Positions 1 through 38,431 of a DNA stretch of 38,431 nucleotides are shown here, one piece after another. The position numbers and the translations under genes were made by a program. The number at the start of each line of letters is the position of its first letter. Positions within the stretch are counted from its first letter, which is position 1. The stretch comes from Lachnospiraceae bacterium (lineage in GTDB: Bacteria > Bacillota > Clostridia > Lachnospirales > Lachnospiraceae). The stretch is from the NCBI GenBank assembly GCA_017520155.1, contig JAFXGR010000068.1, forward strand, positions 1 to 38,431. Direction: 5' to 3'. A model generated the notes under the pieces. The model searched no databases. It was not told where the DNA came from and saw only the letters and a program-made list of their open reading frames with translations.

Positions 1-2
1 CA

Positions 3-491
3 CAAGAGTTTTTCGAAGGAGAAGACGTAGCCATAGAGGCAAAAGTAAAAGTACTATATAAGGAAAGTGAAGATATCATAGGGCAATATATTATTTTCTG
101 TAAAGTTTATAATGAACAGAGAAAAAAATTTGGATGCACAGAGAAAACCATTAACGAAACTATCAGAATCTGTATGAACAGAAATATATTGAAGGATTAT
201 TTAGAGAGTCACAAGAGGGAGGTAATCAGTATGATGATGACGTTATTTGAAGAAGAACAAATCATGAAGGCTTATACAAAGGATGTTTTGGAACAAGGAA
301 TAGAACAGGGGATAGAACAAGGAATAGAACAGGGACGCATACTACAACTGATAAAGCTGGTAGAATCCGGAGATATTACCGTTGAGAGAGCGGCACAAAA
401 ATCTAATATGACAGTGGAAGAATTTAAAGAAAAAATGAGAGGTTCGTATGTGCAATTAAGAAGGTTTAGATTCAGGAATAAATATTCATGA
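3..491 (+). CDS. Rpn family nuclease/putative transposase, C-terminal part (cut by window edge)
   Basis: The frame is open from base 3, so the first ATG at 174 is internal and the gene begins outside the window. The visible part has the usual tail of Rpn / PD-(D/E)XK nuclease family transposases: a stretch around ETIRICMNRNILKDYLE, then EVISMMMTLFEEEQIMKAY, then a charged C-terminus with a helix-turn-helix-like segment (ITVERAAQKSNMTVEEF). The catalytic nuclease core is not visible. A run of EQGI repeats (bases 291-335) sits between the two halves. Family members promote recombination or DNA cleavage. Family assignment is fairly confident; whether the gene is intact cannot be judged. Confidence 0.7.
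   Translation, partial: QEFFEGEDVAIEAKVKVLYKESEDIIGQYIIFCKVYNEQRKKFGCTEKTINETIRICMNRNILKDYLESHKREVISMMMTLFEEEQIMKAYTKDVLEQGIEQGIEQGIEQGRILQLIKLVESGDITVERAAQKSNMTVEEFKEKMRGSYVQLRRFRFRNKYS
291..335 (+). repeat. 12-bp tandem repeat coding (EQGI)n
   Basis: Nearly four copies of a 12-base unit (GAACAAGGAATA or GAACAGGGGATA) encode EQGIEQGIEQGIEQG inside the Rpn-type protein. CAA and CAG alternate between units, which gives a 24-base super-period. Such in-frame repeats are common at this point in the family and can expand or contract by slippage without shifting the frame. Confidence 0.8.
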
Positions 492-496
492 AAACA

Positions 497-544
497 ACAC
501 AAGATATTTTGGGTAAGATAAAATCACTCCACTATATCTTGTGT
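497..544 (+). promoter_or_regulatory. Tandem NrdR boxes upstream of nrdD
   Basis: Two 16-base near-palindromes resemble the NrdR box consensus acaCwAtATaTwGtgt. Bases 497-512 (ACACAAGATATTTTGG) match about 13 of 16; bases 529-544 (CCACTATATCTTGTGT) match about 14 of 16. Their starts are 32 bases apart, three helical turns, the spacing typical of paired NrdR sites, and they end 7 bases before a -35 box. NrdR is the ATP/dATP-sensing repressor of ribonucleotide reductase genes, so nrdD is probably under NrdR control. The arms also form a 12-bp inverted repeat (496-507 with 534-545) followed by five T, so a weak terminator for the preceding gene is an alternative or added role. Confidence 0.7.
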
Positions 545-551
545 TTTTGCG

Positions 552-580
552 TTGACTTTTAAAATTTCGGGTGCTATCAT
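552..580 (+). promoter_or_regulatory. Sigma-A type promoter for nrdD
   Basis: TTGACT (552-557), a 17-base spacer and TATCAT (575-580) form a good vegetative promoter. It lies directly downstream of the two NrdR boxes and about 60 bases before the nrdD start codon. Confidence 0.7.
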
Positions 581-639
581 TTAATTCAGACAAATGAAAA
601 AATGTTAGATAGAAACAAAAGGAAATAGGGAGGGGTTTT

Positions 640-3075
640 ATGTTTCGCGTAATCAAAAGAGATGGGGAGGTTACCGACTTTGCCATCAGTAAGATTGGAG
701 ATGCCATTAAGAAGGCCTTTCATGCCACAGATGTGCAATATAATGAGGATATTGTGGAATTGTTAACCTTAAGAGTCAGTGCGGATTTTCAGGGGAAGGT
801 AAAAGAGGGAAAGATTCATGTGGAGGATATCCAGGATAGTGTGGAAAGGGTGCTGGAGCAGGCCGGGTTTGCACAGGCAGCTAAGGCTTATATTCTTTAT
901 CGTAAGCAGCGGGAAAAAATGAGAAACATGAAATCTACCATTTTAGACTATAAAGATGTGGTAAACAGCTATGTAAAGGTGGAGGATTGGAGAGTAAAAG
1001 AAAATTCCACCGTGACCTATTCTGTAGGAGGTTTGATTTTAAGTAATTCCGGTGCGGTTACGGCCAACTACTGGTTATCGGAGATTTACGATGAAGAGAT
1101 TGCAGAAGCCCATCGTAATGCAGATATCCATATTCATGATTTATCCATGCTTACCGGCTATTGTGCCGGCTGGAGTTTAAAGCAGCTGATTAAGGATGGT
1201 TTGGGAGGAGTGACGGGAAAGATCACTTCTGCTCCTGCGGCACATTTGTCTGTACTATGTAATCAGATGGTAAATTTTTTGGGGATTATGCAAAATGAAT
1301 GGGCGGGAGCTCAGGCATTTTCTTCCTTTGACACCTATCTGGCTCCTTTTGTTAAAGTAGATAATTTATCTTATAAAGAGGTAAAAAAATGTATTGAGGC
1401 TTTTATTTACGGTGTCAATACGCCCAGCCGTTGGGGAACCCAGGCACCCTTTAGCAATATTACTTTGGATTGGACTGTACCCTCTGACTTGGCAGAGCTT
1501 CCTGCCATTGTAGGGGGAAAGGAAATGGATTTTTGTTATAAAGACTGCAAAAAAGAAATGGATATGGTAAATAAGGCCTTTATTGAAACCATGATTGAAG
1601 GAGATGCCAATGGAAGAGGCTTCCAATATCCTATTCCCACTTATTCCATTACAAAAGATTTTGACTGGTCGGATACGGAAAACAATCGATTATTGTTTGA
1701 AATGACAGCAAAATACGGAACCCCCTATTTTTCCAATTATATAAATTCTGATATGGAACCTTCCGATGTTCGGTCCATGTGCTGTAGGCTGCGATTGGAT
1801 TTACGGGAGCTGCGCAAAAAGACAGGAGGCTATTTTGGTTCAGGGGAAAGCACGGGAAGTGTGGGGGTAGTTACCATTAATCTTCCAAGAATTGCTTACT
1901 TATCAGCCAATAAGGAAGATTTTTACAGACGTCTGGATAAAATGATGGATATTGCAGCCAGAAGCTTGAAGATCAAACGAGGGGTAGTATCCCGTTTATT
2001 AAAGGAAGGCTTATATCCTTATACCAGAAAATATCTGGGAACCTTTGACAATCATTTTTCCACCATTGGTCTTATTGGAATGAATGAGGTGGGACTAAAT
2101 GCTAACTGGCTTAAAGCAGATATGACCAGTGAAAAAACACAGAAATTTGGAAAAGAAGTTTTGCTTCATATGAGAAAGCGTTTATCTGATTATCAGGAGC
2201 AGTATGGAGATTTATATAATTTAGAGGCTACGCCGGCAGAAAGTACCACCTATCGTCTGGCTAAGCATGATAAGAAAAGATGGCCTTCCATTAAAACCGC
2301 GGGAAAGGAAGGAGATACTCCTTACTATACCAATTCTTCTCATTTACCGGTGGATTTTACCAGTGATATTTTTGATGCTTTGGATATTCAGGATGAATTA
2401 CAGACCTTATATACCTCGGGAACAGTATTTCATGCCTTTTTGGGAGAGAAGCTTCCGGACTGGAAGGCAGCAGCTAATTTAGTACGAACGATTGCAGAAC
2501 ATTATAAGCTGCCTTACTATACTTTATCTCCTACCTACTCCATTTGCAAAGAACATGGGTATTTAAACGGAGAGGTTGCTGTTTGTCCTCACTGCGGTGC
2601 TCCCACAGAGATTTACAGCAGAATTACCGGTTACTATCGACCTGTACAAAACTGGAATGACGGAAAGCTTCAGGAATATGTAAATCGAAAGGAATATGAG
2701 ATAGAAACTTCAGTTTGTAAGCGAGATCCTGGATTTTCCCCAGAAAAATACAATTTAGAGGATACAGAAGGAAAGAGGGAAAAGAAGACAGTTACAGATT
2801 CTCTTATGGGCCTTACTGGACAACAGTCTTTAGAAGAACAGGAAGAAAAGTATTTATTTACCACAAAGACCTGCCCCAACTGTAAGATTGCTAAGGAATA
2901 CTTAAAGGATGAAGCTTATATTTTAATAGATGCAGAGGAAAATCTGGAGATGGCAAGGAAGTATCATATTATGCAGGCTCCTACCTTTGTTGTGGTCAAT
3001 AAGGAGGGAGTGCACAAATACAGCAATCCTTCCAATATAAAAAGATATCTTGAGTTACTATATGAGAATAGTTAA
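640..3075 (+). CDS. nrdD: Anaerobic ribonucleoside-triphosphate reductase with fused glutaredoxin-like domain
   Basis: Class III ribonucleotide reductase, which reduces ribonucleotides to deoxyribonucleotides without oxygen using a glycyl radical. The 811-residue protein begins with an ATP-cone (MFRVIKRDGEVTDF, about residues 1-95), which senses ATP/dATP. The catalytic barrel follows. Near the end is a zinc-binding region (C636, H639, C649, C652) just before the glycyl radical loop RITGYYR with G664. From about residue 738 to the end a redoxin-like domain is fused on, with a CPNC motif at 745-748 and a cis-Pro region QAPTFVVV. This suggests redoxin-dependent rather than formate-dependent reduction. 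The activase gene nrdG does not follow; the next gene is pyrF. The ribosome binding site AGGGAGGGG supports the ATG at 640. Confidence 0.95.
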   Translation: MFRVIKRDGEVTDFAISKIGDAIKKAFHATDVQYNEDIVELLTLRVSADFQGKVKEGKIHVEDIQDSVERVLEQAGFAQAAKAYILYRKQREKMRNMKSTILDYKDVVNSYVKVEDWRVKENSTVTYSVGGLILSNSGAVTANYWLSEIYDEEIAEAHRNADIHIHDLSMLTGYCAGWSLKQLIKDGLGGVTGKITSAPAAHLSVLCNQMVNFLGIMQNEWAGAQAFSSFDTYLAPFVKVDNLSYKEVKKCIEAFIYGVNTPSRWGTQAPFSNITLDWTVPSDLAELPAIVGGKEMDFCYKDCKKEMDMVNKAFIETMIEGDANGRGFQYPIPTYSITKDFDWSDTENNRLLFEMTAKYGTPYFSNYINSDMEPSDVRSMCCRLRLDLRELRKKTGGYFGSGESTGSVGVVTINLPRIAYLSANKEDFYRRLDKMMDIAARSLKIKRGVVSRLLKEGLYPYTRKYLGTFDNHFSTIGLIGMNEVGLNANWLKADMTSEKTQKFGKEVLLHMRKRLSDYQEQYGDLYNLEATPAESTTYRLAKHDKKRWPSIKTAGKEGDTPYYTNSSHLPVDFTSDIFDALDIQDELQTLYTSGTVFHAFLGEKLPDWKAAANLVRTIAEHYKLPYYTLSPTYSICKEHGYLNGEVAVCPHCGAPTEIYSRITGYYRPVQNWNDGKLQEYVNRKEYEIETSVCKRDPGFSPEKYNLEDTEGKREKKTVTDSLMGLTGQQSLEEQEEKYLFTTKTCPNCKIAKEYLKDEAYILIDAEENLEMARKYHIMQAPTFVVVNKEGVHKYSNPSNIKRYLELLYENS

Positions 3076-3202
3076 AGTAAAAATAAGAACCTTAAATTTA
3101 TGATTTGGTTGCTGCGGATAAAAAGTGGTTACGGCAAGGAATGGACAGAGGAAGAATTGCTGTAAGGGGCTTTGTATTCTGTAGGGAAAAGGAAGGATTA
3201 CC

Positions 3203-4123
3203 ATGATTAATAAGTTAGTGGAAAAAATTAAAAAAACAGAGGCTCCCATTGTTGTAGGTCTGGATCCCATGATGAAGTTTATTCCGGAACATATTCAAAA
3301 AGCTGCCTTTGCAGAATTTGGTGAAACATTGGAAGGAGCAGCAGAAGCGATTTGGCAGTATAATAAGGCCATTGTGGATCATATTTACGATTTGATTCCC
3401 TGTGTAAAACCACAGATTGCCATGTATGAGCAGTTTGGAATTCCGGGATTGATTGCTTATAAAAAGACCATTGAATACTGCAAATCTAAGGATTTGGTTG
3501 TGATTGGGGATATCAAGAGAGGAGATATTGGATCCACCTCTGAGGCTTATGCCGTAGGTCATTTAGGTAAAGTTCAGGTGGGAAGCAATTCTTTTTACGG
3601 CTTTGATGAAGATTTTGCCACTCTTGCCCCTTATATGGGCGCTGACAGTATCAATCCCTTTAAAAAAGTATGTCAGGAAGAGAAAAAAGGCTTGTTTATT
3701 TTAGTAAAGACTTCTAATCCCAGCAGCGGAGACTTCCAGGATCGTCTTATTGAGGGAAGACCTTTGTATGAATGGGTGGCTAAAAAGGTGGTAGAATGGG
3801 GATCTGATTTCATGGGTGATTCCTATAGCTATATAGGTGCTGTAGTAGGTGCAACTTATCCGGAAATGGGTAAGGTACTTCGTGAACTGATGCCAAAAAG
3901 CTTTATTCTGGTACCCGGTTACGGTGCTCAGGGAGGAAAGGGTGCAGATCTTGTTCATTTCTTTAATAAGGATGGCTTAGGAGCAATCGTAAATTCCTCC
4001 CGTGGAATTATTGCTGCCCACCAACAGGAACAGTATAAAGCCATAGGAGAAGCTAATTTTGCAGAGGCTTCCAGACAGGCAGTTATTGACATGAGGGAAG
4101 ATATCAAACAGGCATTGGGATAA
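3203..4123 (+). CDS. pyrF: Orotidine-5'-phosphate decarboxylase
   Basis: Catalyses the last step of UMP synthesis, decarboxylation of OMP. The 306-residue length marks the longer PyrF subfamily. Visible signatures are IVVGLDP near the N-terminus, CVKPQIAMYEQFG, the catalytic Lys-Asp cluster in VVIGDIKRGDIGST, and the phosphate-binding end FILVPGYGAQGGKG and IVNSSRGII. The start has GGAAGGA in good position. It lies 127 bases after nrdD, so both nucleotide genes may be cotranscribed. A 22-codon frame at 3100-3165 in the gap shows nothing recognisable and is not called. Confidence 0.95.
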   Translation: MINKLVEKIKKTEAPIVVGLDPMMKFIPEHIQKAAFAEFGETLEGAAEAIWQYNKAIVDHIYDLIPCVKPQIAMYEQFGIPGLIAYKKTIEYCKSKDLVVIGDIKRGDIGSTSEAYAVGHLGKVQVGSNSFYGFDEDFATLAPYMGADSINPFKKVCQEEKKGLFILVKTSNPSSGDFQDRLIEGRPLYEWVAKKVVEWGSDFMGDSYSYIGAVVGATYPEMGKVLRELMPKSFILVPGYGAQGGKGADLVHFFNKDGLGAIVNSSRGIIAAHQQEQYKAIGEANFAEASRQAVIDMREDIKQALG

Positions 4124-4124
4124 G

Positions 4125-4493
4125 ATGAAGTTAAGAAATATTTTGATTGTAGTAAAAGACATAGAAAGAGCAAAGCAGTTTTACCATGATTTGTTTGGTC
4201 TTAAGGTAATACTGGATAATGAAGGAAATGTAATTTTAACAGAAGGCCTGGTATTGCAGGAGGAAAAAGTGTGGAAGTCCTTTTTAAAGGAGGAGGTAAT
4301 TTTTAAAAACCACGCCACAGAATTATATTTTGAAGAAAAAGAGATTGAAACATTTGTGGAAAAATTAGAATCGCTATATCCCCAAATCCGGTATGTAAAT
4401 AAGCTGATGGTTCATAGCTGGGGACAGAAAGTAGTTCGTTTCTATGATCTTGATGGTAATTTAATAGAGGTGGGAACACCTGCTGTAATTTAA
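4125..4493 (+). CDS. VOC (glyoxalase/bleomycin resistance) fold protein
   Basis: A 122-residue protein with the beta-alpha-beta-beta-beta pattern of the vicinal oxygen chelate superfamily: LRNILIVVKDIERAKQFYHDLFGLKVILD at the start and VVRFYDLDGNLIEVG at the end. Members bind a metal and act as lyases, dioxygenases or drug-binding proteins; the substrate cannot be read from this sequence. The start lies one base after the pyrF stop, so translation is probably coupled. The final E of LIEVG fits a metal ligand position. Confidence 0.8.
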   Translation: MKLRNILIVVKDIERAKQFYHDLFGLKVILDNEGNVILTEGLVLQEEKVWKSFLKEEVIFKNHATELYFEEKEIETFVEKLESLYPQIRYVNKLMVHSWGQKVVRFYDLDGNLIEVGTPAVI

Positions 4494-4497
4494 GATG

Positions 4498-4541
4498 AAA
4501 AGTATCTCTGGAGAGTGAAAGCTTCCATAGATACTTTTTTT
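4498..4541 (+). terminator. Rho-independent terminator after pyrF-VOC
   Basis: Arms AAAAGTATCT (4498-4507) and AGATACTTTT (4529-4538) pair perfectly over 10 bases, and the T run continues to 4541. An inner TGGA/TCCA pairing strengthens the stem. Confidence 0.85.
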
Positions 4542-4567
4542 ATAGTCATAAAGTTAAAATATTAAAA

Positions 4568-4611
4568 CTAAATAAATTTAGATAAATTATTTCTTCTTAA
4601 GAAAAGAAGAA
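4568..4611 (+). promoter_or_regulatory. Operator-like palindrome and hairpin upstream of the fatty acid operon
   Basis: The 160-base gap between the terminator and acpP must contain the operon promoter, but no clear -35/-10 pair stands out; TATACT at 4658-4663 is a possible -10. Two dyads are visible. CTAAAT-AA-ATTTAG at 4568-4581 is operator-like. TTCTTCTT (4591-4598) pairs with AAGAAGAA (4604-4611) around a 5-base loop. Either could bind the MarR-type regulator at the operon's end; this is inference. Confidence 0.35.
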
Positions 4612-4702
4612 GCTGAATTCATTTAATATAAAAGATAATGAAAACAGTAAAAATAACTATACTCTACAAAATAATAAACAAATAACCAGGAGGTAAGAAA
4701 AA

Positions 4703-4936
4703 ATGACATTTGATAAGGTAAAAGAAATTATTGTGGATACTATTTGCTGTAATGAAGAAGAGGTAGTGTTAACTGCAGATATTAAAGAGGATCTGGGGGC
4801 AGATTCCTTAGATGCGGTAGAGTTAAATATGGCCTTAGAGGAAGCCTTTAAGATTTCCATTCCTGAAGAAGATTTAGTGAACTTTATCACTGTACAGGAT
4901 ATTGTAGATTATATCGATAAAAACAAAGCAGCTTAA
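4703..4936 (+). CDS. acpP: Acyl carrier protein of fatty acid synthesis
   Basis: Small acidic four-helix carrier, 77 residues, with the phosphopantetheine attachment motif LGADSLDAVEL and Ser35 as the modified residue. It carries growing acyl chains between the Fab enzymes encoded downstream. It follows AGGAGG and opens the acc-fab operon. A second, divergent carrier protein lies at 20573-20803, so this one is assigned to bulk fatty acid synthesis by its canonical motif and position. Confidence 0.95.
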   Translation: MTFDKVKEIIVDTICCNEEEVVLTADIKEDLGADSLDAVELNMALEEAFKISIPEEDLVNFITVQDIVDYIDKNKAA

Positions 4937-5009
4937 GGAGAATGCAGTTAAGATAAAGGCAGCCAAACAGCTGATTGCGGGTTAAAAAAGAAAGGGAGTA
5001 CAGCTTGTA

Positions 5010-5459
5010 ATGAAAGAAATATTGGAACTGATGGAGAGCTTTCATCAGCTTTCCATTGGAGAAATGGAACTGGAATATCATGGAATAAGGCTTTCGTTAA
5101 AAAAGGAAAAAAATATGGAGGAAATAGTGCAGACAGAAGATAATCCGGGAAAAGATAAAAGAGAGGAAAGAGAGGCTTTTGGGCAGAGGCAGGAGAAAAA
5201 GGAGAAGCCTCACTTTTTGTCGGAAGAAAACGTGGTGACGGCACCTCTTGCAGGTACTTTTTACCGAGCTTCGGCACCGGGGGAGACTCCCTTTGTACTG
5301 CCCGGACAAAAAGTAAAAAAAGGAGAAGTTCTGGGAGTTTTGGAGGCCATGAAAATGATGAACGAAATTCTGGCATCAAAGGATGGAGTAGTAGGAGAAA
5401 TTTTAGTAGAGGATGAGACAATGGTGGAATATGAACAGCCACTGATTGTCATAAAATAA
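5010..5459 (+). CDS. accB: Biotin carboxyl carrier protein of acetyl-CoA carboxylase
   Basis: Carries the biotin that shuttles CO2 from biotin carboxylase to the carboxyltransferase. The 149-residue protein has an N-terminal helical segment, a charged linker (about residues 40-75) rich in Glu, Lys and Arg, and a C-terminal biotinyl domain. The biotinylation site is in VLEAMKMMNEI, with Lys115 as the modified residue. It lies 73 bases after acpP and 8 bases before accC. Confidence 0.95.
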   Translation: MKEILELMESFHQLSIGEMELEYHGIRLSLKKEKNMEEIVQTEDNPGKDKREEREAFGQRQEKKEKPHFLSEENVVTAPLAGTFYRASAPGETPFVLPGQKVKKGEVLGVLEAMKMMNEILASKDGVVGEILVEDETMVEYEQPLIVIK

Positions 5460-5467
5460 CATAAAGT

Positions 5468-6823
5468 ATGTGGAAAAGAATCTTAATTGCCAACAGGGGA
5501 GAGATTGCACTTCGTATTCTTCGTTGCTGCAGAGAAATGGGAATTGAAACCGTAGTAGTTTATTCCAAGGAGGATGAGGATACACTCCCGGTATTAATGG
5601 CAACAAAAAGTATCTGTATAGGAGAAGCAAAGGCTTCAGAGACCTATCTGAATCAGGAGGTTTTAATTGAATGTGCCAAAAAAACCTTTTGTCAGGCTAT
5701 CCATCCCGGTTATGGGTTTTTATCAGAAAATCCTTCTTTTGCAAGAAAGTGCAGGGAAAACGGGATTGTATTTATTGGACCGGATGATCACATTATTGAG
5801 AAAATGGGAAATAAACAGGCAGCAAGAGAGTTAATGACAGCCCATGGAGTTCCTATCGTTCCGGGAGGAGAAGGAATTGCAGATACATATGAAAAGGCAT
5901 TAACTGATGCAAAAAAAATAGGTTTTCCCCTTCTAATCAAGGCTTCCGCCGGTGGAGGGGGAAAAGGAATGCGTAAAGTATTTAACGAAGAGGAACTGGA
6001 ACAGGCCTATTATGCTGCCGGACAGGAAGCTTTAGCAGCCTTTGGAAATCAGGAAGTTTATGTGGAGAAGCTGATTTTAAATCCCCGTCATATCGAGTTT
6101 CAGATTATAGCAGACCATCATGGCAATGTATTACATCTGGGGGAGAGGGACTGTTCTATTCAAAAAAGAAATCAAAAGCTGTTGGAGGAATCCCCCTCTC
6201 CTGCCTTAGATGAAGAACTTAGAAATAAAATGGGAGAAATGGCAATAAGAGCAGCAAAAGCATCAGGATACAACAGTGTTGGAACTATTGAATTTATTCT
6301 GGATGAAAATAAAGAGTTTTATTTTATTGAGATGAATACCAGAATTCAGGTGGAACATCCCGTAACAGAGATGATGACAGGAATTGATTTAATTAAAGAG
6401 CAGATTCGCATCTCCTTCGGACAAAAATTAATCTTGACACAGGAACAGGTAAAAGCCAAAGGTCATGTAATAGAATGCAGAATTAATGCCCAAAGCAGCG
6501 GAAGGGTGAACATGCTTCATTTTCCTTCAGGCTACCGGGTGCGAACAGACAGTTATCTTTATAACGGATGTAAGATTAGTCCATATTATGACGCCATGGT
6601 AGCTAAGGTGATTGTAAAGGGAAACAATCGTCTGGAAGCCATACGCAGAATGCGAAGAGCCCTGGAAGAGCTGATTATTGAAGGGGTTCAAACTAATTCA
6701 GAGATTATGCATCTTTTAATGTTCCATAAAAATTTTATCAGAGGTGACTACAATACCCATTTTTGGGAACGGCACAGTGAAACTTTGCTGCAATGGAACC
6801 GGGAGGGAAATGCAGATGATTAG
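5468..6823 (+). CDS. accC: Biotin carboxylase subunit of acetyl-CoA carboxylase
   Basis: ATP-grasp enzyme that carboxylates biotin on AccB. The 451 residues match the family. Visible are the start WKRILIANRGEIALRILR, HPGYGFLSEN, the Gly-rich ATP loop KASAGGGGKGMRKV, and the catalytic segment FIEMNTRIQVEHPVTE. The start codon follows accB by 8 bases and has only a weak ribosome binding site, so translation is probably coupled to accB. The 3' end overlaps accD. Confidence 0.96.
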   Translation: MWKRILIANRGEIALRILRCCREMGIETVVVYSKEDEDTLPVLMATKSICIGEAKASETYLNQEVLIECAKKTFCQAIHPGYGFLSENPSFARKCRENGIVFIGPDDHIIEKMGNKQAARELMTAHGVPIVPGGEGIADTYEKALTDAKKIGFPLLIKASAGGGGKGMRKVFNEEELEQAYYAAGQEALAAFGNQEVYVEKLILNPRHIEFQIIADHHGNVLHLGERDCSIQKRNQKLLEESPSPALDEELRNKMGEMAIRAAKASGYNSVGTIEFILDENKEFYFIEMNTRIQVEHPVTEMMTGIDLIKEQIRISFGQKLILTQEQVKAKGHVIECRINAQSSGRVNMLHFPSGYRVRTDSYLYNGCKISPYYDAMVAKVIVKGNNRLEAIRRMRRALEELIIEGVQTNSEIMHLLMFHKNFIRGDYNTHFWERHSETLLQWNREGNADD

Positions 6824-7661
6824 TGAAGTGTTGGATAAGCGCAAGCAGCGTATGGAAAGATTAAAAAAAATCAGAAGCCGTACAAAAGTTCATTGTCAGA
6901 TCAGCTGTCCGGAATGTAAAACAGAAATCCATAAAGCGGAGTTGAGAAGGATAGGGGAAATATGTCCGGGTTGTGGTTATTATTATCCCATGACACCGGT
7001 AGAAAGAATTCGATTTTTGGAAGATGAAAAAACCTTTCGGGAAATGTGGAAGGATTTAGTGAGCTTTGATCCTCTTTCCTTTGAAGGTTATGGAGAAAAG
7101 CTGAAACAATTACAGGAAAAAACAAAACATAAAGATGCTGTAGTGTGCGGAATAATGAAAATGGAAGAAATTCCCGTAGCAGTTGCAGTTATGGACTCCC
7201 GTTTTATGATGGGAAGTATGGGCACTGTGGTAGGAGAAAAAATTTGTCTGTTGACAGAATATGCAAAGCGAAAAAAGTATCCCCTGCTGATTTTTTCAGC
7301 CAGTGGAGGTGCCAGAATGCAGGAAGGATTATTTTCTTTAATGCAAATGGCGAAAACTGCAGCAGCTATAGAGCAGTTTCAGAAAGCAGGAGGGTTTTAC
7401 CTTTCTGTATTGACTCACCCAACTACGGGAGGAGTAAGTGCCAGCTTTGCCGCTTTGGGAGATATTGTTTTGGCAGAGCCGGGAGCATTGATTGGTTTTG
7501 CCGGGCCCAGAGTGATAGAACAGACCATAGGAGAAACCTTGCCGGAGGGCTTCCAAAGGGCAGAGTTCTTGGAGGAACACGGTATGGTGGATAAGGTAGT
7601 GAAAAGAGAAGAAATGAAAAGTATAATTACCACCCTATTAAAAATCCATCGTAAGGAGTAA
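6816..7661 (+). CDS. accD: Acetyl-CoA carboxylase carboxyltransferase subunit beta
   Basis: Transfers the carboxyl group from biotin to acetyl-CoA together with AccA. A four-Cys zinc ribbon lies near the N-terminus (CPEC and CPGC about 20 residues apart), followed by the crotonase-fold body with [12 protein letters not shown] and [14 protein letters not shown]. The frame is open further upstream inside accC, but GGGAGG at 6801-6806 is best spaced for the ATG at 6816; ATG 6810 is the alternative. The chosen start overlaps the accC end by 8 bases. Length is then 281 residues, normal for the family. Confidence 0.94.
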
Positions 7662-7677
7662 GAAAGCAGGAAACAGT

Positions 7678-8460
7678 ATGACAGCATATGAAAAGGTATT
7701 AATGGCCAGAAGGAAAGAACGGCCGGGAATTAAAGAGTATATTGAGCTGTTATTTGATGATTTTATAGAATTAAAGGGAGACCAGTTAGGGAAGGAGGAT
7801 GGAAGCATTCTTGGAGGAATTGCTTATTTTCATTCTATACCGGTTACCGTAATAGGGCATAGAAAGGGGAAAACTACGGAGGAAAATATTGCCTGTAATT
7901 TTGGAATGTCTTCTCCGGAAGGATACCGTAAAGCCCTTCGCCTGATGAAACAGGCAGAAAAGTTTAATCGACCCATAATTACGTTTGTTGATACTCCCGG
8001 AGCCTATCCCGGAGTTGAAGCGGAAAGTAACGGACAAAGTATTGCCATAGCTACAGCCATAGCAAAAATGTCAGCACTGAAAACCCCCATTATCTCCATT
8101 ATCACAGGAGAAGGAAGCAGCGGAGGGGCACTGGCTATTGCAGTGGCAGACAGAGTTTGGATGATGGAAAATTCCATTTATACTATTTTATCACCGGAAG
8201 GTTTTGCCTCTATTTTATGGAAGGATGCCAAGATGGCATCAAGAGCGGCCCAAATGATGAAAATAACGGCTCATGACTTAAAAGATATGGGATTGATTGA
8301 TGAAATCTTACCTGAGGGAAAAAGGGCAATGACAGTGTTGGAAGAACGCTTAGATCAGGAGCTTACTCTTTTAATGAAAATAAAGCCCCGGACCTTAGTA
8401 CAAAAAAGATATGAAAAATATCGTTACATTGAAGGGGATTACAGACCCTATAAGGAATAA
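7678..8460 (+). CDS. accA: Acetyl-CoA carboxylase carboxyltransferase subunit alpha
   Basis: Partner of AccD. The 260 residues correspond to the shorter AccA form of many Firmicutes. Recognisable are [26 protein letters not shown], the acetyl-CoA site [14 protein letters not shown], and [41 protein letters not shown] split over two motifs. It follows accD by 16 bases, so the two carboxyltransferase subunits should be made in equal amounts. Confidence 0.95.
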
Positions 8461-8476
8461 GGATAAAAAGGAAATT

Positions 8477-9418
8477 ATGCAGGGAATTGAAATTATAGCA
8501 ACCGGCAGAAGCTTGCCTGCGCGAAGTGTGACAAACCAGGAATTAAGTAAAATTGTGGACACCTCTGATCAATGGATTCGAACAAGAACGGGAATTGGAA
8601 GCAGATATTACTGTGAAGAAGAAACTACCGCCAGTATGGCCATTGAGGCAGCAAAAAAAGCAGTACAGAAAGCTAAAATTAACAAACAGGAGATTGGAAT
8701 TGTAGTGGTGGCTACCACCACACCGGAATATGCCTTTCCCTCCACAGCTTGTCTTGTACAGCAAGCTTTGGAATTGCCGGAAGAAGTGATGGCATTTGAT
8801 ATTAATGCAGCCTGTGCAGGTTTTTTATATGGATTAGGAATTATTGCACCTATGCTTCAAAACAGCAGGAAGCCCTATGCTCTTGTTATTGGAAGTGAGC
8901 ATCTTTCAAAAATTGTAAATTATAAGGATAGGGGAAGTTGCATTTTATTTGGAGACGGAGCGGGAGCTGCATTGATTAAAAAAAGTGAAAAAGACTTTTA
9001 TCATAAAGGGTATACCAGAGGAAATAAAGAATGTTTATACTGCAATGGTCTTAGCAGTAAAAAAGAGGATTTTTATCTTCATATGGAAGGAAACCAGGTT
9101 TTTCGGTTTGCTGTCTCAGCGATAGAGGAGGGAATAGAGTCTGTCCTTAAGGAAGCAAAGTTAACCATGGAAGAGGTAGATATTGTACTTTGTCATCAGG
9201 CCAATGGAAGAATTATTTCTCATGTGGAGAAAAAATATAAGGAATATCCTGCTCTTTTTTATAAAAATATTGAGTTTTACGGAAATACCTCTGCAGCCAG
9301 TATTCCCATCGCTTTAGATGAAATGGAAGAAAAGGGACTGCTTAAGGAAGGACAGAAGCTGCTGATGGTAGGCTTTGGAGCAGGATTTACCTGGAGCAGC
9401 TGTTTGTTAACCATATAA
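8477..9418 (+). CDS. fabH: Beta-ketoacyl-ACP synthase III
   Basis: Starts fatty acid chains by condensing an acyl-CoA primer with malonyl-ACP. The thiolase-fold protein has all three catalytic residues: Cys113 in INAACAGFLYG, His in CHQANGR, and Asn in YGNTSAASIP. The frame is open into accA, but ATG 8477 is preceded by AAAAAGGA at good distance and gives the usual 313-residue length. It sits 16 bases after accA. Confidence 0.95.
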   Translation: MQGIEIIATGRSLPARSVTNQELSKIVDTSDQWIRTRTGIGSRYYCEEETTASMAIEAAKKAVQKAKINKQEIGIVVVATTTPEYAFPSTACLVQQALELPEEVMAFDINAACAGFLYGLGIIAPMLQNSRKPYALVIGSEHLSKIVNYKDRGSCILFGDGAGAALIKKSEKDFYHKGYTRGNKECLYCNGLSSKKEDFYLHMEGNQVFRFAVSAIEEGIESVLKEAKLTMEEVDIVLCHQANGRIISHVEKKYKEYPALFYKNIEFYGNTSAASIPIALDEMEEKGLLKEGQKLLMVGFGAGFTWSSCLLTI

Positions 9419-9442
9419 AAAGAGAAAAGGATGAACAATAAA

Positions 9443-10375
9443 ATGATAAGAATCAATGAACTATTAGGGATTAAATACCCTCTGATTCAGGGAGGAATGG
9501 CCAATATTGCTACAGGAGAATTTGCAGCAGCGGTAAGTAATGCAGGGGGACTTGGGTTAATTGCCACAGGAGGAGTAAGTGCAGAGGAATTACGCCGCCA
9601 GATTCATATCTGTAAAGAAAAAACAAAAGAAAAATTTGGAGTAAATCTAATGCTGATGCACCCTCAGGCAGAGGAAATAGCAGATATTCTCATAGAAGAG
9701 GAAGTAAAGATTGTTACTACAGGAGCAGGAAATCCTGCTAAATATATGAAAAAATGGAAGGAAGCAGGAATTTTTATTATGCCCGTAGTGGCAAATGTGG
9801 CTTTAGCCAAGCTGATGGAAAGAGAAGGTGCTGATGCCATTATTGCAGAGGGAACAGAAAGCGGCGGTCATGTAGGAGAGATGACCACCATGGCATTAGT
9901 TCCCCAGGTAGTAAAGGCGGTTTCCTTGCCGGTAATTGCCGCAGGAGGAATTGCTTCGGGGGCCCAGCTGGCAGCTGCTTTTGCCTTGGGAGCTTTGGGA
10001 GCACAAATCGGGACCTGTCTTCTTGTATCGCAGGAATGTCCTATTCATGAAGGATATAAGCAGGCGCTACTTAAAGCTAAGGACAGTGATACCATTGTTA
10101 CAGGAAGAATTACAGGAACGCCGGTAAGAGTATTAAAAAATCAGATGGCCAGAGAATATGTAAAACGGGAAAAACAGGGAGCAGACAAAATGGAACTGGA
10201 AGAATTTACCTTAGGCTCCTTACGAAAGGCTGTATATGAGGGGGATACCAAAAGGGGATCCCTTATGGCCGGACAGGTAGCAGGGCAACTGGAAGAGATT
10301 CGTCCCCTTTCGGTAATCTTAGACATCTTGATGAAGGAATATCAGAAAGTGATAAAAGCAGTCAGCAGTTTTTGA
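9443..10375 (+). CDS. fabK: Enoyl-ACP reductase II (FMN-dependent)
   Basis: Reduces enoyl-ACP in the last step of each elongation round. It is a nitronate-monooxygenase-like TIM barrel: start INELLGIKYPLIQGGMA, FMN-binding VIAAGGIASG, and the catalytic His segment ESGGHVGEMTT. No fabI appears in the window, so this is probably the main enoyl reductase; FabK enzymes tolerate FabI inhibitors such as triclosan. ATG 9431 is also in frame but abuts AAAAGG with no spacing, so ATG 9443 (310 residues) is preferred. Confidence 0.92.
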   Translation: MIRINELLGIKYPLIQGGMANIATGEFAAAVSNAGGLGLIATGGVSAEELRRQIHICKEKTKEKFGVNLMLMHPQAEEIADILIEEEVKIVTTGAGNPAKYMKKWKEAGIFIMPVVANVALAKLMEREGADAIIAEGTESGGHVGEMTTMALVPQVVKAVSLPVIAAGGIASGAQLAAAFALGALGAQIGTCLLVSQECPIHEGYKQALLKAKDSDTIVTGRITGTPVRVLKNQMAREYVKREKQGADKMELEEFTLGSLRKAVYEGDTKRGSLMAGQVAGQLEEIRPLSVILDILMKEYQKVIKAVSSF

Positions 10376-10455
10376 TTTATATTCAGTTTTGAGCGTAAAG
10401 ATAAAAGAAAAATAAGGATAAAAGCTTTTGGGAAAACAGAAAGGAAGAAGGCCTC

Positions 10456-11397
10456 ATGAAATATGTTTTTTTATATGCGGGACAGGGCAGTCAGAAGGAA
10501 GCTATGGGCAAAGATTTTTATCAGGAGTTTGGCTGTTTCAGAAGTCTTATAGATTCTTTAGATATTCAGGTTAAGGGAAAAACCATAAAGCAGCTAATGG
10601 AAGAGGCAGACTTAGAGGAATTATCGGATACCTGCATTACTCAGCCGGTGATGGCCGCCTTTGGTGCAGGGGTAACTGAGGTATTAAAGGAAAAGGGAAT
10701 TTATCCTGCAGCCGCCTGCGGTTTAAGCTTGGGAGAGTATGGAGCCTTATTTGCAGCTGAAGTTTTTGGACCAAAAACTTATGTAGAAATTACCGCTGAA
10801 AGAGGAGCATATATGGCAGATGCCTCTGCCCGGTCAGACTTTAAGATGACAGCTGTTTTGGGAATGGACAGCAAGAAAATAGAGGAAGTATGTGAAGTCT
10901 GTAAGGACTGGGGCTATGTAAAATTGGTGAATTATAATTGTCCCGGACAATATGTTATAGGAGGGGAAGAAAAGGCGGTGAAAGAGGCAGAAAGACGGTT
11001 AAAGCAAGAGGGAGCCAAGAGACTTGTGGAATTAAAAGTAAGCGGCCCCTTTCATACAGATTTTATGAAACCTGCAGCAGAAAAGTTGGAAAAATATCTG
11101 GAAAACATTCCTTTTAATGAGCCAAAGATTCCCGTGGCTTACAATTGTTTGGGCGGTTTTGCAAAACAGGGAGAAGAGATTAAGCCTTTGTTAAAAAGAC
11201 AGATTCAAAGCAGTGTTTATTTTGAACAGAATCTAAAAGTCTTTTTGGAAGCCGGATATGAGAATTTTTTAGAAATTGGTCCGGGAAGAGCGTTATCTTC
11301 TTTTGTAAAAAAGACGGCAGCAGCATTGGGAAAACAAGTCAGGGTAATTACCGTGGAAAAGGTAAGTGATTTAGAAAACCTTATGGTAGATAAGTAA
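10456..11397 (+). CDS. fabD: Malonyl-CoA:ACP transacylase
   Basis: Loads malonate from malonyl-CoA onto ACP. Visible are the opening FLYAGQGSQ, the nucleophile elbow GLSLGEY with Ser91, and the catalytic His in SGPFHTDFM. The 313-residue length is normal. The ribosome binding site GGAAGAAGG precedes ATG. An 80-base gap after fabK contains no clear terminator or promoter, so it stays in the operon. Confidence 0.95.
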   Translation: MKYVFLYAGQGSQKEAMGKDFYQEFGCFRSLIDSLDIQVKGKTIKQLMEEADLEELSDTCITQPVMAAFGAGVTEVLKEKGIYPAAACGLSLGEYGALFAAEVFGPKTYVEITAERGAYMADASARSDFKMTAVLGMDSKKIEEVCEVCKDWGYVKLVNYNCPGQYVIGGEEKAVKEAERRLKQEGAKRLVELKVSGPFHTDFMKPAAEKLEKYLENIPFNEPKIPVAYNCLGGFAKQGEEIKPLLKRQIQSSVYFEQNLKVFLEAGYENFLEIGPGRALSSFVKKTAAALGKQVRVITVEKVSDLENLMVDK

Positions 11398-11467
11398 AAT
11401 ATAAGATAAACAAAATTTACAATAGCCTAAAGGTCTTAGGAAAACAGCAGATATTAGGAGGAATAAA

Positions 11468-12211
11468 GTGGAAAATAGAAAAACAGCACTGATTACCGGA
11501 GGCAGCAGAGGAATCGGAAGAGCCATTTGTCTGGAGCTTGCCAAAGAAGGGATGGATATTGTTTTTAGTTACCAAAAAGGAGCCGGTGAGGCAGAAGAGA
11601 CAGCGTTACTTTGCAGGGAATATGGAGTAAGGGTACTTCCCCTTCAGGCAGATGTGGCAAAGCCTGAGGACTGCAGCATATTGGTACAAAAGGCATTGGA
11701 ATTTAGTGAAAATCAAATTGATGTACTGGTAAATAATGCAGGAATCACAAGAGATAATTTACTTCTTCGTATGAGTGATGATCAGTTTCAGCAGGTAATA
11801 GATACTAACTTAACAGGAACCTTTTATATGATGCGTGAGGTTTCCAAAACTATGCTGAAAAAAAGAAAGGGAAGAATAATTAATATCAGCAGTGTGGTGG
11901 GGATAAAGGGAAATCCCGGACAGGTAAATTATGCAGCCAGCAAAGCAGGAGTAATTGGAATGACCAAATCTTTGGCCAGAGAGTTGGCTGCCAGAAAAAT
12001 TACCGTAAATGCCATTGCTCCGGGAATGATTGAAACAGATATGACGAAGGCCTTGCCTCAAAACGCCAGAGAGGAAATTATAAACTCTATCCCTATGAAG
12101 ATCATGGGACAGCCTCAGGATATTGCAAAGGCAGTTGCCTTTTTAGCAGGAGAAGGAGGACAATATATTACAGGACAGGTCTTAAGTGTAGACGGAGGAC
12201 TGGCCATATGA
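11468..12211 (+). CDS. fabG: 3-oxoacyl-ACP reductase
   Basis: NADPH-dependent short-chain dehydrogenase that reduces beta-ketoacyl-ACP. It shows the cofactor loop TGGSRGIGRA, the NNAG motif, and the catalytic Ser-Tyr-Lys set (INISSVVG, then NYAASKAG). It begins with GTG; AGGAGGA seven bases upstream makes this start convincing, and it gives the normal 247 residues. The stop overlaps the fabF start by four bases (ATGA), so the two are translationally coupled. Confidence 0.95.
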   Translation: MENRKTALITGGSRGIGRAICLELAKEGMDIVFSYQKGAGEAEETALLCREYGVRVLPLQADVAKPEDCSILVQKALEFSENQIDVLVNNAGITRDNLLLRMSDDQFQQVIDTNLTGTFYMMREVSKTMLKKRKGRIINISSVVGIKGNPGQVNYAASKAGVIGMTKSLARELAARKITVNAIAPGMIETDMTKALPQNAREEIINSIPMKIMGQPQDIAKAVAFLAGEGGQYITGQVLSVDGGLAI

Positions 12212-13443
12212 AAAGAGTAGTAATTACGGGAATGGGAGCAGTTACTCCTATTGGAAATAACTTACAGCAGTTTTGGGAAGGGATCCAAAAGGGAAAAAAC
12301 GGAATTGATACCATTACCTGCTTTGATACAAAGGACAGAAAGGTTACTTTGGCAGCAGAGGTAAAAGACTTTAAACCGGAGGAAATTCTGGATAAAAGAG
12401 AAGCAAGACGAATGGACCGTTTTACCCAGTTTGCTCTGGTGGCAGCTAGAGAAGCCTTTGCTCATTCCAGACTTAATACAGCAGATGAGGATGTTTCCCG
12501 GATGGGGGTAATCATTTCTAGCGGAATCGGCGGTTTAAAGACTATTGAAGAAGAAGAAAAAAAGGGAAGCTTAAAGGGCTATGACAGAGTTTCTCCCTTT
12601 TTTATTCCCATGGCTATTTCCAATATGGCAGCAGGAACAGTAGCTATTGATTTAGGGTTAAAGGGAATGTGCAGCAGTGTAGTAACGGCTTGTGCCAGCG
12701 GAACCAACGCCATTGGAGACGGATTTCGTTATATTAAACATGGTTATGCACAGGTAATGCTTTGCGGAGGCTGTGAAGCCAGCATTACCCCTTTGGGAAT
12801 GGGAGGTTTTACTTCTCTTCAGGCCTTAAATACAGGGACAGATAAAAACAGGGCTTCCATTCCCTTTGATAAAGAACGAAGCGGCTTTGTTATGGGAGAG
12901 GGAGCTGGAGTTTTGGTGCTGGAGGAATATGAACACGCAAAAAAAAGGGGAGCTAAGATTTATGCTGAAATTGTCGGATATGGAGCAAATTGTGATGCCC
13001 ACCATATGACAGCTCCTTTAGAAGATGGTACAGGAGCGGCAGCCTGTATGGAGTTGGCCTTACAGGAAGGGGGAGTAAAGCCTCATGAGGTAACTTATAT
13101 TAATGCCCATGGTACTTCTACTCCGCTGAATGATAAGGGAGAAACTAAGGCCATTAAAGCAGTATTTAAAGATCATGCTTATGAATTGGCAGTAAGTTCA
13201 ACTAAGTCCATGACCGGTCATCTTCTGGGAGCCAGCGGAGCTATAGAGGGAATTATTACTGCCATGAGCATTTATGAAGATTTTATTCCTCCCACCATAA
13301 ATTATCAGGTAAAGGATGAAGAGTGTGATTTAGACATTGTACCTAATGAGGGGAGAAAACAAAGGGTAAGCTATGGGCTGTCCAACTCCCTGGGCTTTGG
13401 AGGACATAATGCCTCTATCTTATTAAAAAAAGCAGAAGAGTAA
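12208..13443 (+). CDS. fabF: Beta-ketoacyl-ACP synthase II
   Basis: Elongating condensing enzyme. The 411-residue thiolase-fold protein has the Cys-His-His triad: Cys162 in VVTACASGTNA, His in NAHGTSTPLND, and His in MTGHLLGASGA, plus the C-terminal NSLGFGGHNAS. It is the only elongation ketosynthase in the window (no fabB). No second start was needed because the four-base overlap with fabG fits coupling. Confidence 0.96.
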   Translation: MKRVVITGMGAVTPIGNNLQQFWEGIQKGKNGIDTITCFDTKDRKVTLAAEVKDFKPEEILDKREARRMDRFTQFALVAAREAFAHSRLNTADEDVSRMGVIISSGIGGLKTIEEEEKKGSLKGYDRVSPFFIPMAISNMAAGTVAIDLGLKGMCSSVVTACASGTNAIGDGFRYIKHGYAQVMLCGGCEASITPLGMGGFTSLQALNTGTDKNRASIPFDKERSGFVMGEGAGVLVLEEYEHAKKRGAKIYAEIVGYGANCDAHHMTAPLEDGTGAAACMELALQEGGVKPHEVTYINAHGTSTPLNDKGETKAIKAVFKDHAYELAVSSTKSMTGHLLGASGAIEGIITAMSIYEDFIPPTINYQVKDEECDLDIVPNEGRKQRVSYGLSNSLGFGGHNASILLKKAEE

Positions 13444-13510
13444 CAGAAGAACAGATAACAGGAAGGCCAAGGCTGAACTGTGATAAGAACAATTGGAAAG
13501 GAAAGGGAGC

Positions 13511-13945
13511 ATGGAGTTAAATTCAAACCAGATTCAGGAAATTATTCCTCACCGATACCCCTTTTTATTGGTAGATAAGATTATCCAATGTGTACCGGGA
13601 CAAAAAGCTGTGGGAATCAAATGTGTAACAGCTAATGAAATGCATTTTATGGGACATTTTCCTAAGAAACATGTAATGCCCGGGGTACTGATTTTAGAGG
13701 CGCTGGCACAAACAGGAGCAGTAGCTATTCTTAGTGAAGAGGAGAATAAGGGGAAAATTGCCTTATTTGGGGGAGTAAAGCAGGCCAGATTTCGCAGACA
13801 GGTAGTTCCCGGGGATGTACTTACTTTAAGCTGTGAAATTATTACAAGAAAGGGACCCATAGGTATTGGAAAGGCAGTTGCCCTTTTGGAGGGAAAATCG
13901 GCAGTAACAGCAGAACTGACATTTGCAATTGAGGAAAAAAGTTGA
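13511..13945 (+). CDS. fabZ: 3-hydroxyacyl-ACP dehydratase
   Basis: Hot-dog fold dehydratase that makes trans-2-enoyl-ACP. It shows [14 protein letters not shown], the catalytic His49 in MGHFP and Glu63 in [16 protein letters not shown] codon at 13493 is in frame, but ATG 13511 has AAGGA at 8 bases and gives the usual 144 residues. It is the last enzyme of the operon; only the regulator gene follows. Confidence 0.95.
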
Positions 13946-13960
13946 TATACTTTCAGGAAA

Positions 13961-13999
13961 GAAAAGCAATACGGGTGAAAAAGTAAATCATTGCTTTTC
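13961..13999 (+). promoter_or_regulatory. Inverted repeat between fabZ and the MarR gene
   Basis: GAAAAGCAAT (13961-13970) and ATTGCTTTTC (13990-13999) pair perfectly over 10 bases around a 19-base loop. It ends 6 bases before the regulator's ribosome binding site and has no T run. It may be an operator for autoregulation or an RNA stem that tunes regulator expression. Confidence 0.4.
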
Positions 14000-14018
14000 A
14001 GAAATGGGAGGATACATT

Positions 14019-14474
14019 ATGGGGGATAAGGGCGCAATGCTTCAGCAGGCATTTGGACGGGTATATTCCAAATTTAAGCTTCATTTTTACCAAAAGGTAT
14101 TTGAGAAATTTCAGGATCGTGAGGCTACTCTTACCACAGTAGAAACCTTTTGTATGGAAATTATTAATGCCATGAATGAGCCTACAGTAAACGAATTTGC
14201 AAAGGTAGCTAATTTATCCTCGCCTAATGCAGCCTATAAGGTGAACCATCTGATGAAAAAGGGCTATGTTGAGAAAGTACAGTCTAAAGAAGATAAACGG
14301 GAATACCATCTGAAAGTAACGGAGAAATATTTGCATTATTATAATATTAGTGCCGGCTATATGAATGGTGTGATCTCTAAACTCCAGGACAGACTAAGTA
14401 CGGAAGATATGGAAACCATGATTCGGATTTTAAAAATGATGGATGAAGAAATTATGAAGGAGGTACCAATTTAA
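14019..14474 (+). CDS. MarR-family transcriptional regulator, probable fatty acid operon repressor
   Basis: A 151-residue winged helix-turn-helix protein: the DNA-binding part NEFAKVANLSSPNAAYKVNHLMKKGYVEKVQSKEDKR (in two runs) has the wing Asp-Lys-Arg typical of MarR proteins, flanked by helices for dimerisation. Its place at the end of the acc-fab operon recalls FabT, the MarR-family acyl-ACP-responsive repressor of Lactobacillales, but the order differs and identity with FabT is inference. The frame is open back into fabZ; ATG 14019 is chosen because GGGAGGA lies 6 bases upstream. It is probably cotranscribed with the operon it controls. Confidence 0.88.
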   Translation: MGDKGAMLQQAFGRVYSKFKLHFYQKVFEKFQDREATLTTVETFCMEIINAMNEPTVNEFAKVANLSSPNAAYKVNHLMKKGYVEKVQSKEDKREYHLKVTEKYLHYYNISAGYMNGVISKLQDRLSTEDMETMIRILKMMDEEIMKEVPI

Positions 14475-14487
14475 AAATAAAGTTTGT

Positions 14488-14524
14488 AAAAAGAAGGAGA
14501 GTGTATACTTGGCCTTCTTTTTTT
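14488..14524 (+). terminator. Rho-independent terminator of the acc-fab operon
   Basis: AAAAAGAAGG (14488-14497) pairs with CCTTCTTTTT (14513-14522) around a 15-base loop, with the T run continuing to 14524. It lies 14 bases after the MarR stop. Confidence 0.85.
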
Positions 14525-14538
14525 ATTTGAAAAAACAC

Positions 14539-14570
14539 TTGACTTTATCTATTTAAAGTTGTATAGTCAA
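14539..14570 (+). promoter_or_regulatory. Promoter with embedded palindromes for the ABC importer
   Basis: TTGACT (14539-14544), a 17-base spacer and TATAGT (14562-14567) make a strong vegetative promoter. Two nested dyads cover it: ACTTTA (14542-14547) with TAAAGT (14554-14559), and TTGACT (14539-14544) with AGTCAA (14565-14570). A regulator bound here would block RNA polymerase; the adjacent MarR protein is one candidate. Confidence 0.65.
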
Positions 14571-14603
14571 AAAGCAGAGAAAAACAATCCAAATAAAAAA
14601 AGA

Positions 14604-14634
14604 TCACCTTTTCCTAAAGAAACAAGAAAGGTGA
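14604..14634 (+). promoter_or_regulatory. Hairpin that can hide the first ribosome binding site of the ABC operon
   Basis: TCACCTTT (14604-14611) is the exact reverse complement of AAAGGTGA (14627-14634), with a 15-base loop. The downstream arm is the likely Shine-Dalgarno sequence of the lipoprotein gene at 14641. In a transcript from the promoter just upstream this stem would close the site, so translation could depend on temperature, a ligand or a protein. Confidence 0.4.
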
Positions 14635-14640
14635 GAAAGG

Positions 14641-15651
14641 ATGGATACAATGAAAATGAAAAAAGTAATGGCCTTAATAATGGCAATAATGATGACCGGA
14701 TCTTTAACAGCATGTGGCAGTTTAGCACAGCAGGCAGCAGAAGAGACAACTGCCAATGCTTCTGTGCAGGAACAAGTTTATCAGGTGGGAATCTGCCAGC
14801 TGGTACAGCATGAAGCACTGGATGCAGCAACCCTTGGTTTTACAGAAGCCTTAAAAGAAGTCCTGGGAGATCAGGTAGTAATTGAAGAACAAAATGCTTC
14901 TAACGATCAGGCTACTTGTGCTACCATTATTAATCAGTTTGTGGCCTCTGATGTAGATTTGATTATGGCCAATGCAACACCAGCTTTACAGGCAGCTATT
15001 GCAGCAACAGATACTATTCCCATTGTAGCAACCTCAATTACAGATTATGCTACTGCCCTGGAAATATCCGATTGGACAGGAACAACAGGAATGAATGTTA
15101 CAGGAACTGCTGACTTGGCACCTTTGGAAGAACAGGCAGCTATGATTTTGGAGCTGGTACCTGAGGCAAAGAAAGTGGCAATTTTATATTGTTCTGCAGA
15201 ACCTAATTCAAAATATCAGTCAGATATTGTGACAGGAGAATTACAGAAGCTGGGAATAGAAGTAGAAGAATTTACTTTTGCAGATTCCAATGATGTTATG
15301 TTAGTTACAGAAGCAGCGGTAGCAGCAGCTGACGTAATTTATGTACCGACAGACAATACAGTGGCATCAAATACAGAGATGATTAACAGTGTGGCAGAAG
15401 ATGCAGGAGTTCCTATTATTGCGGGAGAAGAAGGAATTTGTAAAGGCTGTGGAATTGCTACCTTATCCATCGATTATTACAGTATCGGTTACAGAGCGGG
15501 AGAAATGGCAGCAGATATTCTTGCCAATGGTGCAGATCCTGCAACCATGGAAATTGATTTTGCCGAGGAATTAACAAAAAAAGCCATGGCAAGCCGTTGT
15601 GAAGCTTTGGGAATTGCCGTTCCGGAAGGATATGAATTGATTGAAGAGTAA
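14641..15651 (+). CDS. ABC importer substrate-binding lipoprotein
   Basis: 336 residues with a lipoprotein signal: MKMKKVMALIMAIM, then the lipobox LTAC followed by G, so the mature protein is lipid-anchored outside the membrane. The rest has the two-lobed fold of the family with TrpX-like binding proteins: VGICQLVQHEALDAATLGF, LIMANATPALQAAIAAT, PIVATSITDYA, VIYVPTDNTVASN. Close relatives bind tryptophan or other aromatic or nucleoside-like ligands, but the substrate here is unknown. ATG 14650 is an alternative start with AAAGG spaced 9 bases. The permease and ATPase genes follow on the same strand. Confidence 0.88.
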   Translation: MDTMKMKKVMALIMAIMMTGSLTACGSLAQQAAEETTANASVQEQVYQVGICQLVQHEALDAATLGFTEALKEVLGDQVVIEEQNASNDQATCATIINQFVASDVDLIMANATPALQAAIAATDTIPIVATSITDYATALEISDWTGTTGMNVTGTADLAPLEEQAAMILELVPEAKKVAILYCSAEPNSKYQSDIVTGELQKLGIEVEEFTFADSNDVMLVTEAAVAAADVIYVPTDNTVASNTEMINSVAEDAGVPIIAGEEGICKGCGIATLSIDYYSIGYRAGEMAADILANGADPATMEIDFAEELTKKAMASRCEALGIAVPEGYELIEE

Positions 15652-15662
15652 AAAGAGAGAGG

Positions 15663-15690
15663 GCATTCGGTAACAGAGCTTACCGGATGC
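15663..15690 (+). promoter_or_regulatory. Intercistronic hairpin after the lipoprotein gene
   Basis: GCATTCGGTAA (15663-15673) pairs with TTACCGGATGC (15680-15690), 11 bases with one G-T wobble and a 6-base loop. No T run follows, so it more likely protects the upstream message or partly attenuates, giving more binding protein than permease. Confidence 0.5.
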
Positions 15691-15754
15691 TGTCTTAATG
15701 TATAGGAAAATATAATAAAGTAAAGTGATAAAGCGGTAGAGAAGGGAGTAAGAG

Positions 15755-16669
15755 ATGATTGGATTTTTAAATGCTCTTCCGGGAGCTGCAGCCCAGGGAA
15801 TTATGTGGGGAATTATGGCTATCGGAGTGTATATTACTTATAAAATTTTAGATGTGGCAGATCTTACGGTGGATGGAAGCTTTGCCACGGGAGCAGCAGT
15901 TCTGGTGGTTAGTATGACAGGAGGTGTGAGTCTTCCTGTGGCCATGATTTTGGCCTTTGTGGCAGGAAGTATTACCGGACTGGTTACGGGACTTTTACAT
16001 ACGAAAATGGGAATTCCGTTTATTTTAGCAGGAATTTTAACTCAGCTGGGGCTGTATTCCGTTAATTTGGGGATTATGGGGAAGGCCAATATGACCTTAT
16101 CTAATCGGAATTATCAGCTTCTTGTCAATCGAAAGGAAGTATATTCTTCCCTGGTAATCAGTATTATATTTGCCGCAGTAATTATTGCCGTTTTATATTG
16201 GTTTTTTGGAACCTCTATGGGACATGCCTTAAGAGCCACAGGATGTAATCTTGCCATGGCAAGAGCCAACGGAATCAATACCAATACCAGCCAGGTAATT
16301 GCCATTATCATTTCCAATGGTCTGGTTGCTCTTTCTGGAGCACTTACTGCACAGTGGCAGGGAAGTGCTGATGTGGGAATGGGACGAGGCGCCATTGTCA
16401 TTGGTCTTGCTGCAGTAATTATCGGAGAAGTTATTTTTGGGAAAATATTTAAAAATTTTGCCCTTAGACTGACAGGAGTTATTTTAGGAGGAATTATCTA
16501 TTACGTAGTAATTACCGTAGTATTAAATTTAGGTTTTGATGCAAATTATCTGAAATTATTATCTGCGGTAGTAGTAGCCATTTTCCTGGCCATTCCCTAT
16601 TGGAAAAAACGTTGGATAGAAACAAGAATCAAAGAAGTTAAGGAGGTAGAGGAAGATGCTGCAGATTAA
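15755..16669 (+). CDS. ABC importer permease
   Basis: 304-residue integral membrane protein with about eight hydrophobic segments and the fold of branched-chain-amino-acid/ribose-type permeases (BPD_transp_2). Typical segments are LDVADLTVDGSFATGAA near the start, the coupling helix region GHALRATGCNLAMARANGIN, and LSGALTAQWQGSADVGMGRG. It pairs with the lipoprotein upstream and overlaps the ATPase gene by 14 bases, so the last two are coupled. Confidence 0.9.
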   Translation: MIGFLNALPGAAAQGIMWGIMAIGVYITYKILDVADLTVDGSFATGAAVLVVSMTGGVSLPVAMILAFVAGSITGLVTGLLHTKMGIPFILAGILTQLGLYSVNLGIMGKANMTLSNRNYQLLVNRKEVYSSLVISIIFAAVIIAVLYWFFGTSMGHALRATGCNLAMARANGINTNTSQVIAIIISNGLVALSGALTAQWQGSADVGMGRGAIVIGLAAVIIGEVIFGKIFKNFALRLTGVILGGIIYYVVITVVLNLGFDANYLKLLSAVVVAIFLAIPYWKKRWIETRIKEVKEVEEDAAD

Positions 16670-17453
16670 GAATGTATATAAGACCTTTAATCCGGGAACC
16701 ATTAACGAAAAAAAAGCATTAAGGAATCTGAATCTAACCTTAAAGGATGGAGATTTCGTAACGGTTATCGGAGGAAACGGAGCAGGAAAATCTACCATGC
16801 TGAATATGATTGCCGGAGTTTATCCGGTGGATGCAGGAAAAATTCTTATTGATGATATTGATGTAACAAGATTACCTGAGCATAAGAGGGCAGCTTATCT
16901 GGGAAGAGTATTCCAGGATCCCATGATGGGGACTGCGGCAGATATGTGGATTGAAGAAAATTTGGCTTTGGCGGCAGGAAGAGGAACAAAACGGGGGCTT
17001 CACTGGGCAATTCGCAATAAGCAAAGAGAAGAGTTTAAGGAGCTATTAAAAGAGCTGGATTTAGGTCTGGAAAACAGATTGTCAACTAAGGTAGGCTTAT
17101 TGTCCGGAGGACAAAGACAGGCGTTAACCTTGCTTATGGCAACCATGAAACGTCCTAAATTGCTGCTTTTAGATGAACATACGGCAGCTTTGGATCCTAA
17201 AACGGCAGCTAAGGTATTGGAATTATCACAAAAACTGATTCGGGAAGATGGATTGACAGCCTTGATGATTACCCATAATATGAAGGATGCCATTCACTAC
17301 GGAAATCGTCTCATTATGATGAATAACGGAAAGATTATTTTGGATGTAAGCGGAGAAGAAAAGAAAAAGCTGACAGTAGAAGATTTGCTTCATGAATTTA
17401 CCAGATTAAGCGGAGATGAATTTGCCAATGATCGGGCACTGCTTACAAAATAG
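16656..17453 (+). CDS. ABC importer ATP-binding protein
   Basis: 265-residue nucleotide-binding domain: Walker A GGNGAGKST, signature LLSGGQRQALTL, Walker B LLLLDEHTAALDP, and the switch His in MITHNMKDA. The Walker B Glu is followed by HTAALD, as in TrpZ-like importers. The ATG lies inside the permease gene after AAGGAGGTAGAGG. It powers the importer formed with the two preceding genes. Confidence 0.93.
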   Translation: MLQIKNVYKTFNPGTINEKKALRNLNLTLKDGDFVTVIGGNGAGKSTMLNMIAGVYPVDAGKILIDDIDVTRLPEHKRAAYLGRVFQDPMMGTAADMWIEENLALAAGRGTKRGLHWAIRNKQREEFKELLKELDLGLENRLSTKVGLLSGGQRQALTLLMATMKRPKLLLLDEHTAALDPKTAAKVLELSQKLIREDGLTALMITHNMKDAIHYGNRLIMMNNGKIILDVSGEEKKKLTVEDLLHEFTRLSGDEFANDRALLTK

Positions 17454-17457
17454 AAAA

Positions 17458-17473
17458 GAAAACGATGCACTAG
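17458..17473 (+). repeat. Possible remnant of the MITE end
   Basis: GAAAACGATGCACTAG matches the right end of the MITE copy at 24011-24176 in 15 of 16 bases, including the terminal CACTAG. It lies between the ATPase stop codon and its terminator. It may be a footprint of the element or chance. Confidence 0.35.
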
Positions 17474-17476
17474 GGT

Positions 17477-17505
17477 AAAGAGGCTGATTTTAGCCTCTTT
17501 TTTTT
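17477..17505 (+). terminator. Rho-independent terminator of the ABC importer operon
   Basis: AAAGAGGCT (17477-17485) and AGCCTCTTT (17492-17500) pair perfectly around a 6-base loop, and the T run extends to 17505. Confidence 0.9.
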
Positions 17506-17637
17506 CGTTTTTTTATTACATTTTCTGATTTTTTTACACTCCTTACTGTTAGGATAGTAATTAGAAGGTAAGATATGGTATACTGTATAAGAAGTAATCT
17601 TTTTTATCTTAAAAAGAAACAACAGGAGGATAAAGAA

Positions 17638-17955
17638 ATGACCTATGAACAAATTGTAGAAGAAATGAGAAAACTCATTGCCAAAAAGGATGTATCTAAA
17701 GTTAAAGAACATTTAGCATACCAGTTTAACATTACGGGAGAAGGAGAAGGAATATTTTATCTGGAGGTAGAAGGGGGAAGAGCCCATGTAGAGCCTTATG
17801 AATATTATGATCGTCATGCCATTTTTGTTTGTGAGGCAGATGTTTTGTTTGATATTATTAACGGAGAATTAGATCCCATTAAAGCTTTTGAGATAAAAAA
17901 GCTGGAAGTAGGGGGAGATTTAACAAAGGCCTTAAAGTTAAAAGAGTTCATTTAA
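17638..17955 (+). CDS. SCP2 sterol-binding-like domain protein
   Basis: A 105-residue single-domain protein with the SCP2 pattern: N-terminal helix, then GEGEGIFYLEVEGGRAHVEP, then the hydrophobic pocket end (DVLFDIINGELDPIKAFEIKKLEVGGDLTKALKL in two runs). Bacterial SCP2 domains bind lipids or acyl-CoA. An upstream in-frame ATG at 17575 lacks a site; ATG 17638 has AGGAGGA. It opens the group of lipid- or acyl-related genes up to 22452. Confidence 0.8.
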   Translation: MTYEQIVEEMRKLIAKKDVSKVKEHLAYQFNITGEGEGIFYLEVEGGRAHVEPYEYYDRHAIFVCEADVLFDIINGELDPIKAFEIKKLEVGGDLTKALKLKEFI

Positions 17956-18046
17956 GTATTTAAGAGGAGGGAAATTGAGAAAGTAGCAGGTATAATCATT
18001 CCCTTAAGATAATACATTACCTTAGAAGAAGATAGGAAACAGTAAG

Positions 18047-18991
18047 ATGAGATTGGAAAAATTATTTGCAGGAGCAGCATTGGCAGCAGCAGCGGGAACC
18101 TATGGAGTCTCCCAATATTTTTTTAACAGAACAATGATTCGCTCTAATGCCAAAAGAGAAAAAACACAGAAAATGGCGGGAACCAATTGGGATGCCTATA
18201 TTCCCACTATTAGGGCGAGCAAAGAAAAATTAAAACAATATGCTCATGAAGATATTTTTATTACGTCACAGGATGGATTAAAACTTCATGGAACTTTTTT
18301 CCCCCTTGAAGGGTCTAAAAAGGTAGTCATTTGCTTTCATGGTTATACCAGTGAAGGATTAAATGATTATTCTACCCTGGCCTTATTTTACAGAAGTCAT
18401 GGGTTTAACCTGATGATTGTAGATGAAAGAGCTCATGGAAGAAGTGAAGGAACTTATATTGGATTTGGATGCCTGGACCGTAAGGATGCAGTTTTATGGA
18501 TTGAAGAGATGATTAAGTATTTGGGAGAGGAAGCAGAAATTTTACTTCATGGAGATTCCATGGGGGGAGCAACAGTATTAATGACTGCCGGCTTACTTCT
18601 GCCTTCACAGGTAAAAGCAATTGTATCAGACTGTGCCTTTACCAGTGCTTGGGAAGTTTTTCAGTCAGTACTGAAAAACAGCTATCATCTGCCTGCCTTT
18701 CCTATTCTTCATACAGCCAACGAAATGGTAAAAAAGAAGGCCGGATACGGCCTGAAGGATTGTAATGCTAAAGAAGAGGTGGCGAAAACAAAGCTTCCTA
18801 TTTTGTTTCTTCATGGTAAGGCAGATACTTTTGTTCCCTGCAGTATGGCACAGGAATTGTACCATGCATGTACAGGGCCAAAAAAACTGGTTCTTATAGA
18901 AGGAGCAGGTCACGTGGAATCCTGTTATCGGGATGCAACTGTCTTTGAAGGTGCAATAGAAGAGTTTATCTTTCCCTACTTTAGCAAGTAG
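18047..18991 (+). CDS. Membrane-anchored alpha/beta hydrolase
   Basis: 314 residues. An N-terminal hydrophobic segment (about residues 6-26) probably anchors it in the membrane. The hydrolase part has VVICFHGYTSEG (oxyanion region), the nucleophile elbow GDSMGG with Ser171, the acid in LHGKADTFVP and the base His in GAGHVES. Related proteins are serine esterases or lipases; the substrate is unknown. Its place between an SCP2-like protein and acyl-transfer genes suggests a lipid or acyl ester substrate, which is inference. Confidence 0.88.
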   Translation: MRLEKLFAGAALAAAAGTYGVSQYFFNRTMIRSNAKREKTQKMAGTNWDAYIPTIRASKEKLKQYAHEDIFITSQDGLKLHGTFFPLEGSKKVVICFHGYTSEGLNDYSTLALFYRSHGFNLMIVDERAHGRSEGTYIGFGCLDRKDAVLWIEEMIKYLGEEAEILLHGDSMGGATVLMTAGLLLPSQVKAIVSDCAFTSAWEVFQSVLKNSYHLPAFPILHTANEMVKKKAGYGLKDCNAKEEVAKTKLPILFLHGKADTFVPCSMAQELYHACTGPKKLVLIEGAGHVESCYRDATVFEGAIEEFIFPYFSK

Positions 18992-19058
18992 TTTTTAAAT
19001 TAAGAAAAAAGATTTACTGTGGTTTTAAGAACAAAAGAGAAAGGAAATATTAGAATAA

Positions 19059-20456
19059 ATGACAAAAGTAAAAAGAAAAGAATTTCCCTTAACATCGGCA
19101 CAAAAGCTTCATTATTACAGCATGATGTATTGTCCGAAAAAACAGGTTTTAAATATTGGAACATCAATGACCATTCAGGTAGAACTGGAACGTGAGCTGT
19201 TAAAATCATGTATTGAAGAGGCGGTTATGCGTCAGGAGTCTTTGAGAGTACAGTTTACGGAAGATAAGAAAGGAAATGTAGTCCAATATGTAACTGACCG
19301 TATAGCAGAAATTGAACATTTTGATTTTCGTCACTGGAAGGAAGAAGATGCACAGCAAAAAATGACAGAGTGGACCAGTACCCCTTTTGAGTTGTACGAT
19401 ACACCCATGTATCAGATTGTGATGATTCAAATGCCGGACTTTTACAACGGGATTTATGTGAAAGTAAATCATTTGGTAATGGATGCCCAGTCTCTTATTG
19501 TATTCTTCAAGGATATTATTGAGCTTTACAGCAGTAAGGTTTATGAAAATGTACCTGTACCAAAGGAAATGTCTTCCTATCTTGCCCAGCTGGAAAAAGA
19601 TTTAGCCTATGAAGCAGGAAATAAGGCAAGTCAAAAAGACCGTGAATTTTTTGAAAAAATTATAACGGAATCAGAGCCTGTATTTACGGATATTTATGGA
19701 AAAGGAAAACTTCAGGCGGAAAGAGAGAAAAATAATGATCCTTCTCAGAGAGCTTGTGTAAATACTTCAGATAATGTAGATGCTAATTTGGTTAACTTCC
19801 GTTTGGAACCGGAGGCAGCAGCAAAAATGCTTAAGTTTTGTGAAGAACATCGTGTATCTATGACCTGCCTTTTATTAATGGGGCTTAGAACCTATTTGCA
19901 AAAGGAAAATGATGAGGAGGATATTTCCGTATCCACCACCATTGCCAGAAGAGCTACCTTACTGGAAAAACGTTGCGGAGGAACCAGAATCCACAGCTTC
20001 CCCTTCCGTACCATAGTGGCAAAAGAGGACAGCTTTTTAGAGGGAATTTTTAAAATACGCGATATGCAGAATCAATATTTCCGTCATGCCAGCTACAGTC
20101 CGTCGGAATATTATGCATTTAGAAGAAATTATTATCAGCTGGAACCGGGCCAGACTTATGAAGGCTTGGCATTGACCTATCAGCCGTTAACCATGCGTTA
20201 TGAGGGACCCGGACTGGAAGAACTGGGAGATATTGATTATAAGGTAAAACGTTATACGAACGGAGCCTGTGCCCATACCTTGTATCTTACGGTAGGTCAT
20301 ACACCGGACGGCGGTTTGGATTTTTGTTTTGAGCACCAGACGGGAGTGGTAACTTTTGAAAAATTACAGCAGGTTTATTATTACTTATGCAGAATTATGT
20401 TTTACGGAATGGAAGATCCAAACAGAACCGTAGGAGAAGTTATAGAATGGGCGTAA
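19059..20456 (+). CDS. Stand-alone condensation-domain protein
   Basis: 465 residues, one condensation domain of the CoA-dependent acyltransferase fold. The start has FPLTSAQKLHYY, and the active-site motif appears as NHLVMDAQS: His138 and Asp142 of HHxxxDG are kept, the first His is Asn and the Gly is Ala. Such free-standing domains join an acyl group on a carrier protein to an amine or alcohol. A carrier protein gene and an acyl-AMP ligase follow, so the three probably act together: ligase activates, carrier holds, this enzyme transfers. The product is unknown. Confidence 0.8.
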   Translation: MTKVKRKEFPLTSAQKLHYYSMMYCPKKQVLNIGTSMTIQVELERELLKSCIEEAVMRQESLRVQFTEDKKGNVVQYVTDRIAEIEHFDFRHWKEEDAQQKMTEWTSTPFELYDTPMYQIVMIQMPDFYNGIYVKVNHLVMDAQSLIVFFKDIIELYSSKVYENVPVPKEMSSYLAQLEKDLAYEAGNKASQKDREFFEKIITESEPVFTDIYGKGKLQAEREKNNDPSQRACVNTSDNVDANLVNFRLEPEAAAKMLKFCEEHRVSMTCLLLMGLRTYLQKENDEEDISVSTTIARRATLLEKRCGGTRIHSFPFRTIVAKEDSFLEGIFKIRDMQNQYFRHASYSPSEYYAFRRNYYQLEPGQTYEGLALTYQPLTMRYEGPGLEELGDIDYKVKRYTNGACAHTLYLTVGHTPDGGLDFCFEHQTGVVTFEKLQQVYYYLCRIMFYGMEDPNRTVGEVIEWA

Positions 20457-20572
20457 TCATTCGTGATTTTCATAATGACGAGGCAAAAATTCATTTTTAA
20501 ATTGCGTTCAGAGATGAGGGTTCTGTCTGTAAAAAATTGGACTAATTATATTAAGATAAAAAGGAGATTGTT

Positions 20573-20803
20573 ATGTTTGAAGAGTTAAAAGAAATCATTT
20601 GTCAGTATGTAGAGGTTCCGGAAGATAAAATTACGGAAGATTCCCGCTTTATGGAGGATCTTGGATTTAATTCCTATGACTTTATGAGTCTGGTGGGAGA
20701 GGTGGAAGAACGCTACGATATTGAAGTGGAAGAAAGAGAAGTAATTCAGATTAAAACAGTTAAGGATGCTATGGAATATATCTCTTCTTTAATAGAAGAA
20801 TAA
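20573..20803 (+). CDS. Second acyl/peptidyl carrier protein
   Basis: 76 acidic residues in the carrier fold, with the attachment motif LGFNSYDFMSL (Ser34). The motif differs from the DSL of the fatty acid ACP at 4703: DS is replaced by NS and L by Y, and the following helix has FMSLVGEVEERYDIE, as in carriers of specialised pathways. It has AAAAGGAG before the ATG. It is the probable substrate carrier for the neighbouring ligase and condensation-domain protein. Confidence 0.88.
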   Translation: MFEELKEIICQYVEVPEDKITEDSRFMEDLGFNSYDFMSLVGEVEERYDIEVEEREVIQIKTVKDAMEYISSLIEE

Positions 20804-20889
20804 GTAACAGGAAGTGATAAGACTGAATTGTTGCTAAAATAGGGATAAGATTGAGAGTCTCATGACGTTTTAAATGAAGATGAAAATAG

Positions 20890-20914
20890 TTTTTTGCAAG
20901 AAGGCTGCAAAAAA
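20890..20914 (+). promoter_or_regulatory. Inverted repeat before the acyl-AMP ligase
   Basis: TTTTTTGCA (20890-20898) pairs with TGCAAAAAA (20906-20914) around 7 bases, 30 bases before the ligase start. It could be an operator or an RNA stem; there is no T run after it on the coding strand, so it is unlikely to be a forward terminator. Confidence 0.35.
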
Positions 20915-20943
20915 GTATAGGAACAAAAGAAAGGGAGAATTTA

Positions 20944-22452
20944 ATGTCAATAATAACATTACGGGATATTGTAGACTACAGTGCCTCTGCTTACGGCACA
21001 GCAACGGCTTATCGTTACAAAGAAAAAAAACAGCTTATAGATAAAAGCTTTTTGGATGTAAAGAAGGATTCCATGGCTATTAGCCGAATGGTAAAAGATT
21101 TGGGACTGGAGGAAAAGCATATAGCCCTTCTTGGTCCTACTTCCTATTCCTGGATTGTCAGCTTTTTTGGAATTACCTCAAGTAAAAGTGTGGCGGTACC
21201 CTTGGATGTACAATTACCCGGGGAAGCTCTGTGTGAGCTGTTGGATCGTGCAGATGTGGAGATGCTGATTTTTGATGAGCTGCGAAGAGATGTTTATGAG
21301 ATGGCTGCTAAGAAGTGTCCAAAGCTTCGTTATTTTGTTTCTATGCAGCAGCAGGAGCACGAGGAAAAGGTTTTGTCCTGGGAAAAAGAGGTAGAGGCTT
21401 ATCAGGGAGAATATGAAACAAAGCCACAGGAGAAAGATCTTTGTACCATTCTTTTTACTTCCGGTACTACAGGCAAAAGTAAAGGGGTAATGCTGACCCA
21501 TGAAAACTTAACCCAAAATGCCATGAGTATAGGACTTAAGCTTGAGCCGGGAACAGTATCCATGACCGTGCTTCCCATCAATCATGTATATTGTCTTACT
21601 ATGGATATTATTAAGGGATTGGAACTGGGAGTATGCTGCTGTATTAATGATTCTATTATGAGAGTGGCAAAAAATATGAAGCTGTTTCAACCGGAAATTA
21701 TGCTTTTAGTTCCTTTGGTAATTGAATCTATTTATGCAAAGCTTAAGGGAGCAGGAGAATTACTTCCCAAAAAGCTGATTGCCAAGCAAGCCTTCGGAGG
21801 CAATCTGAAATTAATCTGCAGTGGTGGTGCTTATCTTAATCCCGATTACGTAGAAAAATTTAAAGAATACGGAATTACTATTTTACAGGGATATGGAATG
21901 ACAGAATGTGCTCCGGTAATCAGTACCAATCTGCTGGAAGATAACAGAAATGGCTCTGTAGGTAAATTGATTGCCAACTGTGAAGGTAAGGTTGTAGATG
22001 AGGAAATCTGGGTTAGAGGAAGCAGTGTAATGAAGGGATATTATAAGATGCCGGAAGAAACTGCCCAGACCTTAGAAGACGGCTGGTTAAAAACAGGAGA
22101 TTTAGGCTACATTGATGAGGATAATTATGTGTATATTACCGGAAGAAAGAAAAATCTGATTATCCTTGCAAACGGAGAAAATGTTTCACCGGAAGAAATT
22201 GAAAATGAAATCAGTAAGGCAGACCTGGTAAAAGAAATTGTAGTAAGAGAAGCTGAAGGAAAAATTCAGGCAGAAATATTCCCGGACCTTGAATATGCAA
22301 AAAAGAAGAGGATTAAGGAATTAGAGTCTGCTTTGCAGGAAATTATAGATAAATATAACAGTACTGCACCGGTGTATAAGCGAGTGCTGGATCTTAAACT
22401 TCGTGAAGTTGAGTTTGAAAAAAATACTTCCCGTAAGATTAAAAGAACTTAG
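20944..22452 (+). CDS. Acyl-AMP ligase (AMP-binding enzyme)
   Basis: 502-residue ANL-superfamily enzyme that activates a carboxylic acid with ATP. Motifs in order: LFTSGTTGKSKGVMLTH (phosphate loop), QGYGMTECAPVIS, TGDLGYIDEDNYVYITGRKKN, and the catalytic Lys in the C-terminal subdomain EKNTSRKIKR. The overall look is of long-chain acyl-CoA synthetases or fatty acyl-AMP ligases. With a dedicated carrier protein just upstream it probably loads an acyl group on that carrier rather than on CoA, but this is inference. Confidence 0.88.
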   Translation: MSIITLRDIVDYSASAYGTATAYRYKEKKQLIDKSFLDVKKDSMAISRMVKDLGLEEKHIALLGPTSYSWIVSFFGITSSKSVAVPLDVQLPGEALCELLDRADVEMLIFDELRRDVYEMAAKKCPKLRYFVSMQQQEHEEKVLSWEKEVEAYQGEYETKPQEKDLCTILFTSGTTGKSKGVMLTHENLTQNAMSIGLKLEPGTVSMTVLPINHVYCLTMDIIKGLELGVCCCINDSIMRVAKNMKLFQPEIMLLVPLVIESIYAKLKGAGELLPKKLIAKQAFGGNLKLICSGGAYLNPDYVEKFKEYGITILQGYGMTECAPVISTNLLEDNRNGSVGKLIANCEGKVVDEEIWVRGSSVMKGYYKMPEETAQTLEDGWLKTGDLGYIDEDNYVYITGRKKNLIILANGENVSPEEIENEISKADLVKEIVVREAEGKIQAEIFPDLEYAKKKRIKELESALQEIIDKYNSTAPVYKRVLDLKLREVEFEKNTSRKIKRT

Positions 22453-22560
22453 TATAATATTTTTAAATTTATTGTATTATAGGACGAGGTATTTTCAACA
22501 GAAAGTATTAAAAATTTTTAGCATAGTCTGTTAATTTAAATTTTTAATTTTACAGGAAAA

Positions 22561-22600
22561 AAATAGCCCTAAGACTCTGCCAGAGCCTTAGGGCTAAATT
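22561..22600. terminator. Bidirectional terminator between convergent genes
   Basis: TAGCCCTAAG (22564-22573) pairs with CTTAGGGCTA (22587-22596), with an inner CTCT/AGAG stem in the loop. A-rich sequence before and T-rich sequence after it allow it to serve both the ligase transcript and the convergent GGDEF gene. Confidence 0.8.
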
Positions 22601-22605
22601 TATAA

Positions 22606-24000
22606 TTAATGGTTTCTGCGGTCCAATCCTTTTTGCTTATAATAAAGACTTTTGTCCTCATACATTCTCTGTTCTGCTGTTCTCATAAGCTGTTCTACGC
22701 TGGTATTGGATAATAAGGGAGTATATTCCATTCCTATTGCTAAAGTAATAGATTTTTTCTCAAGTAAATCCTTCAGTATAACAATTTTTTCTTGTAATTC
22801 TTCTTGGGAGATATTCTGACATAACATTAATAATTCGTCCCCGCCGATTCTAAATAAAGACTCTGGGGAAAAGACCTGCTTTAGACAATGACAGGTGTTC
22901 ATAATCAGCTTATCTCCGGCACTATGTCCATAATGGTCGTTGGTATATTTTAAACCGGTGATATCACAGTATAATACCCCCATACTTTTTGTGGGATCTA
23001 CAGAAGAGATATACTTCTTCATGGCAAGACGATTACCCAGCAGGGTAAAGGAATCTTTATGACTAAGGTCATGGAGCTCTCTTACCAGTCTCCGGCGTTT
23101 CATGGCAGAGGTAAAAAAATGACCTACAATATTTAATAGATTATAAGTGTATTCTAACTCATTAACAGGAGGATTATCTACTCCGTAAAAGCCAATAATA
23201 GAACCATCTAGGAAGATAGGAACCACCACAATAGAGTGAATTCCCTGAGGAGCCAGAACCTGATACTGTTTTGGATCCAATTCCTTAATATCTTCAATAT
23301 TGGAAATAGAAACATGATTCCCGTTTTTAAAATTTTTATACCAAATATCACAAACCTCAGGAGGAAGATTTTGTAAATTATGAATCTGAGGTTCAATACC
23401 TGAGGCTACCCATTCATAGGTATTATCATCACCCCCAAATTCGTTTTTCTCAAAAATGTAGGCTCTGTCTCCCTTAAGTGCCTTTCCCAGGTATTCTAGA
23501 AAATAGTTAATGGATTCATCGGGAGTGGAAGCTTCCAGTGCCTGACGAACTCCTTCATTAGCTACCTTTTCCAAATCCTGATAATTTTGAACAGCTGCAT
23601 AAATCTTTTCACTGTCACTGATATCTACGGCAATTTCCAGACGATATCGCTTTTGATCAAGACAAATCATGGTATCCTTAAGCATATAATGACGTTTGAT
23701 AACAGGATTGTATATTTTCCATTCTGTATATTTTAAGGGAATCAGCTCCTCGTTGGTACAAAAGGAGCAAGGGCTGGAACTATTCTGTAAAACATCGTAA
23801 CATTTTAAGCCCTTTAATTCTTCCAGACTATTAAAACCATATTTTTCTAAGCCTGTTTTGTTCAGATAAATTAATTCATTGGTATCCATGTCTGTCATAT
23901 ATACCAATTCATTGAGGTGATAAAAAAGTGCCTGTATGCTTTGGATATGACAGGGAAGATGAAGAAATTCCGGGGAGGAGGTAAGTTGTTCTTTTTCCAT
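22606..24000 (-). CDS. PAS-GAF-GGDEF diguanylate cyclase
   Basis: 464 residues. An N-terminal PAS domain (about 20-130) includes a Cys-rich segment CYDVLQNSSSPCSFCTNEEL split over two runs, seen in many clostridial cyclases and possibly redox- or metal-sensing. A GAF-like domain (about 140-300) and a GGDEF domain (about 310-464) follow. The active-site motif reads RIGGDELLML, with Phe replaced by Leu; the catalytic Asp-Glu are kept, so c-di-GMP synthesis is plausible. The start codon is only 10 bases from a MITE, whose terminal AG forms part of the ribosome binding site AGGGAGA. Confidence 0.9.
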   Translation of the reverse strand: MEKEQLTSSPEFLHLPCHIQSIQALFYHLNELVYMTDMDTNELIYLNKTGLEKYGFNSLEELKGLKCYDVLQNSSSPCSFCTNEELIPLKYTEWKIYNPVIKRHYMLKDTMICLDQKRYRLEIAVDISDSEKIYAAVQNYQDLEKVANEGVRQALEASTPDESINYFLEYLGKALKGDRAYIFEKNEFGGDDNTYEWVASGIEPQIHNLQNLPPEVCDIWYKNFKNGNHVSISNIEDIKELDPKQYQVLAPQGIHSIVVVPIFLDGSIIGFYGVDNPPVNELEYTYNLLNIVGHFFTSAMKRRRLVRELHDLSHKDSFTLLGNRLAMKKYISSVDPTKSMGVLYCDITGLKYTNDHYGHSAGDKLIMNTCHCLKQVFSPESLFRIGGDELLMLCQNISQEELQEKIVILKDLLEKKSITLAIGMEYTPLLSNTSVEQLMRTAEQRMYEDKSLYYKQKGLDRRNH

Positions 24001-24010
24001 GGTGTTCTCC

Positions 24011-24176
24011 CTAGTGCAACGGTTTTAAATTAACTATACCATATCATATGCCTATTTTTCGGATAGCAAAGATTCAAAAAGCCTCAGCGTAGCCCGCTAA
24101 GCCTGCGTTTTTTAATTTCACTCTCAGAAAAATATTCTATGTGAATGATATAGCTATTTAGAAAACGATACACTAG
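24011..24176. mobile_element. MITE copy 1 (166 bp, CTAG ends)
   Basis: A non-coding element repeated at 30491-30657 with roughly 90% identity over its whole length. Both copies begin CTAGTGCAACGG and end with CACTAG; the ends form imperfect inverted repeats of about 32 bases. The centre holds a GC-rich stem around GCGTAGCCCGCTA next to an A run and a T run. CTAG ends with TA as the probable duplicated target suggest mobilisation by an IS630/Tc1-mariner type transposase, none of which is in the window. It sits directly before the GGDEF gene. Confidence 0.85.
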
Positions 24177-24411
24177 TTTATGCAAAATATGTTGATTGTT
24201 TCTAAAATGTTTCGTTTCATTATAACATTCTTCCAACGTTTTTTCTATACTGTTTTTTACCGTATATAAGTACCTTGAAACAGAAGAAAAGGAAAAAAAT
24301 ATTGCATTAATTCCACTTTACTTTAAAATATAGAGGAAGTTAAGATATGTATAGAGTGCAAAAAGATAGGTATATATATAGGAATAAAGACAAGAGAAAC
24401 GAGGAAACAAC
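24177..24411. other. Intergenic region between MITE and ABC-F gene
   Basis: AT-rich with no open frame of note. It must carry the ABC-F promoter; a weak candidate is TTGAAA (24275-24280) with AATATT (24298-24303) at 17 bases. A leader of about 100 bases would follow; no leader peptide or attenuator could be recognised. Confidence 0.3.
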
Positions 24412-26271
24412 ATGAATTTGATTAACATAGAGAATTTGACAAAGTCTTATACGGAAAGAAAGCTGTTTAACGGTGCATCCTTTTCCTTACAGGAAGGAGA
24501 GAAGGTAGGGATCATTGGGATTAACGGAACGGGAAAGACTACTTTGTTAAAAATGATTATTGGAGAGGAAGAAACAGACGAAGGAATGGTTACCATTGCT
24601 AAACATGTGGTAATTCGTTATCTGCCCCAGCATCCGGAATTTTCACCGGATAAAAGCAGCCTGGATTGTGTACTGGAAGGAAATGTGACGGAGGAAAACC
24701 GCTGGTCCATAGAAAGTGAAGCCAAGGCAATGATGACACGCCTTGGGATTAAAGATTTTATGCAGCCTGCAGGGCAGTTATCAGGCGGACAGAGAAAAAG
24801 GCTTGCACTGATTTCTGTACTCCTGTCTTCCGCAGATATTCTTTTACTGGATGAGCCCACAAACCATTTGGATAACGAAATGGCAGACTGGTTGGAAGAG
24901 TATCTGAAAAAGTGGAGAGGAGCACTTATTATGGTTACCCATGACCGCTACTTTTTGGATAGTGTGACAAACCGGATTATTGAAATTGATAAAGGGCTGA
25001 TTTATAGTTACCAGACTAATTATTCGGGGTACTTGGAATTAAAAATGGCGCGGCAGGAAAGGGAAATGTCAAGTGAAAGAAAGCGCCAGTCCATACTTCG
25101 TGTAGAGTTGGAATGGATACAAAGAGGCGCCAGAGCTCGATCCACAAAACAAAAAGCACATATACAGCGTTATGAGAAGTTAAGAGACCAACAGGCACCG
25201 GTGCAGGATTCACAGGTGGAGTTAAGTTCCATTTCAACAAGACTTGGTAAAACCACAGTTGAGCTGGAACATATTCATAAGTCCTATGGAGAGAAAAAAC
25301 TGATAGATGATTTTTCTTATATTTTTTTAAAGGGAGACAGAGTAGGCTTTATTGGACCAAACGGTTGTGGAAAATCTACCCTAATGAAAATCATTGCAGG
25401 GCTGATACCACCGGATTCAGGACAGGTGATCATTGGTCAGACGGTTAAAATGGGGTACTATGCACAGGAAATCGCTTCACAAAAGAAAGAGCAGGAAAAG
25501 GAAGTTGATTTATCTTACATGGACCCAAAGCAAAGGGTTATTGATTATGTAAAAGATACTGCAGAATATATACAGACAGTGGATGGGGCTATTTCTGCTT
25601 CTGCCATGTTGGAGAAATTTTTATTTCCACCGGAAAAACAATACAGTCCCATTGGAAAATTATCCGGAGGGGAAAAGAAGAGATTAAATCTCCTTCGTGT
25701 ATTGGCCACGTCCCCAAATTATCTTTTGCTGGATGAGCCTACCAATAATTTAGATATTGCTACGTTGACAATTTTGGAGGACTATCTGGATCGTTATGAG
25801 GGTATCGTTGTTACGGTATCCCATGACCGGTATTTCCTTGACAGAACCATGAAACGGATCTTTGCCTTTGAGGGAGAGGGAAAACTGAAACAATATGAGG
25901 GTGGTTATACCGATTATTCCTTGAAAAAATTAGTGATGAAGGAAGAGACTGAGGCAGAGCAGGTTAAGAAAACCGGCAATATATCCAAGATAAATACAAA
26001 GGAGTCACAAAAAGGGCAACGTCCTCGTGGTCCCAAAAAACTTAAATTTACTTTTCAGGAACAAAAGGATTATGAAAAAATTGAAGGTGAGATAGCTGAA
26101 CTGGAAGAAAAAATAGAAAATCTGGAAAGAGAAATGGCTGCAGTATCAACAGACTTTGTAAAACTAAATGAGATCATGGCTGATAAAGAATCCACAGAGC
26201 ATTTACTGGAAGAGAAGATGGATAGGTGGATGTACTTGGAAGAATTAGCCGCAAGAATTGCCAAGCAGTAG
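24412..26271 (+). CDS. ABC-F family ATPase, Uup/YfmR type
   Basis: 619 residues with two ATP-binding cassettes and no membrane segment, the plan of ABC-F proteins that act on the ribosome. Domain 1: GINGTGKTT, LSGGQRKRLAL, LLLDEPTNHLD. Linker with WIQRGARARSTKQKAH, typical of Uup. Domain 2: GPNGCGKST, LSGGEKKRLNL, LLLDEPTNNLD. A C-terminal coiled coil (about 545-619) ending in MDRWMYLEELAARI also fits Uup/YfmR. A translation-factor or housekeeping role is more likely than antibiotic resistance. The start has GAGGAAACAAC upstream. Confidence 0.9.
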   Translation: MNLINIENLTKSYTERKLFNGASFSLQEGEKVGIIGINGTGKTTLLKMIIGEEETDEGMVTIAKHVVIRYLPQHPEFSPDKSSLDCVLEGNVTEENRWSIESEAKAMMTRLGIKDFMQPAGQLSGGQRKRLALISVLLSSADILLLDEPTNHLDNEMADWLEEYLKKWRGALIMVTHDRYFLDSVTNRIIEIDKGLIYSYQTNYSGYLELKMARQEREMSSERKRQSILRVELEWIQRGARARSTKQKAHIQRYEKLRDQQAPVQDSQVELSSISTRLGKTTVELEHIHKSYGEKKLIDDFSYIFLKGDRVGFIGPNGCGKSTLMKIIAGLIPPDSGQVIIGQTVKMGYYAQEIASQKKEQEKEVDLSYMDPKQRVIDYVKDTAEYIQTVDGAISASAMLEKFLFPPEKQYSPIGKLSGGEKKRLNLLRVLATSPNYLLLDEPTNNLDIATLTILEDYLDRYEGIVVTVSHDRYFLDRTMKRIFAFEGEGKLKQYEGGYTDYSLKKLVMKEETEAEQVKKTGNISKINTKESQKGQRPRGPKKLKFTFQEQKDYEKIEGEIAELEEKIENLEREMAAVSTDFVKLNEIMADKESTEHLLEEKMDRWMYLEELAARIAKQ

Positions 26272-26280
26272 TGAGTGGAG

Positions 26281-26314
26281 AAAGTAACCAACGTAAAAAG
26301 TGGTTACTTTTTTT
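26281..26314 (+). terminator. Rho-independent terminator after the ABC-F gene
   Basis: AAAGTAACCA (26281-26290) and TGGTTACTTT (26301-26310) pair perfectly around a 10-base loop, followed by four more T. Confidence 0.9.
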
Positions 26315-26382
26315 GTGCTAAAAATGGGCAAGGGGAGAGAAACAGACTAGCTGGATGTGGGAGTTTTGTTTAAAAGAAAAAC

Positions 26383-26396
26383 AGAACAAATGTTCT
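26383..26396. promoter_or_regulatory. LexA (SOS) box-like palindrome
   Basis: AGAACAAATGTTCT contains the GAAC-N4-GTTC core of the Gram-positive LexA/DinR box in a perfect 6+2+6 palindrome. It lies 8 bases before the -35 of the next promoter. If bound by LexA, the downstream gene would be induced by DNA damage. Confidence 0.5.
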
Positions 26397-26404
26397 AAAA
26401 TATA

Positions 26405-26433
26405 TTTACAACAAATATCTGGTTTGATATAAT
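26405..26433 (+). promoter_or_regulatory. Promoter at the start of the accessory island
   Basis: TTTACA (26405-26410), a 17-base spacer and a perfect TATAAT (26428-26433). The leader to the ATG at 26513 is about 70 bases. Confidence 0.7.
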
Positions 26434-26512
26434 TATATTGTCTAACAAGGTTTTATAAAGAAAAATTGTGAGTGAATTTAGATGATATTACTACTGCGGA
26501 AGAAGGGATATA

Positions 26513-27721
26513 ATGAGTTACGCACACGAATTATGGCCGATTAGCGGAAAGCGTTTTTTTGATATAGATAATCAGAGATATTTGGTACATATTAAATGGA
26601 GTAGAAATTTAAAAAGTGATTACCAGAGGTTATCAGAAAATTTTTTTATTTGTGGATATAAGATATGTGAGAAGATAGTAGATAGTGGACATGACAATAT
26701 TAAGTCTGATATGTGGTTTTTGCCAAGTATGTACTTATTCAGACAAGGAATGGAATTGGGGATAAAGGCTCTTATTTGTGATGTGGTTGCAAGTAAGAAT
26801 AAAATACAGCAAATATTCCTTGGTTGTAAACACGATTTATATATGTTATTTGAAGCATATGAAGTAGAAACTACGCTTGTTCTTACTTTGGATGAATACA
26901 ATTGGATAAAAAAGTATTTGTTGTCTTTGGAAGAAGTAGATGCTAAGTCAGATTTATTTCGTTTTCCCTTTGAGGATGATTTTTTATCTGTTTATAGAGA
27001 TGATTTTTTAGATGTTGTTGATATGGCAAATAGCATGCTACAAGCATATGGAATTATTCAGAAATGTTTACAAATACCAGAGAGTGAGAGAATAGATAGA
27101 TTTGATCCGGCTCGTTCCTCAGATTTTTTGCAATTTGCGAGTCATGGATTTGGTAATTGCTCTTTATGGGAGTCCATTTCCGGAGATGGTTTTCACAAGC
27201 AGGTTCTGGGGGATAGTTTGGCAACAGAGTTTTTGTTTTATGAATGTAATGAAATTTCGAAAGGAGATAAGACATTTGCAATATTATTTCTATTGAGAAA
27301 TCTTATAGAATTAGGTTTAAAGAGAATGTTTTATAAGACGATAGAACATGGTGTGCCAAGAAATATTTTTTTAAGTAAAAGAAGGAGTCACTTGCGCTAC
27401 AAAGAATTATGGAAGAATGTACGTCCAATGATTGAATATTATGCAAAAGCTCAAGGACAGGATTTAGAGATAATTGATATTGTAGAGACTCAAATTCAAG
27501 AATTAGGTAACGTAGATAAAAATGGTGATATTTTTAGGTATCCCACTTCGTACAGTTTGGAATACCGGTTTGACAATATAGATATAGACTTGAAAAATGC
27601 ATATGAATTTATGCAGGGAATATTCAATTTTTGTGATGGATGCGATAGTGAATTTGAGGCTGTCGCAGATTGGGAATCTGACATGAGAAGTGAAATGGCA
27701 CAATATGCAGATTGGTATTAG
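26513..27721 (+). CDS. Protein with duplicated HEPN-like halves
   Basis: 402 residues with no recognised full-length family. Two halves share a pattern: LFRQGMELGIKALI (75-88), a His-bearing helix KHDLYMLFEAY (106-116), then LSLEEVDAKSDLFRFPF; and LLRNLIELGLKRMF (260-273), SHLRYKELWKNV (292-303), then LGNVDKNGDIFRYP. The R-x3-EL-x-K helix followed by a His helix and a closing D-(L/I)-FR-(F/Y)-P is seen in HEPN-like proteins; an internal duplication is the simplest reading. It has its own promoter and LexA-like box, and the TIGR02391 gene follows within 15 bases. HEPN proteins are often RNases of defence or toxin systems, but the function here is unknown. Confidence 0.65.
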   Translation: MSYAHELWPISGKRFFDIDNQRYLVHIKWSRNLKSDYQRLSENFFICGYKICEKIVDSGHDNIKSDMWFLPSMYLFRQGMELGIKALICDVVASKNKIQQIFLGCKHDLYMLFEAYEVETTLVLTLDEYNWIKKYLLSLEEVDAKSDLFRFPFEDDFLSVYRDDFLDVVDMANSMLQAYGIIQKCLQIPESERIDRFDPARSSDFLQFASHGFGNCSLWESISGDGFHKQVLGDSLATEFLFYECNEISKGDKTFAILFLLRNLIELGLKRMFYKTIEHGVPRNIFLSKRRSHLRYKELWKNVRPMIEYYAKAQGQDLEIIDIVETQIQELGNVDKNGDIFRYPTSYSLEYRFDNIDIDLKNAYEFMQGIFNFCDGCDSEFEAVADWESDMRSEMAQYADWY

Positions 27722-27735
27722 TGGGGTGTCGAGGT

Positions 27736-27798
27736 ATGGCAGAAAAAATAAGAAAGCTAAGTAATTCGGAAATAGAAGTATTGGCGAAGATTGTCTGA
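27736..27798 (+). other. 5' part of the TIGR02391 gene, ended by an in-frame TGA
   Basis: ATG at 27736, 14 bases after the previous stop and with GGGG at 9 bases, opens a 20-codon frame (MAEKIRKLSNSEIEVLAKIV) that ends with TGA at 27796-27798. The same frame continues as ECMTGTQMDSIF, which reads as the natural continuation of the family's N-terminal helix-turn-helix-like region. A CGA-to-TGA change would explain the break. Confidence 0.65.
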
Positions 27799-27804
27799 GA
27801 ATGT

Positions 27805-28548
27805 ATGACTGGCACTCAAATGGATAGTATTTTTCATGAGTGTGGGGTAAGGGATACAAGTAATGAAAGTACAAAATGGAAAAGGATATTTTATACTTTT
27901 CAGGCGAAACAAGAGGCCGATGGCTCGTCTAATGCTTTTTTGAATTTTATAAAGAAAAGTTTAAATCCGGTCAGATTTGTATCAGGCAATAACGGTGATC
28001 ATGAGTTGATTTTGGCAGAAATTAATAAACCGTTATTATTAATGGGTTTGGAGATGACAAATGAAGGAAAGTTAATTAAAGCTGTTGCCGCAACTACAAT
28101 TTCTGAAGTTGAGAGAAGAACACGAAGCTTAGTGAGTGAATTACAAAAGAGACACATTCATGCAGATGTAGTGAAGTGCTGCAAGGAGGAGTATCTTCAA
28201 GAAAATTATTTTCATGCGGTGTTTGAGGCTGCGAAAAGTTTATCCGAAAAAGTAAGAGAGAAAACCGGTATTCAGGATGATGGTTCTGCGCTGTTTAATA
28301 CTGCGTTTTCAGTAAATAATCCAAGATTGGCATTAAACTCATTACAGACATCCACTGAAAGAAATTTACAAAATGGATTGAAAGAAATGTTAAATGGCGT
28401 TACACATATGGTACGAAATGTAACAGCACATGAACTTAAAGTCAAATGGGTTTTAAATGAGCAAGATGCAATTGATATTTTAACAACTATTTCCTTTTTG
28501 CATAAGCAGTTGGATGAGCGCTTTGTGGTTCCACAGCATATAATATAG
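27805..28548 (+). CDS. TIGR02391 (Ymh) family HEPN protein, restarted after a nonsense codon
   Basis: 247 residues from the first ATG after the in-frame TGA. N-terminal part (TGTQMDSIFHECG, then TKWKRIFYTFQAKQ) and C-terminal part (YFHAVFEAAKSLSEKVREKTG, then MVRNVTAHE) match what is known of the TIGR02391/Hypoth_Ymh family. R204-N-V-T-A-H209 is an R-x4-H HEPN motif, so an RNase-like role in abortive infection or plasmid maintenance is plausible. Because this ATG lies 6 bases after the TGA, reinitiation could yield an almost complete protein; otherwise the gene is a pseudogene. It probably shares a transcript with the duplicated HEPN-like gene. Confidence 0.75.
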   Translation: MTGTQMDSIFHECGVRDTSNESTKWKRIFYTFQAKQEADGSSNAFLNFIKKSLNPVRFVSGNNGDHELILAEINKPLLLMGLEMTNEGKLIKAVAATTISEVERRTRSLVSELQKRHIHADVVKCCKEEYLQENYFHAVFEAAKSLSEKVREKTGIQDDGSALFNTAFSVNNPRLALNSLQTSTERNLQNGLKEMLNGVTHMVRNVTAHELKVKWVLNEQDAIDILTTISFLHKQLDERFVVPQHII

Positions 28549-28575
28549 TTAAAAATAAATTTGAGCAATAAGTGA

Positions 28576-28604
28576 TTGTTGAGGACGAAGAAATATGGTA
28601 TATT
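28576..28604 (+). promoter_or_regulatory. Promoter of the toxin-antitoxin pair
   Basis: TTGTTG (28576-28581), 17 bases, TATATT (28599-28604). It lies 26 bases before the antitoxin ATG. Confidence 0.45.
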
Positions 28605-28629
28605 TAGAATGAAGAAAGGGTGTGATTGT

Positions 28630-28794
28630 ATGTTAGTAGCAAATGCACAGCAAGTAATTGAACCAACTGATACTACAAAGTTGGAATTTTATCGTTTGAT
28701 TGGGGAAGGCTATAAGGCAATGCAGGATGGCAGAACCAGCACAATCGATGAAGTAAGAGAAAAACTGAAAAAGAGGAGAGAAGAACGTGGCTAG
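28630..28794 (+). CDS. Antitoxin of a RelE/ParE-type pair
   Basis: 54 residues. ATG 28630 is preceded by AAAGGG at suitable distance; a longer frame upstream exists but lacks support. The C-terminal half, GRTSTIDEVREKLKKRREERG, is the charged helix typical of small antitoxins that wrap ParE/RelE toxins. The gene overlaps the toxin start by 8 bases. Its DNA-binding N-terminus would be expected to repress its own promoter. Confidence 0.75.
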   Translation: MLVANAQQVIEPTDTTKLEFYRLIGEGYKAMQDGRTSTIDEVREKLKKRREERG

Positions 28795-29101
28795 TGTAGT
28801 ATTTACTGAACCGGCAGAATATGATTTGCTGGACATAGAATACTATATCTTCGTTGACCTCTGCAATCCTCAAGCAGCTCAAAGAATATCTGATGGTATA
28901 TTGGATACCGCTGAAAAATTAAGTGAATATCCAACAGGTCATCCGCTGGTAGACGATGAACTTTTAAGAAGCGTTGGTCTACGAATGACACGCTTCGATA
29001 ACTACAACATTTTCTATTACTATGATATGCAAAATGATGTAGTGTACATAATCAGAGTTTTGTATAACAAAGTGGATTGGCAAAGTTTATTTAAAAGATA
29101 A
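28787..29101 (+). CDS. RelE/ParE family toxin
   Basis: 104 residues of the RelE/ParE fold: VVFTEPAEYDLLDIEYYI at the start, TRFDNYNIFYYYDMQNDVVYI in the sheet, and the usual ending VLYNKVDWQSLF. Members either cleave ribosome-bound mRNA (RelE) or poison gyrase (ParE); this cannot be decided here. The start is GTG at 28787, with GGAG upstream inside the antitoxin gene, so the pair is translationally coupled. Confidence 0.87.
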   Translation: MASVVFTEPAEYDLLDIEYYIFVDLCNPQAAQRISDGILDTAEKLSEYPTGHPLVDDELLRSVGLRMTRFDNYNIFYYYDMQNDVVYIIRVLYNKVDWQSLFKR

Positions 29102-29113
29102 ATGTTCAGAATC

Positions 29114-29147
29114 AAACCTCCAAGTCTTTCAAAGATTTGGAGGTTTT
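29114..29147 (+). terminator. Rho-independent terminator after the toxin
   Basis: AAACCTCCAA (29114-29123) pairs with TTGGAGGTTT (29137-29146) around a 13-base loop; the T tract is short (four). Confidence 0.75.
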
Positions 29148-29196
29148 CTGTCAACTATTTTTTGGGGGAGGAATTTTCGCAACAAACAATATATGA

Positions 29197-29209
29197 TACA
29201 ATTATTGTA
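29197..29209. promoter_or_regulatory. Short palindrome before the microORF
   Basis: TACAAT-T-ATTGTA is a perfect 6+1+6 dyad 21 bases before the microORF, and TACAAT could serve as its -10 box. An operator overlapping a promoter is possible. Confidence 0.3.
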
Positions 29210-29230
29210 AAAAACAAAGAAGGTGCCAAT

Positions 29231-29341
29231 ATGGGATATGATGCATATGTGTATAATAAAAAGAAATACACAAAGTTATGTATTGAAAAATATTCTATTT
29301 CTATAGAAGCGATAGTGGACAAGCATGGGATAATGAGGTAA
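29231..29341 (+). CDS. 36-residue microORF upstream of the ApeA-like gene
   Basis: ATG 29231 has AAGGTG six bases upstream; the product begins MGYDAYVYNKKKY and ends VDKHGIMR. It resembles no family I know. It stops 4 bases before the next start codon, so it could be a coupled leader peptide, a small partner protein or the remnant of a longer gene. A longer frame from 29102 overlaps the terminator and is not supported. Confidence 0.45.
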   Translation: MGYDAYVYNKKKYTKLCIEKYSISIEAIVDKHGIMR

Positions 29342-29345
29342 TAAT

Positions 29346-30407
29346 ATGAATTTTTTGATTAATAGGTTAGATAATTTAGAGATTGGTGGTGAAAGTTTCG
29401 AGTTTATTTCTGAAGATATCAAGAAAGATATAAACATGAATGGGATGATTGTTGGTGCAAATGGCAAGTTTTTGGTTGATCAAAAGGATATAATGGTTTT
29501 AATTAGAAAGTCAGATTTGAAAAATCAAATAGGTGAAAACATGTATAATGCTATATTAAGAAAGCCAATGATGATTTATTTAATCCCCACACAAGAAGAT
29601 GAATTTGAAAGTACAAAAAAAGAACTCGATAAAAAATATGGTATGAAGTTAATACATTTAAATAATTTTGCACAGGCATTTTCTTTGGGGTGTTGGTTTA
29701 TAAAGGATTCTTGTGTTACAGCTAATTTTATTTATTGGATTAATATGTTTAATGGATATAATTCACAAGTTACAAGAGATATGCCAATAACTATGAGTAA
29801 TGGGATGATATCAGAAATATGCCTAACAGATGTTGAAATGGCAGAGGCAATTGATAGAATGTATGAAGTATATCGTTATTTATTGCCGGATGAGTCTGCA
29901 ATGGGGCGAGTTGAAAGTACATATAGCGTAGGAACACAGGTATGGAATGTCGATAAAGCAATAAGTACGGAGGGAAAAAGTTTTGCAAGAGCGTTGATAA
30001 TATTACAAGAAGCTCGTAGAACAGGAGTCTTATCGAGTAAAATAGATAAGTATTGTTCTGTTTTGGAATGTATATATGCCATAAAGAAAGAACATAAGAA
30101 GAATATATCCAATATTACTGCTGCATACATAGGGAATGATAGTGAGGAACAAGAAAGAATTAGGGAAAATATGAGAGATGCCTATGGGGTACGTTCGGAT
30201 GGTTCTCACGGAGATAATTTGAAATATTTGCAAGAAAATGATAGAGAAATTTTAATGAGATTGTCGACAGTTATCGATGATTATGTTAGAAGAGTTTTTA
30301 GAAAAGTTATCGTTGTAGAAAATTTGAATTATAATAATACTTCGGAAGAAAAAGCACGTGTAAGAAAGTATTTTAGCGACTTAGCGAAAGAGGTTTATCC
30401 AGAATGA
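29346..30407 (+). CDS. ApeA-like HEPN protein
   Basis: 353 residues. The N-terminal two thirds are unrecognised. The C-terminal third has an all-helical HEPN look: KYCSVLECIYAIKKEHKKN, then YGVRSDGSHGDN with R283-x4-H288, the motif of ApeA-like HEPN RNases (anti-phage abortive infection). It begins 4 bases after a 36-residue microORF and is followed by a MITE. Domain call is by motif only. Confidence 0.65.
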   Translation: MNFLINRLDNLEIGGESFEFISEDIKKDINMNGMIVGANGKFLVDQKDIMVLIRKSDLKNQIGENMYNAILRKPMMIYLIPTQEDEFESTKKELDKKYGMKLIHLNNFAQAFSLGCWFIKDSCVTANFIYWINMFNGYNSQVTRDMPITMSNGMISEICLTDVEMAEAIDRMYEVYRYLLPDESAMGRVESTYSVGTQVWNVDKAISTEGKSFARALIILQEARRTGVLSSKIDKYCSVLECIYAIKKEHKKNISNITAAYIGNDSEEQERIRENMRDAYGVRSDGSHGDNLKYLQENDREILMRLSTVIDDYVRRVFRKVIVVENLNYNNTSEEKARVRKYFSDLAKEVYPE

Positions 30408-30490
30408 TTTGCTTTGTATAGGGGAATAACTGTTTTTTTACGTATGAACAAGGCAAAAACAAGTATATCTTGGAGAATCAAAGGAGCAAG

Positions 30491-30657
30491 CTAGTGCAAC
30501 GGTTTTAAATTAACTACACCATATCGCATGCCTATTTTCCTAATAGCAAAGATTCAAAAAGCCTCAGCGTAGCCCGCTACGCCTACATTTTTTGAACTTC
30601 ACTCTCAGAAAAATATTCTATGTGAATGGTATAGTTATTTAGAAACCGTTACACTAG
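30491..30657. mobile_element. MITE copy 2 (167 bp, CTAG ends)
   Basis: Second copy of the element at 24011-24176. Its ends pair better: the first 32 bases and the reverse complement of the last 32 agree at 27 positions. The central stem is perfect here (GCGTAGC-CC-GCTACGC). It ends 53 bases before the STAND gene, so any promoter further upstream would be read through the element. The rest of the gap between 30408 and 30710 shows nothing recognisable. Confidence 0.88.
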
Positions 30658-30710
30658 TCGGGGGAACTAATAAGAGGTTTTAGTGGACTGAAGAAAGATA
30701 AGGAGTATTG

Positions 30711-33700
30711 ATGGTTAGTAGAAACTTTGAAAAATCTGATATGGGTGCGCAGGCAGCATGGAAAGGATTCTCATCACAGACATTATATATAGCTTCCAGA
30801 CTAATCTCTGATGTTGATGAGTATGAGTATTATCCGGAAGATGTTGAAGATTTGATTGTTAAAAAAGATGGTGTTGTGGTGGAAGCAGTTCAGGTTAAAA
30901 ATGTAGTTGCTGATCTCACGATTTCAAGTCTTGCAGCCACTAAGACATCTAAAGGTGGTGAAGGTTTTTTTAACCGTATGTGTAGCTTACACATGCAAAA
31001 TAAGTCCTTTTCAAACATCCGAATAGTTTATTTTGGTGAGTTGGGTACAGAATTTCAAGAAGTCAAAGATAATATAGATTCCACAAAAAAAAATCTGGCA
31101 AAAAGGTTGGAGGATAAGCATGGTCTATCAGCAACGGATGCCTGTTGGTTAATAAATTCATTAATCTTCGAAAAAGCCAATTTGGAGGAACTTAACAGGA
31201 ATATTTGTTTACAAATTAGTAGTTATATTCCTGCTATGCCAGCACCAGAGTTGACACAAGATTTATTGATTCAATATATTTCCGAGTTATCCAATAGTAA
31301 AGGCTTTACCACCTTAAAGAAGTGGCAAGAGAAGATACATAGTATTGGAACAAGTATTGCTGCAATAGATGGTTTTTATAAGGAATATAATAAATCGCTG
31401 GTATGTTTAAGAGAACTTCAGTTGAATTACAGTCATGATCAGCTACAAAATGAGTTTTCCCAAGGTGTGTCTGCTCACCCTACACATATTCGTTTAGGAT
31501 TAGACTTTAAGCGCGGTGATTGGCTTGAAATGGTTCGGCAAGTACTTAAGAACAAGGGCGTTGCAGTGATTAAGGGAGTTTCTGGACAGGGAAAATCTAC
31601 GCTTTGTTACCGCTACTTAATTGACACATACCCTGAAGGGTGTGTATTTTGTGTTCGAGCAATCGGAACTGAAGAACAGGCACAGAATTTGGTTGCAGCG
31701 TTAGATGGGCTTGGTAAATATAATAAGAATTTAGTTATTTATATTGATGTGCAACCGGGAGAAATTCTTTGGGCATTTCTTGTACAGGAATTACAATCGC
31801 GTGGTTTAGAAATTCCAGTTCTGATTTCGATTCGTGATGAAGATTATAATGCAACGCCAATTAATGGAAAAGCAATTCAGTATGGTGTTGTAGAATTATT
31901 GTTGTCAGAAGAAGAGGCGGAGCATATTTATGACACCATTACTGCATTTCAGCCCCATTCATTACATAGAACTTTTGAAGATGCGTGGCAATCTTTTGGC
32001 GGTAAAGGTCCGTTGATTGAATTTGTGTATTTGCTTACAAATAACCAGACTTTGACTCAGCGTATTCATGAGCAGATTGATGCGTTGCTGAAAGAAGGAG
32101 TTTTGGATGAATGGTTAGAGTTGCTTCAGTTGGTATGTTACACAGGACGTTTGGGTTGTTCTGTTAATCTTAATAATGTTAAGAAAGTTATTCAGTGTTC
32201 TACAATGCAAGCGGCGATAAGACGTTTGGAAGACGAATATCTGATCAGAGTTGTTGATGAAAACAGAATTGAAGCATTGCATCCGGTACGTGCACAAATA
32301 GTGTTTGATATGTTGTGCAATCAGACTTGTACTAATGCAAGAGACATAATATTTAAGACGTTATCTTGTGTGTCTTCACGAAATGTCAGATTGCTTTTGT
32401 TGGATTATTTCTCGCACCACAAATATCAAATAGAAGATATCGAAAAACTTTCGCGAATCACTTTTACTGACTGGTTACAATTTGCAAATGTTATCAGAAT
32501 AATGCTTTGGTTGGATGCCAAACGTTATGTTGATAGTAATATGGCTTATATTCACTCTTTTATTGAGAGACGTGGTAAAGCATGGCTTTGTTTTCTTCCG
32601 CTTGATCTTTCTGGTATTAGTGGAAGAAGTGAACTTATTGCGGATGGAATGAAGGAATTGCCTCTATTTAATAAAGCAGATTTGCAGGAATCCATTGATG
32701 AGGTAAAAAGCTCTCTCACATCACTGTCCATTGATTATCAAGCAACAGACTATTTCTTTAAAAATTGTACTTATCCAGACGTTTTGCCTAATGCGGACGA
32801 AGAACGGTCATCATTTGGATATGCCTTATTTTGGATGGCCAAGCGAGGATTTGAAGTTGCCTTATCATTCAATGCTTCTGAAATAGCAACATGTGTATGT
32901 TCAGGTGAACTTCAGCCATCAGCAGATGCGATACGTGGGCTTTATGAGCATTCAGAATTAAGGGAAAGTTATCAAAGGGCAATAGAGATAATGGTAGATA
33001 AATTGATTTCTGAAATGAGCATTATTTCTTATACGGTTACTGATGATGCAGTGTCTTGCAAGTTTATTCCACCATTATTAACAGAAAAGGCCATTCCTGA
33101 AAATGTAAAGAATACCAATCAATATTGGCGAATTAAAATGTTAGATATTCTTAAGCAGATGTATCCAGAAAAGGAATATATCGATATTGAATTAATCGGT
33201 GTTGATCTTTTGGGCGATTTAGGAATCAAAGCTATGGATTATAAGCTTCACATGCACAAAGATAAGCGTCCTAATACATGGGTTTCGGAAGTAAATGGAT
33301 GGACAAAGATTCGAATTGATTATAGTTTACGTCCATCTACATGGAATCAATATGTATTAGAAATTGATGGAATAAGAAGTAATGTCCATGAATTGGTTTT
33401 AGAAACACTTAAGTTTATTGATGATATTTATAAGAAAGGGCATTATACAAAAGAGAGATGGAAACGAGTTGAGGAACGGTTAAATATTTTTAGAACGCAT
33501 ACATTTGCTGAAAATCGTCTTCCTCATTTTGCTGTGGATCCGTATTGCCTTTACTCAGAAGGCAATGCTAAAAGTCCTACAGCAGAATTTTTTACTATGC
33601 GCCAATTGCTCTCGGTTGGAAAGTATGAAAAGTTTAGGAAGCGTTTGAATGATGTGTATACTTCTTTAGACAATTTCTATAATCAATTTGCTGAAGTTTT

Positions 33701-34757
33701 GCTAGTACGAATTAACAAACAGGATATTGCTGGTGTTGAAAAGCCAAAACTTGCGATGTTCAATTTATATTCTGCCGCAAAAGCACTTACAGATTTCCAG
33801 CAAGAGTATGCTTCGTTATTTTTAAGATACAGTTCGCTTGATGAGTCATTTGCAAAACAGGAACTGGAAAGCGTTCTTACGTTGCTAAACGTTTGGCGTC
33901 ATGTTCTCGATAATGCACCAAAAGGGTATGCAATTGTTTATGATGCAAAGCAGAAATATCGCAGAGGTGTGAATTATTTTCGTGATACGCTTATGAAAGC
34001 TGTGGCAGAGGTAAATGGGACTCTTATCGAAGCAGGGAGGTATGCGTACATTGCTGTGGACTATAGTCTTTCTGAAGAAAATACACTCTCAAACAAATAT
34101 ACGAGTATTGTTTTAAAGTTTAGGAAGGTTTTTCAAAGTGCTGTTTTGTATTCAAGTGATAGATGGTATTCTGAAACTCAACCGTTGGAGCTAGCGTATG
34201 TTCCCACTATTTCAGGAGTGTATTCACCTGTTGGGTATTCGATTCCGTTTTATAAACTTTTTGATGCAGAGGAATCTCGTATTGCAAATCCGATGTTTCC
34301 TTGCGAAATAGAAGGTATATTACAAGAAAAGACTATTACTGGAGATGTTCAAGATACTTGGATAAATGTATTAAAGAAAGTTGGTGAAATGAAATTGTAT
34401 CTTCAGCGATACTCTCAAGTTTCACAGATGCCAGTTAGTAAAAAATGCATTAATAGTTATAATTTGTTTTTGGAATCTCTCACAAAGCAGATGCACGTGT
34501 TGTGGAGAGAAATTGTTTCGGTCGAAGAAATTGTAAATGAACTGATTAAAGAAGCAGATGAGCAAATTGTGGAGTTATTGAATTTGGTACAACTGTTTCT
34601 CGACTGTTACGATGAAATAGAAAATTGTATCCGAACCAATGGCGATCCAAATGAAATCATTCAGATAATGGAAACAGTGGCAGGTATAATGTTTATTTTG
34701 TTGCCGTATGTGGCAAAGTACAGTTCCAATCATGAAAGAGAATATATTGGTGGTTGA
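30711..34757 (+). CDS. Cap4-type nuclease / STAND NTPase, AVAST-like defence protein
   Basis: 1348 residues. The N-terminus looks like a Cap4/DUF4297 dsDNA nuclease: GAQAAWKGFSSQTLYIASR, an acidic residue in VEDLIV (Asp47), and EAVQVK with Glu58, Gln61 and Lys63 as the PD-(D/E)xK-like set. A P-loop GVSGQGKST (289-297, Lys295) and a Walker B-like VIYIDVQPG mark the NTPase. The long C-terminal two thirds are helical and unassigned, where STAND proteins carry their sensor. Avs proteins have this order and cut DNA after sensing phage proteins. AAGGAG is 5 bases before ATG 30711; TTG 30708 is rejected. It stands alone or pairs with the next gene. Confidence 0.8.
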   Translation: MVSRNFEKSDMGAQAAWKGFSSQTLYIASRLISDVDEYEYYPEDVEDLIVKKDGVVVEAVQVKNVVADLTISSLAATKTSKGGEGFFNRMCSLHMQNKSFSNIRIVYFGELGTEFQEVKDNIDSTKKNLAKRLEDKHGLSATDACWLINSLIFEKANLEELNRNICLQISSYIPAMPAPELTQDLLIQYISELSNSKGFTTLKKWQEKIHSIGTSIAAIDGFYKEYNKSLVCLRELQLNYSHDQLQNEFSQGVSAHPTHIRLGLDFKRGDWLEMVRQVLKNKGVAVIKGVSGQGKSTLCYRYLIDTYPEGCVFCVRAIGTEEQAQNLVAALDGLGKYNKNLVIYIDVQPGEILWAFLVQELQSRGLEIPVLISIRDEDYNATPINGKAIQYGVVELLLSEEEAEHIYDTITAFQPHSLHRTFEDAWQSFGGKGPLIEFVYLLTNNQTLTQRIHEQIDALLKEGVLDEWLELLQLVCYTGRLGCSVNLNNVKKVIQCSTMQAAIRRLEDEYLIRVVDENRIEALHPVRAQIVFDMLCNQTCTNARDIIFKTLSCVSSRNVRLLLLDYFSHHKYQIEDIEKLSRITFTDWLQFANVIRIMLWLDAKRYVDSNMAYIHSFIERRGKAWLCFLPLDLSGISGRSELIADGMKELPLFNKADLQESIDEVKSSLTSLSIDYQATDYFFKNCTYPDVLPNADEERSSFGYALFWMAKRGFEVALSFNASEIATCVCSGELQPSADAIRGLYEHSELRESYQRAIEIMVDKLISEMSIISYTVTDDAVSCKFIPPLLTEKAIPENVKNTNQYWRIKMLDILKQMYPEKEYIDIELIGVDLLGDLGIKAMDYKLHMHKDKRPNTWVSEVNGWTKIRIDYSLRPSTWNQYVLEIDGIRSNVHELVLETLKFIDDIYKKGHYTKERWKRVEERLNIFRTHTFAENRLPHFAVDPYCLYSEGNAKSPTAEFFTMRQLLSVGKYEKFRKRLNDVYTSLDNFYNQFAEVLLVRINKQDIAGVEKPKLAMFNLYSAAKALTDFQQEYASLFLRYSSLDESFAKQELESVLTLLNVWRHVLDNAPKGYAIVYDAKQKYRRGVNYFRDTLMKAVAEVNGTLIEAGRYAYIAVDYSLSEENTLSNKYTSIVLKFRKVFQSAVLYSSDRWYSETQPLELAYVPTISGVYSPVGYSIPFYKLFDAEESRIANPMFPCEIEGILQEKTITGDVQDTWINVLKKVGEMKLYLQRYSQVSQMPVSKKCINSYNLFLESLTKQMHVLWREIVSVEEIVNELIKEADEQIVELLNLVQLFLDCYDEIENCIRTNGDPNEIIQIMETVAGIMFILLPYVAKYSSNHEREYIGG

Positions 34758-34873
34758 GATGATAGTAGGGGATATACATCTCAATTGCTTACTCATGGCA
34801 TTGTGAAGTCTGCGTAAAATTATAGTGAAAGTAATATAGAAATACGTAATTTGAAATGGGATATAAATTATAA

Positions 34874-35887
34874 GTGACAAAAGAGAAATCATATATGAAG
34901 ATAAATAGTTTAAAGGTCAGAAAAATCAATAAATTTATAAATAGGTTAAGTAAAGAATTAGAAGAACAAATGAGGGAGATTCAAATTAGCAACAGCAATT
35001 ATAATAGCGAGGATATGTGTATTGCAGGAACTCCTCTATACTTACACCTGAATAGTTATATGAATGAAAATGTGTTTCCTGCTATGGGACTTGCAAAATA
35101 TGCTAAGTCTTCTGCCGAGAAAATGTTTTTTTGTAACTATTTGTGTATTTTGTTATATTCATTTATTGAACTGTATGCGCAATGTTTAAATGTCTATTAC
35201 CATCTTGATTTAATACCAATACACAAAGCGGTAGATAGAAGTGTAATTTCGGGTGGAGGAATAGTAGAACAAACAAAACAGGGGTTATTTGATATTTCAG
35301 GGAGAGTAGTCAGCATTGAAAGCGTTATAAAAGAGTTGAGTAAAAAATATCAAACAAATGAGTATTTTGAAATTATTAAAAACATACTAGAGATGGATGA
35401 AATAAGACGTTTAAAAGAGCTTCGAAATAATCAGCTACATTATCAGCCTGTTTTTGGAAGATTTAATCAAAGTTATATACTTGGAAATGATGGTTTTTTT
35501 ACTATTAATATAAGCCCCAATAATGCAGATATTGATAAAAAAGAATATTTTGAATTTGTTTCTCTTTCAGAAAGGATAATCAATGAGGAAATAAAGTTAA
35601 TTTATTATTTTGTTGAAATGATAATTGATAAAAAAATGTTACTTAAAGAGGAAAAAGAGAGAAAATTATGTGTTGTGAAATGCATGAAATGTAAAAGAGA
35701 CTTACTTCTTCCGGAAGAGATTATTTCATACATGAAGGTGTTAGAAGTTTTACCTGTATTTCCTCATAATAATGAATGTAATGGTAAAGTTAATTTAGAC
35801 ATAATACGAAAAGTAAATGTTCATCCCGAAAAATATTGTAGTATTGCATTTGATGCAATAAGAAGGACTATCGGAGAGGACTGCTGA
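34874..35887 (+). CDS. HEPN protein with C-terminal Cys/His segment
   Basis: 337 residues if started at GTG 34874; ATG 34895 is an equal alternative and neither has a strong ribosome binding site. The helical body carries ELRNNQLHYQ, where R184-x4-H189 fits a HEPN active site as in Cthe_2314-type proteins. Near the end CVVKCMKCKRDLLLPEEI and, 30 residues on, HNNEC could bind zinc and act in nucleic acid recognition. It follows the STAND gene on the same strand after 116 bases with no terminator seen, so it may be a partner or a separate system. Confidence 0.6.
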   Translation: MTKEKSYMKINSLKVRKINKFINRLSKELEEQMREIQISNSNYNSEDMCIAGTPLYLHLNSYMNENVFPAMGLAKYAKSSAEKMFFCNYLCILLYSFIELYAQCLNVYYHLDLIPIHKAVDRSVISGGGIVEQTKQGLFDISGRVVSIESVIKELSKKYQTNEYFEIIKNILEMDEIRRLKELRNNQLHYQPVFGRFNQSYILGNDGFFTINISPNNADIDKKEYFEFVSLSERIINEEIKLIYYFVEMIIDKKMLLKEEKERKLCVVKCMKCKRDLLLPEEIISYMKVLEVLPVFPHNNECNGKVNLDIIRKVNVHPEKYCSIAFDAIRRTIGEDC

Positions 35888-36193
35888 TAGGTTATAGTAT
35901 GGTGAGTTTGATGTTTTTTTTAATAAAACTTGACAAAAGTACACCTTAATTACTGTCAGATATGATTAAGCCAGGAAAATGCTATGGATTGTGGCACTGA
36001 AGATTTGAAATGCTAAAAAGAGATTAGGGATGAAGTTATAATAAATACTTAGCATGCAATGAATAGGTGATGAAAATAAAAAGTAGTGATTGTATTGTAG
36101 AAACGACGGGGACTGTTGCATCTTTTTAGAACCCAGACTTAACGAATAAGTCACAGCATGTGCATCTTTATTGCACACTCATGGCGTGTTTAG
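35888..36193. other. Non-coding decayed stretch
   Basis: No intact gene. TTGACA near 35930 lacks a -10 at proper distance. A small stem TGTGCA/TGCACA lies near 36160-36180. Short readable pieces in one frame are interrupted by stops and I do not recognise them; decayed mobile DNA is likely. Confidence 0.4.
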
Positions 36194-36361
36194 AGTGTAA
36201 TTAAGATACATCCGGATGTAATTGGAGCAGACAAGTTGGTATGGTCACTTCTAAAAAGAAATTTTGATATGATTATGGATAGTGAGATTACAATTTTGAA
36301 TGTTCACATACGAAGCGGAAAAGCGAAAAACAATCATGAAACAAAAGAAACCCTTAAATGA
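36194..36361 (+). pseudogene. Unidentified truncated frame
   Basis: About 55 codons open after a stop with no start codon in place, reading IHPDVIGADKLVWSLLKRNF and later ILNVHIRSGKAKNNHE. The composition is protein-like and a terminator follows 10 bases later, so this is probably the 3' end of a decayed gene. Family unknown. Confidence 0.4.
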
Positions 36362-36371
36362 AGTGATATAT

Positions 36372-36401
36372 TTACCGGAATATTACCCCGGTAAGTTTTT
36401 T
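36372..36401 (+). terminator. Rho-independent terminator
   Basis: TTACCGG (36372-36378) pairs with CCGGTAA (36388-36394) around a 9-base loop, then G and six T. It fits the end of the truncated frame just upstream. Confidence 0.7.
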
Positions 36402-36416
36402 CAATTGTTACAATAA

Positions 36417-36899
36417 GAAAAAACATCGGAAATTTTATATTGGGACTTTACTAAAAATGTTAGTGAGATAGTAAAGTTGCAGATTGAAAATCTATTAACG
36501 TTTATTGTGAAAACGATTAAGGACAGAGAAAAACGTCTGAATAACTATTTGTTGCCTTTAAAGTATTTACTGTAATATGCGGAAGAAAGCGGATTGCAGG
36601 ATCTGTTAAAAATGGAACTATCACAGGAGGAAGAGTATGCGGCTTTTTTGAAGGCTAGCATGGGGAAAAGTTGTGGAAGTCCCAAACGCTTTATTACATT
36701 TTGTAGAGAAACACTTTTTATGATGAACAAAGAAATTGATTGGACTGCAAATGTTTGGTATGTAGACAAACTGAATATCGAACTAAGCAGGCATAGTCAG
36801 GGGAATAATATTAAGAGTTTTAACTTCCTCAATGTGATAAATATTGAAAACCGAGAGGCTTTACAAAAATATATCAAATATTTATTAAGTATGCGATGA
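36417..36899 (+). pseudogene. Tyrosine integrase (Tn554-like), N-terminal remnant
   Basis: One frame reads ILYWDFTKNVSEIVKLQIE, then REKRLNNYLLPLKYLL, a TAA at 36573-36575, then YAEESGLQDLLKMELS and FNFLNVINIENREALQKYIKY up to a stop at 36899. The pattern is that of the N-terminal, core-binding part of tyrosine site-specific integrases related to Tn554 recombinases. The catalytic domain with Arg/His/Tyr is missing; an IS66 remnant begins where the frame ends. The internal stop and the truncation make it inactive. Confidence 0.6.
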
Positions 36900-36925
36900 A
36901 TAACATGACGCACATTATTCACCGC
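36893..36925. repeat. Inverted repeat at the integrase/IS66 border
   Basis: GCGATGAATAA (36893-36903) pairs with TTATTCACCGC (36915-36925) with one mismatch. It lies just downstream of the IS66 transposase stop (minus strand) and supplies the stop codon of the integrase remnant, so it probably belongs to the IS66 end. Confidence 0.5.
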
Positions 36926-36934
36926 CACCTTATT

Positions 36935-37675
36935 TTAAATTAATAGTTGAGGATGTTCTTCAACCGTAACTGTTTCTACATCTATTAAACCGGAACAATG
37001 TTCCTTAATAAAATCACTCCATGGCAACAGTTGTTCTATGCCTTCGGACCTGTCTTTGTAGCCCGGCATGTACAACAGCAATGTATAGATATATTGGAAC
37101 ACATTCAGATTGTTTGCTTTTGCAGTCTCTACGAGACTATATATGATACTGGAAGCAACAGCTCCATCCACGGATGTATGGAATAACGAATTCTTTCTAC
37201 CGATAGCATAGCTTTTCGCCTTTCGTTCGGCACAATTGTTAGAAAGTTCACTTCGGCCATCCTTAAGATAATTGCGCAGAGTATCCTTGTGATTTTGGGC
37301 ATAGTTCACCGCTTTCTCCAGCTTGCATCCTTTTGTAGGATGCAAAGTCTCGAGCCAGGTAAAGAAATTTTCCCAAACCGGTATTTCCTGCTCCATTCGT
37401 TTTATCTTACGCTCTTCAGGAGATAAATCTTTGAATTCTCTCTCCAAGTAGAAGAGTTTATTAAAATAGGCAACTCCAATTTCAGCAGGAATGTATTTAT
37501 CCAAATCCTCTTTAGGAATTTCAGGTTCCTTGATGGCCTGTGAGGAATTGATATCCAGAAGTTTGATGGTTTTCTTCTTCTGTGCTGGAAGTGCTTCATA
37601 GAACTTTCTTCTGGCATGAGCACTGCAGCAAAGTAATATACATCAGCAACTTTATGGTATCCCTGGTATCCAATA
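36935..37675 (-). pseudogene. IS66 family transposase (TnpC), C-terminal remnant with frameshift
   Basis: The minus strand reads from about 37675: GYQGYHKVADVYY in one frame, then after a one-base shift near 37635 CCSAHARRKFYEALPAQKKK, KEDLDKYIPAEIGVAYFNKL, KDGRSELSNNCAERKAKSYAIGRKN (two runs), and FHTSVDGAVASSIIYSLVET. These are the C-terminal DDE and tail signatures of IS66 transposases. The first half of the protein is missing, replaced at about 37672 by a recombinase fragment, so the element cannot move by itself. Confidence 0.82.
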
Positions 37676-38221
37676 GAATCTGATCATACGAGCAGTATTG
37701 TTCAATATCATAGCCTTTGTATCATCAGAACAGTACATTTTTGCTCCTATCAGCTTTATGACTGCATCATAAGTGATATCAGCAATGGCATGTACCCCAA
37801 TATCATCCAGAAAAAGCAAGCCCTCTGAACAGTAAATCCGGGTCAATTCCAATGTCCGGGCTGTATAGCGGCTGCTACAATCAGCAAGATATAAATCAAG
37901 GTCCTTTCGCCATAGTGCAGGCAGCTTGTCATAGTCTGACCGGTTCAGATAAAGCCTGCGGTCAGAAATAGTTCCGGTAGAGTCCATTTCCTCTAACTGA
38001 TATACATACTGTACCCATACAGCACACCTTTGCCGTGGTAATTCATTCTTGATCTCTGTAAGCCAGCTTTCACGGATTGCCTCTGAATAACTTCCATCTC
38101 TTTGCTTTATAAAAAGGCCAAGGGATTCATAGCAATCTCTGTGCGACTTCTGACTGCTGGAACACACCTCCCTTTCTTTCAGCAGCATCATTACTTTTTC
38201 TACAGTTTCATTGTAATTGAA
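37652..38221 (-). pseudogene. Tyrosine recombinase N-terminal fragment
   Basis: The minus-strand frame is open from 38221 (first ATG at 38191) to 37652. It reads KEREVCSSSQKSHRDCYES, then LYLADCSSRYTARTLELTRIY, then DDIGVHAIADITYDAVIKL. The first part and the SAM-like helical segment resemble the N-terminal half of large tyrosine recombinases of the Tn554 type. It ends by running into the IS66 sequence in the wrong frame (WIPGIP at the end), so the catalytic half has been lost. Family call is moderate. Confidence 0.5.
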
Positions 38222-38430
38222 TCAATTCTCGCGTTGCCTGATTGGTGAGTTCTATGGCAACTCCCTGGACGGTGAGACGTAATGCAATCCCACCAACAGG
38301 AGAATCTGAACCGGTAATCATTGGCTGAGATTTTGAAAGAGGCATATCCTCTATTACTAATGGTACAATTTCCTGCGTCTGGCCAACGGCTACATTACAT
38401 GTGTTTTCCGGAATATCACAGGCCTTTTTG
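38208..38430 (-). pseudogene. Possible IS66 accessory protein (TnpA-like) C-terminus
   Basis: The minus strand is open from the window edge to TGA at 38208-38210 and ends IALRLTVQGVAIELTNQATR plus a few residues. The closing pattern (beta strand, GVAIEL, amphipathic helix) resembles the end of IS66 TnpA-type accessory proteins. It overlaps the recombinase fragment by a few bases, which again suggests a chimeric join. It continues outside the window; low confidence. Confidence 0.3.
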
Positions 38431-38431
38431 C

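Follow-up and report, generated by a model that had tools for sequence, protein, structure and literature searches.

Do the defence-like genes near the end of this contig form one multi-gene system, or are several systems stacked there? The window, meaning the whole stretch of 38,431 nucleotides that was analysed, is a complete contig, one of 189 in a draft genome that is 81% complete, and the island is readable only to the contig end. Seven co-directional genes lie between an ABC-F gene (24412–26271) and, close to the end of the contig, a partial IS66 transposase (Table 1). An initial annotation, made from the sequence alone, had placed open reading frames (ORFs) here, and the ORF coordinates bore these out. 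It had also ascribed a defence look to them, left the number of systems open, and proposed A with B and F with G as candidate units.

Table 1. Features of the island and its right flank, in window coordinates.
Feature	Position	Strand	Description
Gene A	26513..27721	+	402 aa, tandem HEPN-like; unit 1 ~26591-27067, unit 2 ~27161-27640; without R-x4-6-H
Gene B, in-frame upstream part	27736..27804	+	TGA at codon 21, read by eye
Gene B	27805..28548	+	247 aa, TIGR02391 / PF09509; R204-x4-H209
Small ORF, putative antitoxin	28576..28794	+	weak RelB/ParD match, E 0.13
ParE-type toxin	28787..29101	+	PF05016, E 3.5e-10
79-aa ORF	29102-29341		without Pfam match
Gene E	29346..30407	+	353 aa, HEPN-like; R283-x4-H288
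MITE-like repeat	30491..30657	.	167-bp imperfect palindrome, many genome copies
Gene F	30711..34757	+	1348 aa from ATG 30711
Gene F, Cap4/LmuA-type nuclease	~30741-31226	+	
Gene F, STAND NTPase	~31485-31853, then LHxxR region	+	
Gene F, long C-terminal part	downstream of LHxxR region	+	
Gene G	34874..35887	+	337 aa, weak Cthe_2314-HEPN-like segment, R184-x4-H189
Gene G, tail			C-x2-C...H-x3-C, read by eye
IS66-family transposase, partial	36935..37504	-	near the contig's right end

The G+C content of the island units was low in all six measured (0.288–0.365), against 0.390–0.438 in 16 upstream genes of our own picking and 0.406 in the ABC-F gene. At third codon positions the ranges overlap slightly (0.234–0.309 for the island, 0.285–0.398 upstream). 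A scan of the window for tRNAs and for Rfam families at gathering score found neither. The ABC-F gene is 74–77% identical at the DNA level in three same-genus contigs; a fourth (G203) ends inside it, leaving three readable past it. In all three, alignment with the window stops within ~50 bases of the ABC-F stop and different genes follow, which fits a variable site. The search for an empty site in relatives that had been proposed thus yielded differing neighbours and no clean empty site among these three contigs; since each carries other genes downstream, the comparison gives no insertion boundary.

Co-occurrence was scored in 29 loci holding relatives of A (11), B (4), E (2) or F (12), using each window protein as a tblastn query (E up to 1e-3) and omitting ABC-F matches from the table. 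These loci were picked from 104, the rest being duplicates, ABC-F or repeat loci, and partial or P-loop-only matches. The B loci come from 4 of the 105 plasmid records in which B relatives occur and the E loci from 2 of 3, and some of the 29 extend only 1–3 kb on one side. A second island gene was found in none of the 29, which speaks against one multi-gene system and makes several stacked systems the better of the two branches left open initially. Without co-occurrence in these loci, neither A with B nor F with G is supported as a unit. One genome (G314) carries relatives of both A and F, approximately 173 kb apart. Taken as a whole, the island is best explained, with good though not full confidence, as a patch of independent single-gene or toxin-antitoxin defence modules, low in G+C and probably horizontally acquired. 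These modules would have been stacked one by one between the housekeeping ABC-F gene and the transposon remnants. Both the acquisition and the defence role of the island genes are inferred.

Gene F was investigated for the domains of the 1348-residue nuclease-NTPase that it had been called, and both Cap4/LmuA-type nuclease and STAND signals were present. At E up to 1, Pfam nSTAND5 and nSTAND3 matched all six F members (best 1e-7 and 8.7e-7, respectively), PADLOC LmuA matched five (best 3.3e-10) and Cap4 PF14130 four (best 0.00047); the Pfam scores of the window protein lie under the curated cut-offs. LmuA-named models also match unrelated proteins, so that name proves little alone. Residues D47, E58, Q61 and K63 are invariant in all six aligned members, and we take them to be the D...QxK pattern of Cap4-type PD-(D/E)xK nucleases. 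Also invariant in all six are P-loop residues G289 and S291–K295, D346, and H524 and R527, the last two belonging to an LHxxR motif whose role may be comparable to that of MHD in STAND proteins. A profile search of solved structures returned 20 matches, 19 to the P-loop region and one weak match to TFIIS, with no Avs-named structure among them.

Two known systems resemble this arrangement. Avs proteins are built from an N-terminal effector, a STAND NTPase and a long C-terminal sensor region that binds terminase, portal or another phage protein, and F likewise joins an N-terminal nuclease-type domain, a STAND NTPase and a long C-terminal region in one chain, as in Avs1–4. A difference is that none of the PADLOC families matching F (E up to 1) is named Avs, although PADLOC includes Avs models. 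Lamassu comprises an LmuA effector and a separate SMC-like LmuB. The N-terminal domain of F resembles LmuA/Cap4 in matching PDLC03848 (LmuA; 7.7e-7), alongside the PF14130 matches in four of six members, but its nuclease is fused to STAND and no LmuB match was found among the eight window proteins scanned. F is best regarded as a candidate that most likely works like an Avs-type nuclease-STAND sensor, a likeness of action more than of proven membership. Avs1–4 are described as pairing a nuclease effector with sensing of phage proteins (PMC12931631). By this likeness, the C-terminal part of F would bind a phage protein, the STAND NTPase would oligomerise with ATP, and the N-terminal Cap4-type domains would cut DNA. 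No description of a Cap4-STAND protein of this type was found in the open literature searched.

In two plasmids (of Pseudanabaena and Deinococcus), in clostridial contigs and in two viral contigs, F stands with none of the other island genes beside it; the viral contigs were found by F profile search. One viral relative is 71% identical with a shorter C-terminus (1044 aa) and lies beside MuA/MuB-like ORFs (named by eye); the other is 27% identical and 1393 aa long. Phage records gave one partial match, 22% identical. F matches were seen in 18 of 392 order genomes, its own included, and 13 of the 18 covered only short P-loop stretches. Longer matches came from four other order genomes: G491 (a fragment), G514, G314 and G206. 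Relatives in the last three (L093–L095) are 1,315–1,324 aa long, with C-terminal parts 17–19% identical to that of F. Two of these loci (L093 and L095) have three upstream chromosomal genes in common before F (44–55% identity for two, 24% for the third), suggesting that two families share an insertion place. Two further loci (L032 and L034) carry only parts of F.

These loci also bear on whether F and G act as a two-gene system, with F sensing and signalling and G being an RNase effector or an accessory brought along. The two genes share a strand and lie 116 bp apart, G has an R-x4-H motif within a weak HEPN match, and in L030 an F relative is closely followed, after 4 bp, by a partner gene with a caspase domain (Pfam C14). 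However, G is missing from all 12 F loci, and F already has a nuclease-type domain of its own. Neighbours also vary: the gene downstream of clostridial F may be the caspase-domain gene, a 630-aa ORF, a radical-SAM-like ORF (by eye) or others, and no neighbour is common to more than three of the 12 loci. We consider the pairing very unlikely. Co-inheritance in this lineage alone could still apply, as G has no relatives: none besides itself was found in 200 family genomes and 275 order genomes, and none in plasmids or viral contigs. Of G as a HEPN protein with a Cys/His tail, what stands is a single sub-threshold match to PF18730 (E 0.0027; 18.2 bits, cut-off 27.1) over residues 141–197, inside which R184-x4-H189 falls; the tail was read by eye. 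PHROGs gave one marginal match (E 0.05), and a sequence search of solved structures returned nothing useful for G, nor for A, B or F.

Assignment of B as a TIGR02391 protein was confirmed (E 3.7e-44 in Pfam, 4.1e-35 in NCBIfam), and PHROGs matched both B and the ParE-type toxin. The word TIGR02391 itself appears in no paper of the open literature searched. B matches the component model PD-Lambda-3_B (PDLC03987) at E 3.7e-56 over 236 positions and keeps an R-N-x3-H motif, seen in all four aligned sequences (window plus three). It differs from PD-Lambda-3 in that its N-terminal part is TGA-interrupted and no other component was found among the eight window proteins scanned, the existence of a partner component A being taken from the model name. 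PD-Lambda-3 is termed an abortive infection system (PMC13190303) and is tabulated under a PD-(D/E)XK nuclease domain (PMC10952713). In three annotated B relatives the start lies 75 bases further upstream than the site equivalent to window 27805. An in-frame ATG does exist in the window, at 27736, but codon 21 from there is TGA (by eye). With this stop lying upstream in frame where relatives start, B is either shortened, decayed, or hit by a draft-genome error.

The R-x4-H motif had been noticed in three island proteins, and it is indeed present in B (204), E (283) and G (184, and again at 312). Composition-shuffled sequences contain it too, in 37% of cases for B, 16% for E and 25% for G, and it is thus weak evidence alone; conservation in relatives is what counts. 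B, E and perhaps G would be HEPN-type proteins, and their RNase-type R-x4-H motif makes RNA cutting the likeliest action. For the proposed RelE/ParE pair, the ParE-type toxin scored above the curated cut-off and the small ORF upstream gave only the weak match listed in Table 1.

A HEPN pair formed by A and B, whether PD-lambda-3-like or a toxin-antitoxin unit, appears highly improbable. A gap of 14 bp separates gene A from the upstream in-frame ATG of B, and a Paenibacillus locus (L039) has a Cthe_2314-family HEPN gene just upstream of its TIGR02391 gene. However, PADLOC gave no family match (E up to 0.1) for that HEPN gene, B is absent from all 11 A loci and A from all four B loci, and here a stop interrupts the N-terminal part of B.

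Gene E retains R283 and H288 in three of three aligned sequences (window plus two), and one relative is annotated as HEPN domain-containing. The description of E as ApeA-like was not upheld: searches of Pfam, PADLOC and NCBIfam, all of which include ApeA models, gave no ApeA-named match up to E 1. E is rare; its own genome apart, we found it in three plasmid records, with two weak partial matches in 200 family genomes and one in 275 order genomes.

Between E and F lies the 167-bp repeat, whose ends read CTAGTG[CT]AACGG. Of 95 candidates in the genome, 40 were scored, giving 27 copies near full length (at least 165 bases, own included) and 13 partial ones, and copies other than its own are 92–99% identical. 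The end motif occurs 65 times, versus none for a reversed control. In 21 contigs it falls within the first 171 bases, and partial copies at contig ends may be the two ends of one copy. A more diverged copy starts at 24011, upstream of the ABC-F gene. Among six same-genus genomes, the repeat gave 27 matches in one (both palindrome strands counted; 89% identity for the best-scoring), a single weak match in each of two, and no match in the other three.

The repeat, together with the partial IS66 transposase and the TGA inside the B reading frame, could be read as a sign that the region is partly decayed. On this view the region would be what is left of old defence modules: B and the IS66 gene would be broken, and F, A, E and G alone would still be functional. 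Against this, the reading frames of A, E, F and G are fully open, the invariant motif residues are retained in F, and an assembly error in this fragmented draft could account for the TGA, or B may simply start at ATG 27805. We regard partial decay as possible but rather doubtful; it is compatible with the explanation by stacked modules.

Gene A had been described as a duplicated HEPN-like protein. Comparison of its two halves as profiles from a seven-row alignment gave an hhalign probability of 98.8 and a score of 106.7 over 154 columns (12% identity), while 20 column-shuffled controls reached at most a probability of 2.0 and a score of 20.7. A is a true internal duplication. In each unit R-x3-E-x3-K is followed by H (H-[DN]-L in unit 1) and after that by SD-x-FR-[YF]-P or a looser version of it. 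The HEPN part of the description fared less well. Searches with window A drew no match from Pfam, PADLOC and NCBIfam up to E 1, nor from PHROGs up to E 0.1. Only two of six members reach the HEPN model PF05168 at E up to 1 (best 0.0031), and the unrelated model F_actin_bind reaches E 0.0014 in one member. E-x3-K with a later H is a pattern of PF05168 HEPN, and A resembles HEPN only weakly. It differs from PF05168 in being a tandem duplicate with the added SD-x-FR-[YF]-P, without an RNase motif and without a match at curated thresholds. R-x4-6-H is absent from window A and appears in three of seven members, at non-corresponding places. As a two-unit HEPN-like protein without an R-x4-H-type motif, A would more likely be a sensor, adaptor or inhibitor than an RNase. 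The open literature searched held no description of tandem HEPN defence proteins, and A may be an undescribed family. Relatives were found in 11 of 392 order genomes, own included, six of the 11 as partial matches only. No viral contig matched the A single-sequence query and one matched the A profile.

The neighbours of A relatives were scanned in nine of the 11 loci (L024 and L104 fell outside the scan), hand-picking them from ORF lists. A defence-type neighbour was present in eight of nine, six of them by annotation or a PADLOC match above 100 bits; L020 had no clear one. Type I restriction genes lie beside A relatives in L018 (annotated) and L023 (998 bits), the latter also with RT_UG24 (1270 bits). 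GajA and GajB do so in L089 (645 and 1061 bits), PDC-S01 in L025 (380 bits) and L092 (191 bits), and TIR genes in L019 (annotated); a TIR-SIR2 gene (L091) and an LA2681-type HEPN gene (L090) were named by Pfam. The A relative of L025 is a one-unit protein of 225 aa, and that of L024 a 264-aa ORF matching over 92 residues. In a control scan of 10 genes (eight around relatives' ABC-F genes, two from the window), four matched PADLOC at E <0.001, with a top score of 35.9 bits. As control genes match too, it is the A neighbours above 100 bits that carry weight. Of the island genes, B, which belongs to a PADLOC defence family, F, with its nuclease and STAND signals, E, whose HEPN-type motif is kept in relatives, and the ParE-type toxin bear out the defence look claimed; A does so indirectly, via its neighbours elsewhere.

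No neighbour is common to more than two of the 11 A loci; those that recur, in two loci each, include the type I R subunit (L018 and L023) and PDC-S01 (L025 and L092). Membership of A in a fixed system is thus less likely than a role as an independent module or as a promiscuous accessory. A bolder proposal is that A founds an undescribed family of ~400 aa, with two HEPN-like units that lack RNase residues and are marked by conserved R-x3-E-x3-K, H-[DN]-L and SD-x-FR-[YF]-P. Such a family would travel as a shared accessory among defence systems that are unrelated to one another (type I restriction, Gabija, UG24 reverse transcriptase, PDC-S01 and TIR), for example sensing when the main system is damaged, or regulating it. 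We hold this in its full form to be unlikely.

As far as the fetched loci allow, the island genes look stacked, and each is therefore to be tested alone. Gene F represents a nuclease-STAND family seen in Bacillota, Cyanobacteriota and Deinococcota, of which PADLOC-DB labels only the nuclease. Gene A represents a testable defence-associated family that is invisible to the libraries used here and deserves separate study.

A palindromic, MITE-like repeat of 167 bp lies between genes E and F of the window, F encoding the Cap4/LmuA-type nuclease–STAND NTPase protein. Scoring of the draft genome gave 27 near-full-length and 13 partial copies, and the end motif was found inside the first 171 bases of 21 contigs. 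Given this copy number and the motif's position near contig starts, much of the assembly's fragmentation is probably due to the repeat. Apart from a possible CTAG, no duplicated target site was visible in the sequences flanking seven copies.

The TIGR02391 gene of the window has an in-frame TGA in its N-terminal part. On a Paenibacillus plasmid (L039), a TIGR02391 gene has a Cthe_2314-family HEPN gene immediately upstream, which matched no PADLOC family at E-values up to 0.1.

Relatives of F were seen in varied company. In L030, a caspase-domain (Peptidase C14) gene follows the F relative after a 4-bp gap, and two serine-recombinase-like ORFs (named by eye) lie upstream of the pair. One relative on a viral contig (L102) is 71% identical, shorter at its C-terminus, and adjoins MuA/MuB-like ORFs (by eye). 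An ORF of 135–156 aa near F is common to L094 and L095.

In L031, MazG-like ORFs (named by eye), both of 112 aa and closely resembling each other, lie on either side of a segment that carries a 630-aa gene together with an F relative. Their presence on both flanks suggests an insertion with duplication of a neighbouring gene. The same three chromosomal genes precede distant F relatives in L093 and L095, whose genomes belong to two different families; this position may be an insertion hotspot.

Coordinates of the repeat and of the genes and loci discussed
Feature	Sequence	Position
167-bp repeat	window	30491–30657
167-bp repeat, another copy	window	from 24011
TIGR02391 gene, N-terminal part	window	27736–27804
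TIGR02391 and HEPN genes	L039	3276–5723
F relative and caspase-domain gene	L030	5240–10646
F relative	L102	4923–8057
MazG-like ORFs	L031	6936–7274; 13664–14002
Region with distant F relative	L093	3485–8150
Region with distant F relative	L095	924–7139
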